This document shows, piece after piece, positions 1 through 64,000 of a DNA stretch of 64,000 nt; positions within the stretch are counted from its first letter, which is position 1; each line of letters starts with the position of its first letter. The DNA lies in NCBI GenBank assembly GCA_022482925.1, contig JAKVOG010000002.1, positions 62,001 through 126,000 on the forward strand. Direction: 5' to 3'. The position numbers were made by a program, and so were the translations under genes. This DNA comes from Selenomonas sp. (GTDB lineage Bacteria > Bacillota > Negativicutes > Selenomonadales > Selenomonadaceae). The notes under the pieces were generated by a model. That model saw only the letters and a list, made by a program, of their open reading frames with translations. It did not search any database and was not told where the DNA came from.

Positions 1-25
1 CATGGCCGGATTATACGACAAAATA

Positions 26-63
26 AAGCAAGTCTGTCTCGTATGAGTCAGACTTGCTTTTTG
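26..63 (+). terminator. Rho-independent terminator of a gene left of the window
   Basis: A perfect 11-bp stem (26-36 with 49-59) has a 12-nt loop and is followed by a T run. It ends whatever transcript enters from the left. Positions 1-111 hold no gene. Confidence 0.8.
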
Positions 64-111
64 CGTAAAGATGCGAGAAAATAGAGGGGAATGGATTACG
101 GAGGATAACGA

Positions 112-525
112 ATGAAAATCAGATTGAATGAACTGGCTGACGCACTGGCTCAATCAGACGTACGCCAGGCCTATGTTGATATTGCCCATGGCAAAGTAGT
201 CGTGATGCAGGAAGACATGAACGAAGAAGAAGCACTCGATCATGTCTTTGATATCGAGGAAGACTGGGAGCATTATATCCCTTTGCCGAATATCATTGAT
301 GGTGAAGAACGTGAGGTCATGCGGTCGTTTGCAGAAACTCAGCAGCGGGCCGATATAAAAGAGCGGCTGTTGGCCGTCCTTACGGGGGCTGGAGCTGCGT
401 CCCGTTTCCAGCGTGAGGTTCGTCATCTGCTGTTGAAGCCGGCCTGGGAGAATTATCTCCAGGCGCACTTCATTGAGGCGGCACGTGACTGGTGCGAGGA
501 AAATGCACTGGAATATGAAGAATAA
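112..525 (+). CDS. UPF0158 family protein
   Basis: This is a 137-residue acidic cytoplasmic protein of the UPF0158 family, whose function is unknown. The family pattern is visible: an N-terminal helix (MKIRLNELADAL), a short segment describing a strand pair (YVDIAHGKVVVM), and a later FDIEEDWEHYIPLPN motif near residues 48-62. The length fits the family. The start is supported by a GGAGG seven bases upstream of the ATG. It is flanked by terminators on both sides and so is probably monocistronic. No catalytic residues can be assigned. Confidence 0.8.
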   Translation: MKIRLNELADALAQSDVRQAYVDIAHGKVVVMQEDMNEEEALDHVFDIEEDWEHYIPLPNIIDGEEREVMRSFAETQQRADIKERLLAVLTGAGAASRFQREVRHLLLKPAWENYLQAHFIEAARDWCEENALEYEE

Positions 526-600
526 CAGGCAGAAGGAAAATCCGGGAGCAATCGAGCAGATCCTGGCAATTCCGGTTAAGTAAGCGCATAGAATAGGAAA

Positions 601-645
601 ATCCCCCAGAGGCTGTTTGGGAAAGCAGTCCCTGGGGGATTTTTT
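601..645. terminator. Bidirectional terminator between convergent genes
   Basis: The stem 601-609 pairs with 632-640 (ATCCCCCAG / CTGGGGGAT) and a T5 run follows. A-rich sequence on the left lets it also serve the convergent MFS gene on the minus strand. Confidence 0.8.
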
Positions 646-650
646 ATGAC

Positions 651-1823
651 TCAGCTTCGTTTCGGTTGTGGCAGCAGGAAGGTAGCGGCTGCACAGCAGG
701 CTGCGATGATCAGGATGAGTACCATGACGGCATTGATGCCGAAATGGTCGGCGTACCAGCCCAGTGACGGTACGATGATACCGCCCATGCTGAATGAGAG
801 CCCCAGCGTGACGCCGGAGGCAAAGCCAACGCTTTTTGCCAGGTAGCTCTGTCCCAGTACGACGAAGGCCGCATAAGGGCCCTGCATGGCGAAGCTCATC
901 GGGATCAGCATGGCAAAGACGGCCCAGATGTTATGGGCGAAGGCGACGACCGCCAGGCATGGGACCAGCAGGCAGCAGCCGTAGCGCAGCGTATGGACAT
1001 AGCCTTTGCGGTCAGCCAGCCAGCCGCCGACCAGCGTTGCCAGGACGCCGACGATGGAGATGATGGACAGCGTAGCACTGCCGATGGCTGGTGTTGCACC
1101 GAGAGACTGGATGCAGAATAGCGGCAGGAAACTGCTGATGGCCGTGAAAGCCGTCGAGCGGAACACGATGACCAGGAAGAGGCGGCCGAAGGCGGCCCAG
1201 TCGTTCTGCTGGGGGCTGGCAGCAGCAGAGCCAACCGGGCGATCCTGCTGACTGGCAATCCGGCTGGCTTCAGCCGCCCGACGGATTGACGGGGCAGCCA
1301 GGAACAGCAGTGAGGACATGATGATGGCCGTAAAGCCGTAGAAAGCAGTGCCCTTCATGCCGAAGGTTGTGATGAGGAATACAGCCAGCAGCGGTCCAAA
1401 GCCGAAACCGGCATTGCCACCGACACTGAATATGCTCATGCCCTGACCTTTTCGGGTACCGGCGATTGCATTGACGTTGCGGGCTCCTTCCGGGTGGAAG
1501 ATCGAGCTGCCGATGCCCATGATCGTGACGGCTGCGAAGATAGACCAGTAGTCCGTGACAAAACCGGTAAGTGCGAGTGACAGGCCCGTCATGAGTACAC
1601 CAAGTCCCATGAACCACTGTCTGGACCCTTTGTCAGCCAGCCAGCCGAATAGTGGCTGGATTATGGATGACAGGAATGAGGAGGCAAACATGAGCCCGGC
1701 AATCGAGGTATAATCCATGCCGTATTCACTTACGAAGAATGGCAGGATGGCCGGCAGCGAGCCGCTGTTGATATCGACGCTCAGATGACCGGTTGACAGG
1801 ATATATAAATATTTCTTATTCAT
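651..1823 (-). CDS. MFS transporter, fosmidomycin-resistance (Fsr)-like
   Basis: A 390-residue inner-membrane major facilitator superfamily protein with about twelve hydrophobic segments. The loop between TM2 and TM3 carries the MFS signature as GWLADKGSRQ (residues 60-69). The IFHPEGAR motif at 108-115, followed by VGGNAGFGFGPLL, is typical of the Fsr (fosmidomycin resistance) branch. The N-terminal GHLSVDINSGSLPAILPF segment also fits that branch. The likely role is proton-driven drug or metabolite export; the substrate cannot be read from sequence. The start has AAGGAAGG about 12 bases upstream. It is a single gene convergent with the UPF0158 gene. Confidence 0.82.
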   Translation of the reverse strand: MNKKYLYILSTGHLSVDINSGSLPAILPFFVSEYGMDYTSIAGLMFASSFLSSIIQPLFGWLADKGSRQWFMGLGVLMTGLSLALTGFVTDYWSIFAAVTIMGIGSSIFHPEGARNVNAIAGTRKGQGMSIFSVGGNAGFGFGPLLAVFLITTFGMKGTAFYGFTAIIMSSLLFLAAPSIRRAAEASRIASQQDRPVGSAAASPQQNDWAAFGRLFLVIVFRSTAFTAISSFLPLFCIQSLGATPAIGSATLSIISIVGVLATLVGGWLADRKGYVHTLRYGCCLLVPCLAVVAFAHNIWAVFAMLIPMSFAMQGPYAAFVVLGQSYLAKSVGFASGVTLGLSFSMGGIIVPSLGWYADHFGINAVMVLILIIAACCAAATFLLPQPKRS

Positions 1824-1934
1824 CAGTAAAAGTCCTTCCTTGTGTGAGTCAGTACTTCAATTCTAGCACGCGGGTCAGGTCCGCGCAAATCTGCTGGCAG
1901 TGGTCAGCGATTGGATGAAAATTGAATAAAATAT

Positions 1935-1963
1935 TTGACAAGGATAGATATGATTGATATAAT
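1935..1963 (+). promoter_or_regulatory. Consensus sigma-70/A promoter of tRNA-Leu
   Basis: TTGACA at 1935-1940 and TATAAT at 1958-1963 are separated by exactly 17 bp. Both boxes match the consensus fully, as expected for a stable RNA gene, and they lie 35 bp upstream of the tRNA. Confidence 0.85.
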
Positions 1964-1997
1964 GTTACCTGTTAATGACGCGATTATGATGTCATTC

Positions 1998-2084
1998 GCC
2001 GGCGTGGCGGAATTGGCAGACGCATCAGACTCAAAATCTGACGTTGGCAACAACGTGCCGGTTCAAGTCCGGCCGCCGGCACCA
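1998..2084 (+). tRNA. tRNA-Leu (anticodon CAA)
   Basis: An 87-nt class II tRNA. The acceptor arm GCCGGCG (1998-2004) pairs with CGCCGGC (2074-2080). The anticodon stem TCAGA/TCTGA encloses loop CTCAAAA, giving anticodon CAA, which reads UUG leucine codons. A long variable arm (CGTTGGCAACAACG region) and the T-arm GGTTCAAGTCC are present. The discriminator A is followed by an encoded CCA (2082-2084). Confidence 0.95.
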
Positions 2085-2097
2085 TTTGGTGCAACAG

Positions 2098-2125
2098 ACT
2101 CCATGAGCTTTCATGGAGTTTTTTT
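2098..2125 (+). terminator. Terminator of tRNA-Leu
   Basis: A 9-bp perfect stem (ACTCCATGA / TCATGGAGT, 2098-2106 with 2111-2119) with a GCTT loop is followed directly by a T7 run. Confidence 0.88.
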
Positions 2126-2231
2126 GTGCAATATATCGGGCGTTTTCCGTTCGTTTAATGACGATTCATCAGACCAATGAAGCGTTGCGATAGAGATTAA
2201 TCGTGTTTTCGCGTGAAATAACGAAAAAGAG

Positions 2232-2260
2232 TTGACGCGGGCAATAATATCCGCTATAAT
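2232..2260 (+). promoter_or_regulatory. Promoter of the HU gene
   Basis: TTGACG (2232-2237) and TATAAT (2255-2260) are separated by 17 bp. Transcription should start near 2267, leaving a leader of about 29 nt before the HU start codon. Confidence 0.85.
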
Positions 2261-2295
2261 ACGCTTTGTTATATAGAGAAAGGGGATTATCCATT

Positions 2296-2568
2296 ATGGC
2301 AAAAGAAGTTATTAGCAAGTCCGCATTGGTTGATAAAGTTGCAGAGGCTGCTGGCGTATCCAAAAAAGATACGAAAGCTGTTGTTGATGCCCTGCTCGAG
2401 ACGGTCAAAGAGAGCGTAAAAGCTGATGCTGAGATCCGTCTGATCGGCTTTGGTACGTTCAAGAAAGCGCATCGCAATGCTCGCACGGGTCGCAACCCGC
2501 AGACGGGTGCTGCTCTGCAGATCGCTGCAAGCGACAGCATGGCTTTCAAATCCAGCGTAAAATACTAA
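2296..2568 (+). CDS. hup: HU family DNA-binding protein
   Basis: A 90-residue nucleoid protein that binds and bends DNA as a dimer. Length and sequence fit HU throughout: N-terminal dimerisation helices (ALVDKVAEAAGVSKKD), then the HU signature GFGTF (51-55) leading into the DNA-binding arm R-N-A-R-T-G-R-N-P-Q-T-G (60-71), whose proline intercalates into DNA. The start ATG at 2296 is preceded by AAAGGGG; an upstream in-frame ATG lies before the promoter's start site and is not used. It is monocistronic, with its own consensus promoter and terminator. Confidence 0.95.
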   Translation: MAKEVISKSALVDKVAEAAGVSKKDTKAVVDALLETVKESVKADAEIRLIGFGTFKKAHRNARTGRNPQTGAALQIAASDSMAFKSSVKY

Positions 2569-2601
2569 TTCGCGAAAAACTGTGCATTAGGTACAGGAAT
2601 G

Positions 2602-2639
2602 ACCGGCTGGCTGCTGATTTTTGCAGTCAGCCGGTTTTT
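2602..2639 (+). terminator. Terminator of the HU gene
   Basis: ACCGGCTG (2602-2609) pairs with CAGCCGGT (2628-2635), with extra pairing inside, and is followed by TTTTT. Confidence 0.82.
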
Positions 2640-2757
2640 CGTATCGGTCTGACTCGTTTACCAATGTGTCAGCTATGAATCGCTTGCATGATTGTTGAAT
2701 CTTCGATAGAATAAAAGAATAAGATGAGAATTCGGTGAAAGACAGGAGGCCAGGTCT

Positions 2758-3171
2758 ATGTGTATACTGAAACGATTCATGTTCATCACATTGATTGCCA
2801 TCGCAGCTTCTTCCTGCATGGGGGTGGAGTCAGTCCCTGTTGAAGCAGCTATGGTTCGGGTTACGAATAATTGCTGGAATGGCGATCCCAATTATCCGTT
2901 GGTTGATCATACCGATACCAGTTATATATTTGTCGATCGTCATTCTGCCTGTATCAGCGCAGATGGCGAGGTGGCTGTGATCGTACTTAGTGTGCGGGAT
3001 TACAGCTTTGGCAAGGAGACCATCACCTACTTTTTCAAGGAACAGTATGAAGATCTGATGTGGCGGGTGGAGTATCATAACTGGCGTGGCCAGTGGAACA
3101 AATATACGAGTCATACGAATCCGGCAATCAAACGGATCTATGACACGGCCAAAGCTGCTGTGGGGCGGTGA
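2758..3171 (+). CDS. Hypothetical exported protein
   Basis: A 137-residue protein of unrecognised family. It begins with a short charged segment and a hydrophobic stretch (FMFITLIAIAASS) typical of a signal peptide. The cysteine at residue 20 sits in ASSC, a poor lipobox because position -3 is not leucine; cleavage after VEA (about residue 30) is an alternative. The mature part is rich in Tyr, Trp and Asp, and ends in an amphipathic helix. AGGAGG eight bases upstream fixes the start. It is followed 31 bp later by a membrane protein and the two may be cotranscribed. The envelope location is inferred; no function is proposed. Confidence 0.65.
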   Translation: MCILKRFMFITLIAIAASSCMGVESVPVEAAMVRVTNNCWNGDPNYPLVDHTDTSYIFVDRHSACISADGEVAVIVLSVRDYSFGKETITYFFKEQYEDLMWRVEYHNWRGQWNKYTSHTNPAIKRIYDTAKAAVGR

Positions 3172-3202
3172 GAACCGGCCGGATTTGTCTGGGGGAGACG
3201 GA

Positions 3203-3904
3203 GTGAAGAAATCGCATATTATCCTGACTGCAGGGGTTGTTTATCTGGTTATTATGGTGGTGGGCGGAGCGATTTATTATGCCTATCGTCAGCGGCCAAT
3301 GGCGGCTCCGGCAGAGGAATCGTCGGTGGCTGCAGTAAAGGCGCCGTCAGCTGAAGAACAGGCCGCCGCTAAAGCGGCTGCAGCCGAGGAAGCAAAGGCG
3401 AAGCAGCGGGAAAAACGTATTGATGAGCTCAAGGCAGCATTGAAAACAGAAACGATTCACGGGATTACCTATTATCGGTATGACTGGCCACAGAGGATGC
3501 CGACGGGCGTTTATCTGCGTCCATTTGTAGCCGTTGGCAATGGCCGCTGCGTATTGAAGAACGATGTGTGCTATGCCTACTCTATCGATGATCCGCAACA
3601 GACGGCCTGGATCAATGGAGATCGCCTGGATATCCTGGCGGGGGGACAGCGGACGACGCTGTCCTTTGATCCGAAAACCATGCATAAGCAGATGGCACCG
3701 GATGCATCATGGCTGATGGAGAATTATGTGACCGAGGCTGATCCGGATGCTTTGGCAGCACTGCATCGAGTGGCTGCCGCATCTAATGCGGAAATTGTTT
3801 ACTATAAGTCAGACGGCAAGTCCCGTCAGCAGACGTTCTCGGCTGAGGAGATCGAGCGGGTACGGGTGATGGTAGAGCTCTATGAGCTGTTGGCTGCTGA
3901 GTGA
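3203..3904 (+). CDS. Hypothetical single-pass membrane protein
   Basis: A 233-residue protein starting at a GTG preceded by GGGGGAG; longer starts overlap the upstream gene and lack a ribosome site. One transmembrane segment at about residues 5-26 (IILTAGVVYLVIMVVGGAIYY) is followed by a proline/alanine stretch and an Ala/Lys/Glu-rich probable coiled coil (about 45-80). A globular C-terminal domain of about 150 residues follows, outside the cytoplasm if the N-terminus is inside. I do not recognise the family. It lies 31 bp after an exported protein gene, suggesting a two-gene unit acting at the envelope. Confidence 0.6.
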   Translation: MKKSHIILTAGVVYLVIMVVGGAIYYAYRQRPMAAPAEESSVAAVKAPSAEEQAAAKAAAAEEAKAKQREKRIDELKAALKTETIHGITYYRYDWPQRMPTGVYLRPFVAVGNGRCVLKNDVCYAYSIDDPQQTAWINGDRLDILAGGQRTTLSFDPKTMHKQMAPDASWLMENYVTEADPDALAALHRVAAASNAEIVYYKSDGKSRQQTFSAEEIERVRVMVELYELLAAE

Positions 3905-4003
3905 TTCGTTAACGGGAATTTAAGGCTGTATTAATTGACAGCAGAGGAAAAATCAGTTAGGCTGGTATAGGTAGAATTAGTTTTTCCTTGGAGGGATTCG
4001 ATT

Positions 4004-4504
4004 ATGAAAAAAACAGCACTACTTACAGCAGCACTGATGATGATGGGAACCTCTGCCGTTATGGCAGCTCCAATCAATCAGATGGCAGCTCATGAGACGG
4101 CTATTGGTGTCGGTACGAAGGAGTCGTACATCGAGCATAAGGTGACGAGCAAGGCTACGATTGGCTATCAGTATGCAGATCGCGACGAATATGGTGATCA
4201 TAAAGATGCCTATCTGCAGTATGATGTGGTTGGCTCTGAGGTCAAACTGATCGGTGGTTATCGCTGGAATCTGCCAGGGGATAAGGATCAGGCCTTTGGC
4301 GGTGTCGCACTGAGCACGCCGAAAGTCATGGGCTTTGATGCGTATGCATCCTATGTCGCTGGCAAGGACTTCAATGAGACACAGGTCGGCATCAACAAGA
4401 ACCTGCTTCTGAATGTTGATCTCAATGTCAACTATCATAACTTCAAGCCGGACAATGGACATCATGAGAACGGTGTTGGCGCCGGTATCACCGTGAAGTT
4501 CTGA
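4004..4504 (+). CDS. Small outer-membrane beta-barrel protein
   Basis: A 166-residue protein with a clear signal peptide (MKKTALLTAALMMMGTSAVMA, cleavage near residue 21-22). The mature part shows repeated short alternating polar/hydrophobic strands rich in Tyr, Gly and Asp (ATIGYQYADRDEYG, AYLQYDVVG, VKLIGGYRWN, LNVDLNVNYHNF). It ends in an aromatic residue (ITVKF), the usual C-terminal signal for outer-membrane insertion. This fits an eight-stranded barrel and a cell with an outer membrane. A GGAGGG precedes the ATG. The barrel class is inferred from pattern; ligand and role are unknown. Confidence 0.7.
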   Translation: MKKTALLTAALMMMGTSAVMAAPINQMAAHETAIGVGTKESYIEHKVTSKATIGYQYADRDEYGDHKDAYLQYDVVGSEVKLIGGYRWNLPGDKDQAFGGVALSTPKVMGFDAYASYVAGKDFNETQVGINKNLLLNVDLNVNYHNFKPDNGHHENGVGAGITVKF

Positions 4505-4524
4505 TATTTGGATGAACGTATGAA

Positions 4525-4561
4525 AAATCCCGCACAGCCCTGGGCATGTGCGGGATTTTTT
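4525..4561. terminator. Bidirectional terminator
   Basis: ATCCCGCACA (4527-4536) pairs with TGTGCGGGAT (4547-4556), with an inner GCCC/GGGC pair. A runs on the left and T runs on the right let it serve both converging genes. Confidence 0.85.
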
Positions 4562-4569
4562 TGATGGGA

Positions 4570-5121
4570 TTACTGCGCGTCGAATAACGGCAGCGGTTCA
4601 AGGAAGATGATATCCTTGCGTTTGGCAGCGTCGCCTTCAGCGAGGACACAGGCCTCGCCGATGATCTTGCCGCCGGCTTTTTCAGTCAGCTCTGAGAGTG
4701 CCTTCATGGAACCACCGGTGCTGATGACATCATCAAGCAGCAGTACGTTCTTTCCTTTGAGGCGCTCGACATCCGTACCGTCGAGGCAGAGGTTCTGTAC
4801 GCCCTTGGTCGTGATGGAGATATCCTCGACCCAGATGGCATTTTCCATATAAGCCTTGACGGACTTACGGGCTACGATGTAGCGTTTCATGCCTAATTCA
4901 CGGGCAAGGTCCGCTGCGAGGGGGATGCCCTTTGTCTCAGCTGTCAGGATAACATCCGTCTCAGCCGGGATCTTCCTGGCCAGGGCTCTGGCACACGCCA
5001 GGGTCAGTTCAGCGTCACCAAGCATGATGAAGCCTGCGATGGCCAGTTTGTCAGTCACGTTGAGAATAGGCAGGGCACGCTTGCAGCCTGCTACTTCCAG
5101 TTCATAGAATCTATCAGCCAT
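4570..5121 (-). CDS. Adenine phosphoribosyltransferase-like protein
   Basis: A 183-residue type I phosphoribosyltransferase that would join a nucleobase to PRPP in cytoplasmic purine salvage. The PRPP loop is plain: VLLLDDVISTGGS at 126-138, with its two acidic residues. AETKGIPLA (61-69) matches the conserved site before the flexible loop in adenine/xanthine enzymes. The overall form resembles Apt but the N-terminal base-binding hood is different, so base specificity is uncertain. It has its own promoter 40 bp upstream and an AAGAGGTG ribosome site. It shares a terminator with the beta-barrel gene. Confidence 0.75.
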   Translation of the reverse strand: MADRFYELEVAGCKRALPILNVTDKLAIAGFIMLGDAELTLACARALARKIPAETDVILTAETKGIPLAADLARELGMKRYIVARKSVKAYMENAIWVEDISITTKGVQNLCLDGTDVERLKGKNVLLLDDVISTGGSMKALSELTEKAGGKIIGEACVLAEGDAAKRKDIIFLEPLPLFDAQ

Positions 5122-5159
5122 AATTGTTTATTTGCACCTCTTTCACATAATACGGAACT

Positions 5160-5188
5160 ATTATACTCTCTTTCGACAGTCCGTGCAA
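5160..5188 (-). promoter_or_regulatory. Promoter of the phosphoribosyltransferase gene
   Basis: On the minus strand TTGCAC (5188-5183) and TATAAT (5165-5160) are 17 bp apart, immediately upstream of the gene. Confidence 0.8.
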
Positions 5189-5275
5189 ATTCCAAGGAAA
5201 AACTCAATAAAATACCTCTTTTTTATATTGTGTATTGTGAACATTTGTGTTACCATACATCTTATGAGACCGATT

Positions 5276-5305
5276 TTGGTGGAATCCGATTGAAATGGAT
5301 AAAAT
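5276..5305 (+). promoter_or_regulatory. Probable promoter of the lysine/ornithine decarboxylase gene
   Basis: TTGGTG (5276-5281) and TAAAAT (5300-5305) are separated by 18 bp, giving a leader of about 35 nt before the ATG at 5347. It is divergent from the phosphoribosyltransferase promoter. Confidence 0.55.
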
Positions 5306-5346
5306 AATCACCTGGTCTTAAATAAAGAATTGGAATGGGTTGTGTT

Positions 5347-6532
5347 ATGAAAAACTTCAGACTTACCGAAAAGGAAATGAATGCTATGGCAGAGCGGGTT
5401 CCGACACCGTTTCTGGTTGCATCGCTGGACAAGGTTGAGGAAAACTACCAGTTCATGCGCCAGCATCTGCCCCGGGCCGGCGTATATTACGCCATGAAGG
5501 CCAATCCGACACCGGCGATTCTCCGTCGTCTGGCTGGTTTGGGGTCACATTTCGATGTGGCATCAGCTGGTGAGATGGAACAGCTTTATGGGCTGGGTGT
5601 CAATGGATCGCAGATGATTTACGCGAATCCGGTCAAGGATACGCGCGGACTTCGCGCGGCGGCCTGTATATGGTGTACGCCGGTTCACGTTTGATGATGC
5701 GACGGAGATTCCGAAGATGGCTTCGTATGTACCTGGCGCGGATGTGCTGGTACGGATCTCGGTGCGCAACAACAAGGCACTGGTTGACCTGAATACGAAA
5801 TTCGGAGCACCAGTGGATGACGCGATAGCACTTCTGCAGCAGGCAGAACAGGCCGGACTGCATGCAGCCGGTATCTGCTTCCATGTAGGCAGCCAGTCTT
5901 TGTCGACGGCGGCTTATGAAGAAGCACTGCTGGTTGCCCGTAAACTTTTCGATGAGGCTGAGGCGTTGGGCATGCACCTGACGGATCTGGATATCGGTGG
6001 AGGATTCCCCGTGCCGGATGCCGACGGTTTGTCGGTTGACCTGGCGGTCATGATGGAGTCCATCAACCGGCAGATTGATCGGCTGTTCCCGGATACGGCA
6101 GTCTGGACGGAGCCGGGACGTTATATGTGTGGCACGGCGGTGAATCTCGTGACCTCGGTCATCGGGACGAAAGATCGTAATGGCAAACCCTGGTATATCC
6201 TGGATGAAGGCATTTATGGCTGCTTCTCAGGTATTATGTATGATCATTGGACCTATCCGCTGCACTGCTTCGGTAAAGGCGCGAAAAAGTCATCCACGTT
6301 TGGCGGTCCAAGCTGTGATGGCATCGATGTATTGTACCGTGACTTTGAGGCACCGGCATTGAAGATCGGCGACCGTCTGCTCGTGACGGAGATGGGAGCC
6401 TACACCAGCGTCAGTGCGACGCGATTCAATGGATTCTATCTGGCCCCAACGGTCATCTTTGAGAATCAGCCGGAGTATGCAGCCCGTCAGAAGACGGACG
6501 CTGAGGACAAGGACTCCGAAGCGGCTGTTTAA
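5347..6532 (+). pseudogene. ldc: Lysine/ornithine decarboxylase, one frameshift
   Basis: A PLP enzyme of the eukaryotic-type ornithine decarboxylase fold (fold type III), decarboxylating lysine to cadaverine and ornithine to putrescine. Corrected length is about 394 residues, matching the S. ruminantium LDC/ODC, which it resembles closely throughout. Visible sites: PLP lysine 51 in YYAMKANPTP, HVGSQS, the phosphate-binding DIGGGFP, EPGRYMCG, and the cross-subunit cysteine in SCDGIDV. The frame is broken by one extra base near 5664-5668 (after GLRAAA); the next frame continues YGVRRFTFDDATE without loss. The start ATG at 5347 gives the canonical MKNFRL N-terminus. In S. ruminantium cadaverine is attached to peptidoglycan. 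The shift is probably a sequence error. Confidence 0.88.
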
Positions 6533-6561
6533 GCGGCTGAATTATGGAAAGGAAGCGGACT

Positions 6562-6768
6562 GTGGAAATTGAGGAGATCGAGCATCTGCTTCTGCATGCG
6601 CTGACGGAAGAGTCTGTGGCGGGGCGGCTGGATTCGGCGAAGTCGCAGCAGGAGGTCTATACCATCCTGCAGGAACTGCCGTACTTCGAGCTGAGCATGG
6701 AAGAATTCCAGCAGGGAATCCGGGCCATGCAGGCAGAGCAGGCGGATTTGCACGAACATGAAGAATAG
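6562..6768 (+). CDS. Small acidic helical protein downstream of the decarboxylase
   Basis: A 68-residue protein starting at GTG 6562, chosen because AGGAAG lies six bases upstream; the ATG at 6544 has no ribosome site. It is glutamate-rich and predicted almost all helical (EEIEHLLLHALTEES, QQEVYTILQELPYFELSMEEFQQGI). The second half loosely recalls Nif11-like small domains (a 'speeevxxll..lg.elsxeel' pattern), but the match is too short to rely on. It lies 30 bp after the decarboxylase, before a shared terminator, so it is probably cotranscribed. No function is assigned. Confidence 0.6.
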   Translation: MEIEEIEHLLLHALTEESVAGRLDSAKSQQEVYTILQELPYFELSMEEFQQGIRAMQAEQADLHEHEE

Positions 6769-6782
6769 AAACGAATAGACAT

Positions 6783-6820
6783 AAAAAAGAAGTTCATCGC
6801 TGGTGATGAACTTCTTTTTT
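6783..6820. terminator. Strong bidirectional terminator
   Basis: A perfect 16-bp stem (6783-6798 with 6805-6820) with a six-base loop has A6 on one side and T6 on the other. It separates the decarboxylase unit from the convergent aminotransferase gene. Confidence 0.88.
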
Positions 6821-6834
6821 TATGGTTCAGTAAC

Positions 6835-8133
6835 TCAGAGATGCTTTTCGGTCAGGACCAGATCGATTGCATTGAGTACATCGTTGATATTCTCTTCCGT
6901 GACGACCAGTGGCGGCTGAAGGCCATGACATTGCGGCCTACGCCATTTTTGCCAATGATGAAGCCACGGTCCTTGAGGGTTTCGAGGCAGTCATCCAGGA
7001 GCTCCGGTGCCTCGCTGCCATCGGCATGGATGAACTCCGCGCCATCCATGAGGCCCAGACCGCGGACATCGCCGATTACCGGATGCTTCTTTTGCAGCTC
7101 ACGCAGGCCGGCCCGCAGCTGCTCGCCACGCTCCTGGGCGTTCTTTGCCAGCTGGTGCTCCTCGATATAGTCGAGGACAGCGAGACCGGCCGTAGAGGAT
7201 ACCGGATTGCCGCCGAGTGTCGAAGCACCCGGACGGGTGTAAGTATCGGCAATTTCAGCTGTAGAGATGAAGGCCGAGATCGGTGCACCGTTGCCGAGCG
7301 CCTTGGCCATGCACATGATATCCGGGACGACATCATAGTTTTCAATGGCGAACATCTTGCCTGAGCGGGCAAAGCCGGTCTGTACTTCGTCGATGATGAG
7401 CAAGGTATGATACTGTTCCAGAATTTCCTTAACGCGGCGAAAATAGCCTTTGGGCGGCACGACGCAGCCGGCATTGCCCTGGATCGTCTCGGCGATGAAG
7501 GCACCCGGGTGTCCGGAGGTCGCCGTCTTGATGACGTCCTCAATGGCATTGGCGCAGGCGAGGTCGCATTCCGGATATTTCTTGTTCATCGGGCAGCGGT
7601 AGCAGTTCGGGTTCGGGGCAAAGTGGATACCGCCGACCGGTGTCGGTGCCGTGCGCCACATCGTGAGGCCGGTGACGCTCATGCCGAGCTTGGTGCGGCC
7701 GTGCAGTCCCTGACGCAGGGCGATGATCTCGCTGTTGCCTGAGTAGACTTCGGCCAGCAGCAGAGCGCCCTCTGTGGCCTCAGAACCGGTGGAGCAGAAG
7801 AAAGACTTCTGCAGGCTGCCCGGTGTGACCTGAGCCAGCTTTTCTGCCAGATTGACGAAGTTTTCGGTCAGGTAGATGTTGCAGACATGCTGCAGGTCAT
7901 CCATCTGGGCTTTCATTTTGCTGAGGATTTCCGGATTGGCATGGCCGCAGTTCATGACCGAGACACCGGCATACATATCGAGATACTTTCTGCCATTGCT
8001 GTCCCAGAGGTATTGCATGGAGCCTTTGACCATCTGCTGTGGATTGCAGGTAGAAATGGGCCAGGCAGGGCATGATATATTTCTTCTTTTTTTCGATAAT
8101 GGCCTCAGGGCCGATATAATGCTTTTCTTCCAT
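6835..8133 (-). pseudogene. Class III PLP aminotransferase, two frameshifts
   Basis: A subgroup II/class III aminotransferase of about 432 residues when corrected, related to alanine-glyoxylate, acetylornithine and 4-aminobutyrate enzymes. Visible are FFCSTGSEATEGAL (cofactor phosphate), LIIDEVQTGFARSG (PLP ring Asp) and the Schiff-base lysine in MCMAKALGNGAPISAF. A CYRCPMNKKYPECDLAC insert has four cysteines and may be metal-binding, as in some AGXT2-like proteins. The N-terminus MEEKHYIGPEAI starts at 8133. One extra base near 8041-8048 and one missing base near 6917 break the frame; the C-terminus resumes as PPLVVTEENINDVLNAI to the stop at 6835. Proximity to the decarboxylase hints at diamine metabolism, but substrate is unknown. 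Confidence 0.78.
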
Positions 8134-8175
8134 AATGATCGTTTCCTCTTATATTAATGTGCTGTCGCGCTAGCT

Positions 8176-10131
8176 TCAGATCGAATTGCGGCTCTGGCGG
8201 AACCGGTAGGTGCCAAGGCCAAGCTCACGCGGTCCCTGCTGGAGAACGGCAAGTTTATCAGCACTCACGGCCTGACCAGCACTCAGCTGATCGAGGGCTT
8301 CCCGGTAGATCTTCGTGACCGTTCCGGTGAAGTCCGGCGTGTAGTCCTGCGCTTCGATGCGATAGGAAGCTGCGCCGTTGAACTTGGCCAGATACGGATA
8401 CAGGCAAAGGTCTTTGGCAAAATACAGGTGGTTGCGGCCAAACTGGTCAACCCGGATCGCATGCTTTTCCTGGGCACTGTCGAGCAGGGCATAACGGCGG
8501 TCCATGACCTCCGGATTATCGAGCTCATTGAAATGAGGCAGCGACATTGCCGGGATGTTGTGGTCGAGGATCATCGACTCATAGGAGCCGTGGACGACTA
8601 CCTCGATCGGCAGCTCGGAATTTTCGACGATCTCGCGCAGCTGCTCGAAGGACAGCTCATAGGAAGCTGTGGCCTGCGTCTAGGCCGTTCTCTTTCAGGA
8701 AACGGGCAGCGAGGTGATTGAAGAGGTTGAAGGATACATCGGCCTGGACCTGGCAGCTGCGTGAGCTTCTTCGCCAGCTTCAGGGAAGCCGAGGTTGCTG
8801 ACCATGATGCCGTCAGCTTTGAGGGCTGCCATCATGACTCAGTGCCGTGAAGAACTGCTCCAGTTCGCCACACTCACGGCGCATGGTCGTGCGCGGCGTA
8901 TTGATGACGACTTTGGCCTTGCCTTTGGCATAGGCGATGATATCAGCGTAGTCGGCCAGTGACCACGGACGGTTCGGGCGGAAGGCCTCGCCGCCGACAT
9001 AGACGACATCGGCACCATTGTCGAATCGCAGCTTTGGCTGACTCGATCGTACCGGTGCGGACGCTCAGTGTGCGGTGAGGCGCATTCTCCTTCTGGATAT
9101 CCGGCTCCTGCTTGAGCACATCATCCTGGAAACCGGCTTCCTTGACAGCATCACTGAAGAAACGCGGCTCGCGTTTGCCATCAAAGCCGATGTCTTTCTT
9201 CGTGGTCTTACCGAAGGCGAACGTGGTCGTGAAATCACGGGCCCGGTTCTCGTAGAGGCTCTTCCAGCCTTCCTCATCAACCTGATAGCCGGCCGGGTCA
9301 GCCAGATAAGCATCGATTGCCTTGCGGTACGTGCTCACGATGCGGCGGACGAACGGAGCCGGACGCATGCGCCCTTCAATTTTGAAGGAGAAAACGCCAG
9401 CCTGGATCAGCTGCGGGATGGAACGATACATGCACATATCCTTGAGGGCAAGCTTGTAGGGGCCAGGTCCATCGGAATCGAGCACTTCGCCGGACTGCTC
9501 GTCGATGAGCTGGTATGGCCAGCGGCAGGGCTTCAGGCAGCGGCCGCGGTTGCCGCTCTGGCCGAAGACCACGCCGGAATGGATGCACTGTCCGCTTTCA
9601 CTCATGCACATGTCGCCGTGCATGAAGTATTCGACCTCGATGCCCGTGCGCTCACGGAACAGCGACAGCTCGGAGAGCGTCATCTCGCGGCCGACGACGA
9701 TACGCGTGATGCCATATTCCTTGAGCTTCTCGATGGCATGCTCATTATGGGTATTCATCATGACCGACGTATGGATCGGGATATTCAGGTTCATCTCATG
9801 GACCAGCTCCAGGACGGCGAAAGTCCTGCACCAGCAGTGCATCCGGCCGGATCTCATTCAGATAGGTCAGATATTCGCGCAGGGCCGGTACTTCTTCATC
9901 ACTGATGAGATTGTTCAGCGTGATATAGAGATGTACGCCATGTTCATGTGTATAGTTGATTGCTTTTTTGAGCATTTCGTCATCGAAATTGAAGTCGCCC
10001 TCATGCATGCGCATATTGAAGTGCTTGCCGCCCAGATAGACCGCATCGGCACCAGACTCCACACCAGCCACCAGTGCGTCCCAGGTACCAGCAGGCGCAA
10101 GAAGTTCAACAGATTTACGGTTCAATAACAT
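8176..10131 (-). pseudogene. Peptidase U32 family protein, RlhA/YdcP-like, multiple frameshifts
   Basis: One gene of about 650 residues, the length of two-domain U32 proteins such as E. coli RlhA, which is needed for 23S rRNA C2501 hydroxylation. The N-terminus SVELLAPAGTWDALVAGV and the U32 signature EYFMHGDMCMSESGQCIHS are clear, followed by GNRGRCLKPCRWPY and LALKDMCMYRSIPQL. Conserved cysteines of this motif probably hold an Fe-S cluster. The second half carries another U32-like domain (NGADVVYVGGEAFRPNRPW; KADGIMVSNLGF). At least five single-base indels occur, near 9822, 9036, 8838, 8755-8790 and 8690. Every piece continues in the next frame, so the gene is likely intact in the organism. 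Assignment to RlhA is by architecture only. Confidence 0.72.
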
Positions 10132-10348
10132 AGATGGTTTTCTCCTTTAAAAAGAAAGTAATGGACAAAATAATCCTAGTATAATAGTATAGCAGGAATC
10201 TATGGTCGTATCAAATCGCAACAGCTATGTGTTAGAGTCATTCAGGGGATTTTCGGTCGTTGTGGATTGACGGCCTGTAGCTGAAGACGTATATTATAGT
10301 GTAAATGATGCTACGGGCCTGTGGATTATTAGGAGGAGCAGAAAAAAC

Positions 10349-10726
10349 ATGAAGATTGAACGATTGGATCATCTGGTGATCACGACAGAGGACCTCGAGG
10401 CATGTCTGCATTTCTATGGGGATATCCTTGGAATGGAGATTGAACATCAAAATGGGTGCTACGCCTTGCGGTTTGGCAACCAGAAATTCAATATTCACCG
10501 GAAGAAGGCGGAATTCCTGCCGGCAGCAAAGAATGTCACCTATGGCAGCCTGGATCTGTGTTTCATTGTTGAAGGGGATATTCAGGATATCAAGGCCGAG
10601 ATCGAGTGTAAAGAATGGCCCATCGAGTGCGGTATTGTAGACCGGACAGGAGCCTGTGGCCCGATGCAGAGTCTCTACCTGCGTGACCCGGATGGGAAAC
10701 TGATCGAGCTCAGTGTATACCGGTGA
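10349..10726 (+). CDS. VOC (glyoxalase) family protein
   Basis: A 125-residue vicinal-oxygen-chelate protein with two beta-alpha-beta-beta-beta halves. The opening RLDHLVITTEDLEACLHFYGDILGM carries the first metal-ligand histidine (residue 8), and the end YLRDPDGKLIELSVYR carries the terminal glutamate. This places it among small VOC proteins often labelled 'virulence protein/glyoxalase' whose substrates are unknown. AGGAGG about ten bases before the ATG supports the start. It is followed closely by a tiny reading frame and the tag gene on the same strand. Confidence 0.85.
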   Translation: MKIERLDHLVITTEDLEACLHFYGDILGMEIEHQNGCYALRFGNQKFNIHRKKAEFLPAAKNVTYGSLDLCFIVEGDIQDIKAEIECKEWPIECGIVDRTGACGPMQSLYLRDPDGKLIELSVYR

Positions 10727-10730
10727 TTAG

Positions 10731-10826
10731 ATGATTAGCAATACGACTAATGATGCAATGATGTATGAGCCTCATATTAAATGGTATCAGGAACTGGTGC
10801 GGGCATTCGGGTATGATGTATTGTAA
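10731..10826 (+). CDS. Possible 31-residue ORF linking VOC and tag genes
   Basis: ATG at 10731 opens a 31-codon frame (MISNTTNDAMMYEPHIKWY...) that ends in TAA at 10826. It fills the gap between the VOC gene and the glycosylase gene. No clear Shine-Dalgarno sequence precedes it. It could be a translation-coupling leader, a remnant of a longer gene (MYEPHIKWYQELVRAFGYD looks like an ordinary protein segment), or chance. Confidence 0.25.
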   Translation: MISNTTNDAMMYEPHIKWYQELVRAFGYDVL

Positions 10827-10843
10827 TGAAAAGGAGAGAAATC

Positions 10844-11470
10844 ATGGCGTATTGCGATTGGGCTATGGGCAGTGAGACAATGATTCGCTATCATAATGAG
10901 GAATGGGGCGTGCCATTGCATGATGACCGGAAGCAGTTCGAGTTCCTGATGCTGGAGGCCATGCAGTGCGGGCTGAGTTGGAATCTGATGATGAATAAGC
11001 GGGAAATCTTCCGGAAGTGTTTCGCTTGCTTTGATTTTGATGCGGTTGCTGCGTTCGGCGAAGAAGATGTCCGGCGCATCATGGAGACACCGGGGATGAT
11101 CCGTTCGCGCCGAAAGATCGAAGCAGTCATCAACAATGCACGCTGCTTTCAGCAGATCCGGGCGGAGTATGGCTCTTTTTCGGCTTATATCTGGGGCTAT
11201 ACCGATGGCCGGACGGTAATCTACAACCATCATGCGGAGGGCTGGATCCCGGCCAGCAATGGCTTGTCCGATAAAGTCAGCCGGGATTTGAAACGGCGGG
11301 GATTTAAATACCTGGGAAGCATCACGGTTTATTCACATCTGCAGGCCTGTGGCATCATTAATGACCATGGTCAGGACTGTCCGTGCTTTCAGGCGATCAA
11401 CGAGAGCTGTCCTGTGGTGAGTAAACGGCGCAGCCAGGAGCATGATGTGCGCTGTTTTGGTGACCAGTGA
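10844..11470 (+). CDS. tag: DNA-3-methyladenine glycosylase I
   Basis: A 208-residue base-excision repair enzyme that removes 3-methyladenine from alkylated DNA. Key residues fall at the same numbers as in E. coli Tag: zinc ligands Cys4, His17, His175 and Cys179, the base-pocket Glu38 and Trp46. The helix-hairpin-helix region lies around VRRIMETPGMIRSRRKI (76-91). The start at 10844 (MAYCDW) has AAGGAGA upstream; an in-frame ATG at 10826 would add six residues and shift zinc-ligand numbering. Translation may be coupled to the VOC gene upstream. Confidence 0.93.
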   Translation: MAYCDWAMGSETMIRYHNEEWGVPLHDDRKQFEFLMLEAMQCGLSWNLMMNKREIFRKCFACFDFDAVAAFGEEDVRRIMETPGMIRSRRKIEAVINNARCFQQIRAEYGSFSAYIWGYTDGRTVIYNHHAEGWIPASNGLSDKVSRDLKRRGFKYLGSITVYSHLQACGIINDHGQDCPCFQAINESCPVVSKRRSQEHDVRCFGDQ

Positions 11471-11516
11471 TATATAGCCTTAGAGACATAGATACTTTAT
11501 TATAAAAACAAAAAAA

Positions 11517-11545
11517 TTGTTTTAAAACAGATGGAGTGGTATAAT
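11517..11545 (+). promoter_or_regulatory. Promoter of the ATPase/TOPRIM-like cassette
   Basis: TTGTTT (11517-11522) and TATAAT (11540-11545) are 17 bp apart. Transcription near 11552 would exclude the longer ATG/GTG starts and support the start at 11579. A short AT-only inverted repeat (AAAACAA / TTGTTTT) overlaps the -35 box. Confidence 0.72.
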
Positions 11546-11578
11546 AAACTAGGAAAACTTGTATGGGAGGTGTATCGT

Positions 11579-12697
11579 ATGCGATTGCTTAGAGTTTCAG
11601 CAGATCATTTCAAGAATGCTAAGGATGGTCTTACTATTGATCTTGTGCCGCAGGCACGCAAAAGTGATGAGGATAAACAATATGAGATGAATGAGATAGA
11701 CTCAGGTCTATTTGTCTATAGTACGGGAGCCTTTATTGGAAAGAATGCTTCCGGGAAGACAACGGCTTTGGATCTTTTGGATTGTGCGTATTCTATTTTG
11801 GGAGAATATAGGCTGGAGGGCAAGCACTATTCCTGTGAAGGCACTCGTCTGGAACTGTTTTTTTACGATAAGGGATATATATATCGTTACAGGACCATCC
11901 TGGATACCAGGATGAATGCTATGAATAGGACACAGTTTGGGCAGCAGGAGCTTGTCAGAAAAAAATATTATAGTTCATATGCAGCAAAAATATATGATTC
12001 AGAGGGCTTTGAAGCGGTCGATATTACAGGTAAGCTGCCCAAGGATACTTCTATTGTTTTTTTTGTTTCTGATGAACAGCAGACCTTAGCAGTTTATTTC
12101 AGCAGCTCAGATAATGGGGCTGACGTATATAGTCATGCATTCAATATATTGGAAGCAGAGAACCTAGGCATAGGAATATTATCGAAGATCTTGTTTATTT
12201 TTGATGAGAACATTACGGAACTGAGTCGGCTGGATGACCATAATTTTAGAATAGTGTATTGTGGGCAGGAAAGCATAAAATCGGATAAGGAACTTCTATA
12301 TTGGCTTTCTAGCGGAACGACTAAAGGAATGTTGCTTTATATGATGATGGCAGCTTCCCTGACTGAAGGGTTTGACCTGCTCGTAGACGAGATAGAGAAC
12401 CATTTCCATAAGACATTAGTACGTAATATGATTGACTTATACCGTGATAAGACAGTTAATCGGAAGGGTGCATCCTTATTTTTCACTACGCATTATTGCG
12501 AGATCCTGGATAGTTTCAACAGACAGGATAATATATGGATAACACGTTCTGAGGGCAAAGTGACAGCAGTAAGTATGCGTGAGGACCATCCGATTCGGCG
12601 TGAACTGCTGAAAAGCATACAATTCTATAACAATACATTTCGGACGGATATCAACTATGATGCGCTGATGGCGTTGAAAAAGGAACTGATGGCATGA
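11579..12697 (+). CDS. AAA-family ATPase (COG1106/OLD-like), candidate defence ATPase
   Basis: A 372-residue ABC-type ATPase resembling the COG1106/AAA_15/21 proteins found in abortive-infection and OLD-like systems. Visible: Walker A GKNASGKTT (54-62), a signature-like LSSGTTKGM (243-251), Walker B LLVDEIENHFH (267-277) and a switch region FFTTHYCEILD (301-311). The middle, about 75-235, is a variable insert with no recognised domain. Start 11579 has GGGAGGTG seven bases upstream and lies after the predicted transcription start. The stop overlaps the next gene's start by four bases (ATGA). Base composition and codons (many ATA, TTA, AGA) are more AT-rich than in neighbours, suggesting transfer. 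The defence role is inferred. Confidence 0.8.
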   Translation: MRLLRVSADHFKNAKDGLTIDLVPQARKSDEDKQYEMNEIDSGLFVYSTGAFIGKNASGKTTALDLLDCAYSILGEYRLEGKHYSCEGTRLELFFYDKGYIYRYRTILDTRMNAMNRTQFGQQELVRKKYYSSYAAKIYDSEGFEAVDITGKLPKDTSIVFFVSDEQQTLAVYFSSSDNGADVYSHAFNILEAENLGIGILSKILFIFDENITELSRLDDHNFRIVYCGQESIKSDKELLYWLSSGTTKGMLLYMMMAASLTEGFDLLVDEIENHFHKTLVRNMIDLYRDKTVNRKGASLFFTTHYCEILDSFNRQDNIWITRSEGKVTAVSMREDHPIRRELLKSIQFYNNTFRTDINYDALMALKKELMA

Positions 12698-13224
12698 AGG
12701 AATTGATCATGTGCGAGGGACCTAATGAAAAAGCAGTCATGGATATTCTTATCGACAATGGATTGCTGGTATTTGATCGGGATGATTTACTAGGCTTAGC
12801 GGTCTACCATGCGAGGCAGATAAAGACATCCGGTCAGGTGCGAAATGCCCTGGACATGTATTCCGGGCAGGTGGAGATCCTTCGGGTTGGAGATAAATTA
12901 AGCGATGAAATCAAAAAGATAAAGGCTTACGAACGTCAGTTGATGTCGATTCGTAAATATTGCACGAAACCGGAATTGGAGATATTGCTCATCATTGGAG
13001 AAAAGCTTTTATCATCTTTTGAGAAGGTGAAGAGCAAAGTGAAGCCAAAGGATTTTTCTAAGCAAAAGATTCAGTATAATGGGGTGAAATATAGGAATCA
13101 GACAGATTTCTATAAAATGTATTTTGGTCTAAGGCCAAAACTCCTGGTGCAATGTTTAAAGGCGTACAAGAGCTCCCATCGCAATAAGTCAGGGGAATTA
13201 TATATCGCTGATTTGTTGAAGTGA
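12694..13224 (+). CDS. Uncharacterised partner of the ATPase, TOPRIM-like N-terminus
   Basis: A 176-residue basic protein overlapping the ATPase gene by ATGA, so the two are translationally coupled. The opening KELIMCEGPNEKAVMDILI matches the first TOPRIM strand and its catalytic glutamate (E8) as seen in OLD and related nucleases. ILRVGDKLSDE (62-72) could supply the acidic second motif. CTKPELEILLIIGE (90-102) recalls the '(N/K)PxxExLL' element of RloB/DUF4276-type proteins. The lysine-rich C-terminus ends ELYIADLLK. No family name is certain. Paired with an ABC-type ATPase it resembles AbiL- or PARIS-like two-gene anti-phage modules without clearly belonging to either. Confidence 0.65.
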   Translation: MKELIMCEGPNEKAVMDILIDNGLLVFDRDDLLGLAVYHARQIKTSGQVRNALDMYSGQVEILRVGDKLSDEIKKIKAYERQLMSIRKYCTKPELEILLIIGEKLLSSFEKVKSKVKPKDFSKQKIQYNGVKYRNQTDFYKMYFGLRPKLLVQCLKAYKSSHRNKSGELYIADLLK

Positions 13225-13279
13225 CAGATACAGGAGAGCGATCTTTTCTAGTGATTAATTGGGTATAGTGTGCATGAAT

Positions 13280-13308
13280 TTGCATTTCGCTTTGAACTAT
13301 GTTACACT
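13280..13308 (+). promoter_or_regulatory. Promoter of the pheST T-box leader
   Basis: TTGCAT (13280-13285) and TACACT (13303-13308) are separated by 17 bp, with transcription expected near 13315 at the start of the T-box. Confidence 0.6.
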
Positions 13309-13314
13309 GTAAGA

Positions 13315-13537
13315 TATTGTGACGATGAAAAAGAAGAGTATGTTCAGTTGGTGTCGTTAGAGAGTCCCTGTGGCTGGAAATGGGATGATGCCGGGAGCAG
13401 AAAGTTCGCTTTGGAGTCTCCGGAGGAAATGTCGGACGTCGGGCTGCGTTAAGGCCGCTGAGTGAAAAATCAGGGTGGTACCGCGAACGTTTGCCTTCGC
13501 CCCTCATGCACGTTTTGTGCAGGGGGCGAAGGCTTTT
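13315..13537 (+). promoter_or_regulatory. T-box riboswitch controlling pheST
   Basis: A T-box leader that senses uncharged tRNA-Phe. The T-box core GGGTGGTACCGCG is at 13473-13485. A strong terminator follows: an 11-bp stem (13493-13503 with 13523-13533), an inner TGCAC/GTGCA helix and a T run. The antiterminator would use the T-box and the terminator's 5' arm. A TTC triplet at 13405-13407 in the Stem I region (GAAAGTTCGC) is the likely phenylalanine specifier. The stretch 13225-13559 holds no gene other than this leader. Confidence 0.9.
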
Positions 13538-13541
13538 ATAG

Positions 13542-14585
<1,044 letters not shown>

Positions 14586-14603
14586 GATTGAGGAGGTTAA
14601 ACG

Positions 14604-17039
14604 ATGCAGGTTTCTATTAAGTGGCTGAACGACTATATCAAATTCAACGAGACAGCAGAAGAGCTCGCTGATAAATATACCATGGCCGGTGTACCGGTCG
14701 AGAATGTCATCCGGGCAGATGCCGGACTGGACAAGGTCATCACGGGTAAGATTGAGGAGCTCAAGGCTCATCCGGATTCGGATCATCTGCAGATCTGCCA
14801 GATGAATGTAGGCGCGGCTGAGCGCGTCCAGATCATCACGGGTGCACAGAATGTCAAAGAGGGGCAGATCGTGCCGGTGGCGATGGTCGGTGCCCATTTG
14901 CCCAATGGCCTTCACATCAAGAAAGGCAAGCTGCGCGGGCTGCCGTCGAATGGCATGCTCTGCTCGGCTGGTGAGCTCCACATGGACCTTTCCAAACTGA
15001 CGGATGCCGAGAAGGATGGCATCTATATCCTGCCGGCCGATACGCCGGTCGGTGTGCCGGCAAAAGATGTGCTGGGCCTTGATGATGTCGTGCTTGAGTA
15101 TGAGCTGACGGCAAACCGTGGCGACTGCTTCAGCGTGTTCGGTCTGGTTCGCGAGGCAGCAGTCCTGACGGGCAATGAGCCGCATTATCCGGAGATCACG
15201 GTTAAAGAAGATGATCCGGCTAAGGCAGCGGATATGGTGAAGATCGGCATTGAGGCGCATGACCTTTGTGACCGTTTTGCGGCCCGCGTCATCAAGAATG
15301 TCAAGATCGGCCCGTCCCCGGAGTGGATGCAGCAGCGTCTGGAAGGGGCTGGCATCCGTGCCATCAACAATGTGGTCGATGTTACGAACTTTGTCATGGT
15401 GGAGCTGGGACAGCCGCTTCATGCTTATGACTACGACCAGCTCAAAGGTCATGAGCTGACGGCTCGTCTGGCCGCTAAGGGTGAGAACCTGCATACGCTG
15501 GATGATTCGTCCCGTATCGCCAGGGGCACAGAGCTCGTTATCGCCGATGCCGAGAAGCCGGCCAGCCTGGCTGGCATCATGGGCGGTCTGGAGACTGAGG
15601 TCACGGAACAGACGACGACAATCGTCCTCGAGGCCGCATCCTTCAACGGACCGAGCGTCCGCCGGACGTCCCGTGCCTGCGGTCTGCATTCTGAGGCATC
15701 CGGTCGCTTCGAGCGTGGCGTGGATGTACCGAGTATCCCGCGTGCACTCGATCGTGCCTGCCAGCTGCTGCAGGACATGGGTGCCTGCACGGTTACGCAG
15801 GGCATTGTCGATGTCTATCCGGAGCCGAAGCAGCCGGTTGTCATCAACTTCACGGCTGAGCAGATCAACAAGCGTCTGGGTACGAGCCTGCCGGGCGCCA
15901 AAATGGTTGAGATCCTCGAGAGCATTGGTTTTGTCGTCGGGGAGACGGGCAGTAAGAGCTACAAAGTCACGGTACCGACCTGGCGTAATGACTGCACCTA
16001 CATGGAAGACCTCTCAGAGGAAGTCTCCCGTTTGTATGGCTTTGACAACATCCAGTCCACGACGCCGTATGGCCGCGTGATGCAGGGCCGTCAGAGCGAT
16101 CGTCAGAACTTCATTGATCATATCAAGCATATCCTGTCGGGACTGGGTATGACGGAGGAGCTGTCCTTCAGCTTCACGAGCGTGGATATGCTCGATAAGA
16201 TGCGCGTGCCGGCTGACAGCAAGCTGCGCCAGGCCATCCCAATCATGAATCCGCTGACGGATGAGTGCCCGCTGGTTCGTACGAGCCTGTTGACGAGCAT
16301 CATGGAGAATGCAGTCCGCAACTTCTCCCGTAAGAACATGGACATCCGTCTCTTTGATGTGGCGCCGGTATTCTATCCAAAGGCGCTGCCGGTCACGGAA
16401 CTGCCGGATGAGGTCATCAAGCTGGCTGGTCTTATCACTGGCCGCCGCAATGAGATGGGCTGGAACCAGGGCAATGACATGGTGGACTTCTATGATATGA
16501 AGGGCATTGTCGAGGAACTCCTGAAGGAGCTCTCCATTTCCAAGTATACGGTCGAGGCCGGTGAGCATTTCGCACTGCATCCGGGCAAGACGGCTGTATT
16601 CAAGAAGGGGCAGGAAGTCATCGCGGTTGTCGGTGAGCTCATCCGGCTGTAGCTGAGAACTTCGGCATCAAGCAGGCGGTCTACCTCTTCGAGATGGATA
16701 TCGAGACGCTCATGAAGTATACGGCTAAGAACTTCCACTTCGAGTCCCTGCCGAAGTATCCGGCGATTGCCCGTGACCTGGCTATTGTTGTCGATGAGAC
16801 AGCAGCTGCTGCGGATATCGAGGCGGTTATCGCAAAGAATGGCGGCAAGCACTTTAAGGGCGTGACGCTTTTCGATGTCTATACCGGCGAGCATGTCGCT
16901 GAGGGCAAGAAGAGCCTGGCCTTCAACCTGCAGTTCCAGTCCAAAGGATAAGACACTGACAGATGAGGAAGCCGATTCGGCCTTCCAGAGCATCCTGAAA
17001 GCCGTTGAGAAGCAGTTCCAGGCAGAGCTGCGTGCATAA
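14604..17039 (+). pseudogene. pheT: Phenylalanyl-tRNA synthetase beta subunit, two frameshifts
   Basis: The beta chain, about 811 residues when corrected. Domains in order: EMAP-type tRNA-binding domain (about 40-150, with AHPDSDHLQICQMNVG and SNGMLCSAGEL), B3/B4 editing domain, B5 domain, a catalytic-like core, and the C-terminal FDX-ACB anticodon-binding domain (PKYPAIARDLAIVVDE). A missing base near 16638 (should read GELHPAVAENFGI) and an extra G near 16949 (should read QFQSKDKTLTDEEAD) break the frame; they cancel, and the protein ends at 17039. As the only pheT seen beside an intact pheS in an essential pair, real inactivation is unlikely, so sequence error is favoured. Confidence 0.93.
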
Positions 17040-17051
17040 AAGGTGAAACGT

Positions 17052-17315
17052 ATGGCAGAAGAAAAGAAGAATCAGCCGGCTGAGCGGGTGGTCGTAGACA
17101 TCTATGGCAGCAGTTATCCGCTCAAGACGGATAATCCAAAGCATCTTGTCCGGCTGGCAGCAGACCTGGATAAACGGATGAAACAGATGTCCCGTGCGGT
17201 TCGCAGTTTCGATGACCGCAAGATTGCTGTGCTCACAGCCCTTCAGCTGGCAGAGGAATACTATCAGCTGAAAAAAGATTATGATGAGCTGGTTGAACTG
17301 ATGGACGAAAAATAA
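17052..17315 (+). CDS. zapA: Cell division protein ZapA
   Basis: An 87-residue ZapA, which bundles FtsZ filaments at midcell. Recognised by VVVDIYGSSYPLKT near the N-terminus, the segment LVRLAADLDKRMKQM, and a C-terminal helix for dimerisation (VLTALQLAEEYYQLKKDYDELVELM). The ATG at 17052 has AAAGGTGA seven bases upstream. The gene follows pheT by 12 bp, an order common in Firmicutes, and probably belongs to the T-box-controlled transcript. Confidence 0.88.
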   Translation: MAEEKKNQPAERVVVDIYGSSYPLKTDNPKHLVRLAADLDKRMKQMSRAVRSFDDRKIAVLTALQLAEEYYQLKKDYDELVELMDEK

Positions 17316-17442
17316 TTGTATATACCAGGAAAACCGTTGACGTATGAGCAGTGGTTCCTTTTTATAAATTTAGGAGAAGGGCAGGAGAATCAAGGCTGGA
17401 TGCGAATATAGAAAGTAAGATACAGAAAAGGAGTGGATGATC

Positions 17443-19164
17443 ATGGGGTGGATCAATAATTTGAGAGTAGCTTATAAGATGCTGATTCTGGCAGTTATTG
17501 CGGTGATCGGTATGAGTTTTATTGGCTATTCGGGCTATTCGGCTATAACGAAAGCAAAGACCGATATGGATACGATGTATTCAACATCGGTCAGATCATT
17601 GGATTATGTGGGACAGATCCGTTTCGGGATCCGTTATGCGCAGGGGATGGCCGTCATCACGACGACGGTACGCAATGATCCACAGCGTGTGCAGACATTA
17701 CAGCAGAAGTATCAGGATGGCATCAAGATCGTGGAGGAAAACCTGCAGCAATATGAGGCTATACCTGGCCGGACGGAAGAGATGAAGGCAGAGCTGATGG
17801 AAACCAAAGCGCGTTGGCAGCGACTGAAAGCCAATCTTGACGAGGTGATGAAAGACTGTATGGCGGGACAGCCGGAAGCGGGACTGGTCAGCTATAATGC
17901 GACCGGCTCTAAGGAAGCCAATGATATCCGCGCTCATGTCGACGGTCTGGCCTCGATGGAGACGGCGGAGGCGGAGCAGCTCAATACGCAGAATAACGCA
18001 GAAACCGGTGCAGCTATCCGCAATATGGTCATTCAGCTGTTGGTGACGTTAATCATCTTGATAGCGGCATCGCTCTGGATCACGAAAGAGATCACGAATC
18101 CATTGCAGAAGATGATGATGGCACTGGAACGGCTGAAAGGTGGAGACTTCAGCAATCATGCCCGGACTATCAATCGCGGGGATGAGTTCGGTGAGATGGC
18201 GGACAAAGTAGCAGAGGTTCGCATGAGCCTCAACAAACTGATGCATAATACGAGCACGACAGCGGAGCAGCTGGCGGCATAGTCGGAAGAACTCACAGCC
18301 AGTGCCCAGCAGTCGGCACAGGCATCTGATCAGGTCGCTCAGTCGGTCACGAATGCAGCTGGCACGGTCGCGGAGCAGCAGCAGGACGTGTCAGATGCCA
18401 TGGCTTCTATCGACAATACGGTTGAGTCGGTTAACCGCCTGAGCAAGACTGCTGACCGGGTATCCAGCCACGCGGCGGACAGCAAGGACGCAGCCGTACA
18501 GGGCAACGAAGCGGTGAAGCAGGCGGTACAGCAGATCACCAGCGCAGCGGCAGTTGTCAATACATCGGCAGCCAGTGTTGATAAACTGGGACAGAGCTCG
18601 CAGCAGATCGGTCAGATCGTAGAGACGATCTCTACGATTGCGGAGCAGACGAACCTGCTGGCCCTCAATGCAGCAATCGAGGCAGCCCGTGCCGGTGAGC
18701 ATGGCCGTGGCTTTGCGGTGGTTGCAGATGAGGTGAGGAAGCTGGCCGAGGCTTCGCAGCAGGCGGCGCAGCAGATTGCCGGACTGATTGGTGGTATCCA
18801 GTCTGAGACTGTTGAGGCAGTTCAGTCCATGCAGCAAGGGAGCCAGGCGGTAAAAGAGGGGACGCAGTCTGTTGAGCAGCTGCGTGAGACGTTCAAGCGT
18901 ATCCATGAGTCTGCACTGGGCGTAGCACAGCAGGCTGAAGCGATGACAGCGGAGATCCGTGCCGTTGCGGAGGAGACCGGACGTGTCAAGACGAAATCAG
19001 AAGGAATCACCCAGAAAGGCGGCGTAGTTGCTTCGGAAATGGAGAGCGTCTCTGCCGCTTCTGAAGAACAGGCTGCATCGGCTACGGAGATTGCGGATGC
19101 CAGTACGTCACTGGCTGGTTTGGCGCAGGGGTTGCAGAACTCGCTGAAGCAATTCAAGTTCTGA
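17443..19164 (+). pseudogene. Methyl-accepting chemotaxis protein with an in-frame amber codon
   Basis: A membrane chemoreceptor of about 573 residues if read through. It has TM1 (about 8-30), a four-helix-bundle sensor domain (about 35-190), TM2 (about 192-212), a HAMP domain (KEITNPLQKMMMALERLKGGDF onward) and a cytoplasmic signalling coiled coil with the hairpin tip [24 protein letters not shown] at 18280-18282 interrupts the same frame just after HAMP ([15 protein letters not shown]), where a glutamine codon (CAG) is expected. This is a substitution, not an indel. The start ATG 17443 is favoured by AAGGAG nine bases upstream. Methylation-site and ligand specificity cannot be read. Confidence 0.85.
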
Positions 19165-19219
19165 TATAGGCTTATCCCGGGGGGGCTGTTATCTGGTCTT
19201 ATGAAGGAGGGGCGGAGCA

Positions 19220-19624
19220 ATGGCTGAATCGATTCATGTCAGTGAAGAAGAACTGAGGAAGATAGAACTGAAGAAATATGAGAAGAACTATTCCGAAGCA
19301 GGGCTGTGGGACAAGATCAGGCATCAGGCGGCCGCAATCGGTGTCCGTCTGATCTATGAGGCATTGCAGCTTTACTATGTGACCAAGGCTCCGCATTGTC
19401 CATCGATGGTTAAAGCGGGCATCTATGGTGCGCTCGGCTACCTGATCTCGCCAATCGATCTGATTGCGGATCTGATTCCCGGTATCGGTTATACGGATGA
19501 TGCTGCGGTCATAGCCCTGGCACTGGTGCTGGCACAGGCCTATATCACGGATAGTATTCGTCAGCAGGCCAAAGACAGGATTGCGCAGTTCCTCGGGGAG
19601 GAATATGTCAGCAATCTAGCGTGA
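19220..19624 (+). CDS. YkvA/DUF1232 family membrane protein
   Basis: A 134-residue protein with the DUF1232 signature KAGIYGALGYLISPIDLIADLIPGIGYTDD (about residues 72-101; aromatic/Pro-Asp core) and a hydrophobic C-terminal helix. Family members are small membrane-associated proteins of unknown function. GGAGGGG precedes the ATG. It follows the chemoreceptor by 55 bp and is probably a separate or read-through unit, with a terminator shared with rpmB downstream. Confidence 0.82.
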   Translation: MAESIHVSEEELRKIELKKYEKNYSEAGLWDKIRHQAAAIGVRLIYEALQLYYVTKAPHCPSMVKAGIYGALGYLISPIDLIADLIPGIGYTDDAAVIALALVLAQAYITDSIRQQAKDRIAQFLGEEYVSNLA

Positions 19625-19670
19625 GATTCTACGGGATAAGATGCAGACAATATGTAGACAAAAGAGCATA

Positions 19671-19715
19671 TAAAATAAGCCTACCCCTTGAGCTACAAGG
19701 GATAGGCTTATTTTA
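19671..19715. terminator. Bidirectional terminator between the ykvA-like gene and rpmB
   Basis: A 20-bp stem with one mismatch (19671-19690 with 19696-19715) has A/T-rich ends in both directions. Confidence 0.82.
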
Positions 19716-19746
19716 TGATATATCAGCTTCTGATATTATGCGCAAA

Positions 19747-19938
19747 TCAGATGGCACGCTGAACCTTACCTGAACGCAGGCAGCGCGTGCAGACATTGAT
19801 ACGTTTGGTCTCGCCTTCAACAACAGCGCGGACACGCTGGATGTTCGGAGCCCAAGTACGTCTCGTCTTCAGATGAGAGTGGCTGACATTGTTGCCGGAC
19901 AGCTCGCCCTTACCGCATACTTCACAAACATGTGCCAT
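19747..19938 (-). CDS. rpmB: Ribosomal protein bL28
   Basis: A 63-residue large-subunit ribosomal protein. The zinc-binding type is shown by two CxxC pairs (CEVCGKG at 5-11 and CTRCLRSG near 51-58). NNVSHSHLKTRRTWAPNIQ is the typical L28 core. An AGGAGGTG ribosome site precedes the ATG. It is monocistronic on the minus strand, as is common for rpmB in Firmicutes. Confidence 0.97.
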   Translation of the reverse strand: MAHVCEVCGKGELSGNNVSHSHLKTRRTWAPNIQRVRAVVEGETKRINVCTRCLRSGKVQRAI

Positions 19939-20059
19939 GTGTTACACCTCCTTAATTCTTAGGAGCATAGTAGCCCCTAACACACAATACAAGTATTTTA
20001 GCACAAATACGAGTGGGGTGCAAGTATTTTTACTTGACACCCACTCATATTTTCGGAAT

Positions 20060-21856
20060 TTACAGCAGGCGTTCCAATTCATCCAGGCATTGGCTGAATT
20101 TCTGGAAGGTGATGGTGAATGGCTCACGGCTGGTCATATCGACGCCGGCGCCCTTCAGCAGCTGGATGGAGTAGTCACTGCCACCGCTGGCAAGGAAGCC
20201 ACGATAAGCAGCCTGAGCATCAGTTCCTTCGGTGCGTAATTTATGGGAGAGAGTCATGGCTGCGGCATAGCCCGTGGCATACTGGTAGACGTAGAACGGC
20301 CGGTAGAAGTGTGGGATGCGGGACCATTCCGCGCGCAGCTCGTCATCGAGGATGACACCATCGCCATAGTAACGGCGGTTCAGATCCATCCATAGGCTCT
20401 CAAGCTTATCGGCAGTCAATGCTTCGTTCTGTTCAATGGCTGCATGGGTCAGCTTCTCGAATTCGGCGAAAAGTACCTGCCGGAAGACGGTGGTACGGAT
20501 CTGTTCGAGATAGAGGTTGATGTAGTAGAGACGTTCCTGTGGTGCAGCATGTTTCAGCATGTACTCGAGCAGCAGGTTCTCATTGGTCGTGGAGGCAACT
20601 TCGGCGCAGAAGATCGTGTATTCTGCATTTGTATATTCCTGGTTCTGGCTGCTGTAGAAGCTGTGCATGGAGTGTCCCATCTCATGTGCCAGGGTAGATA
20701 CGGAGTCGTAGGTATCCTGCCAGCTCATGAGCACGAAGGGATGGACTCCGTAGACGCCCCAGGAGTAGGCACCGCTGCGCTTGCCTTCGTTTTCCAGTCG
20801 GTCGACCCAGCCACCGTCGAGTCCGGCGAACAAGTCATGGAGGTAGGTGTCACCCAGCGGCTGCAGAGCCGCACGGATCAGATTGCGGGCCTGCTCGTAA
20901 TCGTAGGTAGTGGCAGGCTTGTCGACTACCGGGACGTAGAGGTCGTACATGTGCAGCTCATCGACACCGAGCAGTTTCTTCTTTAGGGCCATATAGCGGT
21001 GGAGCTCCGGCAGGAATTCGTGCGTGACATCGATGGTCGTGTCATAGACGGATACGGGGATATTGCCGCCATCGAGGGCACCTGTTAGCATGTCCGGATA
21101 ATGGCGCATGGTCGTAATGAACTGGCTGGCCTTGACTGAGGAGCTGTAGAGGCTGGCAAAGGTGTTGCGGAAGCCGAGGTAGGTCTGGAAGAGCTTCTGG
21201 AATGCATCAGCCCTGACTTTCTGGTCTTTGGAGCGGATGAACTGCATATAACGGCTCTCGGAGAGCGTCGTGAGCTGTCCGTCCTCACCAAGTGTATCCG
21301 GAAATTTCAGGTCGGCGTTAGCCATGACGGTATAGGTGTTGCGGGCTGCGGAGCGAAGCTCGCCGGTACGGGCCAGGAATGCTTCTTCGTCCGGAGAGAG
21401 GACGTGCGCCTTGGATCGCAGCAGGTCGGCAAAGCGGAAGCGGTATTTGGCCAGTCCCGGCAATGCATCGGCCATATGGGCGAGCGTTTCTTCCGGCAGG
21501 GCTAAGAGTTCCGGTTCGATGAAGGCGGCTGCGGCACTGGCCTGGTCGAGCAGAGGCAGGCAGCTGGCTGTATCGGCCTGATAGTTCTGATTGGCCGTGT
21601 CGGTATCGGCCTGCATGCGCGCATAGGCAAAGACGGCGCTCAGCGTGATTTCCATCGTATCTACCATGGTGAGGCAATCAAGAAGTGACTGAGGGGCGGC
21701 CAGCTTGCCACGATAGGTACCAATGGAATCCAGCTGCCCGGTGATGCTGTCACGGGCGGTTTTCCAGGCATCACGGGTGGCATAGATATCGCTGAGATGC
21801 CATTTGGCTGCGGCAGGAATATCTTCACGACGGGTCAGTTTATTTTTAGCGGACAT
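20060..21856 (-). CDS. pepF: Oligoendopeptidase F (M3 metallopeptidase)
   Basis: A 598-residue cytoplasmic zinc peptidase that degrades short peptides. The HEMGH zinc motif sits in TLAHEMGHSMHSFYSS (about residue 385), with the third ligand glutamate in the downstream CAEVASTTNENLL. The N-terminal REDIPAAAKWHLSDIYATRDAW is typical of PepF. The start at 21856 (MSAKNKLTRR) is preceded by AAAGGATGG; a longer start at 21880 would place that site inside the coding region. The gene stands alone and is divergent from the radical-SAM genes. Confidence 0.93.
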   Translation of the reverse strand: MSAKNKLTRREDIPAAAKWHLSDIYATRDAWKTARDSITGQLDSIGTYRGKLAAPQSLLDCLTMVDTMEITLSAVFAYARMQADTDTANQNYQADTASCLPLLDQASAAAAFIEPELLALPEETLAHMADALPGLAKYRFRFADLLRSKAHVLSPDEEAFLARTGELRSAARNTYTVMANADLKFPDTLGEDGQLTTLSESRYMQFIRSKDQKVRADAFQKLFQTYLGFRNTFASLYSSSVKASQFITTMRHYPDMLTGALDGGNIPVSVYDTTIDVTHEFLPELHRYMALKKKLLGVDELHMYDLYVPVVDKPATTYDYEQARNLIRAALQPLGDTYLHDLFAGLDGGWVDRLENEGKRSGAYSWGVYGVHPFVLMSWQDTYDSVSTLAHEMGHSMHSFYSSQNQEYTNAEYTIFCAEVASTTNENLLLEYMLKHAAPQERLYYINLYLEQIRTTVFRQVLFAEFEKLTHAAIEQNEALTADKLESLWMDLNRRYYGDGVILDDELRAEWSRIPHFYRPFYVYQYATGYAAAMTLSHKLRTEGTDAQAAYRGFLASGGSDYSIQLLKGAGVDMTSREPFTITFQKFSQCLDELERLL

Positions 21857-22012
21857 AAATATCCATCCTTTCTTTGACACAAGTTCTCATCTATTATAGC
21901 ATGGTTTATCTTTGGAGGGAAAGATGATAGACTTATAGGTATTGTTACTTTGTGCGCTGGTACATTCCTCAAAACAGGAACGCGGCAGTGCACTGGAAAC
22001 GGGGAGGTTACT

Positions 22013-23809
22013 TTGGATCAGAAGATTTTGTGGCTGGCGGTCAATGCGAAATACTCGCATACTTCGCTGGCTGTTCGTTATTTGCGGGAAGCGGTGCCTG
22101 GCTCGGATATCCTGGAGCTGACGATCAATCATCAGTTGCTGTCGATGCTTAGTGAGATCTATGAGCAGCAGCCGAAGGTACTCGGGATTGCCTGCTATAT
22201 CTGGAATATCGGAATCGTGAAACAGCTGCTGGAACTGCTGCCAGCGGCTTTGCCGGATACGGTCATCATCTGTGGCGGTCCGGAGGTTTCCTATCGCACG
22301 GAGGCCTTTCTGGCAGCTTATCCGATGGTAGACTTCGTCTGCCGCGGGGAGGGCGAGGAGGCAATACCGGCTCTGATCGAAAAGCTTTCGGCCTGTCGGT
22401 TTGATGTGGCGACAGCAGGTGCTGCGCTCGATCAGCAGGAGATCCGGGGAATTGCCTGGCGCGCTGGTGATGGTACGATCTGTGCCGGTCATGATGTGAC
22501 GGTTGCGGATATTGACACGATTCCGTTTGCTTATCGGGCAGAGGAAATGGAGCCAATCAAAGAGCGAATCCTATATTATGAGACGACGCGCGGCTGTCCG
22601 TTTTCCTGTGCGTACTGTTTGTCCTGTGCGACGGCGGGGGTACGTTATCTGTCGCTGGAGAGGGTGTTTCGGGAACTGGATTTCTTTGTGGCGCATGGTG
22701 TGCGGCAGGTAAAGTTCGTGGATCGCACGTTCAATGCGAAAAAGGCGCATTTCCTGCCTATATTGAAGTATCTGCGGGCACTGCCGGACAGCTGTCGCAC
22801 GAATTTCCATTTTGAGGTGGCCATCGACTATCTTGATGAGGACGTGCTGACCGTACTGGGCGAGCTGCCACGGGGAAGGGTGCAGCTTGAGATCGGCATC
22901 CAGTCGACGAATGAGCAGACGCTGGCGGCAGTTTCACGGGTCAACCACTGGTCGGATATCCAGGCGCATATCCGGCGGATCATGGGCTTTCACAATATGC
23001 ATCTGCATGTCGATCTTATCATCGGTCTGCCGGGCGAGGGAATGGAATCGTTTCATCAGTCGTTCAACGATGTGTATGCGCTGCAGACCGATATGCTGCA
23101 GCTGGGCTTCCTGAAATTCCTCAAGGGGGCATCAATGATGGATCTGGTGATGCCTTATGGCTATCAGTACATGCCGATGGCACCCTATGAGGTGCTGGTG
23201 AGCGATGCGCTGAGTTATGGGGAGATTCGCTGGTTCCATAGCTTTGAGATGGTGTTCGAGCTGTACTACAATGCCGGACGCTGCAAGGAGACCGCGGCTT
23301 ATATGATCCGTGAGCAGGAGCAGGGGGATGCATTCCGGTTCTGGCAGAAATTCACGGACTGGTGGGAGCAGCAGGGGTTCCAGAAGATCGGACACAGCAC
23401 GAAAAATCTTTATGGCTATCTGCAGCGGTTCTGCTGCGAGACTTATGAGGTGTCTGCTGCCTTGCTGGATAACCTGCTGCGATTTGATGCCCTGTTGGCG
23501 GATGGCGGACGCATCCGTCCGGAGAATCTGGGGTGGAACCTGGAGCGTTGGCAGGCACTTACGGCACCGTTCTGGAAGGGCATGCCATCTGTGGTGCAGT
23601 CTTACATTCCGGGCTATCAGTTCACGAACTGGCGCGAAGTCAACAGGAAGTATCACATCGAGTTCTTTGATTATGATGTGACCCTGGTCCGTCAGCAGCC
23701 TCTGCCATTGAAACAGACGGCGCTGCTGTTTGATTTCACGCAAGGGGATGTCGTATGGCAGGCGGTCAGCCCGGTATTTTGGGGGACTGGATTGGAGTGT
23801 CAGCATTGA
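22013..23809 (+). CDS. B12-binding-domain radical SAM protein (DUF4080 type)
   Basis: A 598-residue protein with an N-terminal cobalamin-binding-like Rossmann domain (about 1-140, IICGGPEVSY) followed by a radical SAM core. The [4Fe-4S] cysteines are in ETTRGCPFSCAYCLS (about residue 180-194), and a DUF4080-like C-terminal region follows. The substrate of this group is unknown. The TTG start at 22013 has GGGGAGG six bases upstream; earlier codons have no such site. The stop overlaps the TTG start of another radical-SAM gene, so the two are coupled. Presence fits an anaerobe. Confidence 0.85.
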   Translation: MDQKILWLAVNAKYSHTSLAVRYLREAVPGSDILELTINHQLLSMLSEIYEQQPKVLGIACYIWNIGIVKQLLELLPAALPDTVIICGGPEVSYRTEAFLAAYPMVDFVCRGEGEEAIPALIEKLSACRFDVATAGAALDQQEIRGIAWRAGDGTICAGHDVTVADIDTIPFAYRAEEMEPIKERILYYETTRGCPFSCAYCLSCATAGVRYLSLERVFRELDFFVAHGVRQVKFVDRTFNAKKAHFLPILKYLRALPDSCRTNFHFEVAIDYLDEDVLTVLGELPRGRVQLEIGIQSTNEQTLAAVSRVNHWSDIQAHIRRIMGFHNMHLHVDLIIGLPGEGMESFHQSFNDVYALQTDMLQLGFLKFLKGASMMDLVMPYGYQYMPMAPYEVLVSDALSYGEIRWFHSFEMVFELYYNAGRCKETAAYMIREQEQGDAFRFWQKFTDWWEQQGFQKIGHSTKNLYGYLQRFCCETYEVSAALLDNLLRFDALLADGGRIRPENLGWNLERWQALTAPFWKGMPSVVQSYIPGYQFTNWREVNRKYHIEFFDYDVTLVRQQPLPLKQTALLFDFTQGDVVWQAVSPVFWGTGLECQH

Positions 23810-24785
23810 ATAAGAAAGAAAATGGTATGCCGCCAGTGTACCGGACATTTTCGGATTATCTGAAAGAGCGATATGGTGAGAAGGTGTATAAGCTGCCGGT
23901 CGGTCTGCCTGTGAGCTGCCCGAATCGGGATGGCAGCTGCGGCAACGGCGGTGCCGGCTGCACCTTTTGCGGTTCCATCGGTGCGGGCTATGAGAATCTG
24001 CCGGCGGACATGACGATCACGCAGCAGCTGGCAGCCAATAAGGCCCATATCATCCCAAGTATAAAGCGAAGAAATTCATCCCGTATTTCCAGAATTTCAG
24101 CAATACCTATGTGGCGCCGGATGTGCTCCGGCGCTGGGTACGGGAGGCCGGGGCCGGGGATGACATCGTTGCCATCTATATTGCGACGCGCCCGGACTGC
24201 ATCAGTGACGAGTATCTGGCAATGTTGAAGGCAGAGGCAGATGCACTCGGCATCGATGTCTGCATCGAGCTGGGGCTCAGAGTGTAAATGTGCATTCACT
24301 GGTTAACATCAATCGCGGACATACTTTGGCCGAGCTCATTGATGCGGTGACTGAGGATCCGGCGCTATGGCCTGCAGACCTGTGTGCATCTGATCCTGAA
24401 CCTGCCCTGGGATGATGAGCTGGATGTGATCGAGGATGCCAAGGTTCTGTCCGCACTTGGTGTCGATCAGGTCAAGCTGCATGCCCTCTATATCGTGAAG
24501 GGAACCGTCATGGCACAGCAGTATGAGGCCGGGGCGCTGAAGCTGGTGAGCCGCGAGGACTATGAGAACCGTGTCATCGCCTTTCTGGAGCATCTGGCCC
24601 CGGAAATCATCGTGCAGCGCATCATCGGACGGGCTCCGGAAGCGAATACGCTGTTCTCGAACTGGCATACTGGCTGGTGGAAGATACGGGATCATATCAT
24701 CAATGTGATGAAGCAGGAGGGACGGTATCAGGGCCGCCTCTGTGATTATCTCAATGGTAAGGCAGTGCGCCGGTTCCTTGATTGA
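23806..24785 (+). pseudogene. TIGR01212/YhcC-type radical SAM protein, three frameshifts
   Basis: About 326 residues when corrected. The opening YRTFSDYLKERYGEKVYKLPV and the cysteine cluster CPNRDGSCGNGGAGCTFC match the TIGR01212 family, whose role is unsettled. Indels: one A missing near 24057 (then YKAKKFIPYFQNFSNTYVAPD), one base missing near 24282 (then SVNVHSLVNINRGHT), and one G extra near 24351 (then RIRRYGLQTCVHLILNLPWDDE). All parts are otherwise conserved. The TTG start at 23806 overlaps the previous stop (TTGA), with TTGGAG upstream; ATG 23827 is an alternative. Confidence 0.8.
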
Positions 24786-24792
24786 CACGGGT

Positions 24793-24856
24793 ACAATAGA
24801 GATACAAAAAAGAGGCATTCTCTTTGGAGAATGCCTCTTTTTTGTATCTCTATTGT
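24793..24856. terminator. Exceptionally long perfect hairpin, bidirectional terminator
   Basis: A 30-bp perfect inverted repeat (24793-24822 with 24827-24856) encloses a four-base TTTG loop. The core GAGGCATTCTC/GAGAATGCCTC with flanking A6/T6 runs is a normal bidirectional terminator for the radical SAM gene and fba. The perfect match extends 11 bp beyond the A/T runs, which is unusual. Confidence 0.85.
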
Positions 24857-24866
24857 CGTGATCGAA

Positions 24867-25856
24867 TTACTTGATCAGGGACATGATTTCCGGTGCGCGG
24901 CCGTTGGAACCGAGGACGTCCTTAATCTTGTGCTCAACGAGCTCTTTGATGTAGGTACGGCCATCAGCAACGTACTGACGCGGGTCGAAATGCTCCGGAT
25001 GAGCGCAGAAGTGCTCACGGATACCAGCCGTCATAGCGAGACGGAGGTCGGAGTCGATGTTGATCTTGCAGACAGCAGACTTAGCAGCCTTGCGCAGCTG
25101 ATCCTCTGGGATACCAACTGCATCATCCAGCTTGCCGCCGTTTGCATTGATGATCTTAACATACTTCGGAATAACGGAAGATGCACCATGGAGAACGATT
25201 GGGAACTCCGGAATGCGCTTCTCGATTTCAGCCAGGATGTCGAAACGGAGCTCAGGCGGAACCAGAACGCCGTCAGCATTGCGCGTGCACTGCTCCGGTT
25301 TGAACTTGAATGCGCCATGGGACGTACCGATAGCGATAGCCAGGGAATCAACGCCAGTCTTCTCGACGAATTCCTCAACTTCTTCCGGCTGCGTGTAAGC
25401 TGCATCATGAGCAGCAACCTTGACATCATCCTCGATACCAGCCAGTTTGCCCAGCTCAGCCTCGACGACTACGCCACGTGCATGAGCGTACTCAACGACT
25501 TTTTTCGTGACTTCGATGTTCTCTTTGAAGTCATAGTGGGAACCGTCGATCATGACGGAGGAGAAACCACCATCGATGCAGGATTTGCAAGTCTCGAAAT
25601 CTGCGCCGTGGTCGAGATGCAGAGCGATAGGAATATCGTTGATCTCCAGAGCAGCTTTTACGAGATGTACGAGGTACTCATGCTTAGCGTATTTACGTGC
25701 GCCAGCGGAGCACTGCAGGATGACCGGGGACTGCAGCTCAGCAGCTGCTTCCGTGATACCCTGTACGATTTCCATGTTGTTGACGTTGAAAGCACCGATA
25801 GCGTAGCCGCCTTCGTAAGCTTTCTTGAACATTTCTTTAGTTCCAACTAATGGCAT
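24867..25856 (-). CDS. fba: Class II fructose-bisphosphate aldolase
   Basis: A 329-residue zinc aldolase interconverting fructose-1,6-bisphosphate with dihydroxyacetone phosphate and glyceraldehyde-3-phosphate in glycolysis and gluconeogenesis. Visible: the HLDHGADFE zinc/catalytic motif (about 80-88), GTSHGAFKF (second zinc histidine), VLHGASSV (third histidine) and KINIDSDLRLA (phosphate binding). The start has TTAGGGGG just upstream. It is a single gene with an extended -10 promoter and the long shared terminator. Confidence 0.96.
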   Translation of the reverse strand: MPLVGTKEMFKKAYEGGYAIGAFNVNNMEIVQGITEAAAELQSPVILQCSAGARKYAKHEYLVHLVKAALEINDIPIALHLDHGADFETCKSCIDGGFSSVMIDGSHYDFKENIEVTKKVVEYAHARGVVVEAELGKLAGIEDDVKVAAHDAAYTQPEEVEEFVEKTGVDSLAIAIGTSHGAFKFKPEQCTRNADGVLVPPELRFDILAEIEKRIPEFPIVLHGASSVIPKYVKIINANGGKLDDAVGIPEDQLRKAAKSAVCKINIDSDLRLAMTAGIREHFCAHPEHFDPRQYVADGRTYIKELVEHKIKDVLGSNGRAPEIMSLIK

Positions 25857-25904
25857 TTTTCATTACCCCCTAATGAATTCTGTTCTAATAAACGAACTGT
25901 GTAT

Positions 25905-25913
25905 ATTATAACA
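25905..25913 (-). promoter_or_regulatory. Extended -10 promoter of fba
   Basis: On the minus strand TGTTATAAT provides an extended -10 box about 50 bp before the ATG. No good -35 is visible. Confidence 0.55.
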
Positions 25914-26002
25914 TAGAACTTTCGTCCGGTGTATAGCCAAACGGGAAATTTTTGAAAATTCTTCAAATCGATAACAAATAATAGAAATTGGCGGACTATT
26001 TC

Positions 26003-26881
26003 CTATAAAGCCGAAACAATCCGTTCCATATCTGCAGGCATAGGAGCTGTGACCGAGATCGGCTGGCCAGTCATCGGGTGGGCAAAGCTCAGCCGGAAGG
26101 CATGCAATGCCTGCCTTTCAATGAGTGCCTGACTGCCTCCGTACAGATCATCGCCGAGGAGGGGATGGCCGAGATGGGCCAGATGTACACGGATCTGATG
26201 GGTCCGCCCCGTCTCCAGCGTGAGCTGGATGAGTGAGAGACGGTCATTGCTCTGTAGCGTTTCATAGTGTGTGCGGGCTGGTTTGCCCTCCGGACTGACT
26301 TCGCGCAGGATGATGCTGGGCAGCGCACGGGCAATCGGGGCATCAATCAGGCCGGCCGGTGGCGTGAGCCTGCCCGGTATGATGGCCTGGTACTCGCGGT
26401 GGAACTGCTTGATGCCTTTTGGAGAAAGCTGATACTGGACCTGCGGCTGCTTGGCGATGAGCACAAGACCGCTGGTCTCACGGTCCAGCCGGTGCACCGG
26501 ATGAAAGGCATGGGCCTCCCCGTGCTGCTGGTACCAGTGCAGCACGGCATTGCCAAGTGTGCCACGTGGCTCCTGGGTCGTTGGATGTACGAGCTGTCCG
26601 GCTGGTTTATTGATGATGAGCAGCCATTCGTCCTCATAGCGGATATCCAGCGGCAGATCCTCCGGTTCGATGTTGCTGGGGCGCAGGATATCATAGGTAA
26701 TGACATCGCCGGTCTTTACGGTGGATTGGGCTGCGTTGACGAGTATCTGATTGATGCGGAACGTGCCGGAGTGCTTGATCCGTTTCCAGCTGGTATTGGA
26801 TATGCCCTGTTCTTGCTTTAAAAAAGCCTTGACGGGCATAGTCGTCAAGGCTTCAGCAAGTGTGACCTGAATGGTGGTCAT
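26003..26881 (-). CDS. RluA-family pseudouridine synthase
   Basis: A 292-residue RNA pseudouridine synthase. An N-terminal S4-like RNA-binding region (about 15-70) precedes the catalytic domain, with HRLDRETSGLVLIAK (catalytic Asp) near residue 130 and the later LETGRTHQIRVHLAHLGHPLLGD motif. It could be RluD- or RluC-like; the target site cannot be read. The start ATG overlaps the stop of uraA by four bases, so the two are translationally coupled. Confidence 0.9.
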   Translation of the reverse strand: MTTIQVTLAEALTTMPVKAFLKQEQGISNTSWKRIKHSGTFRINQILVNAAQSTVKTGDVITYDILRPSNIEPEDLPLDIRYEDEWLLIINKPAGQLVHPTTQEPRGTLGNAVLHWYQQHGEAHAFHPVHRLDRETSGLVLIAKQPQVQYQLSPKGIKQFHREYQAIIPGRLTPPAGLIDAPIARALPSIILREVSPEGKPARTHYETLQSNDRLSLIQLTLETGRTHQIRVHLAHLGHPLLGDDLYGGSQALIERQALHAFRLSFAHPMTGQPISVTAPMPADMERIVSAL

Positions 26882-28143
26882 GCGTCTTCGTTTTCCTTAT
26901 TGGTACCACGCAGGCAGGCAATAAGGTGGAAGGCTACTGACATGATGATAGCAACTACGGTTGCCAGTGACATGCCCTTGAGTGTGACCGTACCGATGGT
27001 GATGCTGGCGGTAGAAACGCCAAGGCCCATGACGATAGCGGTCAGCATCAGGTTGATCGGGTTGTTGTAGTCTACTTTTCCTTCTACGAGCACGCGGATA
27101 CCAGAGGCAGCGATGACGCCGAACAGCAGCATGCTGACACCGCCCATGACCGGGGTCGGGATGCTCTGGATGATTGCAGCCAGTTTGCCGAAACAGGACA
27201 GCAGGATAGCAAAGACAGCTGCGCCGCCGATGACCCAGGTCGAGAAGACTTTCGTGATGGCGAGGACGCCGATGTTCTCACCGTAGGTTGTATTCGGCGT
27301 CGAGCCAAAGAACCCCGAGATGATCGTGGAGATACCATTGCCGAAGATGGAACGGTCCAGCCCCGGGTCCTTCGTGAGATCTGCACCGACGATATTTCCG
27401 GTGACGATCAGATGGCCGATATGCTCGGCGATGACGACGAGTGCTGCCGGCAGGATGATGAGGATTGCATCCATATTGAAGGTCGGCGTGTAGAACGTTG
27501 GCAGGGCAAATACCGGAGCATTCTCGACCAGGGCCCAATCAACCATGCCGCAGGCTGCGGCGATGAGATAGCCGCCGACAACACCCAGCAGAATCGGGAT
27601 GATCGCGAGGAAACCGCGGAATGCAACCGAGGCAAATACCGTGATAGCCAGTGTTGCCAGCGAGACGAAGATCGTCGTGCCATCGGCTGGTTTGTCAGCA
27701 GTGAGTCCGGCCATGCCGGCTGCTGTCGGCATGAGTTCAAGCCCAATGACGGCAACGATGGCACCCATGGAAGCCGGTGGGAAGATGATGTCGATCCAGC
27801 GGGTACCGATTACCCGGATGAGCAGGCCAATCAGACAGAATACGATACCGACAACGATGAAGCCGCCGAGTGCTGCCTCATAGCTGTATTGCGACAGTAC
27901 GAGGAATACAGGGGAGAGGAAGGCAAAGCTGGAACCCAGGTAAGCAGGGATCTTGCCTTTGCACAGGATCAGGTACAGAATCGTGCCAATACCGTTAAAG
28001 AGCAGTACCGTAGCTGGATTGACCTTGAAGAGGATTGGGACGAGCACGGTAGAGCCGAACATGGCAAAAAGATGCTGCAGGGAAAGTGGGATGGTCTCGA
28101 GCAGCGGAAGCTTCTCGTCTACCCCGATGGAACGATTACGCAA
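26878..28143 (-). CDS. uraA: Uracil/xanthine permease (NCS2 family)
   Basis: A 421-residue inner-membrane nucleobase:proton symporter with about 14 hydrophobic segments. The NCS2 signature is visible in the segment around GFFGSTPNTTYGENIGVLAITKV and in AEHIGHLIVTGNIVG, which carries the substrate-binding glutamate (AEHIG). The TTG at 28143 is chosen because AAGGAG lies ten bases upstream; longer frames run through the promoter. It heads an operon with the rluA-like gene. A palindrome overlaps its -35 box. Confidence 0.88.
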   Translation of the reverse strand: MRNRSIGVDEKLPLLETIPLSLQHLFAMFGSTVLVPILFKVNPATVLLFNGIGTILYLILCKGKIPAYLGSSFAFLSPVFLVLSQYSYEAALGGFIVVGIVFCLIGLLIRVIGTRWIDIIFPPASMGAIVAVIGLELMPTAAGMAGLTADKPADGTTIFVSLATLAITVFASVAFRGFLAIIPILLGVVGGYLIAAACGMVDWALVENAPVFALPTFYTPTFNMDAILIILPAALVVIAEHIGHLIVTGNIVGADLTKDPGLDRSIFGNGISTIISGFFGSTPNTTYGENIGVLAITKVFSTWVIGGAAVFAILLSCFGKLAAIIQSIPTPVMGGVSMLLFGVIAASGIRVLVEGKVDYNNPINLMLTAIVMGLGVSTASITIGTVTLKGMSLATVVAIIMSVAFHLIACLRGTNKENEDA

Positions 28144-28178
28144 AATAAAAACACTCCTTCTATATAATACAGATGCAT

Positions 28179-28229
28179 AAAATAGTGCTTCTAGTAATTT
28201 AGCACAAAAGTGGACTCGTGTCCACTTTT
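28179..28229 (-). promoter_or_regulatory. uraA promoter with overlapping palindromic operator
   Basis: On the minus strand TTGTGC (28207-28202) and TATTTT (28184-28179) are 17 bp apart. A perfect 10-bp inverted repeat (AAAAGTGGAC-TCGT-GTCCACTTTT, 28206-28229) abuts the -35 box, the position of a repressor or activator site. The intergenic stretch 28144-28481 otherwise contains only the divergent lysC promoter. Confidence 0.55.
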
Positions 28230-28365
28230 CCTGCATCTATTGCAATTCATGTCCTTTTTTATCATTTTGGGTATAAAAAACTCGGGTTATCTTTAAAAAT
28301 GTAACATATTTTACAGGAAATGTTCCTTCCAAAAGAACGTTTTTACGTAATTTTGCATTTTTCCA

Positions 28366-28394
28366 TAGACAGCTGTCCATTTTTCCTGTATAAT
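28366..28394 (+). promoter_or_regulatory. Promoter of lysC
   Basis: TAGACA (28366-28371) and TATAAT (28389-28394) with a 17-bp spacer predict a start near 28401 and a leader of about 80 nt. No lysine riboswitch is visible in that leader. Confidence 0.72.
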
Positions 28395-28481
28395 ATGTTT
28401 CGATTAAACACATTAACAAACGAAAGCCGTATTTGTCCGTCGGATGTGGATAGGACTGCGGTTATGTTTAGGGGGAGAATC

Positions 28482-29711
28482 ATGGCACTTATTGTAAAGA
28501 AGTTCGGTGGCAGCTCCGTTGCGACCACAGAGAAGATCATGAACGTTGCCAAGAGGGTCCTGGGCGAAAAACAGCCTGGAGACCAGATCGTCATGGTCGT
28601 ATCTGCCATGGGCGATACGACGGACGATCTCATTGCTTTGGCAAATGGCATTAACAAGGACCCATATCAGTATACCCGCGAGATGGATATGCTGTTGACG
28701 ACTGGTGAGCAGCAGTCGATTGCCTTGCTGGCGATGGCATTTAAGACGCTGGGACAGTCAGCCGTCTCACTTACTGGTCCAATGGCAGGCATGAAGACGA
28801 ACTCGGTGCATACCAAGGGACGCATCGTGGATATTCAGCCGGAGCGTGTGCATGCGGAGCTTGATAAAGGCAATATTGTCGTGGTAGCCGGCTTCCAGGG
28901 GGCTGATGAATTTGGCGATCCGGTTACGCTGGGGCGTGGCGGATCCGATACTTCGGCCGTCGCACTGGCTGGAGCGCTCAAGGCCGATACCTGTGAGATC
29001 TTCACGGATGTGGATGGGGTGTATTCTGCTGATCCGCGTATCGTGTCAGGTGCCCGCAAGATGAAAGAGATCACATATAATGAGATGCTTGAGATGGCTC
29101 GTCTGGGTGCAGGCGTCATGCAGCCGCGTTCGGTAGAGATGGGCGCGTATTTCCATATTCCGATTCATGTTCGTTCGACGTTTACGACGAAGCCAGGCAC
29201 AATCATTAGGGAGGACTATACGATGGAAGATAAAGATTTTGTTATCCGTGGCGTTGCCCACGACGAGAAAGTAGCCAAGATCGCAGTACTGGGAATCCCG
29301 AATACACCGGGCATCGCCCATGAGATATTCTCGGCACTGGCTGAGGCCAATATCGATGTCGATATGATCGTGCAGAGCATCCGCAACATCGAGAAGAATG
29401 TCACGGATATGGTCTTCACGGTTGCATCGAGCGACCTGGCCCAGGCAAAGAAAGTCGTTGATGGCGTAGCCGATAAGCTCAGTGCTGTTGCCGTCCTCAT
29501 CGAGGAAGATGTTGCCAAGGTTTCCATCGTTGGCGCTGGCATGCTCGGCAATCCGGGCACGGCTTCCCGCATGTTCGGTGCGCTGTCCGGCAAGGGCATC
29601 AACATCGATATCATCAGCACGTCAGAGATCAGCATTTCCTGCCTGATTAAGGGCTCTCAGCTCAAGGAAGCAGTCAATGCCATCCATGATGAGTTCTTCC
29701 CGAATAAGTAA
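28482..29711 (+). CDS. lysC: Aspartate kinase
   Basis: A 409-residue cytoplasmic enzyme phosphorylating aspartate, the first step to lysine, threonine and methionine. The N-terminal kinase motif IVKKFGGSSVA, the LTTGEQQSIALLAMA segment and GRGGSDTSAVALA are present. Two C-terminal ACT domains (from about residue 265, AVLGIPNTPGIAHEIF; then VSIVGAGMLGNPGTASRMF) imply feedback control by lysine and/or threonine. The ATG at 28482 follows GGGGGAG; an upstream in-frame ATG at 28320 lies before the promoter. It works with asd and dapB found 23-25 kb away. Confidence 0.95.
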   Translation: MALIVKKFGGSSVATTEKIMNVAKRVLGEKQPGDQIVMVVSAMGDTTDDLIALANGINKDPYQYTREMDMLLTTGEQQSIALLAMAFKTLGQSAVSLTGPMAGMKTNSVHTKGRIVDIQPERVHAELDKGNIVVVAGFQGADEFGDPVTLGRGGSDTSAVALAGALKADTCEIFTDVDGVYSADPRIVSGARKMKEITYNEMLEMARLGAGVMQPRSVEMGAYFHIPIHVRSTFTTKPGTIIREDYTMEDKDFVIRGVAHDEKVAKIAVLGIPNTPGIAHEIFSALAEANIDVDMIVQSIRNIEKNVTDMVFTVASSDLAQAKKVVDGVADKLSAVAVLIEEDVAKVSIVGAGMLGNPGTASRMFGALSGKGINIDIISTSEISISCLIKGSQLKEAVNAIHDEFFPNK

Positions 29712-29721
29712 TCCGGTTCAG

Positions 29722-29750
29722 CACCTTCCTCTGCGGGGGAAGGTGTTTTT
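29722..29750 (+). terminator. Terminator of lysC
   Basis: CACCTTCC (29722-29729) pairs with GGAAGGTG (29738-29745), followed by T5. Confidence 0.82.
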
Positions 29751-29793
29751 GACTGTAGCGTGCAGGAATATTGTATACATACAGCTGTACGGG

Positions 29794-29822
29794 TAGACAG
29801 GACAACAAAGAACAGTTATGAT
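29794..29822 (+). promoter_or_regulatory. Promoter of the class I aminotransferase gene
   Basis: TAGACA (29794-29799) and TATGAT (29817-29822) are 17 bp apart and 62 bp upstream of the start codon. Confidence 0.65.
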
Positions 29823-29884
29823 AGTATTTGTAGCGTTTATGAGCTTGAAATTGACACGAGGTTTTGAAAGGGGATTTTCTTCGT

Positions 29885-31129
29885 ATGACGACGAGTATGG
29901 CAGCAACGCATGCTGCAAGCAAAAGATTGAAAGATGCAATTTTCGGGGCAAGTGCAGCCTGCACTGAGGCTGCTAAGAAATATGGTGCAGATAAAGTAAC
30001 CAATGCAACGATGGGCGTCATGATGGACGATGAGGGCAAACTGGCCAGCATCCCGACCATGGAGCGCGTTTTCCGTTCTTTGTCGATCGAAGATTATACC
30101 CGTTATGCACCGATTCCGGGTCTGCCGGATTATCTCGCGGCTGTTATTGATCTGACTTTTGCCGATCAGAAGCCGGAGGGCTATCTCGGCGCAATCGCTA
30201 CCGCCGGCGGCACGGGTGCTATCCATCATGCAGTTGCCAACTATGCGGAGCGTGGGGACAAGGTCCTGACCTCAGACTGGTTCTGGGGCACATACAACGT
30301 CATCTGCAATGAGTGTGGCTGCCAGCTCACGAACTACAAATTGTTCGACGAGAAAAAGAACTTCAACATCGCCGACTATACGGCGAAGGTAGACGAGATC
30401 ATGAAGCAGCAGGACAGCCTGCTGGTCATCATCAATACGCCGGCGCACAATCCGACAGGCTTCAGTCTGACGGAAGAGGACTGGGACAATGTGCTGGCAC
30501 TTACGAAGAAGTACGCTGCACAGGGCAAGAAGATGAGCATCCTCGTCGATATCGCCTATATCGACTATGCCGGTGAGAAGAACGAGACGCGCAAGTTCAT
30601 GAACAAGTTCGGCAACCTGCCGGATAACATCTTCATCATGTTCGCGTTCTCGATGTCCAAAGGCTATACGGCTTATGGTCAGCGTACTGGTGCGCTGGTG
30701 GCTGTTTCCGCGAGTGAGGAAGTCATCAAGGAATTCAAGGAAATCAACAAATATACGAGCCGTGCAACCTGGTCCAACATCAACCGTGGCGCCATGACGC
30801 TCTTAGCCCGCATTCAGCAGGACAAGAGCACGCTCGCAAAGTTCGAGCAGGAGCGTGATGCGTTCTATCAGATGATCCAGAGCCGCGGCAACCTGTTCAT
30901 GCAGGAAGCAAAGGCCTGCGGGCTCAATGCACTGCCGTATAAAGGCGGTTTCTTCCTGTCAGTACCGGCAGCTGATCCGCAGGCGGTCTGCAACAAACTG
31001 CATGATGACCTGATCTTTGCTGTACCGCTCAAGATGGGCGTCCGCATTGCGGCCTGCTCGGTATCAGCAGCGAAGATGAAGGGCATTGCCGGCAAGGTAC
31101 TCAAGGCGCTTAATGCGGTAGAAGGCTGA
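29885..31129 (+). CDS. Class I/II aminotransferase (aspartate/aromatic type)
   Basis: A 414-residue fold-type I PLP aminotransferase. Features: ATAGGTGAIHHAVANYA (phosphate cup), INTPAHNPTGFSLTEEDW (PLP ring Asn), DIAYIDYAG, and the Schiff-base lysine in FAFSMSKGYTAYGQRTGA. A C-terminal arginine for the substrate carboxylate is likely in GVRIAACSVSA. It resembles tyrosine/aspartate aminotransferases; the true amino donor is not determinable. Its position after lysC suggests amino-acid metabolism. The ATG at 29885 is 12 bases after AAAGGGG; an ATG at 29864 overlaps that site. Confidence 0.85.
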   Translation: MTTSMAATHAASKRLKDAIFGASAACTEAAKKYGADKVTNATMGVMMDDEGKLASIPTMERVFRSLSIEDYTRYAPIPGLPDYLAAVIDLTFADQKPEGYLGAIATAGGTGAIHHAVANYAERGDKVLTSDWFWGTYNVICNECGCQLTNYKLFDEKKNFNIADYTAKVDEIMKQQDSLLVIINTPAHNPTGFSLTEEDWDNVLALTKKYAAQGKKMSILVDIAYIDYAGEKNETRKFMNKFGNLPDNIFIMFAFSMSKGYTAYGQRTGALVAVSASEEVIKEFKEINKYTSRATWSNINRGAMTLLARIQQDKSTLAKFEQERDAFYQMIQSRGNLFMQEAKACGLNALPYKGGFFLSVPAADPQAVCNKLHDDLIFAVPLKMGVRIAACSVSAAKMKGIAGKVLKALNAVEG

Positions 31130-31180
31130 CGGGCATTGTAAATTTTCCGCTCGGAACCGTTCGGGAATAAGTAAATAACA

Positions 31181-31227
31181 AGAACCAATCTCATTCATTA
31201 TAAGTAGAAGGGATTGGTTCTTTTTTT
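31181..31227 (+). terminator. Terminator of the aminotransferase gene
   Basis: AGAACCAATC (31181-31190) pairs with GATTGGTTCT (31212-31221), followed by T7. A 21-nt loop separates the arms. Confidence 0.8.
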
Positions 31228-31248
31228 CACATAGCTTAAAATTATTGG

Positions 31249-31277
31249 TTGAACCGCAAAGAAAATGATGTTATAGT
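31249..31277 (+). promoter_or_regulatory. Promoter of the DUF47-pit operon
   Basis: TTGAAC (31249-31254) and TATAGT (31272-31277) are separated by 17 bp, 49 bp before the first start codon. Confidence 0.75.
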
Positions 31278-31325
31278 TTAATAGTGTGTATATGATAATT
31301 TCGTTCGGGGAGGACGCAGAACAGT

Positions 31326-31952
31326 ATGTTTAAATTCAAGAAGAAGGACAGCGAGTTCTTTGATCTGTTCGTTGACAGCGCCAATTATTTCTACAAAGGT
31401 GCACTCATGATGGACGAGGTCATGCTGGACTACAGTAAAGCCGCCGACAAGGTGAAAGAGATTGTAGACCTTGAGCATAATGCCGACCGTGTGAATGATA
31501 AGATCATCGACAAGCTGAATCTGACGTTTATCACGCCGATTGACCGCGAGGATATCTACGCGCTGGCAAATGGCTTGGATGATGGCGTAGATTATCTTCA
31601 GGGAACGCTGCAGCGCATCGTGATGTACCGTACGGGCAAGGCGATGGGCGGCGCGGTCACGTTGACGAAGCTTCTGATTGAGTCGACAGAGGAGATCATC
31701 AAGGCTTTTTCGCTGCTCAAGGATATCCGCAAGAATCAGGCGCAGATCCTTGATGCAACCCATAAGATCTCGCAAATCGAGAGCGAAGGCGACCGGGTCT
31801 ATCGGCATGAGATCGCGTATCTGTTCGACAAGGAGAAGGATCCGATCGAGCTGATCAAGTGGAAGGACATACTGGAGAAGCTTGAAGATACGCTGGATCA
31901 CTGTGAGAAGCTGTCTGACATGATCCGGGGAGTGGTAATGAAATATGCCTGA
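31326..31952 (+). CDS. DUF47 (PhoU-like) protein
   Basis: A 208-residue all-helical protein of the DUF47/TIGR00153 family, related to PhoU and usually encoded with Pit transporters, which it is thought to regulate. Repeated metal-binding helix motifs are visible as DLEHNADRVNDKI (about 48-60) and QIESEGDRVYRHEI (about 151-164). GGGGAGG precedes the ATG. Its stop overlaps the pit start by eight bases, so the two are coupled. Confidence 0.92.
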   Translation: MFKFKKKDSEFFDLFVDSANYFYKGALMMDEVMLDYSKAADKVKEIVDLEHNADRVNDKIIDKLNLTFITPIDREDIYALANGLDDGVDYLQGTLQRIVMYRTGKAMGGAVTLTKLLIESTEEIIKAFSLLKDIRKNQAQILDATHKISQIESEGDRVYRHEIAYLFDKEKDPIELIKWKDILEKLEDTLDHCEKLSDMIRGVVMKYA

Positions 31953-32943
31953 GTTACAGATGCTTATCTTCACCGTCATTGGCCTGGCACTGGTATTCGA
32001 CTTCATCAACGGATTCCATGATACGGCCAATGCGATTGCAACCTCAGTATCCACCCGGGCAATCCATCCGAGCCACGCCATCATCATGGCGGCAGGCCTG
32101 AACTTCCTCGGGGCGATGTACAGTACCGGTGTAGCCAAGACGATCGGTGGCGATATCGTCAGTTCGGCACAGTCGGTTGATGAACATATCATCATTGCGG
32201 CACTGACCGGTGCCGTGATCTGGAACCTGATTACCTGGTGGTTTGCCGTACCATCCAGCTCATCCCATGCGCTGGTCGGTGGCATCATCGGCGCGGTCAT
32301 GGTGTCCGTAGGTCCGGACGGACTGAATATGGAGGGCATTGGCAAGATCATCCTCTCGCTGATCGGTTCCCCAATCCTGGCCATCTGTACCGGATTCGTC
32401 GTGATGTCGCTGCTGTTCCGGATATTCGGCCGGTTCAGCCCGTCCTCGATCAATCACCGGTTCAAGAAGATGCAGATCCTCTCCGCAGCCATGATGGCCT
32501 TCTCGCATGGTTCAAACGATGCGCAGAAGTCGATGGGTATCATCACGCTGGCTCTGCTGTCCGGCGGCTATATCGACGTGTTCGAGGTCCCGACCTATGT
32601 CAAGGTGCTGGCGGCAACGGCGATGGCCTGCGGTACGGCTATTGGCGGCTGGCGTATCATCAAGACGATTGGCGGCAAGATCTTCAAGCTCGAGCCGATT
32701 TCCGGCTTCGCTGCCGATCTCAACTCGTCTGTGGTCATCTTCTCGGCAACGCTGCTGCATTTGCCAGTCAGCACGACGCATGTCGTATCCGGCTCCATCA
32801 TGGGTGTCGGCACGGCCAAGCGTGTCAATGCCGTTCGCTGGGGCGTCGCCCAGCAGATGGTCATGGCCTGGGTCATGACCATTCCCTGCACGGCTGCCAT
32901 GGGAGCTGTGGCCTATAAGATTGTCTGCCTGATCTTTAAATGA
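31945..32943 (+). CDS. pit: Low-affinity inorganic phosphate transporter PiT
   Basis: A 332-residue inner-membrane PiT-family carrier with about ten hydrophobic segments. Both PiT signature repeats are present: DFINGFHDTANAIATSVSTRA near the N-terminus and AFSHGSNDAQKSMGIITLAL in the second half. It imports phosphate, possibly as a metal-phosphate complex, driven by proton or sodium gradients. It overlaps the DUF47 gene upstream and is followed by a terminator, forming a two-gene operon. Confidence 0.94.
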   Translation: MPELQMLIFTVIGLALVFDFINGFHDTANAIATSVSTRAIHPSHAIIMAAGLNFLGAMYSTGVAKTIGGDIVSSAQSVDEHIIIAALTGAVIWNLITWWFAVPSSSSHALVGGIIGAVMVSVGPDGLNMEGIGKIILSLIGSPILAICTGFVVMSLLFRIFGRFSPSSINHRFKKMQILSAAMMAFSHGSNDAQKSMGIITLALLSGGYIDVFEVPTYVKVLAATAMACGTAIGGWRIIKTIGGKIFKLEPISGFAADLNSSVVIFSATLLHLPVSTTHVVSGSIMGVGTAKRVNAVRWGVAQQMVMAWVMTIPCTAAMGAVAYKIVCLIFK

Positions 32944-32958
32944 GCAGATTGATAATTC

Positions 32959-33001
32959 AACACCTGAGTGTTACGGCAATGGTAACGTTCAGGTGTTTTT
33001 G
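32959..33001 (+). terminator. Terminator of the DUF47-pit operon
   Basis: AACACCTGA (32959-32967) pairs with TCAGGTGTT (32989-32997), with an additional GTTAC/GTAAC inner helix, followed by T5. Confidence 0.85.
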
Positions 33002-33094
33002 TGTGAGGAAAATTGAAATAGAGGATTTTTCTGGTTCATATTGAAGTATTAAGAAAGTGACATACAGGTGATAGAACGTAAGGGAGTGATTCTC

Positions 33095-34720
33095 ATGATG
33101 ATAGAAGCAGGCATGACATTGAAGGAGATGGCTCAGGCGGCGCAGAAGGATTTTTCGAGTGAGATCGTAGCGGCAGAGCTGGATCATGAGATCCGGGACC
33201 TGCAGAACGATGTCGGTCCGGCATCGCAGGTTACGTTCATACCGCTTGAGAGCCAGCGGGGGTGGCAGATCTATCAGCGTTCGGTGCTGTTCCTGCTGTT
33301 CACGGCTGTCCATGAGCTGTATCCGACTGCTGAGGTGGTGGCACAGTTTACGGTGGATAAGGGATTGTTCTGTGAGATCCGGCAACTGGATCATGTGCTG
33401 GATGAAACGACAGTAGACCGTATTGATGCACGGATGCGGGGCATCATTGCCGAAAACCGGTCCATCCAAAAGGAAAGCCTGAGCCGTGAGCGAGCTGTGA
33501 AGTTGTTCAAGGAATCCAAGCAGATTGAGAAGGCAAACCTGGTGGCAGCGCTTGATCGGCCGGTGGTCAGCATCTATCATTGCGGTGAGTTCTATGATTA
33601 TCTTTATGGTCCGATGCTGGGCGAGACCCGGGAGTTGGGACGGTTTTCCCTGGATCTTGAGTCACCGGGCGTGCTGCTGCGGACACCGGATATGACTACG
33701 GCCGGTGAAGTGCGTAAGCGCGTGCCACAGCCTAAACTGGGGAATATCCTGGCTGAGTCCAAGCGTTGGGCGGCAGTTCTGCATTGCAATTATGTGCCGG
33801 ATCTGAACCGGGCACTTAGGCAGGGGCAGATCGGAGATGTCATCCGTATTTCGGAGGCGCTGCATGAGAAACGCATTACGCAGATTGCCGATCATATTGC
33901 TGAATCACAGGGAAAGCTGCGTCTGGTTTTGATTGCGGGTCCGTCTTCCTCAGGTAAGACTTCCTTTGCCCAGCGGCTCAGGGTACAACTGCGGGTCAAT
34001 GGCCTGGAGCCGGTATCCATCTCACTGGATGATTACTTCCGGCCGCGTCGGGAGACACCGCGCAACGAGAAGGGCGAGTACGATTATGAATGCCTGGAGG
34101 CACTGGATACGGAGCTGTTCAATCAGAACATGGTGGATCTGCTGGCTGGGCGGGAAATCATTCAGCCCAGTTATAATTTCATCACGGGACTGAGGGAATG
34201 GCATGAGCTGCCATTGGTTGTAAGCAGGAATCAGCCGATTATTGTGGAGGGGATCCATGGGCTGAATGAAAAGCTCAGTGCCGCAGTGCCAAGAGATCAG
34301 AAATATAAGATCTATGTCAGTGCGCTGACCCAGCTCAATATCGATGGTCATAACCGTATTCCGACGACGGATGCCCGGCTGATCCGCCGTCTGGTCCGGG
34401 ATTATCAGTTCCGTGGTGCGCACGCGCTCAAGACGTTCAAGCAGTGGCCGGATGTACGGGCTGGCGAGGAGAAGAATATCTTCCCCTTTCAGGAAGAGGC
34501 GGATGTGATGTTCAATTCAGCGCTCATTTATGAGCTGGGTGTTTTGAAGAAGTATGCCAAGCCATTATTGACTTCGCTTTCGGCAGAGGTGCCGGAGCAT
34601 GCTGAGGCAAGACGGCTGCTGGATGTCCTTGAGTATTTCGAGGATATTCAGGCTGAGGATGAGATCCCCAATAATTCATTGCTGCGGGAGTTCATCGGAA
34701 AATCAGTATTTTTTAAATGA
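33095..34720 (+). CDS. Uridine kinase-like nucleoside kinase with N-terminal synthetase-like domain
   Basis: A 541-residue protein. The C-terminal half is a uridine kinase/phosphoribulokinase-type P-loop kinase: Walker A IAGPSSSGKTSFA (about 285-297), SISLDDYFRPRRETP (substrate/catalytic Asp) and IIVEGIHGLNEKL. The N-terminal half resembles the TGS-plus-second-additional domain of threonyl-tRNA synthetase, including the HCGEFYDYLYGPM metal-site-like motif. This fusion is widespread in Firmicutes and is usually annotated as nucleoside kinase; its substrate is unproven. AGGGAGTGA precedes the ATG at 33095. Confidence 0.85.
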   Translation: MMIEAGMTLKEMAQAAQKDFSSEIVAAELDHEIRDLQNDVGPASQVTFIPLESQRGWQIYQRSVLFLLFTAVHELYPTAEVVAQFTVDKGLFCEIRQLDHVLDETTVDRIDARMRGIIAENRSIQKESLSRERAVKLFKESKQIEKANLVAALDRPVVSIYHCGEFYDYLYGPMLGETRELGRFSLDLESPGVLLRTPDMTTAGEVRKRVPQPKLGNILAESKRWAAVLHCNYVPDLNRALRQGQIGDVIRISEALHEKRITQIADHIAESQGKLRLVLIAGPSSSGKTSFAQRLRVQLRVNGLEPVSISLDDYFRPRRETPRNEKGEYDYECLEALDTELFNQNMVDLLAGREIIQPSYNFITGLREWHELPLVVSRNQPIIVEGIHGLNEKLSAAVPRDQKYKIYVSALTQLNIDGHNRIPTTDARLIRRLVRDYQFRGAHALKTFKQWPDVRAGEEKNIFPFQEEADVMFNSALIYELGVLKKYAKPLLTSLSAEVPEHAEARRLLDVLEYFEDIQAEDEIPNNSLLREFIGKSVFFK

Positions 34721-34760
34721 ATAGCAAAAAGCTGACGCTTATGCGTCAGCTTTTTGCTAT
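34721..34760. terminator. Strong bidirectional terminator
   Basis: A perfect 18-bp stem (34721-34738 with 34743-34760) with TTAT loop contains A5/T5 runs inside both arms. It serves the kinase gene and the convergent symporter gene. Confidence 0.88.
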
Positions 34761-34768
34761 TGGGAGGG

Positions 34769-36187
34769 TTAATCTTTGTCTACGCCCCAGGCGTGAATGC
34801 CGGTCTCGTCGCCGAGGATGGCCGGATCGAATACAGGTTCCTCGATGCCCTGTTTTTTTTGTTCCAGATAATTATCCAGTGTGATGCGGGCATATTTGGA
34901 CAGGCGCGCAATGGCGTAGAGGTTAGTCAGGCAGAGAAAGCCCATGAAGAGGTCGGCGAGGTTCCAGACGAGTGAGAGCTCAGCCAGACTGCCGAAGAGG
35001 ACCATGGCAACAACGAAGGCGCGGAAGACCATCAGATAGGTTTTCGTATGGCCTTCAAAGAACGAGATGTTGATCTCACCATAGTAGTAGTTGCCGACAA
35101 TCGAACTGAAGGCAAACATGAAAACCATCAGCGATACCGCTGCCGGGGCAAATGTTCCGAAGATGCTGGCCAGAGAACTTTGAGCCAGGGCAATTCCAGT
35201 AAGACTGCCACCAATGGTGTATTGTTCGGTGAGCAGTACGATAAAGGCAGTAGCCGAGCATACCAGCCAGGTATCGACATAGACACCGAAAGCCTGCACC
35301 AGGCCTTGCTTGACCGGGTGCGTAACATCGGCAGTAGCGGCTGCGTTCGGGACGGAGCCTTCACCGGCCTCATTCGAGAACAGGCCGCGCTTGACACCAG
35401 TCAGGATGGCAGAACCGATGCCGCCGCCAACAGCAGCCTGAGGGGAGAAGGCATCGTGGAAGATGAGCATGAACATACCCGGAACCTTATCAAGGTTAAA
35501 GCAGATAACAAGCAGAGCAATGAGGATATAAAGGCCGGCCATGACCGGTACGAGGAATTCCGTGAATTTCGCGATACGGGTCATGCCACCGAAAATGACG
35601 AGCGCGGTCAGTACACAGAGGAAGATTGCCGTGACGATCGGCGCGATGCCGAAGGCCGTCTGCGCCGAAAGGGCAATGGTGTTAGCCTGCACCGAGACGT
35701 AGATCAGACCAAAAGTGACCGAGATCAGGATGGCGAACAGCTTGGCAACACCAGGCTGCTTCAGGGCATTCTTGATATAATAGGCAGGTCCACCATGGAA
35801 TGCGCCGTTGCCGCGCGGCAGTTTGTAGATCTGGGCCAGTGTACTCTCGACAAAGCCAGTTGCACAGCCGATGAAGGCAATGACCCACATCCAGAAGACA
35901 GCGCCGGGGCCGCCGGTGACGATTGCGATAGCTACGCCGGCAATATTACCAACACCGACGCGGGAGGCCGTGCTGACGCAGAATGCCTGGAAGGAACTGA
36001 TAGCACCGCCTTCGGTTTTCTTGCCGATTCCTTCTGTCAGCAGTCGAAGCATTTCCGGCAGCATCCGTACCTGAACAAATTTTGTGGACAACGTGAACCA
36101 AAGGCCACAGCCAATCAGCACGATAATGAGGACATACGACCACAGGATTGTGTTGATGTCATTGACAACTGAGTTGAGTAGATCCAT
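34769..36187 (-). CDS. Sodium:alanine/glycine symporter (AGCS family)
   Basis: A 472-residue inner-membrane amino-acid carrier with about eleven hydrophobic segments. AGCS features are visible: FCVSTASRVGVGNIAGVAIAI near residues 68-88, GPGAVFWMWVIAFIGCATGFVES, and RGLFSNEAGEGSVPNAAATA. It would import alanine or glycine with sodium. AAGAGGT precedes the ATG. It is a single gene behind a consensus promoter and a structured leader of about 120 nt. Confidence 0.93.
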   Translation of the reverse strand: MDLLNSVVNDINTILWSYVLIIVLIGCGLWFTLSTKFVQVRMLPEMLRLLTEGIGKKTEGGAISSFQAFCVSTASRVGVGNIAGVAIAIVTGGPGAVFWMWVIAFIGCATGFVESTLAQIYKLPRGNGAFHGGPAYYIKNALKQPGVAKLFAILISVTFGLIYVSVQANTIALSAQTAFGIAPIVTAIFLCVLTALVIFGGMTRIAKFTEFLVPVMAGLYILIALLVICFNLDKVPGMFMLIFHDAFSPQAAVGGGIGSAILTGVKRGLFSNEAGEGSVPNAAATADVTHPVKQGLVQAFGVYVDTWLVCSATAFIVLLTEQYTIGGSLTGIALAQSSLASIFGTFAPAAVSLMVFMFAFSSIVGNYYYGEINISFFEGHTKTYLMVFRAFVVAMVLFGSLAELSLVWNLADLFMGFLCLTNLYAIARLSKYARITLDNYLEQKKQGIEEPVFDPAILGDETGIHAWGVDKD

Positions 36188-36216
36188 GGATAATACCTCT
36201 TTTCATTGAATAAAAT

Positions 36217-36283
36217 ATGCCTTTTGCAGCATAGATCGGAAGAACATAGGACTGTCTATGTATCGAATTGTTACAAAAGGCAT
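36217..36283 (-). promoter_or_regulatory. Structured 5' leader of the AGCS symporter gene
   Basis: Within the predicted untranslated leader (36308 to 36188) ATGCCTTTTG and CAAAAGGCAT (36274-36283 and 36217-36226) form a perfect 10-bp helix. It encloses about 47 nt with an inner CATAG/CTATG hairpin and ends about 30 nt before the start codon. It does not match a glycine or other riboswitch I recognise. The rest of 36188-36521 shows no gene. Confidence 0.45.
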
Positions 36284-36314
36284 CATAGTCTATATATAAT
36301 AAAATTACATACTT

Positions 36315-36344
36315 ATTATAACGATGGGATTTATGTTCTGTCAA
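36315..36344 (-). promoter_or_regulatory. Consensus promoter of the AGCS symporter gene
   Basis: On the minus strand TTGACA (36344-36339) and TATAAT (36320-36315) are 18 bp apart, both perfect matches. Confidence 0.82.
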
Positions 36345-36521
36345 GCAGTTGTCATATTGTATCATATCACGGATGTTGCCCAACATTCTAAAAAGAGAAG
36401 AATGAAAATTTCTATTAAAAATAATTTAAAAATAATTTAAAAAACAAGAAGGAGATTAGAAAAGTATCACGAATAAACGAAAGATAGAAAGCGGTTTCTG
36501 TATTTATGGGAGGAATGTTTT

Positions 36522-36923
36522 ATGCGTAACTCTGGACAGGCTGGTTTTTCGTTGCTGGGGGTATTGATTGCCGTCATGATTATCGGAATCGTGGCGGCTA
36601 TTGCTGTGCCAAAATTCAATTCAGCAATCGCTTCGGCGAATACGGCCAAGGTCGAGGCCGATCTATCGACGCTGGATTCGGCAATCATGGTTTATGAGGC
36701 GGAGCATGGTCTTCCACCGAAAGATATCGACGCACTCGACGGCTATGTGAATGATGTGTCGAAACTGAAGCCGCCTAAAGGGAAGTGCCTGTTGAAGGGC
36801 GGTGGAGAACTGACCGTTGAAGACGGGACGGTCTATGAATTGACGACGGAGAGCGATAAAATGACCACTACGATACGACGGGCAGCACTGAGTGGGCATA
36901 AAGCGGGTGATTTCGGCAAATGA
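36522..36923 (+). CDS. Type IV pilin/pseudopilin, first gene of the pilus operon
   Basis: A 133-residue prepilin. The class III signal MRNSGQAG/FSLLGVLIAVMII is cut after the glycine at residue 8, followed by N-methylation of Phe1. The hydrophobic helix then forms the pilus core, and a small globular domain follows. The residue at mature position 5 is glycine (GGG codon) where nearly all pilins have glutamate (GAG). The short globular domain resembles major pseudopilins. GGGAGG precedes the ATG. The stop overlaps the prepilin peptidase start by ATGA. Confidence 0.88.
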   Translation: MRNSGQAGFSLLGVLIAVMIIGIVAAIAVPKFNSAIASANTAKVEADLSTLDSAIMVYEAEHGLPPKDIDALDGYVNDVSKLKPPKGKCLLKGGGELTVEDGTVYELTTESDKMTTTIRRAALSGHKAGDFGK

Positions 36924-37510
36924 TGGATACATATCGGCAGGAGGAGCGGCATTTTCATTGGCATCTGCTGGATGGCTCCTGGTATTGGTGGGGGTTCCTG
37001 GGGGGCAGCCTGGTGTTGGCCGTTGCGACCTATCCATGTTTGGAGTCTGTTGATCTGGCTGTGATGGGGATAATACTGGCTGTGCTGCTGCTGTTGCAGA
37101 GCCTCATGGACATCCGGTATGGTCTGCTGTATGACCGGCTAAATCTGGTTATTGCCTGCGGGGCACTGCTGCCGGTTATTGGTGGACGTGTCACAGGCAG
37201 CGATGCAGTGCTGGGAGGCTTGTTTGGAGGCGGCCTGTTGTGGCTTTTGCGCGGTCTGACTCATGGTGGCGTTGGCTTGGGCGATGTGAAGCTGGCTGGT
37301 GCCATTGGATTATGGCTGGGTTGGCCTGCTTTGCTGCCAGGTCTGGGCATAGCCTTTTTAGCGGGCGGCCTGTTCGGAAGTTGGCTGTTGCTGCGGGGGA
37401 GTTCGCTGCAGACTCGTTTGCCGTTCGGACCTTTTCTGGCAGCTGGTGGCTATGCGGGTTTTTTGTTTGGTCTGGATATTTGTCAGTGGTATGGGAGAAT
37501 GCTGTTATGA
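36920..37510 (+). CDS. Prepilin peptidase, A24 family
   Basis: A 196-residue polytopic inner-membrane aspartyl protease that cleaves and probably methylates prepilins. Catalytic aspartates lie in SLMDIRYGLLYDRLNL (about residues 51-66) and in the GxGD motif GGVGLGDVKLAGAIGL (about 113-128). It lacks the usual N-terminal cytoplasmic domain with its CxxC pairs, so it is a short, peptidase-only form; methylation ability is doubtful. It overlaps the pilin gene before it and the minor pilin gene after it. Confidence 0.85.
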   Translation: MMDTYRQEERHFHWHLLDGSWYWWGFLGGSLVLAVATYPCLESVDLAVMGIILAVLLLLQSLMDIRYGLLYDRLNLVIACGALLPVIGGRVTGSDAVLGGLFGGGLLWLLRGLTHGGVGLGDVKLAGAIGLWLGWPALLPGLGIAFLAGGLFGSWLLLRGSSLQTRLPFGPFLAAGGYAGFLFGLDICQWYGRMLL

Positions 37511-38025
37511 GACAGGGCATGGTGGGCGATCAGGCAGGATTTTCTTTATTGGAAATATTACTGGCAGTTGTGCTGCTGGTGGTGATTTCAGCAGTGGCGG
37601 TTCCGTCGCTGTTGTCGTTCTATCGACAGTATGCCGTTGAGTATGAGACGGAGTATCTGCTGGCTGATATTCGCCGGGCGCAGTCCATAAGCCGTACGGC
37701 GGCACCTGCTGCAAAGAAATATGGTGCACATTCACAGGATGGACAGGGTGCTTCGATACTGGTCGATCGTGATAGTTATCTGTTCGAGATCAGCTATGGT
37801 GATGATGCAGTACATAGCCGGCATCATTATTTGCCGCTGGTCCATGTGATTCAAAACGGGCAATTATCCCAGGATGATTTTATTGTGTTTGATGATAATG
37901 GCAGCCCGAGGAATGTTGGTTCGATGATGACGCTGAAGATATTCTGTGAGGGGCATTTGGCCGAGGGGCGGCAAATCATGATCAGTCGTGGTGGTCGCAT
38001 CCGTATCGAGCGGGGGGATTCCTGA
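37507..38025 (+). CDS. Minor pseudopilin, GspH/FimT type
   Basis: A 172-residue prepilin-like protein. The leader ends GDQAG/FSLLEILLAVVLLVVISAVAVPSLL, with Glu5 present. The globular part (YLLADIRRAQSISRT onward) has a GspH/FimT look: a helix followed by beta strands ending GGRIRIERG. The start ATG overlaps the prepilin peptidase stop; a longer in-frame extension to 37240 lies inside that gene and is not used. It is likely a tip or initiation component of the pilus. Confidence 0.8.
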   Translation: MRQGMVGDQAGFSLLEILLAVVLLVVISAVAVPSLLSFYRQYAVEYETEYLLADIRRAQSISRTAAPAAKKYGAHSQDGQGASILVDRDSYLFEISYGDDAVHSRHHYLPLVHVIQNGQLSQDDFIVFDDNGSPRNVGSMMTLKIFCEGHLAEGRQIMISRGGRIRIERGDS

Positions 38026-38435
38026 TGAGAAGAGTCGGGGAGCAGCAGGGGTGGCTGCTGTTGGAAACGATAGTTCTGGGGCTGGTGCTGCTTGCCGCTG
38101 TCAGTTGTTTGCAGGTCTATCAGAAATCGGCGGAACTACGGCAGGCAGATGGTGTACGGACGACGGCTGTTTTCCTGGCCAGGGAAGAATATTCGCGGCT
38201 TCAGTGCCGGGCAGACCGCGCGGCTGATGCTGTTCACCCGACTACTTACGGCTGGCTGGGCAGCCCTACTGATTTGCAGGCAAACGGGGGCAGTTATACT
38301 GTCGAGGCTGTTGTTGGTGATGGTCATGACGGGTGTTTGCCGGTGCGGGTGGCTGTGGGATGGCAGACATCCGGGCATAGTGGGACGGTTACGTTTGAGC
38401 GAATGATCGTACCGCATTCAGGGCGGAGGCGATAA
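38025..38435 (+). CDS. Minor pseudopilin-like protein
   Basis: A 136-residue protein with a prepilin-like N-terminus, EQQG/WLLLETIVLGLVLLAAVSCLQ. Trp replaces Phe1 and Glu5 is kept. The remainder is a small domain with two cysteines (CRADRAADA, DGCLPVRVAVGW) and a strand-rich C-terminus. It most likely acts as a minor pilin (GspI/PilV-like). Its ATG overlaps the previous stop by one base (TGATG). The PilB gene follows by 6 bp. Confidence 0.7.
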   Translation: MRRVGEQQGWLLLETIVLGLVLLAAVSCLQVYQKSAELRQADGVRTTAVFLAREEYSRLQCRADRAADAVHPTTYGWLGSPTDLQANGGSYTVEAVVGDGHDGCLPVRVAVGWQTSGHSGTVTFERMIVPHSGRRR

Positions 38436-38441
38436 AAGGAT

Positions 38442-39683
38442 ATGCAGACAGATGAAGGAATGCTGATTCGTGGTCTGGTCAGACAAGCATTGCGGGGGGC
38501 GGATTCAGGGCGCCAGGCGGTGAATACTGCTGCGGTTGTCAAATTGGCAGATTGCCTGTTGGAACGGGCAATTAGATACAGGGCAAGTGACTTGCATCTG
38601 GAGCCGCAAGTGGATAACGTAAAGCTCCGCTATCGGATTGATGGCCTGCTGCGACAGGAAGAGGAGCTGATACCGGTGCAACTGGCCGGTTTTCTCATTT
38701 CCAGATTGAAGGTCATGGCCGGGATGGATATCGCGCAGCATCAGAAGCCACAGGATGGCCATATCGAATTTTCCTACGAAGGGCGGAGCATCGATATTCG
38801 AACCTCTTCGATGCCAACGATACATGGGGAGCTGATGGTCTGCCGTTTCATGAACATTGATGAGGGCCTGCTTCGTATTGAGGAATTAGGGTTTTCTCCG
38901 GTAAATCAACGGATATTCCTGGAATTGATTCATAAGCCGGCCGGGTTGGTGATCGTTTGTGCCCCGGTAAATAATGGCAAGACAACGACACTGTATGCGG
39001 CGATGCAGGAGCTGAATCAACCGGAATATAATCTGGTGACGCTGGAAGATCCAGTGGAGCATACGCTGGCCGGCATCAATCAGGTACAGCTTAATCCGCG
39101 GGGCGGACTGGACTATGTGGAGGGGCTGAAGTCGCTGCTTCGGCAGGATACGGATCAGATTCTGCTGGGGGAGATCCGCAGTACAGAGACGGCAGAGATG
39201 GCGGTGCGGATTGCACTGACCGGTCATCTGCTGCTGACGACCCTGCATACAGAGGATTCGGTTGCCGTCATCTTTCGTTTGCGGGAAATGGGGATTCCCC
39301 CTTATCTGATTGCCGCAACTTTGACCGGAGTTGTTGCCCAGCGTCTGGTCCGGCGTTGTTGTCCTCATTGCCAGGAGGAATATGAAGTACCAGCTGGTTC
39401 GTCTGAAGCGATGCTGCTGGGGACAGCCTGGCAATCGGGGCTGAAGCTGAAACGGAACCGGGGCTGTGGACATTGTGGCAGCTCGGGCTATAGTGGGCGA
39501 CTGGCTCTGCAGGAGGTGCTGATGATTACGCCGGCAATCAAGGGCGCAATATTGCAGGAACTGGATCGCCAGCGCTTTCAGCAGCTGGCCGAAAGAGAAG
39601 GCATGCTGACGTTGTGGCAGGATGGCATAGCCAAGGTGTTGTCGGGGCAGACCACTTTGTCCGAATTAAAGCGTGTGATTTGA
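38442..39683 (+). CDS. pilB: Pilus assembly ATPase, PilB/GspE type
   Basis: A 413-residue hexameric secretion ATPase powering pilus extension. Order: a short N-terminal region, RASDLHLEPQ, the Walker A region CAPVNNGKTTTLYAAM, the Asp box VTLEDPVEHTLAGINQVQLN, Walker B QILLGEIRSTETAEMA, the His box LLTTLHTEDSVAV, and a tetracysteine zinc motif CCPHCQ...CGHCGSSGYSGR. The N-terminal N1 domain of full-length PilB (about 560 residues) is absent. Walker A reads APVNNGKT instead of the usual GPTGSGKT; it still fits the general A/GxxxxGK(T/S) pattern. Confidence 0.9.
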   Translation: MQTDEGMLIRGLVRQALRGADSGRQAVNTAAVVKLADCLLERAIRYRASDLHLEPQVDNVKLRYRIDGLLRQEEELIPVQLAGFLISRLKVMAGMDIAQHQKPQDGHIEFSYEGRSIDIRTSSMPTIHGELMVCRFMNIDEGLLRIEELGFSPVNQRIFLELIHKPAGLVIVCAPVNNGKTTTLYAAMQELNQPEYNLVTLEDPVEHTLAGINQVQLNPRGGLDYVEGLKSLLRQDTDQILLGEIRSTETAEMAVRIALTGHLLLTTLHTEDSVAVIFRLREMGIPPYLIAATLTGVVAQRLVRRCCPHCQEEYEVPAGSSEAMLLGTAWQSGLKLKRNRGCGHCGSSGYSGRLALQEVLMITPAIKGAILQELDRQRFQQLAEREGMLTLWQDGIAKVLSGQTTLSELKRVI

Positions 39684-39712
39684 TTGAGACAGGGATAAGG
39701 AAAGGGTTTTAT

Positions 39713-40771
39713 ATGGAAGAGCAAGGCAATGTGGTTTGGCAGCAGGTGATCCAGGCTGCTATTGGTCGGGCGGCATCGGATATCCATTTGACGGGAGGGC
39801 AGTGTCCGTACTTCCGGGTGGATGGGAAGCTCGCATCATTTTCGGAGATTCCTTTGGCTGCAGATTGCCTGCCGCAGCAGCTGCAGGCATTGCTGACGGA
39901 ATATCAATGGCAACATTTGCAGACTGACCGGACGCTTGATTTTTCCTGCAGCATGGCCGGTCGCCGGTTCCGTGGCAATGCTTACTACCAGCAGGAACGC
40001 TTGGCACTGGCCTTGAGACTGTTGCCGGAGCAGATCCCGACGATGGAGGAACTCAGCTGTCCGCAGGCGCTGTACTCCCTGCTGGATGCGGATCATGGGC
40101 TGGTGCTGGTCTGTGGCCAGGTAGGAGCGGGGAAGACTACGACGCTGGCCGCCTTCCTGGACGCGATCAACCATCAACGGTCGGCGCATATCGTTACACT
40201 GGAAGATCCAATCGAGTATATTTTTCAGCCGGATTGCTGTTTCATCAGCCAGCGGGAACTTGGGGCTGATTTTGATTCGTTTCCGCAGGCTCTGCGAAGT
40301 GCGCTTAGGGAATCACCGGATATTGTACTGGTGGGCGAGATCCGTGACCGGGAAACGCTGCAGACGGCTTTGATGGCGGCAGCGGCTGGTATGCTGGTAC
40401 TGGGGACGCTGCATACGCGTAATGTCTGTGATGCAGTCATGCGCATGGAAGGACTGTTTCCTGCCGATCAACAGGATTCCGTGCGGGCACAGATTGCGGA
40501 AGTTCTGTCGGGGATTTTTGCCCAGCGCTTGCTGCCGCGCAGGCAGGGCGGACGGATCTGCATGACAGAGGTGCTGCTGGCAGAGCCATCGGTCCGGAAT
40601 CTTATCCGGCAGGGAAAGGCTGCCCAGCTTGAGTCGATCATGCTGAGCCACCAGAAAGATGGTATGCAGACCCGGGGGAGGGCGGTTGAGCATTTATATG
40701 AAAAAGGCATGATCAGCCGCGAGACGAGAGAGCAGTATGGTACATATTCAGTTGCAGGGGGCCGCGGATGA
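39713..40771 (+). CDS. pilT: Pilus retraction ATPase PilT
   Basis: A 352-residue PilT-type ATPase that depolymerises pili. The N-terminal AIGRAASDIHLTGGQCPYFRVDGKL, Walker A VCGQVGAGKTTTLAAF, Asp box TLEDPIEYIFQ, Walker B DIVLVGEIRDRETL and His box LGTLHTRNVCDAVMRM are clear. The conserved PilT AIRNLIR-like C-terminal motif appears as SVRNLIRQGKAAQLESIM. The ATG at 39713 is preceded by AAGGAAAGGG. It overlaps pilC by ATGA. Presence of PilT argues for a retractable pilus rather than a type II secretion system. Confidence 0.92.
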   Translation: MEEQGNVVWQQVIQAAIGRAASDIHLTGGQCPYFRVDGKLASFSEIPLAADCLPQQLQALLTEYQWQHLQTDRTLDFSCSMAGRRFRGNAYYQQERLALALRLLPEQIPTMEELSCPQALYSLLDADHGLVLVCGQVGAGKTTTLAAFLDAINHQRSAHIVTLEDPIEYIFQPDCCFISQRELGADFDSFPQALRSALRESPDIVLVGEIRDRETLQTALMAAAAGMLVLGTLHTRNVCDAVMRMEGLFPADQQDSVRAQIAEVLSGIFAQRLLPRRQGGRICMTEVLLAEPSVRNLIRQGKAAQLESIMLSHQKDGMQTRGRAVEHLYEKGMISRETREQYGTYSVAGGRG

Positions 40772-41988
40772 CAGTATTTGCTTATCAGGCGAGGAATCGC
40801 AGCGGTGATCCGTTTTCGGGGACGTTGGAGGCGGACAGCCTACATGATGCGGCACAGGCGGTACGTCAGCGCGGATTGTGGATTGTCCGGCTGGAACGCG
40901 TCCGTTCGTCATCTGCCCGTTCGGCAGTCTGCAGCAGCTGGCTTAAGTGGCGGTCGCCGGGACCGCGGCTGGTTCTGCTGTTCTGTCGTCAGTTAGCCGT
41001 GCTGCTGTCAGCCGGATTACCCGTGCACGAGGCTTTAAAGGCCTTGCAGGTTTCCGGGCAGGGAGGCCTTTATCAACAGCTGATCTCAGGCCTGTTGCAG
41101 GCGGTGGTACAAGGGAAGACGCTGGCTGATGCCATGCGTGGCTTTCCCGCAGTGTTTTCGCCCACTGTTATCAATCTGATACAGGCTGGTGAGACGGGAG
41201 GATCATTAGAGACTGTTTTTTGCCGGCTGGCGGATTTTCAGGAGAAGTCCTATGAGGCGGGAGAAAAACTGAAATCGGTGCTGCTTTACCCGGTGATTCT
41301 TGGAGGAACGACCCTGGCGGCGTTTTGTTTCATGACGGTATTTATCCTGCCGGCTTTTGCCTCCATGCTGTTGAACCTTCATACAGAACTGCCCTTGCTG
41401 ACGCGGATGCTGCTGGCTGTGTCTGCAGTCGTGCAACAGCACGGTTTTTTGCTTTTGCTGGTACTTATCGGGCTTATAACGGCAGCGTACACACTCTATC
41501 GGTGTCCGGCTGTCCGGCTTCAAGTGGACCGGTTGTGCCTGCGGCTGCCTCTTTATGGCGGCCTGCGACGGGATGCGGATTGGATGCTGGTACTCGGAAC
41601 GCTTTCATTGCTGCTCGAAACAGGTATTCCTCTGCATCAGGCATTAGGAATGGTTCGGAATGTGGCAGCAAATCATTACCTGCAACTGCAGCTGCAGCAG
41701 CTGCAGCAGTCAGTGGAGCGCGGCCGGTCGTTGGCCGACTCGCTGTTCAGCTGTCAGCATTTCCCTGATATGGCAAGGGAAATAGTACAGGCAGGAGAAC
41801 AGGCAGGAGCTCTGGATCGAATGCTGCAGAAGGCGGCGGATTTTTGTGCAGTTACCGCTGCGAACGAGTCCCAGCGATTGCAGGCACTGGCTGAACCTTT
41901 GGCCATCCTGCTGGTTGGTGGACTGGTATTTTGTTTTGTGCTGTCAATTATCCTGCCGCTGCTTGGAATGATTGATTATATGATATAA
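40768..41988 (+). CDS. pilC: Pilus inner-membrane platform protein PilC/GspF
   Basis: A 406-residue polytopic protein with two T2SSF domains (about 70-190 and 270-395), each with the LFCRQLAVLLSAGLPVHEAL / LGTLSLLLETGIPLHQAL type helix and the GETGGSLE / GEQAGALD turn. It anchors the PilB/PilT ATPases to the membrane. Three to four transmembrane segments are visible. It is the last gene of the operon. A CTGCAG-rich run at about 41683-41710 encodes LQLQLQQLQQ. No terminator is obvious before the next gene, 38 bp on. Confidence 0.9.
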   Translation: MTVFAYQARNRSGDPFSGTLEADSLHDAAQAVRQRGLWIVRLERVRSSSARSAVCSSWLKWRSPGPRLVLLFCRQLAVLLSAGLPVHEALKALQVSGQGGLYQQLISGLLQAVVQGKTLADAMRGFPAVFSPTVINLIQAGETGGSLETVFCRLADFQEKSYEAGEKLKSVLLYPVILGGTTLAAFCFMTVFILPAFASMLLNLHTELPLLTRMLLAVSAVVQQHGFLLLLVLIGLITAAYTLYRCPAVRLQVDRLCLRLPLYGGLRRDADWMLVLGTLSLLLETGIPLHQALGMVRNVAANHYLQLQLQQLQQSVERGRSLADSLFSCQHFPDMAREIVQAGEQAGALDRMLQKAADFCAVTAANESQRLQALAEPLAILLVGGLVFCFVLSIILPLLGMIDYMI

Positions 41989-42026
41989 TAGAAGACAGAT
42001 TGTTTTGAAGAATAGGAGTGATCAGG

Positions 42027-43043
42027 ATGTATCAGGCAGCAGAGGGCCGTTATCAGGGGATGGAATACGTCAGGAGCGGTAACAGCGGACTCAGGCTTCC
42101 GCGGCTGGCGCTGGGTTTTTGGCATAGTTTTGGTGATACGGCACCTTATGAGAATATGAAGGCGCTGGCCTGCACGGCCTTTGATGCCGGCATTACGTAT
42201 TTCGATCTGGCCAATAACTATGGTCCGGCTTATGGCAGTGCAGAGCGGAATTTCGGAAAGCTGTTCCGCGAGAATTTCCGGTCGTATCGGGATGAACTGC
42301 TGGTGGCGACCAAGGCTGGTTATGATATGTGGCCGGGGCCTTATGGCAACTGGGGCAGCCGGAAGTACCTGCTGGCAAGTCTTGATCAGAGCCTCAGCCG
42401 CATGGGACTGGAGTATGTGGATATCTTCTATCATCATCGCATGGACCCGGACACACCACTGGAAGAGACCATGGGCGCGCTGGCACAGGCGGTGCAGAGC
42501 GGCAAGGCGCTCTATGTCGGCTTGTCGAACTATGATGGCCCGACAATGGAACGGGCTGCTGCAATACTGGATGAACTGCATTGTCCGTTTATCGTCAACC
42601 AGAACCGGTACTCGATCTTTGACCGTACGATCGAGCGCAACGGACTCAGGGATGCAGTACTGCATCAGCAGAAGGGGCTGGTGGCATTCAGTCCGCTCTG
42701 TCAGGGACTGTTGACGGATAAGTATCTGCATGGTATTCCGGCTGACAGCCGGATCTGCCGGGATGGCCGCTATCTCAATGAGCACTCGCTGACGAAGGAG
42801 AAGCTGCAGGCTATCCGGGCATTGTCCGGGCTGGCCGGTGAACGCGGACAGCAGCTTTCGGAAATGGCACTGGCCTGGGATCTGCGCAGTGACGCAGTGA
42901 CCAGTGTGCTCATCGGTGCGTCCAAGCCGTCACAGATCCTCGATAATATCAAGGTGCTGGGGAGTGAGGGCTTCACGGAGGAAGAACTGCGGCGGATCGA
43001 CGAGATCTCGTCAGCTCCTGGCGTTCAGGGGCTTACCCGTTGA
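42027..43043 (+). CDS. Aldo/keto reductase, YghZ-like
   Basis: A 338-residue NADPH-dependent TIM-barrel reductase. The catalytic tetrad is visible: Asp and Tyr in FDLANNYGPAYGSAE, Lys in ELLVATKAGYDMWPGPYG and His in DIFYHHRMDPDTPLEETM. It matches the YghZ/KCNAB-beta branch (L-glyceraldehyde-3-phosphate reductase). The ATG at 42027 is eight bases after AGGAG. The physiological substrate is likely a small aldehyde such as methylglyoxal or L-GAP, by family. Confidence 0.88.
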   Translation: MYQAAEGRYQGMEYVRSGNSGLRLPRLALGFWHSFGDTAPYENMKALACTAFDAGITYFDLANNYGPAYGSAERNFGKLFRENFRSYRDELLVATKAGYDMWPGPYGNWGSRKYLLASLDQSLSRMGLEYVDIFYHHRMDPDTPLEETMGALAQAVQSGKALYVGLSNYDGPTMERAAAILDELHCPFIVNQNRYSIFDRTIERNGLRDAVLHQQKGLVAFSPLCQGLLTDKYLHGIPADSRICRDGRYLNEHSLTKEKLQAIRALSGLAGERGQQLSEMALAWDLRSDAVTSVLIGASKPSQILDNIKVLGSEGFTEEELRRIDEISSAPGVQGLTR

Positions 43044-43066
43044 GGATTGCTTAATCCAATTATAAT
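43040..43066 (+). promoter_or_regulatory. Possible promoter of the 31-residue ORF
   Basis: TATAAT at 43061-43066 is a perfect -10 box. The best -35 (TTGAGG, 43040-43045) has a short 15-bp spacer, so strength is uncertain. Confidence 0.4.
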
Positions 43067-43131
43067 GCTACGTCATTTTTCTTTCAGTCATCGGTGCTAT
43101 ATTTAGAACCATAGACAAGGAGATGATCGAA

Positions 43132-43227
43132 ATGAAAATGAATGAACCGCAGATCTCGATCAATGATATTACTTCAGATATCCTGACCCAGCTTCCGGAT
43201 GATACGAGCAAAAAGGCGACGAAGTAA
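43132..43227 (+). CDS. Putative 31-residue peptide
   Basis: A short frame beginning MKMNEPQISINDITS and ending DDTSKKATK. It has AAGGAG at 43118-43123, nine bases before the ATG, a TATAAT upstream and a strong terminator 20 bp downstream, which is the full set expected for a real monocistronic gene. It has no hydrophobic segment. It is hydrophilic and recalls a RiPP or Nif11-type leader only in general character. Function unknown. Confidence 0.5.
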   Translation: MKMNEPQISINDITSDILTQLPDDTSKKATK

Positions 43228-43248
43228 GGTTATTGCATCAGATAAATG

Positions 43249-43292
43249 ATAAGGACGTCCCCACGAAAGTGTTTGTGGGGACGTCCTTATTT
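43249..43292. terminator. Terminator of the small peptide gene and nadE
   Basis: A perfect 16-bp stem (43249-43264 with 43275-43290), with a ten-base loop and a modest T run, lies between convergent genes. Confidence 0.85.
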
Positions 43293-43300
43293 CTATGCCT

Positions 43301-45190
43301 TTATTGATTCAGCAGTTTTGTTTTGAGTTCTTTGTAGCGCCGGGTGTAATACGGGCCATTCTGGGCTTCGCGGTGGTCGAAGCCATAGGCACGGCGGCTG
43401 ATCGCGAGGATTGGCGGCGCCTGGATGCGCTTGGCGATGGCCATGCCGGTGAAGAGGTTCCACCAGCGTTCGAGATCGGTGATGAATGCCTGGGGTGTCG
43501 GGAAGTACTGCTGCACGATCCCTGGCTGACAGCCAAGATTTTCTTCCAGTGTGCCGGCAGCATACCATTCGAGGATATCTTCCGGCGTGGCTTTTTCCCA
43601 GCGCTCGACGAATGAACGGAAGAGATAGTCATGATAGGGGTATTTGAGCGGATCGCCCTTGCCTTCATCGACGTTTTGTGCACTTGAAAGTTCGGCGCTC
43701 GGTACGATGTCGATAATGCCCTGTGGGACTACCTCGCGGCCATAGATGGTTTTGTTCATATAATAGGACAGTGCATAGACCTGGTGCTTCCAGAGGTCGG
43801 CCAGGGCGGCCAGGAAGCCGGACTGGTCCCCGTAAAGCGTGGAATAACCAACGGTGGTCTCCGCTTTGTTGGCATTACAGGTGAAACCGCCGCCGAAGGC
43901 TGCCGCTGCGCCTGCCAGCACCCGGGCGCTGCGGTCGCGCGCCTGGATGTTCTCGGTGACGAAGGAAGAGATGTTCAGCTGGCAGGTCGTGCCGTCAGAC
44001 AGATGCGTCATTGGGGTGTGTTCCAGCTGCTCGACGGTGTGATCGACGGACTGCTGAATTGGTACGATCATGTACTGGCAGCCGAGATTCTCAGCCAGCT
44101 GCTGGCTGAGTCCCTTGGTCGTCTCGGAATTGAATACGCTTGGCATATTAACCAGTAGCAGGTTTTCCGGGCCGATAACTTTGGCATAGAGCGCAGCGGC
44201 AACCGCTGAATCGATGCCTCCGGAGATACCGATGACGACTTTCTGCATGTGGATGTTTGCCAGGAAGTGGCGGATGCCATAGTGCAGGGCACGGTAGATA
44301 TGGGCAATGTCCGGTTCCTCTTTTGGCGTGGCTGCCGGCAGCGTGTCCATCGTCTCAAGATCGATGACGGTCAGCCCCTCCTGATATTCTGCGGCAGTGG
44401 CACAGACCTCGCCACTGCCGTTGTAGGCGGTGCTGGAACCATCAAAGGTATAGATGGTCTTGCCATTGTTCTGCAGGCCGATGGCATTGACGTAGAACAG
44501 CGGGGCTTTTGCGTCACGCGCCTGTTGTCCGAAGACGCGGTTCCGTTTGTCATTCTTGCCCAGTGTGTAAGGGGAAGCAGAACTGTTGACGAAGAAATCG
44601 ATGGACGCATGCTGCAGCATGGCGAGAGGCTCCATCTCATAATTGTCGCTCCAGCCATCTTCACAGAGCAGGCAGCCGGCCTGATAGCGCTGACCACGTA
44701 TTTTCAGGGTGACAGGGGAGATGAGCTGATCCGGCGTCGTGCCTAGCTCACGCGCCAGCTTTTGCAGGCTGAAGAAATGCCGGGTATCATCGAATTCCCG
44801 ATAGTTTGGCATGAGGGTCTTGATGACATAAGGATACGGCATGCTGTCCGGCTGGATCAGCCGTCCGTCCTGTGCGGTGAAGAACGCATTGTATTTGCGG
44901 ACGCGGCCATCGTTGTTTTTCTTGTTCCAGTCCATGGCAATGTTGCCAAACATGATCGTGATGCCCTGAGAGGCGGCGATGATATCCTGTCCGCAGCTTT
45001 CGCAGTCACGCAGGAAAGAGGATTGCTCCCAGGTGTCGCCCAGGAGATAACCCGGGACGGCCATTTCCGGGAAAATGATGACATCGACGGCCTGCTTTTT
45101 GGCATCCGCAGTCATCGCGAGGATCTTCGCGGTGTTCTGATCCGGATGGCCAGGAATGACCTCCATCTGGGCCATGGCAATTTTCAACAA
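43301..45190 (-). CDS. nadE: Glutamine-dependent NAD+ synthetase
   Basis: A 629-residue two-domain enzyme making NAD+ from deamido-NAD+, ATP and glutamine. The N-terminal nitrilase-like glutaminase (about 1-280) has the triad region FPEMAVPGY (Glu), a lysine in PYPYVIKTLMPNYREF, and Cys in CLLCEDGWSDN. The C-terminal synthetase has the PP-loop VIGISGGIDSAVAAALYAK. The TTG start at 45190 (MLKIAMAQMEV) has AAGGAG nine bases upstream. Single gene, convergent with the peptide gene. Confidence 0.94.
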   Translation of the reverse strand: MLKIAMAQMEVIPGHPDQNTAKILAMTADAKKQAVDVIIFPEMAVPGYLLGDTWEQSSFLRDCESCGQDIIAASQGITIMFGNIAMDWNKKNNDGRVRKYNAFFTAQDGRLIQPDSMPYPYVIKTLMPNYREFDDTRHFFSLQKLARELGTTPDQLISPVTLKIRGQRYQAGCLLCEDGWSDNYEMEPLAMLQHASIDFFVNSSASPYTLGKNDKRNRVFGQQARDAKAPLFYVNAIGLQNNGKTIYTFDGSSTAYNGSGEVCATAAEYQEGLTVIDLETMDTLPAATPKEEPDIAHIYRALHYGIRHFLANIHMQKVVIGISGGIDSAVAAALYAKVIGPENLLLVNMPSVFNSETTKGLSQQLAENLGCQYMIVPIQQSVDHTVEQLEHTPMTHLSDGTTCQLNISSFVTENIQARDRSARVLAGAAAAFGGGFTCNANKAETTVGYSTLYGDQSGFLAALADLWKHQVYALSYYMNKTIYGREVVPQGIIDIVPSAELSSAQNVDEGKGDPLKYPYHDYLFRSFVERWEKATPEDILEWYAAGTLEENLGCQPGIVQQYFPTPQAFITDLERWWNLFTGMAIAKRIQAPPILAISRRAYGFDHREAQNGPYYTRRYKELKTKLLNQ

Positions 45191-45324
45191 AGTGAAACAC
45201 TCCTTTTTGTTACATGGGATATAATATCGTGCATTGACGATGGTGAAATGTAATATTTACAAGAAAAGGTATTTTCTCGACTGACAAGCTACTTCTTTCT
45301 ATAGGATTCCTGTCGTATCTATGA

Positions 45325-45330
45325 TATAAT
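45325..45330 (+). promoter_or_regulatory. -10 box upstream of ybaK
   Basis: A perfect TATAAT lies 44 bp before the ybaK start; no clear -35 is seen at the right distance. Confidence 0.4.
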
Positions 45331-45373
45331 AATTGGCGTGTACAGTCTATAGAGAAATTTGGTGGAACGATTC

Positions 45374-45862
45374 ATGAGCAAAAAGAAGAAGGAACAGAAG
45401 ACAAATGCGGCGCGTATCCTTGATACGCTGGGGATTGAGTATGAGCTCAAGACCTATGAGGTCGATGAAAGCGACTTATCGGCTGTCCATGTAGCGGCTT
45501 CAGTCGGAATGCCGATTGAGATGGTCTACAAGACACTGGTATGCCGTGGCGATAAGAATGGCATCCTGATGGCGGTCATTCCGGGGGGCGGCGAGCTGGA
45601 CATGAAGGCACTTGCGGCAGCTTCCGGCAACAAACGGGTGGAGATGGTCCATCTGAAGGAAGTGTTCGGACTGACTGGCTATATTCGTGGTGGCTGCTCA
45701 CCGCTGGGGGCTAAGAAAGAATATCCGGTTTATCTGGATGACAGTGCCAATGCGCAGTCTGTGATAGCGGTCAGCGCGGGTAAACGCGGGGAGCAGATCC
45801 TGCTGGCCCCGGCGGATCTGGTGCAGGCGGCCAAGGCTGTGCTGGCCCGGATTGCCCGCTGA
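45374..45862 (+). CDS. ybaK: Cys-tRNA(Pro)/Cys-tRNA(Cys) deacylase YbaK
   Basis: A 162-residue trans-editing enzyme of the INS superfamily that hydrolyses mischarged Cys-tRNA(Pro). Typical features: NAARILDTLGIEYELKTYEVDE at the start, the conserved lysine in VYKTLVCRGDKNG, and GCSPLGAKKEYPVYLD with the GxxxPxG-like loop. The ATG at 45374 has GGTGG upstream. thrC follows about 60 bp later on the same strand. Confidence 0.92.
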   Translation: MSKKKKEQKTNAARILDTLGIEYELKTYEVDESDLSAVHVAASVGMPIEMVYKTLVCRGDKNGILMAVIPGGGELDMKALAAASGNKRVEMVHLKEVFGLTGYIRGGCSPLGAKKEYPVYLDDSANAQSVIAVSAGKRGEQILLAPADLVQAAKAVLARIAR

Positions 45863-45925
45863 GTCTGTGGGAAGATTGGTATAATGGCTGGTTATGTGAT
45901 GGAAGAAAAGAAAGAGGCGATCGGT

Positions 45926-47410
45926 TTGAAATACAGTAGTACAAGAGGGAATGGCATTTCGTTGGATTCAGCAGAGGCGATCATTCAGGGACTGGCTGCA
46001 GATGGTGGCTTGTTCGTACCGGACACCCTGCCGCAGGTGGATGCTTCCTTCATTGCATCACTGCAGGATCTTTCCTATGAGGAGCGGGCAGAAAAGGTCC
46101 TGGGACTTTTTCTGACGGATTATACGGCAGACGCAATCAAAGGCTGTGTGGAGCGTGCCTACGGGAACGACAAGTTTGATGCCGCTATGCGTGCACCGGT
46201 CACGATTTTCGAGGATATCAGTGTGCTGGAGCTTTGGCATGGCCCGACGAGTGCCTTCAAGGACATGGCGCTGCAGCTGCTGCCGCAGCTCATGAGTACA
46301 GCGCTGAAGAAGACCGGGGAAGCAGCGGATGTACTGATCCTCGTTGCTACGTCCGGTGATACCGGCAAGGCAGCACTGGAAGGCTTCCGCGATGTGCCGC
46401 AGATCCGGATCATGGTATTCTATCCGGAAGGCGGTGTCAGCCGGATCCAGCAGCTGCAGATGCTGACGCAGGAAGGCAGCAATGTCAATGTTACGGCTGT
46501 CCGTGGTAATTTCGACGATGCGCAGAGTGGCGTCAAGAAGATCTTTGGAGACAAGGCCTTCAATGAAGAGCTGGCCGTCAAGGGTGTAAAGCTGTCTTCG
46601 GCCAATTCCATCAACTGGGGTCGGCTGGTGCCGCAGATCGTTTATTATTTCAGTGCCTATGCAGATCTCGTGAAAGCTGGTCGGATCAAGGCGGGCGAGG
46701 CAATCAACTTCACGGTGCCGACTGGCAACTTTGGTGATATCCTGGCCGGCTTCTATGCCAAATGCATGGGACTGCCGGTGCATAAGCTGGTCTGTGCCTC
46801 CAATGCGAATAATGTACTCACGGATTTCCTGCGGACGGGTATCTATGACCGCAACCGTGACTTCCATAAGACGATCACGCCGTCGATGGATATCCTGATC
46901 TCCAGCAATCTGGAACGTCTGCTTTATCATATGACGAATGATACGGCCCGTGTCGCTGGCTGGATGAAAGAGCTGCAGACTGCTGGCCGCTATGATGTCG
47001 GAGCCGAGCTGCTGGCGAAGATCCAGCAGACCTTCTGGGCGGACTGGACCAGCGACGAGGCAACGGAGGAACTGATCGGTCGTGTGTACCAGCAGAAACA
47101 CTATGTGCCGGATACCCATACGGCAGTTGCCTGGAAGGTGGCCGAGAACTATCAGCAGGCGACCGGGGATGAGCATCCGATGGTGGTCGTCTCGACGGCG
47201 AGCCCGTACAAGTTCAATGGCAGTGTACTGGCAGCGCTCGGAGCGGATACGAAGGGACTGGACGAATTCCAGCTGCTCGACAAGCTGCAGGAGCTGAATG
47301 ACAACCCGACCCCGCGGGGGCTGGCAGCGCTCAAAAATAAACAGCAGCGCCATACCGGCATCTGCGAGCGCGATGGCATGAAGCAGGCGGTGCTGGACTT
47401 TATCGGATAA
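45926..47410 (+). CDS. thrC: Threonine synthase
   Basis: A PLP enzyme (494 residues from this start) converting O-phosphohomoserine to threonine. The Schiff-base lysine is in LWHGPTSAFKDMALQ, and ATSGDTGKAALEGF and VPTGNFGDILAG bind phosphate and cofactor. Threonine synthases usually begin near MKYxSTRG, matching the TTG at 45926 with GAAAGAGG upstream. In-frame ATGs at 45884 and 45899 would add 14 or 9 residues and are possible. It is probably cotranscribed with ybaK and ends at a terminator. Confidence 0.93.
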   Translation: MKYSSTRGNGISLDSAEAIIQGLAADGGLFVPDTLPQVDASFIASLQDLSYEERAEKVLGLFLTDYTADAIKGCVERAYGNDKFDAAMRAPVTIFEDISVLELWHGPTSAFKDMALQLLPQLMSTALKKTGEAADVLILVATSGDTGKAALEGFRDVPQIRIMVFYPEGGVSRIQQLQMLTQEGSNVNVTAVRGNFDDAQSGVKKIFGDKAFNEELAVKGVKLSSANSINWGRLVPQIVYYFSAYADLVKAGRIKAGEAINFTVPTGNFGDILAGFYAKCMGLPVHKLVCASNANNVLTDFLRTGIYDRNRDFHKTITPSMDILISSNLERLLYHMTNDTARVAGWMKELQTAGRYDVGAELLAKIQQTFWADWTSDEATEELIGRVYQQKHYVPDTHTAVAWKVAENYQQATGDEHPMVVVSTASPYKFNGSVLAALGADTKGLDEFQLLDKLQELNDNPTPRGLAALKNKQQRHTGICERDGMKQAVLDFIG

Positions 47411-47413
47411 GAA

Positions 47414-47454
47414 AAAAATGCAACAGAAACGATAATCGGTTTTGTTGCATTTTT
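47414..47454 (+). terminator. Terminator of thrC
   Basis: AAAAATGCAACA (47414-47425) pairs with TGTTGCATTTTT (47443-47454), with a further AAACGAT/ATCGGTTT inner helix. Confidence 0.85.
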
Positions 47455-47521
47455 ATTTATTCTTTATTTATGATGAATAATTTTGATAAATAAAATTTTT
47501 AAAATTTAACCTTACAAATAG

Positions 47522-47553
47522 TTGACATTTATGAAAAAATAAGTTAATATAAT
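47522..47553 (+). promoter_or_regulatory. Promoter region of pckA
   Basis: TTGACA at 47522-47527 is followed by overlapping -10 candidates: TAATAT (47545-47550, 17-bp spacer) and TATAAT (47548-47553, 20-bp spacer). A leader of about 75 nt follows. Confidence 0.62.
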
Positions 47554-47634
47554 ACACGTGATGAGGGCGAGGCAAATGTGAAAACCTTCTCAATGTCAAG
47601 GTAATCTTTATTTATGAAAGAGGTTGAATGTAAA

Positions 47635-49252
47635 ATGACAAACATCGATCTTAGTCAGTATGGAATTACAGGCGCGACGGAAATCCTTCACAACCCTTCC
47701 TATAAGACGTTGTTCGAGGAAGAGACAAAAGAAGGTCTGACGGGCTATGAAAAGGGTCAGATCTCAGAGCTTGGCGCAGTAAACGTCAAGACCGGTATCT
47801 TCACAGGCCGTTCGCCTAAAGATAAATTCATCGTTGAGGACGATACGTCCCGCGATACGGTATGGTGGGATTCTGAAGCCTATCATAATGATAACCACAA
47901 GGCAACTCAGCAGGCGTGGAGTGCGGTTAAAGAGATTGCTAAAAAAGAGCTTTCCAATAAGAAACTCTATGTGGTTGATGCATTCTGCGGTGCGAACCAG
48001 GATACGCGTATGGCTGTCCGTTTCATCGTGGAGGTTGCCTGGCAGGCACATTTCGTAACGAACATGTTCATTCAGCCAAGTGAAGAAGAGCTGGCGAACT
48101 TCAAGCCAGACTTCGTGGTTTATAACGCATCCAAGGCAAAAGTTGAGAATTATAAGGAACTGGGTCTCCATTCAGAGACGGCTGTTGTGTTCAATCTCAC
48201 GAGCCGCGAGCAGGTCATCATCAATACCTGGTATGGTGGTGAGATGAAGAAGGGCATGTTCTCGATGATGAACTACTTCCTGCCGCTCAAGGGCATTGCT
48301 GCTATGCACTGCTCCGCTAATACGGATAAGCAGGGCAAGAACACGGCTATCTTCTTCGGTCTTTCCGGCACAGGCAAGACGACACTGTCCACGGACCCGA
48401 AACGTCTGCTGATCGGTGATGATGAGCATGGCTGGGATGATGAGGGTGTATTCAACTTCGAGGGCGGCTGCTATGCGAAAGTAATCAACCTCGATATGGA
48501 ATCCGAGCCGGATATCTATGGTGCAATCAAACGTAATGCGCTGCTTGAGAACGTTACGCTTGACGATAAAGGTACAATTGATTTTGCCGATAAGACCATC
48601 ACGGAGAACACCCGTGTATCCTATCCAATCGATCATATCAAAGGCACGGTCAAGGGCTTTGTCAATGACCGCAGTGCTGCTCCGGCTGCGAAGAGTGTCA
48701 TCTTCCTGTCCGCTGATGCATTTGGTGTACTGCCGCCGGTTTCCATCCTGACGCCGGAGCAGACGGAGTATTACTTCCTGTCTGGTTTCACGGCTAAACT
48801 GGCAGGTACGGAACGTGGTATCACGGAGCCGACCCCGACGTTCTCGGCTTGCTTCGGTCAGGCCTTCCTGGAACTCCATCCGACGAAATATGCGGAAGAG
48901 CTCGTCAAGAAGATGCAGAAGAACGGCACGAAAGCCTATCTGGTCAACACGGGCTGGAATGGTTCCGGCAAGCGTATCTCCATCAAGGATACCCGTGGCA
49001 TCATCGATGCGATCCACAGTGGCGCAATCAAAGATGCACCGACCAAGAAGATTCCGTACTTCAATCTGGAAGTACCGACGAAGCTTACGGGCGTTGCTAC
49101 GGAGATTCCTCGACCCGAAGGATACCTACAAGGATCCGTCCGAGTGGGATAAGAGGGCTAAGGATCTGGCAGAGCGCTTCGTGAAGAACTTTGCAAAATA
49201 TACGACGAACGAAACAGGCAAGGCCCTTGTCGCTGCCGGCCCGAAACTCTGA
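47635..49252 (+). pseudogene. pckA: Phosphoenolpyruvate carboxykinase (ATP), one frameshift near the C-terminus
   Basis: About 538 residues when corrected. It interconverts oxaloacetate plus ATP with PEP, CO2 and ADP; in rumen-type anaerobes it often runs toward oxaloacetate for succinate/propionate formation. Visible: kinase-1a P-loop [12 protein letters not shown], kinase-2 [36 protein letters not shown] and metal-site WYGGEMKKG. One extra C near 49109 (after TGVATEI) shifts the last 48 residues; the next frame gives [24 protein letters not shown] to the end. The ATG at 47635 has AAAGAGG 11 bases upstream and gives the usual [11 protein letters not shown] start. Likely a sequence error. Confidence 0.92.
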
Positions 49253-49287
49253 TTCGTTCCTTGAGTCTGATCTCCATCTAAAATTAC

Positions 49288-49320
49288 AAGAGAGTCTCTT
49301 CGGAGGCTCTCTTATTTTTT
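49288..49320 (+). terminator. Terminator of pckA
   Basis: AAGAGAGTCTC pairs with GAGGCTCTCTT through a TTCG tetraloop with one mismatch, followed by a T-rich run. Confidence 0.82.
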
Positions 49321-49425
49321 GCAGGATATGCAAGCTTAGGGGCGATTTCTCCTATTGAAGGAAGGCGGCCTTTTTGTTAAAATGAAGATAGATAGCAAAC
49401 GAATGTTTTCTGGATGTGATTTTTA

Positions 49426-51492
49426 GTGAAATTGACGGATTCAATTCAATATGTTAAGGGCGTAGGCCCGAAGAAGAAGGCTGAGCTGAACCGTCTGGGC
49501 AGTCCGGACGGTCTATGATCTGCTGACCTGGTTCCCGCGGACATACGAGGATCAGAGCGTGCTGACGAAGATCGCTGACCTGGAGCCGGGAGAGCGCACG
49601 ACGGTGGCCGGGGTCATCATGAGCGTGAACGAGCGGCAGGGCGGGCGCCGGGGAATGACAATCCTTACGGCGCTGATCGGCGATGGCAGTGGTTTCCTGC
49701 AGGTGACCTGGTTCAATCAGAAATACCTCAAGAAGCAGCTCAAGACCGGGAAACGGGTATTCGTGAGTGGCAAGGCAGCTATGCGTATGGCGGGCAGGGA
49801 CAGTTCGCCATGAGTCAGCTCAGCGGGTTCCAGATCCTTGAAGATGGGGATGCGCCGGAGGACATGACGGGAATCCTGCCTGTTTATCCGGCGACGGAGA
49901 AACTCAATCAGAAATTCTTCCGTAAAGTCCTGCAGGACCTGCTGGCAGCCGATTTTGAGCTGCCTGAGGTGATACCGGCAGGCATCCGGGAGCGGTTCAA
50001 TCTGCCAGACCGCCGCGAAGCCTTTGAACGGATCATTTCCCGCAGGACTTCGGGCAGCTCAGGTCCGCCCGCAACCGGCTGGCTTTTGAGGAACTGTATC
50101 TGATCCAGTGCGGTCTTATGGTGCTCAAGAAGCAGTCACGGGAGAAGAAGAAGGGCATCCGCCACCTGCTGGGCCAGTGAGCTGCTGCAGAAGGTACAGG
50201 GCTCGCTGCCATTTACCCTGACGCATGACCAGGCAAAGGTCTGGCAGGAGATCAGCCGGGATATGGAAAGCCCGGTACCCATGCGAAGGCTGGTGCAGGG
50301 CGATGTAGGATCGGGCAAGACGGTTATTGCCCTGCTGGCACTGGTGAAGACGGTGGAGAACGGCTATCAGGGGGCGCTGATGGCACCAACCGAGATCCTG
50401 GCCAGTCAGCACTATGAAAGCTTTCAGCGGCAGCTCACGCCTTTTGGTATCCGGATCGGCTTCCTGTCCGGGCGGCTGACCAAAAAGAAGCGGGAAACGA
50501 TGTATGCCTCGATCGCTGCGCATGAGGTGGATATCATCATCGGCACACATGCCCTGATTCAGGAAGGCGTTCAGTTCGAGCAGCTCGGACTGGTCGTGAC
50601 GGACGAGCAGCACCGCTTCGGTATTGCCCAGCGGGCGGAACTGGAGAAAAAAGGCGAGTTGATGCCGGATGTACTGGTCATGACGGCAACGCCGATTCCC
50701 CGGACGATGACGCTTACCGTCTATGGTGATCTGGATGTATCCCTGATCCAGGAACTGCCGCCTGGCCGGCAGCCAATACGCACATTCGTGCGCCAGCCGG
50801 ACCGACGCGAGCTGATCTACCGTTATGTGCTGACGCAGCTGCAGGCTGGACGCCAGGCTTATGTGGTCTGTCCGCTCATTGAGCTCAATGAGGAGAGCAC
50901 CCTGCCATCGGCCGAAGAGGTCTATGATGAACTGCGTTATGGGATCTTCCGTGATGTTCCCTGCGGGCTGGTTCATGGCCGCATGAAACCGGCTGAGAAG
51001 GAGCAGGTCATGCAGGATTTCTACGAGGATAAGATCAAGCTGCTGGTCTCGACCACGGTGATCGAGGTCGGTGTCAATGTGCCAAATGCAAGCATCATGG
51101 TTATTGAGCAGGCTGACCGTTTTGGCCTGGCACAGCTGCATCAGCTGCGCGGCCGTATCGGCCGCGGGCAGTATCAGTCGTACTGTATCCTGGTATCGGA
51201 GATGAAGACCGAAAATGCCAGGGAACGGCTGAAGATCATGGCTGAGACCAATGACGGGTTCAGGCTGGCCGAGGAGGATCTGAAGCTGCGTGGTCCGGGA
51301 CAGTTCTTCGGTGCAATGCAGCATGGTCTGCCGGACCTTAAGATTGCGGATGTGCTCAAGGATATGGATATCCTGCTGCAGGCCCGTCAGGCTGCGCTGG
51401 AGACCATGGAAAATCAGGTGGAGATGCGCGATATCCTGCCCATCCTGGCATTACAGTATCAGCAGCAATTCCTGAATATTACGGAAACATGA
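49426..51492 (+). pseudogene. recG: ATP-dependent DNA helicase RecG, about four frameshifts
   Basis: About 688 residues when corrected, the normal RecG length. RecG remodels stalled forks and Holliday junctions. The N-terminal wedge/OB region (LTDSIQYVKGVGPKKKAELNRLG; TWFNQKYLKKQL) is split by indels near 49500, 49785, 50040 and 50170. The helicase half from 50260 is intact: Walker [30 protein letters not shown]-type motif, DEQHRFG (DExH), [12 protein letters not shown] and QLRGRIGRG. The start is a GTG with weak TGGATGTGA upstream. It lies before dapB, which has its own promoter. All pieces align with one another, so sequence error is favoured. Confidence 0.9.
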
Positions 51493-51522
51493 TTTTACAT
51501 CCGTCTTTTTCTCAAGAACATC

Positions 51523-51552
51523 TTGACACAAACGGCGGACATGATATACAAT
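51523..51552 (+). promoter_or_regulatory. Promoter of dapB
   Basis: TTGACA (51523-51528) with TATACA (51545-51550, 16-bp spacer) or TACAAT (51547-51552, 18-bp spacer). Confidence 0.7.
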
Positions 51553-51591
51553 ATTTTTAGCTTTTTGCAAACGCTTTAGGAGGCGCATAGT

Positions 51592-52386
51592 TTGACTACA
51601 GTATTAGTGAACGGAGCCTGTGGCCGCATGGGACAGGCTGTCCTGAAGGCGGTTCAGGACGATAAGGAACTCAGTCTTGTCGGCGCGGTTGACATCAGGG
51701 GCGGTGCGGATACCGGCGAACTCGTTGGTCTGGCCCCGAATGGCGTGCTGGTGGAGACGGATCTTGCGGCAGCCCTTGAACGCCTTAAGCCGGAGGTTAT
51801 GATCGATTTTACCCGTCCGGATGTGGTGTTCGGCAATGTCGTGACGGCGCTCAAGCATAAGGTCTCGCCTGTTGTCGGTACGACCGGGCTTTCTGATGAC
51901 CAGAAGGCAGAGATTGAGAAACTGGCCATTGAGAATGGTACACCTGCATTCATTGCCCCGAATTTTGCGATCGGTGCAGTGCTCATGATGGTCATGTGCA
52001 AGCAGGCCGCCAAATATATGCCGGATGTGGAGATCATCGAACTGCATCATGACAAGAAGCTCGATGCGCCATCGGGCACGGCAGTCCAGACGGCGGCTAT
52101 GATTGCCGAGGTTCGTCAGTCGCATAAGCAGGGACATCCGGATGAGAAGGAGAAGCTGACGGGAGCACGCGGTGCCGAGTATGATGGCATGCACATCCAC
52201 AGCGTCCGTCTGCCGGGTTATGTAGCGCATCAGGAAGTCATCTTTGGCGGCCTGGGACAGACACTGACCATCCGTCATGATTCCATGAACCGTGAATCCT
52301 TTATGCCGGGCGTTGTTCTGGCCGCTCAGAAAGTCCGTGGTCTTACCGGACTGACTATCGGCCTGGATAAACTGCTGGAATTCTGA
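51592..52386 (+). CDS. dapB: 4-hydroxy-tetrahydrodipicolinate reductase
   Basis: A 264-residue NAD(P)H enzyme of the diaminopimelate/lysine pathway. The N-terminal nucleotide motif VNGACGRMGQAV (about 6-17), the VVGTTGLS region and the catalytic ELHHDKKLDAPSGTA motif (about 150-164) are present, as is HSVRLPGYVAHQEVIFGG. The TTG start at 51592 has TAGGAGG seven bases upstream. It lies 38 bp before asd on the same transcript; their products act two steps apart. Confidence 0.96.
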   Translation: MTTVLVNGACGRMGQAVLKAVQDDKELSLVGAVDIRGGADTGELVGLAPNGVLVETDLAAALERLKPEVMIDFTRPDVVFGNVVTALKHKVSPVVGTTGLSDDQKAEIEKLAIENGTPAFIAPNFAIGAVLMMVMCKQAAKYMPDVEIIELHHDKKLDAPSGTAVQTAAMIAEVRQSHKQGHPDEKEKLTGARGAEYDGMHIHSVRLPGYVAHQEVIFGGLGQTLTIRHDSMNRESFMPGVVLAAQKVRGLTGLTIGLDKLLEF

Positions 52387-52424
52387 GTTTATACGTTATC
52401 AACCATCGAAAGGATGAGTTATCC

Positions 52425-53456
52425 ATGAAAAAGTACAATGTAGCAATCCTTGGCGCCACGGGCGCAGTCGGTCAGGAGTTCCTGAATCTCATCGAAGAAC
52501 GCAAATTCCCGTTTGCGAACCTTAAGATGCTAGCGTCCAAACGCAGTGCTGGCAAGAAGATCCAGTTCATGGGCAAGGAGTACACGGTAGAGGAAGCTAC
52601 GGAAGATTCCTTCAAGGATGTCCAGATTGCTTTGTTTGCTGGTGGTGCTGCCAGCAAGACCTTTGCTCCGGCTGCAGTCAAGGCAGGTGCGGTTGTCATC
52701 GATAACTCCAGCGCATTCCGCATGGATCCGGAAGTTCCATTGGTTGTACCAGAGGTTAATCCGGAGGCAATCAGCCAGCATAAGGGGATCATTGCCAATC
52801 CAAACTGCTCGACGATCATCATGGTCATGGCGCTTAAGCCGCTGTATGATGTGTCCAAGATCAAGCGTATCGTTGTTTCCACGTATCAGGCGGTATCCGG
52901 TGGCGGCAAAGAGGCAATGGCCGAGCTTGAGCAGCAGGTTCAGGACAGTGTAGCCGGCAAGGAAATCACGGCTAACATCCTGCCGGGCGCAGCACTCAAG
53001 AAACATTACCAGATTGCGTTCAACCTCATTCCACAGATCGATGTTTTCAAGGAAAACCTCTATACCAAAGAGGAAATGAAGATGATTGATGAGACGAAGA
53101 AGATCATGAGCGATGATGGCATGCGCATTACGGCCACGACAGTCCGTGTACCGGTCTATCGCAGCCATGCGGAGTCCGTCAATGTCGAGTTTGAAGATGA
53201 AGTCAGCGTAGAGAAGGCAAAGCAGGTTCTGGCAGAATTCCCGGGCGTCATCGTCAAGGACAATCCGGATGAGCAGGAGTATCCGATGCCGCTCTTTACG
53301 TCAGGTAAGAATGATGTCGAAGTCGGCCGTCTGCGTAAGGACTATTCCATTGAGCATGGCCTGAACTTCTGGGTTTGCGGCGACCAGATCCGTAAGGGCG
53401 CAGCACTCAATGCCCTGCAGATCGCGGAATACATGATTGAAAAAGATATGTTCTGA
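52425..53456 (+). CDS. asd: Aspartate-semialdehyde dehydrogenase
   Basis: A 343-residue enzyme reducing aspartyl phosphate to the semialdehyde, the branch point to lysine and threonine. Motifs: NADP-binding VAILGATGAVGQEF (about 6-19), the catalytic cysteine in IIANPNCSTIIMVMAL, STYQAVSGGG, and the catalytic histidine in VYRSHAESVNVEF. GAAAGGATG precedes the ATG. It forms a two-gene operon with dapB and complements lysC and thrC elsewhere in the window. Confidence 0.96.
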   Translation: MKKYNVAILGATGAVGQEFLNLIEERKFPFANLKMLASKRSAGKKIQFMGKEYTVEEATEDSFKDVQIALFAGGAASKTFAPAAVKAGAVVIDNSSAFRMDPEVPLVVPEVNPEAISQHKGIIANPNCSTIIMVMALKPLYDVSKIKRIVVSTYQAVSGGGKEAMAELEQQVQDSVAGKEITANILPGAALKKHYQIAFNLIPQIDVFKENLYTKEEMKMIDETKKIMSDDGMRITATTVRVPVYRSHAESVNVEFEDEVSVEKAKQVLAEFPGVIVKDNPDEQEYPMPLFTSGKNDVEVGRLRKDYSIEHGLNFWVCGDQIRKGAALNALQIAEYMIEKDMF

Positions 53457-53496
53457 TTGATTGTTGCCTGACTGCACACTATAAAGAAGGCACAGA

Positions 53497-53525
53497 AAAC
53501 GTCAGCTTCGGCTGGCGTTTTTTCG
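53497..53525 (+). terminator. Terminator of dapB-asd
   Basis: AAAACGTCAGC and GCTGGCGTTTT pair through a TTCG tetraloop with one G-T pair, followed by T6. Confidence 0.85.
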
Positions 53526-53612
53526 TGGGACTTTCATTTATTTTCTAGGAAAACGGTGTAGGATATGATAAGATAGATGAAGAACGAAAGTATTTTCGGG
53601 AGGTAGCGAAAT

Positions 53613-53864
53613 ATGGTCAGCGAAGAAACAATGATGTTCAAGTTCGGCAATGATGCGAATAAAGCCGAGACGATTATCCACAATGTCTGCCAGGCGATGG
53701 AAGAGAAGGGTTACAACCCGATCAATCAGCTGGTGGGCTATCTGCTGTCCGGTGATCCGGCCTATGTGACGAGCCACAATGATGCCCGCAGCCAGATCCG
53801 TAAACTGGAACGTGATGAACTGCTCGAGGAACTGGTCCGTTCGTATCTGGAGCAGCATAAATGA
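53613..53864 (+). CDS. ireB: IreB family regulatory phosphoprotein (UPF0297)
   Basis: An 83-residue protein of the IreB/YrzL family. In Enterococcus IreB is phosphorylated by the IreK kinase and affects cephalosporin resistance. The family core is clear: [61 protein letters not shown] lies eight bases before the ATG. It overlaps the ruvX start by ATGA and begins the conserved string ireB-ruvX-DUF1292-mltG-trmR-trhP. Confidence 0.93.
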
Positions 53865-54278
53865 AGCGATATATGTCACTGGATATCGGTGACCGCACGA
53901 TCGGCATAGCGGTCAGCGATCTGCTGGGCCTGACGGCACAAGGGGTTGAGACCATCCGCAGGAAGAGCCTGAAGGATGATCTGCAGCGCCTGGGCGAGCT
54001 GATGGAGCAGTATGAGACGAAGTCGCTGGTCTCCGGCCTGCCCAAGAACATGAACGGGACCGAGGGAGATCGTTGTACGATCGTCAAGGAGTTCATGGAG
54101 GAAGTCAGGAAAGTCTATCCGGATGTGGAAGTCAATTTCTGGGATGAGCGGCTAGTCGACTGTGGCTGCTGCGCGTTCGCTGATCGAGGCGGATGTGTCG
54201 CGCAAAAAGCGCCGGAAGGTCATCGATAAGATGGCGGCTGTATTCATCCTGCAGGGCTGGCTTGACAGCCTTCATTGA
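53861..54278 (+). pseudogene. ruvX: Holliday junction resolvase-like protein YqgF/RuvX, one frameshift
   Basis: About 138 residues when corrected. YqgF has an RNase H-like fold and is linked to pre-16S rRNA maturation and Holliday junction processing. The N-terminus [20 protein letters not shown] carries the first catalytic Asp (DIGDRTIG), and NFWDERLST carries the conserved DER(L/F). One extra base near 54153 (CTAG for CTG) shifts the frame after FWDERL. The next frame continues [21 protein letters not shown] and the family end [15 protein letters not shown], stopping at 54278. Likely a sequence error. Confidence 0.88.
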
Positions 54279-54330
54279 AATAGGATAAAATGCAAATAGA
54301 TTTATATAATTTTAGGAAGAGGTGACTATT

Positions 54331-54664
54331 GTGTCAGATAAAGAGAACGACGTTCAGGACGATGGTGTAGTCGTAGTCATGACAGATGATGAAGGCAACG
54401 AGTACTACTACGAAGAGGAAATGATCATTCCGGTAGGCGAAGAGAAAGTATGCGCTGCTGGTCGGCATCCATAACGAGGATGAGGATCATGAGCATAGCT
54501 GTGGCTGCGGCTGTGGCTGCGATGATGAGGATGAAGACGTCCTGATTGCCAAGATCGTGATGAATGATGAGGGCGAAGAGGAATACATTGAGCCGACGGA
54601 TGAAGAATTCGAAGAGGTTCAGAAAGCCTATGACGCTCTGGTTGAAGAATCGGAAAAAGAATAA
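54331..54664 (+). pseudogene. DUF1292 (YrzB) protein with Cys-rich insert, one frameshift
   Basis: A roughly 110-residue, very acidic DUF1292 protein. The opening DDGVVVVMTDDEGNEYYYEEEMIIPVGEEK is typical. One extra base near 54450 breaks the frame; it resumes as ALLVGIHNEDEDHEHS. A CGCGCGC run flanked by His and Asp/Glu residues (54488-54532) could bind metal. A second DUF1292-like segment (VLIAKIVMNDEGEEEYIEP) follows. The GTG start at 54331 has GGAAGAGGTGA upstream. Its place between ruvX and mltG is conserved in Firmicutes. Function is unknown. Confidence 0.82.
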
Positions 54665-54670
54665 GCAGGC

Positions 54671-54711
54671 ACAAAAGCTGCCATTCTGGATAGGATGGCG
54701 GCTTTTGTTTA
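54671..54711 (+). terminator. Terminator after the DUF1292 gene
   Basis: A 14-bp stem with one G-T pair (54671-54684 with 54695-54708) ends in a short T run. It may attenuate rather than stop transcription into mltG. Confidence 0.7.
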
Positions 54712-54769
54712 TGTGTAAATGTAAGGACTGTACAGCGAGAATAAAATAGTCGGGACAGGAGATGTTTTT

Positions 54770-55905
54770 GTGGGAGCAAATCTTCCAGACTGGAAGACAG
54801 TCAGGCAGGCAAAGGATAAGCTGGTCAGCTGTCTGCCGGAGAAGCCGGTGGATTTTGAAGACTGGCAGGGCAAACTGGCAGCGTTCAGTGATAAAATGAC
54901 CTGGAAGCGCTGGGCTGTGGCAGCAAGTGCACTGGTTGTTATCATGCTGCTGGGGCTGTGCGCTGCTTTTTGGGAACTTCGTCGGGATCGGATAAGAAGA
55001 ATCTTGATCCGGATCAGGTAATCTATCTTTCCGTCAAGCCGGGCATGAGTGCCAGTGATATCGGGGATGAGCTTGTGCGTCGAGGTGTGCTGGAGGGCAA
55101 GATTCCTTTTTGGTGGAAGGCCAGACAGAGCGGGGCAGCCAGTAATTTCAAGACCGGAATGTATGCGATGCATCCTCGCATGAGTGCGGATGCAGTTCTG
55201 CAGAAGCTGACTGCTGGTGATACGGCTGTCGTGAAGTTTACGATTCCGGAGGGCTTTGGGGTCAAGGAAATTGCTAAACGGCTGGCCGATGAAGGGCTGG
55301 TGGATGAGCAGGAGTTCCTCACGAAAGCCAAGGATTATGCGCCGTATGACTATATCAGGCGCAAGTCAGATATCCGCTACGCCTGTGAAGGGTTCCTGTT
55401 TCCGGATACCTATGAGCTGCATGAAGAAGCATCGGTCGATGCCATCCTGAAGATGATGTCGGAGGATTTCGATACGCGTCTGACGCCGGAACTTCGGGCC
55501 CGGGCGAAAGAGATGAATCTGTCTATTCATGATCTCATTACACTGGCTTCGCTGGTGGAGAAAGAGGCGCGTTATGCAGAGGATCGGCCAATCATTGCCC
55601 AGGTATTCTTTAAACGGATGAAACTGGGAATGCCACTGCAGTCCGATACGACCCTGCAATATCTGATGAATGCGCCAAAAGAGGATGTGTCCATCAAGGA
55701 TACGAAGATTGAGTCGCCGTACAATACCTATCAGAACAAGGGCCTGCCACCAGGACCAATCGCGAGCCCCGGCATGGCAGCCATCAAGGCGGTCCTTTAT
55801 CCGGCTGATACGGATTATCTGTATTTTGTGGCGGATCGTCAGGGTCATAATCATTATTCGACGAACTATGCCGATCATCAGGTCATTGTTGAGCAGGTCC
55901 GTTGA
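54770..55905 (+). pseudogene. mltG: Endolytic transglycosylase MltG, one frameshift
   Basis: An inner-membrane enzyme of about 378 residues that cleaves nascent peptidoglycan strands. A cytoplasmic N-terminus of about 48 residues and one TM helix (AVAASALVVIMLLGLCAAF) precede a LysM-like region (YLSVKPGMSASDIGDELVRRGVL) and the YceG/MltG domain. The catalytic glutamate is in ITLASLVEKEARYAEDRP, and YNTYQNKGLPPGPIASPG is conserved. One base is missing in the T run near 54968, just after the TM segment. The GTG start at 54770 has AGGAGA upstream. Its last bases overlap the trmR start (TTGA). Confidence 0.9.
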
Positions 55906-56551
55906 GCAAGAGGAACTTAGGAGAGTATTACGTGGAGACATTACTCAGGGAGATGGAAGCCTATGCGGCTGAGCATCATGTCCCAATTATCAATGAGCGG
56001 GGGACGGGGAACGTTCCTGGCGGAAGTGCAAAAGGCACGGCCGCACCGCGTGCTGGAAATCGGTATGGCAATCGGCTATTCGACCCTGCTGCTTGCTCAG
56101 CATAGTGCGGAAGATGTCCGGATCACGACGCTGGAACTCAGCGAGGAACGGGCAGAAACTGCACGGCGCTATATTGCAAGGTCTCCCTATGCGGACCGGA
56201 TCACAATTCATGTGGGCGATGCCGGAGAACTGCTGACGCAGCTGGCGGAAACGGATAGCGAAGCCATACGATTTTGTGTTTATCGATGCGGCCAAGGGAC
56301 AGTATGTGGATTACTTTCATAAGATCCAGCCGCTGATCGGTGATGCGGCTGTGATACTGGCCGACAATGTGCTGTTCCGCGGCTATGTGCGCTCGGCTGC
56401 CAAGCCGCCGCGGCGCTACAAGACCATCGTGAAGCGGCTGCGCGAATACATCGATCTGGTGTCGGCACCGCCGTTTACGACCGAGATACTGGAGCACGGC
56501 GATGGATTAGCCGTGACAAGGAGGATATCGATTCATGATCAAAAAGCCTGA
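55902..56551 (+). pseudogene. trmR: tRNA 5-hydroxyuridine methyltransferase TrmR-like, two frameshifts
   Basis: A class I SAM methyltransferase of about 215 residues when corrected. B. subtilis TrmR (YrrM) methylates 5-hydroxyuridine-34 to 5-methoxyuridine in tRNA. Motifs: MEAYAAEHHVPIINERG, SAM-binding VLEIGMAIGYSTLLLA, TTLELSEERAETA, and FVFIDAAKGQYVDYF (metal/catalytic Asp). Extra bases near 56001 and 56262 break the frame. The TTG start at 55902 overlaps the mltG stop; GTG 55932, with AGGAGAG six bases upstream, is an alternative. It overlaps the U32 gene by 17 bp, the same order as B. subtilis yrrM-yrrN/O. Confidence 0.85.
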
Positions 56552-57759
56552 GCTGCTGGCCCCGGCAGGGAACCTGGAAAAATTGAAGATGGCGGTGCTG
56601 TATGGCGCAGATGCGGTCTATCTGGGTGGCAAATCCTTTGGCCTGCGGGCTTTCGGCGGGAATTTCAGCCGGGAAGAACTCAAGGAGGCAATGGATTTCG
56701 CGCATGCCCGGGGGAAGAAGGTCTATGTGACCGTGAATATCTTCCCGCATAATGGTGATCTTGAGGGCCTGCCTGACTATCTGCAGTATCTGCAGAGCAT
56801 TCAGGCGGATGCCCTGCTGGTAGCCGATCTGGGTGTATTCATGATGTGCCGCAAGCTGATTCCGGATATGGAGCTTCACATCAGTACACAGGCCAACAAT
56901 ACGAACTGGGCATCCGTCAATGCCTGGAAGGAACTCGGTGCCAGCCGGGTTGTGCTGGCGCGTGAGATGTCGCTGGCCGAGATCCGGGAGATCCGATCGA
57001 AGTGCGATGTGGATCTGGAGATGTTCATGCATGGCGCGATGTGCATTTCCTATTCCGGGCGCTGTCTGCTGTCGAACTACTTTACGGGCCGTGACTCAAA
57101 TCGTGGCAGCTGTGCACAGTCCTGCCGCTGGAAATATGCACTGGTCGAGGAAACGCGTCCGGGCAAGTATTTCCCCATCGAGGAAGATGAACGCGGGACC
57201 TATATCATGAATTCCAAGGATATGTGTCTGATGCCCAACATCCGGGATGTCATCGAAAGCGGTGTCGACAGCCTGAAGATCGAGGGACGTATGAAGAGCG
57301 TCCATTATGCGGCGAGTGTCACGAAGGCCTATCGTCTGGCAATCGACAGCTATTTTGAGGATCCGGAGCATTTCGAGGTCAGGCAGGAATGGATGGATGA
57401 ACTCGAGAAAGTATCTCACCGGGCCTATACAACGGGGTTTCTACTATCACCAGCCGACGGCTGAGGACCAGATCTACGGCAAGACATCCTATGATCAGAC
57501 ATCAGATTTCGTTGGCCTGGTCCGGTCCTATGACCCGGCTACAGGTTATGCGGTGGTCGAGCAGCGCAACAATATGAAGCAGGGACAGGAAATTGAGGTG
57601 TTCCAGCCGACCGGGCCGCTTTACCGCCAGCTCATCACCGATATGATCGATGACAGCGGCGAAGCCATCACGGTGGCGCCGCATCCACAGCAGATCATCC
57701 GTATGAAGATGGAACAGCCGGTAGAGCCGTATACCATCCTCAGACGGGATATCAAATAA
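56535..57759 (+). pseudogene. trhP: U32 family tRNA hydroxylation protein, TrhP-like, one frameshift
   Basis: About 408 residues when corrected. U32 proteins TrhP1/TrhP2 of B. subtilis and TrhP of E. coli are needed to make 5-hydroxyuridine-34 in tRNA. Seen: PELLAPAGNLEKLKMAVLYGADAVYLGG, the U32 signature EMFMHGAMCISYSGRCLLS, RGSCAQSCRWKY and MNSKDMCLMPNI, with the cysteines likely binding an Fe-S cluster. One extra C near 57441 shifts the frame after AYTTGF; the next frame gives YYHQPTAEDQIYGKTSYDQ and a C-terminal beta-barrel-like domain. The ATG at 56535 lies inside the trmR end. trmR and trhP catalyse consecutive steps. Confidence 0.88.
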
Positions 57760-57790
57760 GAGTATAAGCAGAAATAAAGGAGCGATTATC

Positions 57791-58074
57791 ATGGCAGATT
57801 TAGTTCGTTATTTCGGAACGGCAACAGGCCGTGTCCAGGGTGTTGGTTTTCGCATGTATGTACAGCAGCATGCAATGGAGCTTGATATGACTGGCTGGGT
57901 GAAGAACATGGATGACGGTTCAGTCACCATGGAGGTTCCAGGGTACCCAGGAAGGCCGTGGACAAGCTGGAACGTATCATCCATGAGGGCAACTACTTCA
58001 TCAAGGTCCAGAGCTTCGGACTGGAAGTGCGGGATGTGAAACCGGACGAGAAACGCTTTGATATTCGTTACTGA
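57791..58074 (+). pseudogene. acyP: Acylphosphatase, two small frameshifts
   Basis: About 93 residues when corrected. Acylphosphatase hydrolyses carboxyl-phosphate bonds such as acetyl or carbamoyl phosphate. The catalytic arginine is in [12 protein letters not shown], and the conserved asparagine in [16 protein letters not shown]. Two extra bases near 57938 and 57952 shift the frame around GTQEAVDKLE. The third frame continues [21 protein letters not shown] to the stop at 58074. AAAGGAG precedes the ATG. Likely sequence errors. Confidence 0.85.
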
Positions 58075-58096
58075 CTGATGGAGGAGAGGAAGCACT

Positions 58097-58532
58097 ATGG
58101 CAAATGTATTGGTACTCAATGGACCTAATCTGAATCTTTTGGGGACGCGCGAGCCGGAGATCTACGGCAGCACGACGCTTAAGGATATCGAAGACCGCCT
58201 GAAGGCGCGGGCCACCGAGGTCGGGTTGGGGCTGGACTGCTTTCAGTCGAATCACGAGGGCGATCTGGTCGACCGGATTCAGCAGGCCAATCATAAGTAT
58301 GATTACATCATCTTCAATGCAGCGGCGTTTACGCACTACAGCATTGCTATCCGTGATGCCATTGCTGCCATTGATGTACCGGTGATCGAAGGTACACATC
58401 TCGAACATCCATCAGCGTGAGTCATTCCGTCACACTTCGGTGCTGGCTCCGGTAGCCATGGGCCAGATCTGTGGTCTGGGCATCGAGAGCTACATGGCAG
58501 CGCTTGAAGCTATTATCTACAAACTCAAATAA
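58097..58532 (+). pseudogene. aroQ: 3-dehydroquinate dehydratase type II, one frameshift
   Basis: About 144 residues when corrected. AroQ dehydrates 3-dehydroquinate in the shikimate pathway as a dodecamer. Motifs: [20 protein letters not shown] (catalytic Arg/Tyr loop), [21 protein letters not shown]-type [16 protein letters not shown], and the histidine in [17 protein letters not shown]. One extra G near 58391 breaks the frame just before that motif; the protein then continues to [14 protein letters not shown] and stops at 58532. GGAGAGGAAG precedes the ATG. pepP follows by 35 bp, a common arrangement. Confidence 0.9.
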
Positions 58533-58567
58533 TCGCAGCAATCAATCAGAACTAGGAGTGAGCTTTC

Positions 58568-59641
58568 ATGATAGAGAATCGTTTGCAGGCACTGCGTGCC
58601 TTGTTGGAAGAGAAAAAACTGGATGCCGTAATCGTGACGAAATATGTGAATCTGCATTATTTCAGCGGGTTCCGTGGTGACGATACGACACTGGTGATCA
58701 GCCGGGACAAGGCTATGCTGATTACGGACAGCCGCTATACAGAGCAGGCTGCCCAGCAGGCACCATTGTTTGAACTCGTGCAGCAGAAGGAAGGCCTGCT
58801 CAGCAAGACGGCCGAATGTGTGAAGGCCATTGGGGCAAAGCAGGTCGGCTTTGAGGGCAATGCACTCATCTATGATGATTTTTCCAGGTTGTCGGAGCTT
58901 TTGACGGGCATTCGTTTCGATACAGCCCTGAAGCTTGACTCCCTGCGTCAGATCAAGGACCAGGAGGAGCTCGGTCATATCCGCAAGGCCTGTGAAATTG
59001 CCGATATCGCGTTCAATGATATGCTGACCTATGTTCGTCCGGGCATGACGGAGACGCAGGCTGCCGCGCATCTGGAAAACTGCATGCGTGAAAATGGTTC
59101 TGAGGGCCCATCCTTTACAACAATCATGGCCTCCGGTGTGCGCGGCTGTCTGCCGCATGGCATCGCTACGGACAAGGTGATCAAGGAAGGCGAGTTCCTG
59201 ACGATGGATTTCGGTGCCATCTCGGCGGGCTATGATTCTGACATCACCCGTACGATCTGCATCGGCCATGCGGATGAGAGACAGCGTCGTATCTATCAGG
59301 CCGTTCTTGAGTCGCAGCTGCTGGGACTGACGAAGATCAGGCCGGGTGTCTCGGGAAAATCCGTTCACATGGCGGTGCGCGATAATCTGGCGAAGTATGA
59401 TCTGGCACAGTATTTCGGGCATGGACTTGGCCATAGCCTGGGGCTGGAAATCCATGAGGAACCGCGTCTTTCGCCAGCCAGCACCTGCGAGGCACTGCAG
59501 CCGAATATGCTCGTTACGGATGAGCCGGGCGTCTACATCTCCGGCTGGGGCGGCCTGCGTATCGAGGATACCGTCCTGGTCACGGAGACGGGCTGTGAGC
59601 CGCTGACCAAATCCAGCAAAGAATTGATCGAGATCCTGTAA
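58568..59641 (+). CDS. pepP: Xaa-Pro aminopeptidase (M24B family)
   Basis: A 357-residue metallopeptidase removing N-terminal residues before proline. An N-terminal creatinase-like domain (about 1-130) precedes the pita-bread catalytic domain. Dinuclear metal ligands are visible: Asp in MDFGAISAGYDSDITRT (two Asp), His in FGHGLGHSLGLEIHEEPRL, Glu in VTDEPGVYISGWGGLRIEDTV. LPHGIATDKVI carries the active-site histidine. AGGAGTGAG lies upstream of the ATG. It is intact between interrupted neighbours. Confidence 0.92.
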   Translation: MIENRLQALRALLEEKKLDAVIVTKYVNLHYFSGFRGDDTTLVISRDKAMLITDSRYTEQAAQQAPLFELVQQKEGLLSKTAECVKAIGAKQVGFEGNALIYDDFSRLSELLTGIRFDTALKLDSLRQIKDQEELGHIRKACEIADIAFNDMLTYVRPGMTETQAAAHLENCMRENGSEGPSFTTIMASGVRGCLPHGIATDKVIKEGEFLTMDFGAISAGYDSDITRTICIGHADERQRRIYQAVLESQLLGLTKIRPGVSGKSVHMAVRDNLAKYDLAQYFGHGLGHSLGLEIHEEPRLSPASTCEALQPNMLVTDEPGVYISGWGGLRIEDTVLVTETGCEPLTKSSKELIEIL

Positions 59642-59645
59642 GATC

Positions 59646-60096
59646 GTGGAAATTTTTGTAGATGCGGATGCCTGTCCGGTTGTCCGCGAGATAGAGGCTA
59701 TTGCCAGAAAATACAAAGTACCGGTGACGCTGCTCTGTGATACGAATCATATCCTGCGTTCCGATTACAGTCAGGTCCGTGTCATTGAAGCCGGCGCAGA
59801 TTCGGTGGATATTGCGCTCATTAATCTGTGCCATGCTGGCGATGTCGTGGTTACACAGGACTATGGCGTGGCAGCGATGGCACTGGGGAAAAAGGGCCGT
59901 GGCTGTGCATCAGAATGGCTGGCGTTATACCGATGAGAACATGGACCGGCTGCTCATGGAGCGGCATCTGGCCAAGAAAGCCCGGCGGGCTTCGCATAAG
60001 AATCATCTGTCCGGTCCCCGCAAGCGAACTGCCGCCGATAATGAAACCTTTGCGTTGAAATTTGAGGCTTTGCTGCAGGAAATGCTGACGAATTGA
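59646..60096 (+). pseudogene. YaiI/YqxD family protein (DUF188), one frameshift
   Basis: About 149 residues when corrected. The UPF0178/DUF188 family has a PIN-like fold and unknown role. Seen: IFVDADACPVVREIEAIARKY at the start, LCDTNH, and VVTQDYGVAAMALGK, with conserved acidic residues. One extra A in an A-run near 59891 shifts the frame; the next frame continues AVAVHQNGWRYTDENMDRLL and the basic ending HLSGPRKRTAADNETF. The start is a GTG only four bases after the pepP stop, implying coupling. Confidence 0.85.
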
Positions 60097-60156
60097 TACC
60101 TTCAGATAAGCTGGCAGACTGATCGGGGCTGGTTGTGAGAAAGGTAAGAGGAAAAT

Positions 60157-61101
60157 ATGGCTGAGTTGTCATTGGCTGATATCTTTCAGCCGCTTTCACA
60201 GAGCCGCCGACAGGCTATTGACGAAATGCAGGCGCGGTTTGCTTACTATACCAGCGCGACTACAGCGCTGAATATTCTGCGTGGACGGGAACTATGGATG
60301 CGTAGTGCGGCCTGCATGAATGATTACCGTGAGATCGATTATGGCATCCAGCTGTTGAATCATGCTATCTACGGGAATGAGCAGCGCCGGCAGCGCATCC
60401 AGCAATTGACGAAGCGGCTGAACTGGGGAGAGTCCGTATGGGAGCATCTGCTTGGGAATCTTAACCGCAGTGAGAATGCATTGGTTACCCGTACCTATCT
60501 GGCCTGTGTATCCGAACACAGCCCGGATGAGGAACAGCGTGGCCGCCTGTCCATGTGGCGCGCGTATGGCCGCAAGACCGGCGTGGCATTCGTGTTGAAA
60601 GCGAAGGCAATCCTGCATAGCAGGCATCCGCTGCCAATTCGAATGAGTCCGGTGACCTATCTGGACCAGACTGGATTTGACCAGGCTGTTGATCGGATTC
60701 TCAATAATGTTGACCGCAATGTAAGCTTCCTGCAACAGCTTGGTTCGACCAGGGCCTTGAACTATTTTATGGATACGGTCCTGTTCTCGTTGTTTTCCAT
60801 CAAGCATCCGGGATTTATCGAGGAGCGTGAATGGCGCATCATCTATCAGGAATCGGCGGGGCAGCTGCCCTATGACAGCGTGTCGGTGGACGGAATCCCG
60901 CAGGTCGTGTACAAGCTGCCGGTGTGTGGTGCGGCTGACCGGAATCCGGGGCTGCAGCTGGTGGATGCGCTGGATCATATTATTATCGGTCCTTCACAGT
61001 ATGCTGATGTGATCTTCCTGGCCTTTGTCAAAGTGCTGGAAGAAATGGGGATTCCCAATGCTGCTCAGAAGGTCTATAAATCAAACATTCCGTTGCGGTA
61101 A
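60157..61101 (+). CDS. DUF2971 domain-containing protein
   Basis: A 314-residue protein. The DUF2971 pattern is visible: FAYYTSATTALNILRGRELWMRSAACMNDYREIDYG near the start, TYLACVSEHSPDEEQRGRLSMWRAYG in the middle (fold core S-x-W-x-x-Y), and EEREWRIIYQE with a later DHIIIGPSQ. The family is widespread, patchily distributed, and of unknown function; some members sit in mobile or defence regions. AGGTAAGAGG lies upstream of the ATG. No partner gene is adjacent. Confidence 0.75.
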   Translation: MAELSLADIFQPLSQSRRQAIDEMQARFAYYTSATTALNILRGRELWMRSAACMNDYREIDYGIQLLNHAIYGNEQRRQRIQQLTKRLNWGESVWEHLLGNLNRSENALVTRTYLACVSEHSPDEEQRGRLSMWRAYGRKTGVAFVLKAKAILHSRHPLPIRMSPVTYLDQTGFDQAVDRILNNVDRNVSFLQQLGSTRALNYFMDTVLFSLFSIKHPGFIEEREWRIIYQESAGQLPYDSVSVDGIPQVVYKLPVCGAADRNPGLQLVDALDHIIIGPSQYADVIFLAFVKVLEEMGIPNAAQKVYKSNIPLR

Positions 61102-61159
61102 ATCCTGCGGGTGTACAAATTTTCTCGCTGCCGTATACAATTATCAACAATTGTGTTAT

Positions 61160-61165
61160 TATAAT
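61160..61165 (+). promoter_or_regulatory. -10 box of the riboflavin operon
   Basis: TATAAT lies 13 bp before the FMN riboswitch; no convincing -35 is seen at 17 bp. Confidence 0.5.
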
Positions 61166-61177
61166 ACTTGAGATTTG

Positions 61178-61290
61178 TCTTTGAGGCGGGGAGTATTTCC
61201 CCACCGGCGGTATAGCCCGCGAGCTTCCCGGCTGGGGAGCATGATTCGGTGAGATTCCGAAGCCGACCGTATAGTCGGGAGGAGAAAAGG
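61178..61290 (+). promoter_or_regulatory. FMN riboswitch (RFN element)
   Basis: The conserved RFN blocks are present: GAGGCGGGGAG and CCCCACCGGCGGTATAGCCC at the start, GATTCGGTGAGATTCCG(AAGCCGACCG) in the middle, and the closing GGGAGGAGAAAAGG. It senses flavin mononucleotide and acts on a downstream terminator (61319-61356) to switch off ribDE-BA. The 61102-61416 gap consists of this leader. Confidence 0.95.
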
Positions 61291-61318
61291 CATGTTCGAT
61301 TGTTTGCATGCATTGCAG

Positions 61319-61356
61319 GCCGTTGAGAAGAGGAATCTTTTCAACGGCTTTTTTGT
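61319..61356 (+). terminator. Riboswitch expression-platform terminator
   Basis: GCCGTTGA (61319-61326) pairs with TCAACGGC (61341-61348), with extra AAGA/TCTT pairing inside, followed by a T run. Confidence 0.85.
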
Positions 61357-61416
61357 TTTCTCAAGTCTCATTCACAGTCTTCAATGTTCAATGTATAGGA
61401 TCTGAGGTGATATCAT

Positions 61417-62508
61417 TTGAATGATGAAGATTTTATGCGGGCGGCACTGCAGCTGGCCCGCAATGCGGAGGGGCGGACCTCGCCGAATCCGCTGGTGGGC
61501 GCGGTAATCGTCCGTGACGGACGGATCATCGCCGCTGGCTGGCATCGCAAAGCCGGTACGCCGCATGCGGAAGTGCATGCGCTGCGTATGGCTGGAGAAC
61601 TGGCTAAGGGGGCAACTCTTTATGTGACGCTTGAGCCCTGTGCGCATTATGGTCGTACCGGCCCTTGCGCCAAGGCCGTAGCCGAGGCTGGTATCCGCCG
61701 CGTGGTCATCGGGATGAAAGACCCGAATCCGCTGGTGGCGGGCAAGGGTATCCGTATTCTTGAGGACGCCGGTGTTGAGGTCGTCTGCGGGGTGCTGGCG
61801 GCGGAAGCGATTCAGCTCAATGAGGTGTTTCTCAAATGGATCGGGAACAAGATGCCATTTGTTATCCTCAAGACGGCGATGACGTTGGACGGCAAGATCG
61901 CTACCGCGGCTGGTGAGTCCCAGTGGATTACCAATGAGGCTTCCCGACGCCGTGTGCATGAATACCGCGACTGTTACGATGGTATCCTGGCCGGTATCGG
62001 TACGGTGCTGGCTGATGACCCAAGCCTGACGACACGCCTGCCGGACCGTGAAGGGAAGAATCCTGTCCGCATCATCGTGGACAGTCAGGCCCGTACGCCG
62101 CTCAATGCTAAGGTTGTGACGGATGGTCAGTCCCGGACAATCATTGCGGTGACGGCCCAGGCTCCGGCTGAACGGGTCAGGGCATTGCAGGCTGCCGGTG
62201 TTGAGGTGCTTACGGCGGGCGGCGGTGCGCATGTTGATCTGCGTGTACTGCTGCAGCAGCTGGGTCAGCAGGAGATCTGCTCGATTCTCGTCGAAGGCGG
62301 CGGCCAGGTCAATTTCTCGCTGCTGGCCGATGGTCTCGTAGACAAGGTCTGTGCGTTTATCGCGCCCAAACTGATCGGCGGCAGAGACGCGCTGACTCCG
62401 GTTGAAGGGGCAGGCTTTGCGCATCTGAGCGAGGCTGTAGAGCTGGAACGAATCACTACGGAACTGCTGGCAGGAGACATCCTGCTGACCGGTTATCCGA
62501 AGAAGTAA
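61417..62508 (+). CDS. ribD: Bifunctional riboflavin biosynthesis deaminase/reductase RibD
   Basis: A 363-residue enzyme. The N-terminal deaminase (about 1-145) has the zinc motif GTPHAEVHAL (His, catalytic Glu) and LEPCAHYGRTGPCAKAV (two Cys). The C-terminal reductase (from about 146) starts KTAMTLDGKIATAAGESQWIT and has VEGGGQVNFSLL. It converts diaminohydroxyphosphoribosylaminopyrimidine to the 5-amino-ribitylamino precursor. The TTG start at 61417 has GAGGTGA six bases upstream. First gene of the FMN-controlled operon. Confidence 0.96.
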   Translation: MNDEDFMRAALQLARNAEGRTSPNPLVGAVIVRDGRIIAAGWHRKAGTPHAEVHALRMAGELAKGATLYVTLEPCAHYGRTGPCAKAVAEAGIRRVVIGMKDPNPLVAGKGIRILEDAGVEVVCGVLAAEAIQLNEVFLKWIGNKMPFVILKTAMTLDGKIATAAGESQWITNEASRRRVHEYRDCYDGILAGIGTVLADDPSLTTRLPDREGKNPVRIIVDSQARTPLNAKVVTDGQSRTIIAVTAQAPAERVRALQAAGVEVLTAGGGAHVDLRVLLQQLGQQEICSILVEGGGQVNFSLLADGLVDKVCAFIAPKLIGGRDALTPVEGAGFAHLSEAVELERITTELLAGDILLTGYPKK

Positions 62509-62528
62509 GACGAGCTGGAGGTGACAGT

Positions 62529-63167
62529 TTGTTTACAGGTATTATCGAAGAGGTCGGTCAGATCCAGCGCATTGGCGCGGGACAACTGGCCGTGGCCTGT
62601 CAAAGGGTGACCGGCGATGTGCAGCTTGGCGACAGCATTGCCGTCAATGGGGTCTGCCTGACCGTTACTGGCTTTGACAAGAATCACTTTACGGCAGATG
62701 TCATGCCGGAAACGATTCGTCGTACGGAATTCCGGGAACTCAAAAAGGGTAGTCCGGTCAATCTGGAACGGGCACTGACGCTTGCCAGCCGCCTGGGCGG
62801 ACACATCGTCAGTGGTCATATCGATGGCACGGGCGAGGTTATTTCGTTCACGGAGGAGGGCAATGCAATCCTGCTGAAAGTGGCTGCCGGCGCGGACCTT
62901 TTGCGTTATATCGTCGAGAAAGGTTCGGTGGCCCTTGATGGCATCAGCCTGACAGTGGCTGCCGTCACGGAGCAGGATTTCACGGTAAGCCTGATTCCCC
63001 ATACCCGTGAAGTAACAAATCTCGGCAGCAAGAAGCCGGGCAGCCCAATCAACATCGAGACCGATGTGCTGGGCAAATATGTAGAGAAGATGCTGGCAGG
63101 CAGCCCGGCACCGGCCACAGCGTCCGGTGGGCTGACGCGGGCATTTCTGATGGAAAATGGTTTTTGA
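62529..63167 (+). CDS. ribE: Riboflavin synthase alpha chain
   Basis: A 212-residue trimeric enzyme that dismutates two 6,7-dimethyl-8-ribityllumazines to riboflavin. Two lumazine-binding repeats each begin FTGIIEEVGQI (residue 1) and GGHIVSGHIDGTGEVIS (about 98). The VNGVCLTVTGF and LDGISLTVAAV strands match. The TTG start at 62529 follows GGAGGTGA. It lies 20 bp after ribD. Confidence 0.96.
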   Translation: MFTGIIEEVGQIQRIGAGQLAVACQRVTGDVQLGDSIAVNGVCLTVTGFDKNHFTADVMPETIRRTEFRELKKGSPVNLERALTLASRLGGHIVSGHIDGTGEVISFTEEGNAILLKVAAGADLLRYIVEKGSVALDGISLTVAAVTEQDFTVSLIPHTREVTNLGSKKPGSPINIETDVLGKYVEKMLAGSPAPATASGGLTRAFLMENGF

Positions 63168-63184
63168 ATATAGGAGAATAGATT

Positions 63185-64000
63185 ATGGCAGATTTTGCAA
63201 CGGTAGAGCAGGCCATTGAAGATATCAAGAATGGCAGGATGATCGTCGTCGTTGATGATGAGGATCGTGAAAATGAAGGCGACCTGATCGTCGCTGCGGC
63301 AACGGTGACCCCGGAGGACATCAACTTCATGGCGAAGTATGCCAAGGGGCTCATCTGTACCCCGATTGATGGCAAACGCCTTGATGAACTGAATATCGGC
63401 CAGATGGTGGTCAACAATACGGATAACCATGAGACTGCATTCACGGTTTCCATCGATGCGTATGACACCGAGACTGGCATCTCAGCCTTTGAGCGCTGCC
63501 AGACGATGAAGAAGCTTCTGGATCCAAAGGCCAAGCCGACCAGCTTCCGCCGTCCGGGTCATGTATTCCCGCTGCGTTCGGTCGAGGGCGGCGTATTGCG
63601 CCGGGCTGGCCATACGGAGACGACGACGGATCTCGCACGGCTGGCAGGTTTCTATCCGGCTGGTCTCTGCTGTGAGATCATGGATGATGATGGACATATG
63701 ATGCGTACGCCGAAACTGCTGGAGTTTGCCAAGAAGCATGGCCTGCACATGATCACGGTCAAGGCACTCATCGAATACCGCAAGCGTACGGAGAATTTCG
63801 TGCACATGGTAGCCGATGTGGACTTCCCGAGCAAGTTCGGTCATTTCCGCATCAAATCCTATGAGAGCAAACTGGACGGCAAATGCCATCTGGCCATCGT
63901 CAAGGGCGATGTGGCTGGCAAGAAGGACGTACTCGTGCGGGTGCATTCAGAGTGCCTGACGGGGGATGCACTGGGGTCGCTGCGCTGCGATTGCGGCGAT
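63185..64000 (+). CDS. ribBA: Bifunctional DHBP synthase/GTP cyclohydrolase II RibBA, 3' end outside the window
   Basis: The first 272 codons of ribBA are present and open to the right edge. The DHBP synthase domain (1-200) has VVVDDEDRENEGDLIVAA (metal-binding acidic loop), RRPGHVFPL and GVLRRAGHTETTTDLARLAG. The usual GISAxDR motif reads GISAFER. From about 210 the GTP cyclohydrolase II domain begins, with the first zinc cysteine in HSECLTGDALGS and the next two in LRCDCGD at the edge. AGGAGAA precedes the ATG. ribH is expected next. Confidence 0.95.
   Translation, partial: MADFATVEQAIEDIKNGRMIVVVDDEDRENEGDLIVAAATVTPEDINFMAKYAKGLICTPIDGKRLDELNIGQMVVNNTDNHETAFTVSIDAYDTETGISAFERCQTMKKLLDPKAKPTSFRRPGHVFPLRSVEGGVLRRAGHTETTTDLARLAGFYPAGLCCEIMDDDGHMMRTPKLLEFAKKHGLHMITVKALIEYRKRTENFVHMVADVDFPSKFGHFRIKSYESKLDGKCHLAIVKGDVAGKKDVLVRVHSECLTGDALGSLRCDCGD

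Follow-up and report, generated by a model that had tools for sequence, protein, structure and literature searches.

A mobile pair of genes for an AbiLi/RloA-like ATPase and a probable TOPRIM-type effector between tag and pheS in Selenomonas

The window analyzed here, a stretch of 64,000 nucleotides from Selenomonas sp. (contig JAKVOG010000002.1), carries a compact two-gene cassette between tag and the leader of pheS, with the following features.

11480..13279 (approximate limits), + strand: inserted cassette between tag and the pheS leader, delimited by the alignment with genome G015 and by a drop in GC
11517..11545, + strand: promoter-like TTGTTT-N17-TATAAT upstream of gene A, read from the sequence (perfect −10; −35 matching at 3 of 6 positions)
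11579..12697, + strand: gene A, a 372-aa ABC-type (AAA_21) ATPase, AbiLi/RloA-like by Pfam, PADLOC, the RloA profile and its predicted model
11804..12283, + strand: variable insert of A (residues 76-235), the region of lowest conservation and a candidate sensor region
12694..13224, + strand: gene B, a 176-aa basic protein, probable TOPRIM-type nuclease effector by its invariant residues, pI, model and weak structural matches

The first-pass annotation had described two genes of 372 and 176 residues overlapping by ATGA, and both are present as such in the open reading frames of the window. The start of gene A was placed at the ATG at 11579, which follows GGAGGTG, with the stop at 12697; the first ATG of the frame, at 11531, would give 388 aa. 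G015, a relative of the same genus with a PheS 97% identical to that of the window, has its aligned tag and pheS-leader blocks (locus L149) 21 bp apart, compared with about 1.8 kb in the window. The A-B pair is therefore an insertion of about 1.8 kb, roughly 11480-13279, and G015 has the empty site. The 1.5 kb upstream of pheS was compared in the 21 other loci of the genus, and in none did it align to the cassette; only G015 among them has tag there. Neither a target duplication nor a flanking inverted repeat was conspicuous.

The composition of the cassette is foreign to its surroundings. In windowed GC, it reaches 38-43%; the values for tag are 50-52% and those for most of pheST 54-61%, although low values also occur in other nearby windows (45-49% at 9750-10999 and 44-45% at 17000-17749). 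GC3 is 41% in A and 50% in B versus 63-70% in tag, pheS and pheT. The AT-rich codon use that had been noted on ATA, TTA and AGA holds for the first two, which are present in A and B and absent from tag, pheS and pheT, but not for AGA, which is rare throughout (four in A, none in B, one in tag). A promoter of its own is plausible from the element at 11517-11545, whereas a consensus scan stayed at chance level (6 sites against 5.9 expected) and placed no site upstream of A on the + strand. Similarly, the T-box that had been named as part of the pheST flank can be read by eye as the motif AGGGTGGTACCGCG near 13472, before pheS, but Rfam at the gathering threshold gave no match over 10500-14000. 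Two neighboring genes are irregular: pheT, identified by eye (14604-16951), is split into frames of 682 and 85 aa, as if broken near its end in this assembly, and a U32 peptidase-like gene on the minus strand (8943-10131) lies in two overlapping frames, which suggests a frameshift.

Protein A contains GKNASGKTT (residues 54-62), LSSGTTKG (243-250) and LLVDEIENHFH (267-277), which we take to be the Walker A, ABC-type signature and Walker B motifs, respectively, together with His305. It matches Pfam AAA_21 (1.7e-12) and PADLOC AbiLi (3.8e-32, 109.6 bits), and AbiLi was matched by all 51 A sequences scanned; the assignment of A to the ABC-type ATPases in the first-pass annotation holds. The AbiLi score of A, 110 bits, compares with 269-341 bits for three RloA proteins. 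Alignment with nine RloA proteins (hhalign) extended over 365 columns, the C-terminal element included (prob 99.7, E 1.3e-25). PADLOC AriA, the ATPase of PARIS, scored 49.4 bits, versus 109.6 for AbiLi. By these profile comparisons, the nearest known kin of A are the AbiLi/RloA ATPases. PADLOC NsnB also matched 42 of the 51 A sequences (best 9.3e-10). The predicted model of A (pLDDT 86.9) matches retron/Septu PtuA, Rad50 and AriA-AriB chains. The variable insert of about 160 residues reported earlier was recovered at residues 76-235, which have a mean identity of 52% among six close sequences, compared with 68-74% elsewhere.

Protein B (pI 9.5) had no match in Pfam (HNH included), PADLOC or NCBIfam, nor to the AbiLii and RloB models at E up to 1; its profile found nothing better than E 0.4 in the PDB, and tblastn against the phages collection found nothing. 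The earlier judgment that the second protein fits no known system clearly agrees with these searches, none of which returned a housekeeping family. We aligned 82 B sequences (alignment A5), from 78 of 88 surveyed loci plus the window, L019, L028 and L029. The ten loci left out are six near-duplicates, three with odd frames (L057, L091, L122) and one with a stop in the matched frame (L066). E8, G9, E12, D67, T91, P93, E94 and E96 are invariant in all 82 sequences. As these eight residues are kept without exception, B is, on this alignment, a member of a real protein family. The basic character of B and the three elements that had been singled out in it proved well chosen: LIMCEGPNEK, which resembles the first TOPRIM motif, carries E8, G9 and E12; GDKLSDE carries D67, with the DxD replaced by D-x-x-x-E/D (98% of the 82 sequences have E or D at position 71); and KPELEILLI carries P93, E94 and E96. 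The motif order is kept in eight of the ten loci outside the alignment, and in L091 and L122 there is a stop in the matched frame and the remaining frame lacks the first part of the motif.

By order and spacing, E8-G9, E12 and D67 of B (n = 82) may correspond to the catalytic Glu, Gly and first Asp of TOPRIM proteins. In class 2 OLD nucleases, E400, E404, D455, D457, T506 and E508 surround two metals, and OLD proteins mutated singly remained active (PMC6755086). The invariant acids of B follow this site in order and spacing: the E+4 interval is the same, the first D comes in order, and T..E is next. The predicted model of B (pLDDT 92.9) gave weak structural matches to the TOPRIM domains of OLD and GajA and to a phage RloB-like protein, and nothing at E 0.001 by Foldseek in the PDB and BFVD. 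B is therefore a probable TOPRIM-type nuclease, with its fold and activity predicted from these likenesses.

The closest comparison is with AbiL, that is, RloA/RloB, which has the same order of an ATPase followed by a small TOPRIM-like protein. The RloB motif order (CEG..E, then D, then PxxE) is paralleled in B, but B has D-x-x-x-E for DxD and E, E+4 for the usual E, E+5 of RloB. Among the 82 B members, AbiLii (PDLC02337) matched one at E 0.0095 and RloB (PF13707) two, with a best E of 0.011, both about what chance gives in 82 scans. Profile-profile comparison of B with RloB gave P 0.02 and prob 2, with a score of 21.1, compared with 12.0 for the reversed profile and at most 16.7 for 97 of 100 column shuffles; three shuffles, one of them inspected, scored about 131. 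As tested by these models, B is outside the AbiLii/RloB family. AriB of PARIS (class 4 OLD), if PADLOC has a separate model for it, is not among the 11 PADLOC families matched by the 82 B sequences. Another candidate, PADLOC NsnC, matched 7 of the 82 sequences (best 3.9e-4) and was set aside because the L048 match (E 0.0038), the single case with its position seen, falls outside the motif, in the C-terminal helices 112-168; a literature search found no paper on "Nsn" defense genes. RloA-RloB pairs occur in three other genomes of the class (L031 in G059, L032 in G047 and L033 in the same-genus G008), and both kinds of pair therefore circulate in this class.

A search with the family alignment found 129 B relatives among 84,980 genomes, and 7 on viral contigs. 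Plasmid copies occur in Ligilactobacillus salivarius and two Bifidobacterium strains, one on the megaplasmid pMP7017. Rather than being fixed at this locus in all relatives, homologs occur in 2 of 22 same-genus genomes, namely that of the window and G002, where the site is another one. Within the class, 12 of 380 genomes have one, window genome included, and within the phylum 4 of 398, where one of the four is a short frame. A thirteenth class genome (L030, E 3.4e-4) was dropped as spurious, the match lying inside a 604-aa peptidase-like frame. When 76 B proteins were placed in a tree, the window copy clustered with four copies from viral contigs (98/98) and not with the tree's Selenomonadaceae copies; six sequences, L041 and the window among them, carry a long-branch warning. 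Viral contigs hold most of the closest B kin found. The 47 proteins flanking B on five of them (L038-L042) include terminase, portal and head genes, with the terminase on L038 and L039, and viral contig L178 has the same A-B pair. A copy on a chromosomal contig, L019, which lies outside the tree, is about as close to the window B as the viral ones (58% identical over residues 1-126); it is encoded at 1369-1878 on the minus strand, and its departure from the family past residue 126 suggests a frameshifted or decayed end. The A-B pair is therefore mobile, being patchily distributed and located at unrelated sites. A housekeeping or DNA-repair role, in which a Rad50-like ATPase would act with an accessory protein, can be rejected because of this patchy and mobile distribution; with only 2 of 22 same-genus genomes positive, differing insertion sites, a foreign composition and carriage on viral contigs and plasmids, we give it very little credence.

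The two genes are inherited together. In 81 of 88 B loci (the best 80 of the 129 genome relatives, 7 viral and 1 plasmid), a Walker-A ATPase is directly upstream of B, with a spacing of −26 to +17 nt. In four of the other loci (L058, L066, L080, L105), the contig ends within 640 bp of B; at L122, the upstream Walker motif is in a different frame; and L057 and L091 lack any Walker motif within 1.3 kb of B. The distances of A and B correlate (r 0.93, 76 pairs). All 81 pairs are separate genes, and none of the 88 loci has a fused A-B, the longest B frame being 272 aa. No third gene recurs across the 75 loci that remained after the six near-duplicates and the 7 without an A call were excluded: the commonest neighbor family is present in 8 of 75, at scattered positions. 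Gabija, retrons and HNH/Septu systems were rejected because their partner genes are missing, namely the GajB helicase and reverse transcriptase in these loci and an HNH partner, Pfam HNH being unmatched by B. The pair shares with OLD/GajA (classes 1-3) an ABC ATPase head and, as judged by order and spacing, the TOPRIM-type two-metal pattern (E, E+4, D, T..E), but OLD and GajA have both parts in one chain, while A and B are two genes without a recurrent third. These observations also bear on a prophage-type exclusion nuclease that would attack incoming DNA from mobile elements without killing the host, following the logic of OLD, Gabija or Wadjet JetD. Although in its metal-site layout B resembles OLD (E, E+4) more than RloB (E, E+5) and most of its closest relatives found lie on viral contigs, we consider this improbable, given that OLD and GajA are single fused chains and that no helicase-like third gene recurs.

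The first-pass annotation had proposed an undescribed defense cassette and had looked to defense genes near homologs for support. Individual loci have such neighbors: B adjoins AbiE-like genes in L019 (AbiEi/AbiEii look-alikes) and an HsdM-like gene in L025, and a DNA methyltransferase is near B in L036 (frames of all three read by eye) and in pMP7017 (as annotated). We compared PADLOC matches at E 1e-15 for the 138 nearest-neighbor proteins (44 families) and the 112 outermost ones of the same flanks (32 families). In this weak test, counted by family among the matches listed and with outer genes within about 10 kb, there was no clear excess near the pair. Pfam on the 138 neighbors (119 families) found PLD-like domains in four and site-specific recombinases in two. 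Since the near-versus-far comparison lacks a clear enrichment, the defense function that we infer for the pair is argued from kinship and mobility rather than from islands. The earlier proposal is partly supported.

Related pairs indicate how A and B might act. In PARIS, AriB is held by the AriA ATPase until infection, when it is released and cleaves tRNA; the E26A mutant of AriB has no activity (PMC12409363). The AbiLii of F. nucleatum is toxic in E. coli, with no neutralization by AbiLi shown, while L. lactis AbiLii was not toxic there (PMC3985639). The NetFlax study includes TOPRIM toxins neutralized by an AAA ATPase (D29), the RloB-like D44 of C. algidicarnis and the TOPRIM_OLD D60 of S. 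agalactiae, reported with neutralization assays; phage defense is the authors' speculation, and a third AAA pair, whose toxin is a different one, yielded no hits in their phage screen (PMC10440598). D60 might belong to the same family as B; with that proviso, no description of the B family was found in the literature searched on AbiL, RloB and TOPRIM proteins. A and B could accordingly be a plain toxin-antitoxin pair, with A neutralizing toxin B and so stabilizing phages, plasmids or islands without sensing phage. Carriage on viral contigs and plasmids and the reporting of AAA-neutralized TOPRIM toxins as such pairs, with a phage role left speculative (PMC10440598), are in line with this. A is nevertheless large, and its complete conserved ATP-binding site and faster-changing insert exceed what an antitoxin requires; its AbiLi/RloA kinship points to an abortive-infection system; we find simple addiction unlikely, though less so than an exclusion nuclease. 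As the two overlap, the distinction from abortive infection is a matter of trigger.

Our preferred reading, to which we assign a probability of roughly 0.68, is that A-B is a mobile, split abortive-infection module of the OLD, AbiL and PARIS type, in which A would sense or hold and B would cut nucleic acid with two metals. By analogy with the PARIS, AbiL and NetFlax pairs, A, probably oligomeric, would keep B inactive or in a pre-activated complex; a surface of A, probably in the variable insert, would sense infection; and B, thereby released or activated, would cleave nucleic acid with the help of two metal ions bound at E8/E12/D67/(E71)/E94/E96, so that growth stops before the phage matures. 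The target of B would most likely be host RNA such as tRNA, as with AriB, and less likely DNA, as with OLD and GajA; by this analogy, RNA is somewhat more likely. Because the pair would work like AbiL, PARIS and OLD and A shares its ancestry with AbiL, we keep it within this known kind of system, and we call B unrecognized by the reference libraries searched. More tentatively, and at slightly less than even odds in our estimation, B may be an unrecognized effector of the TOPRIM type that has both a metal site (E-x3-E, D-x3-E, T-x-P-E-x-E) and a clade of sensor ATPases of its own. The pair would then stand next to PARIS and AbiL as another split class of OLD-like systems, with its own trigger and target, spread by phages and large plasmids in gut and rumen Bacillota and some Actinomycetota.

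A coherent family, with 129 relatives in one genome scan, thus joins the ATPase-plus-TOPRIM group, of which AriB of PARIS is a member with a mapped RNA target. With its compact two-gene form and small effector, the pair lends itself to asking in what way a TOPRIM nuclease is controlled by an ABC ATPase, and whether the group usually acts on RNA or on DNA. Where a prediction tool calls A "AbiLi" and overlooks B, half of the system would go unreported. In public annotation, the effector is a "hypothetical protein" and, in one record, an "N-6 DNA methylase" (WP_095759350.1; locus L043, 7980-8522 of NZ_CP089851.1); as this 180-aa protein belongs to the B family, that name is probably wrong.
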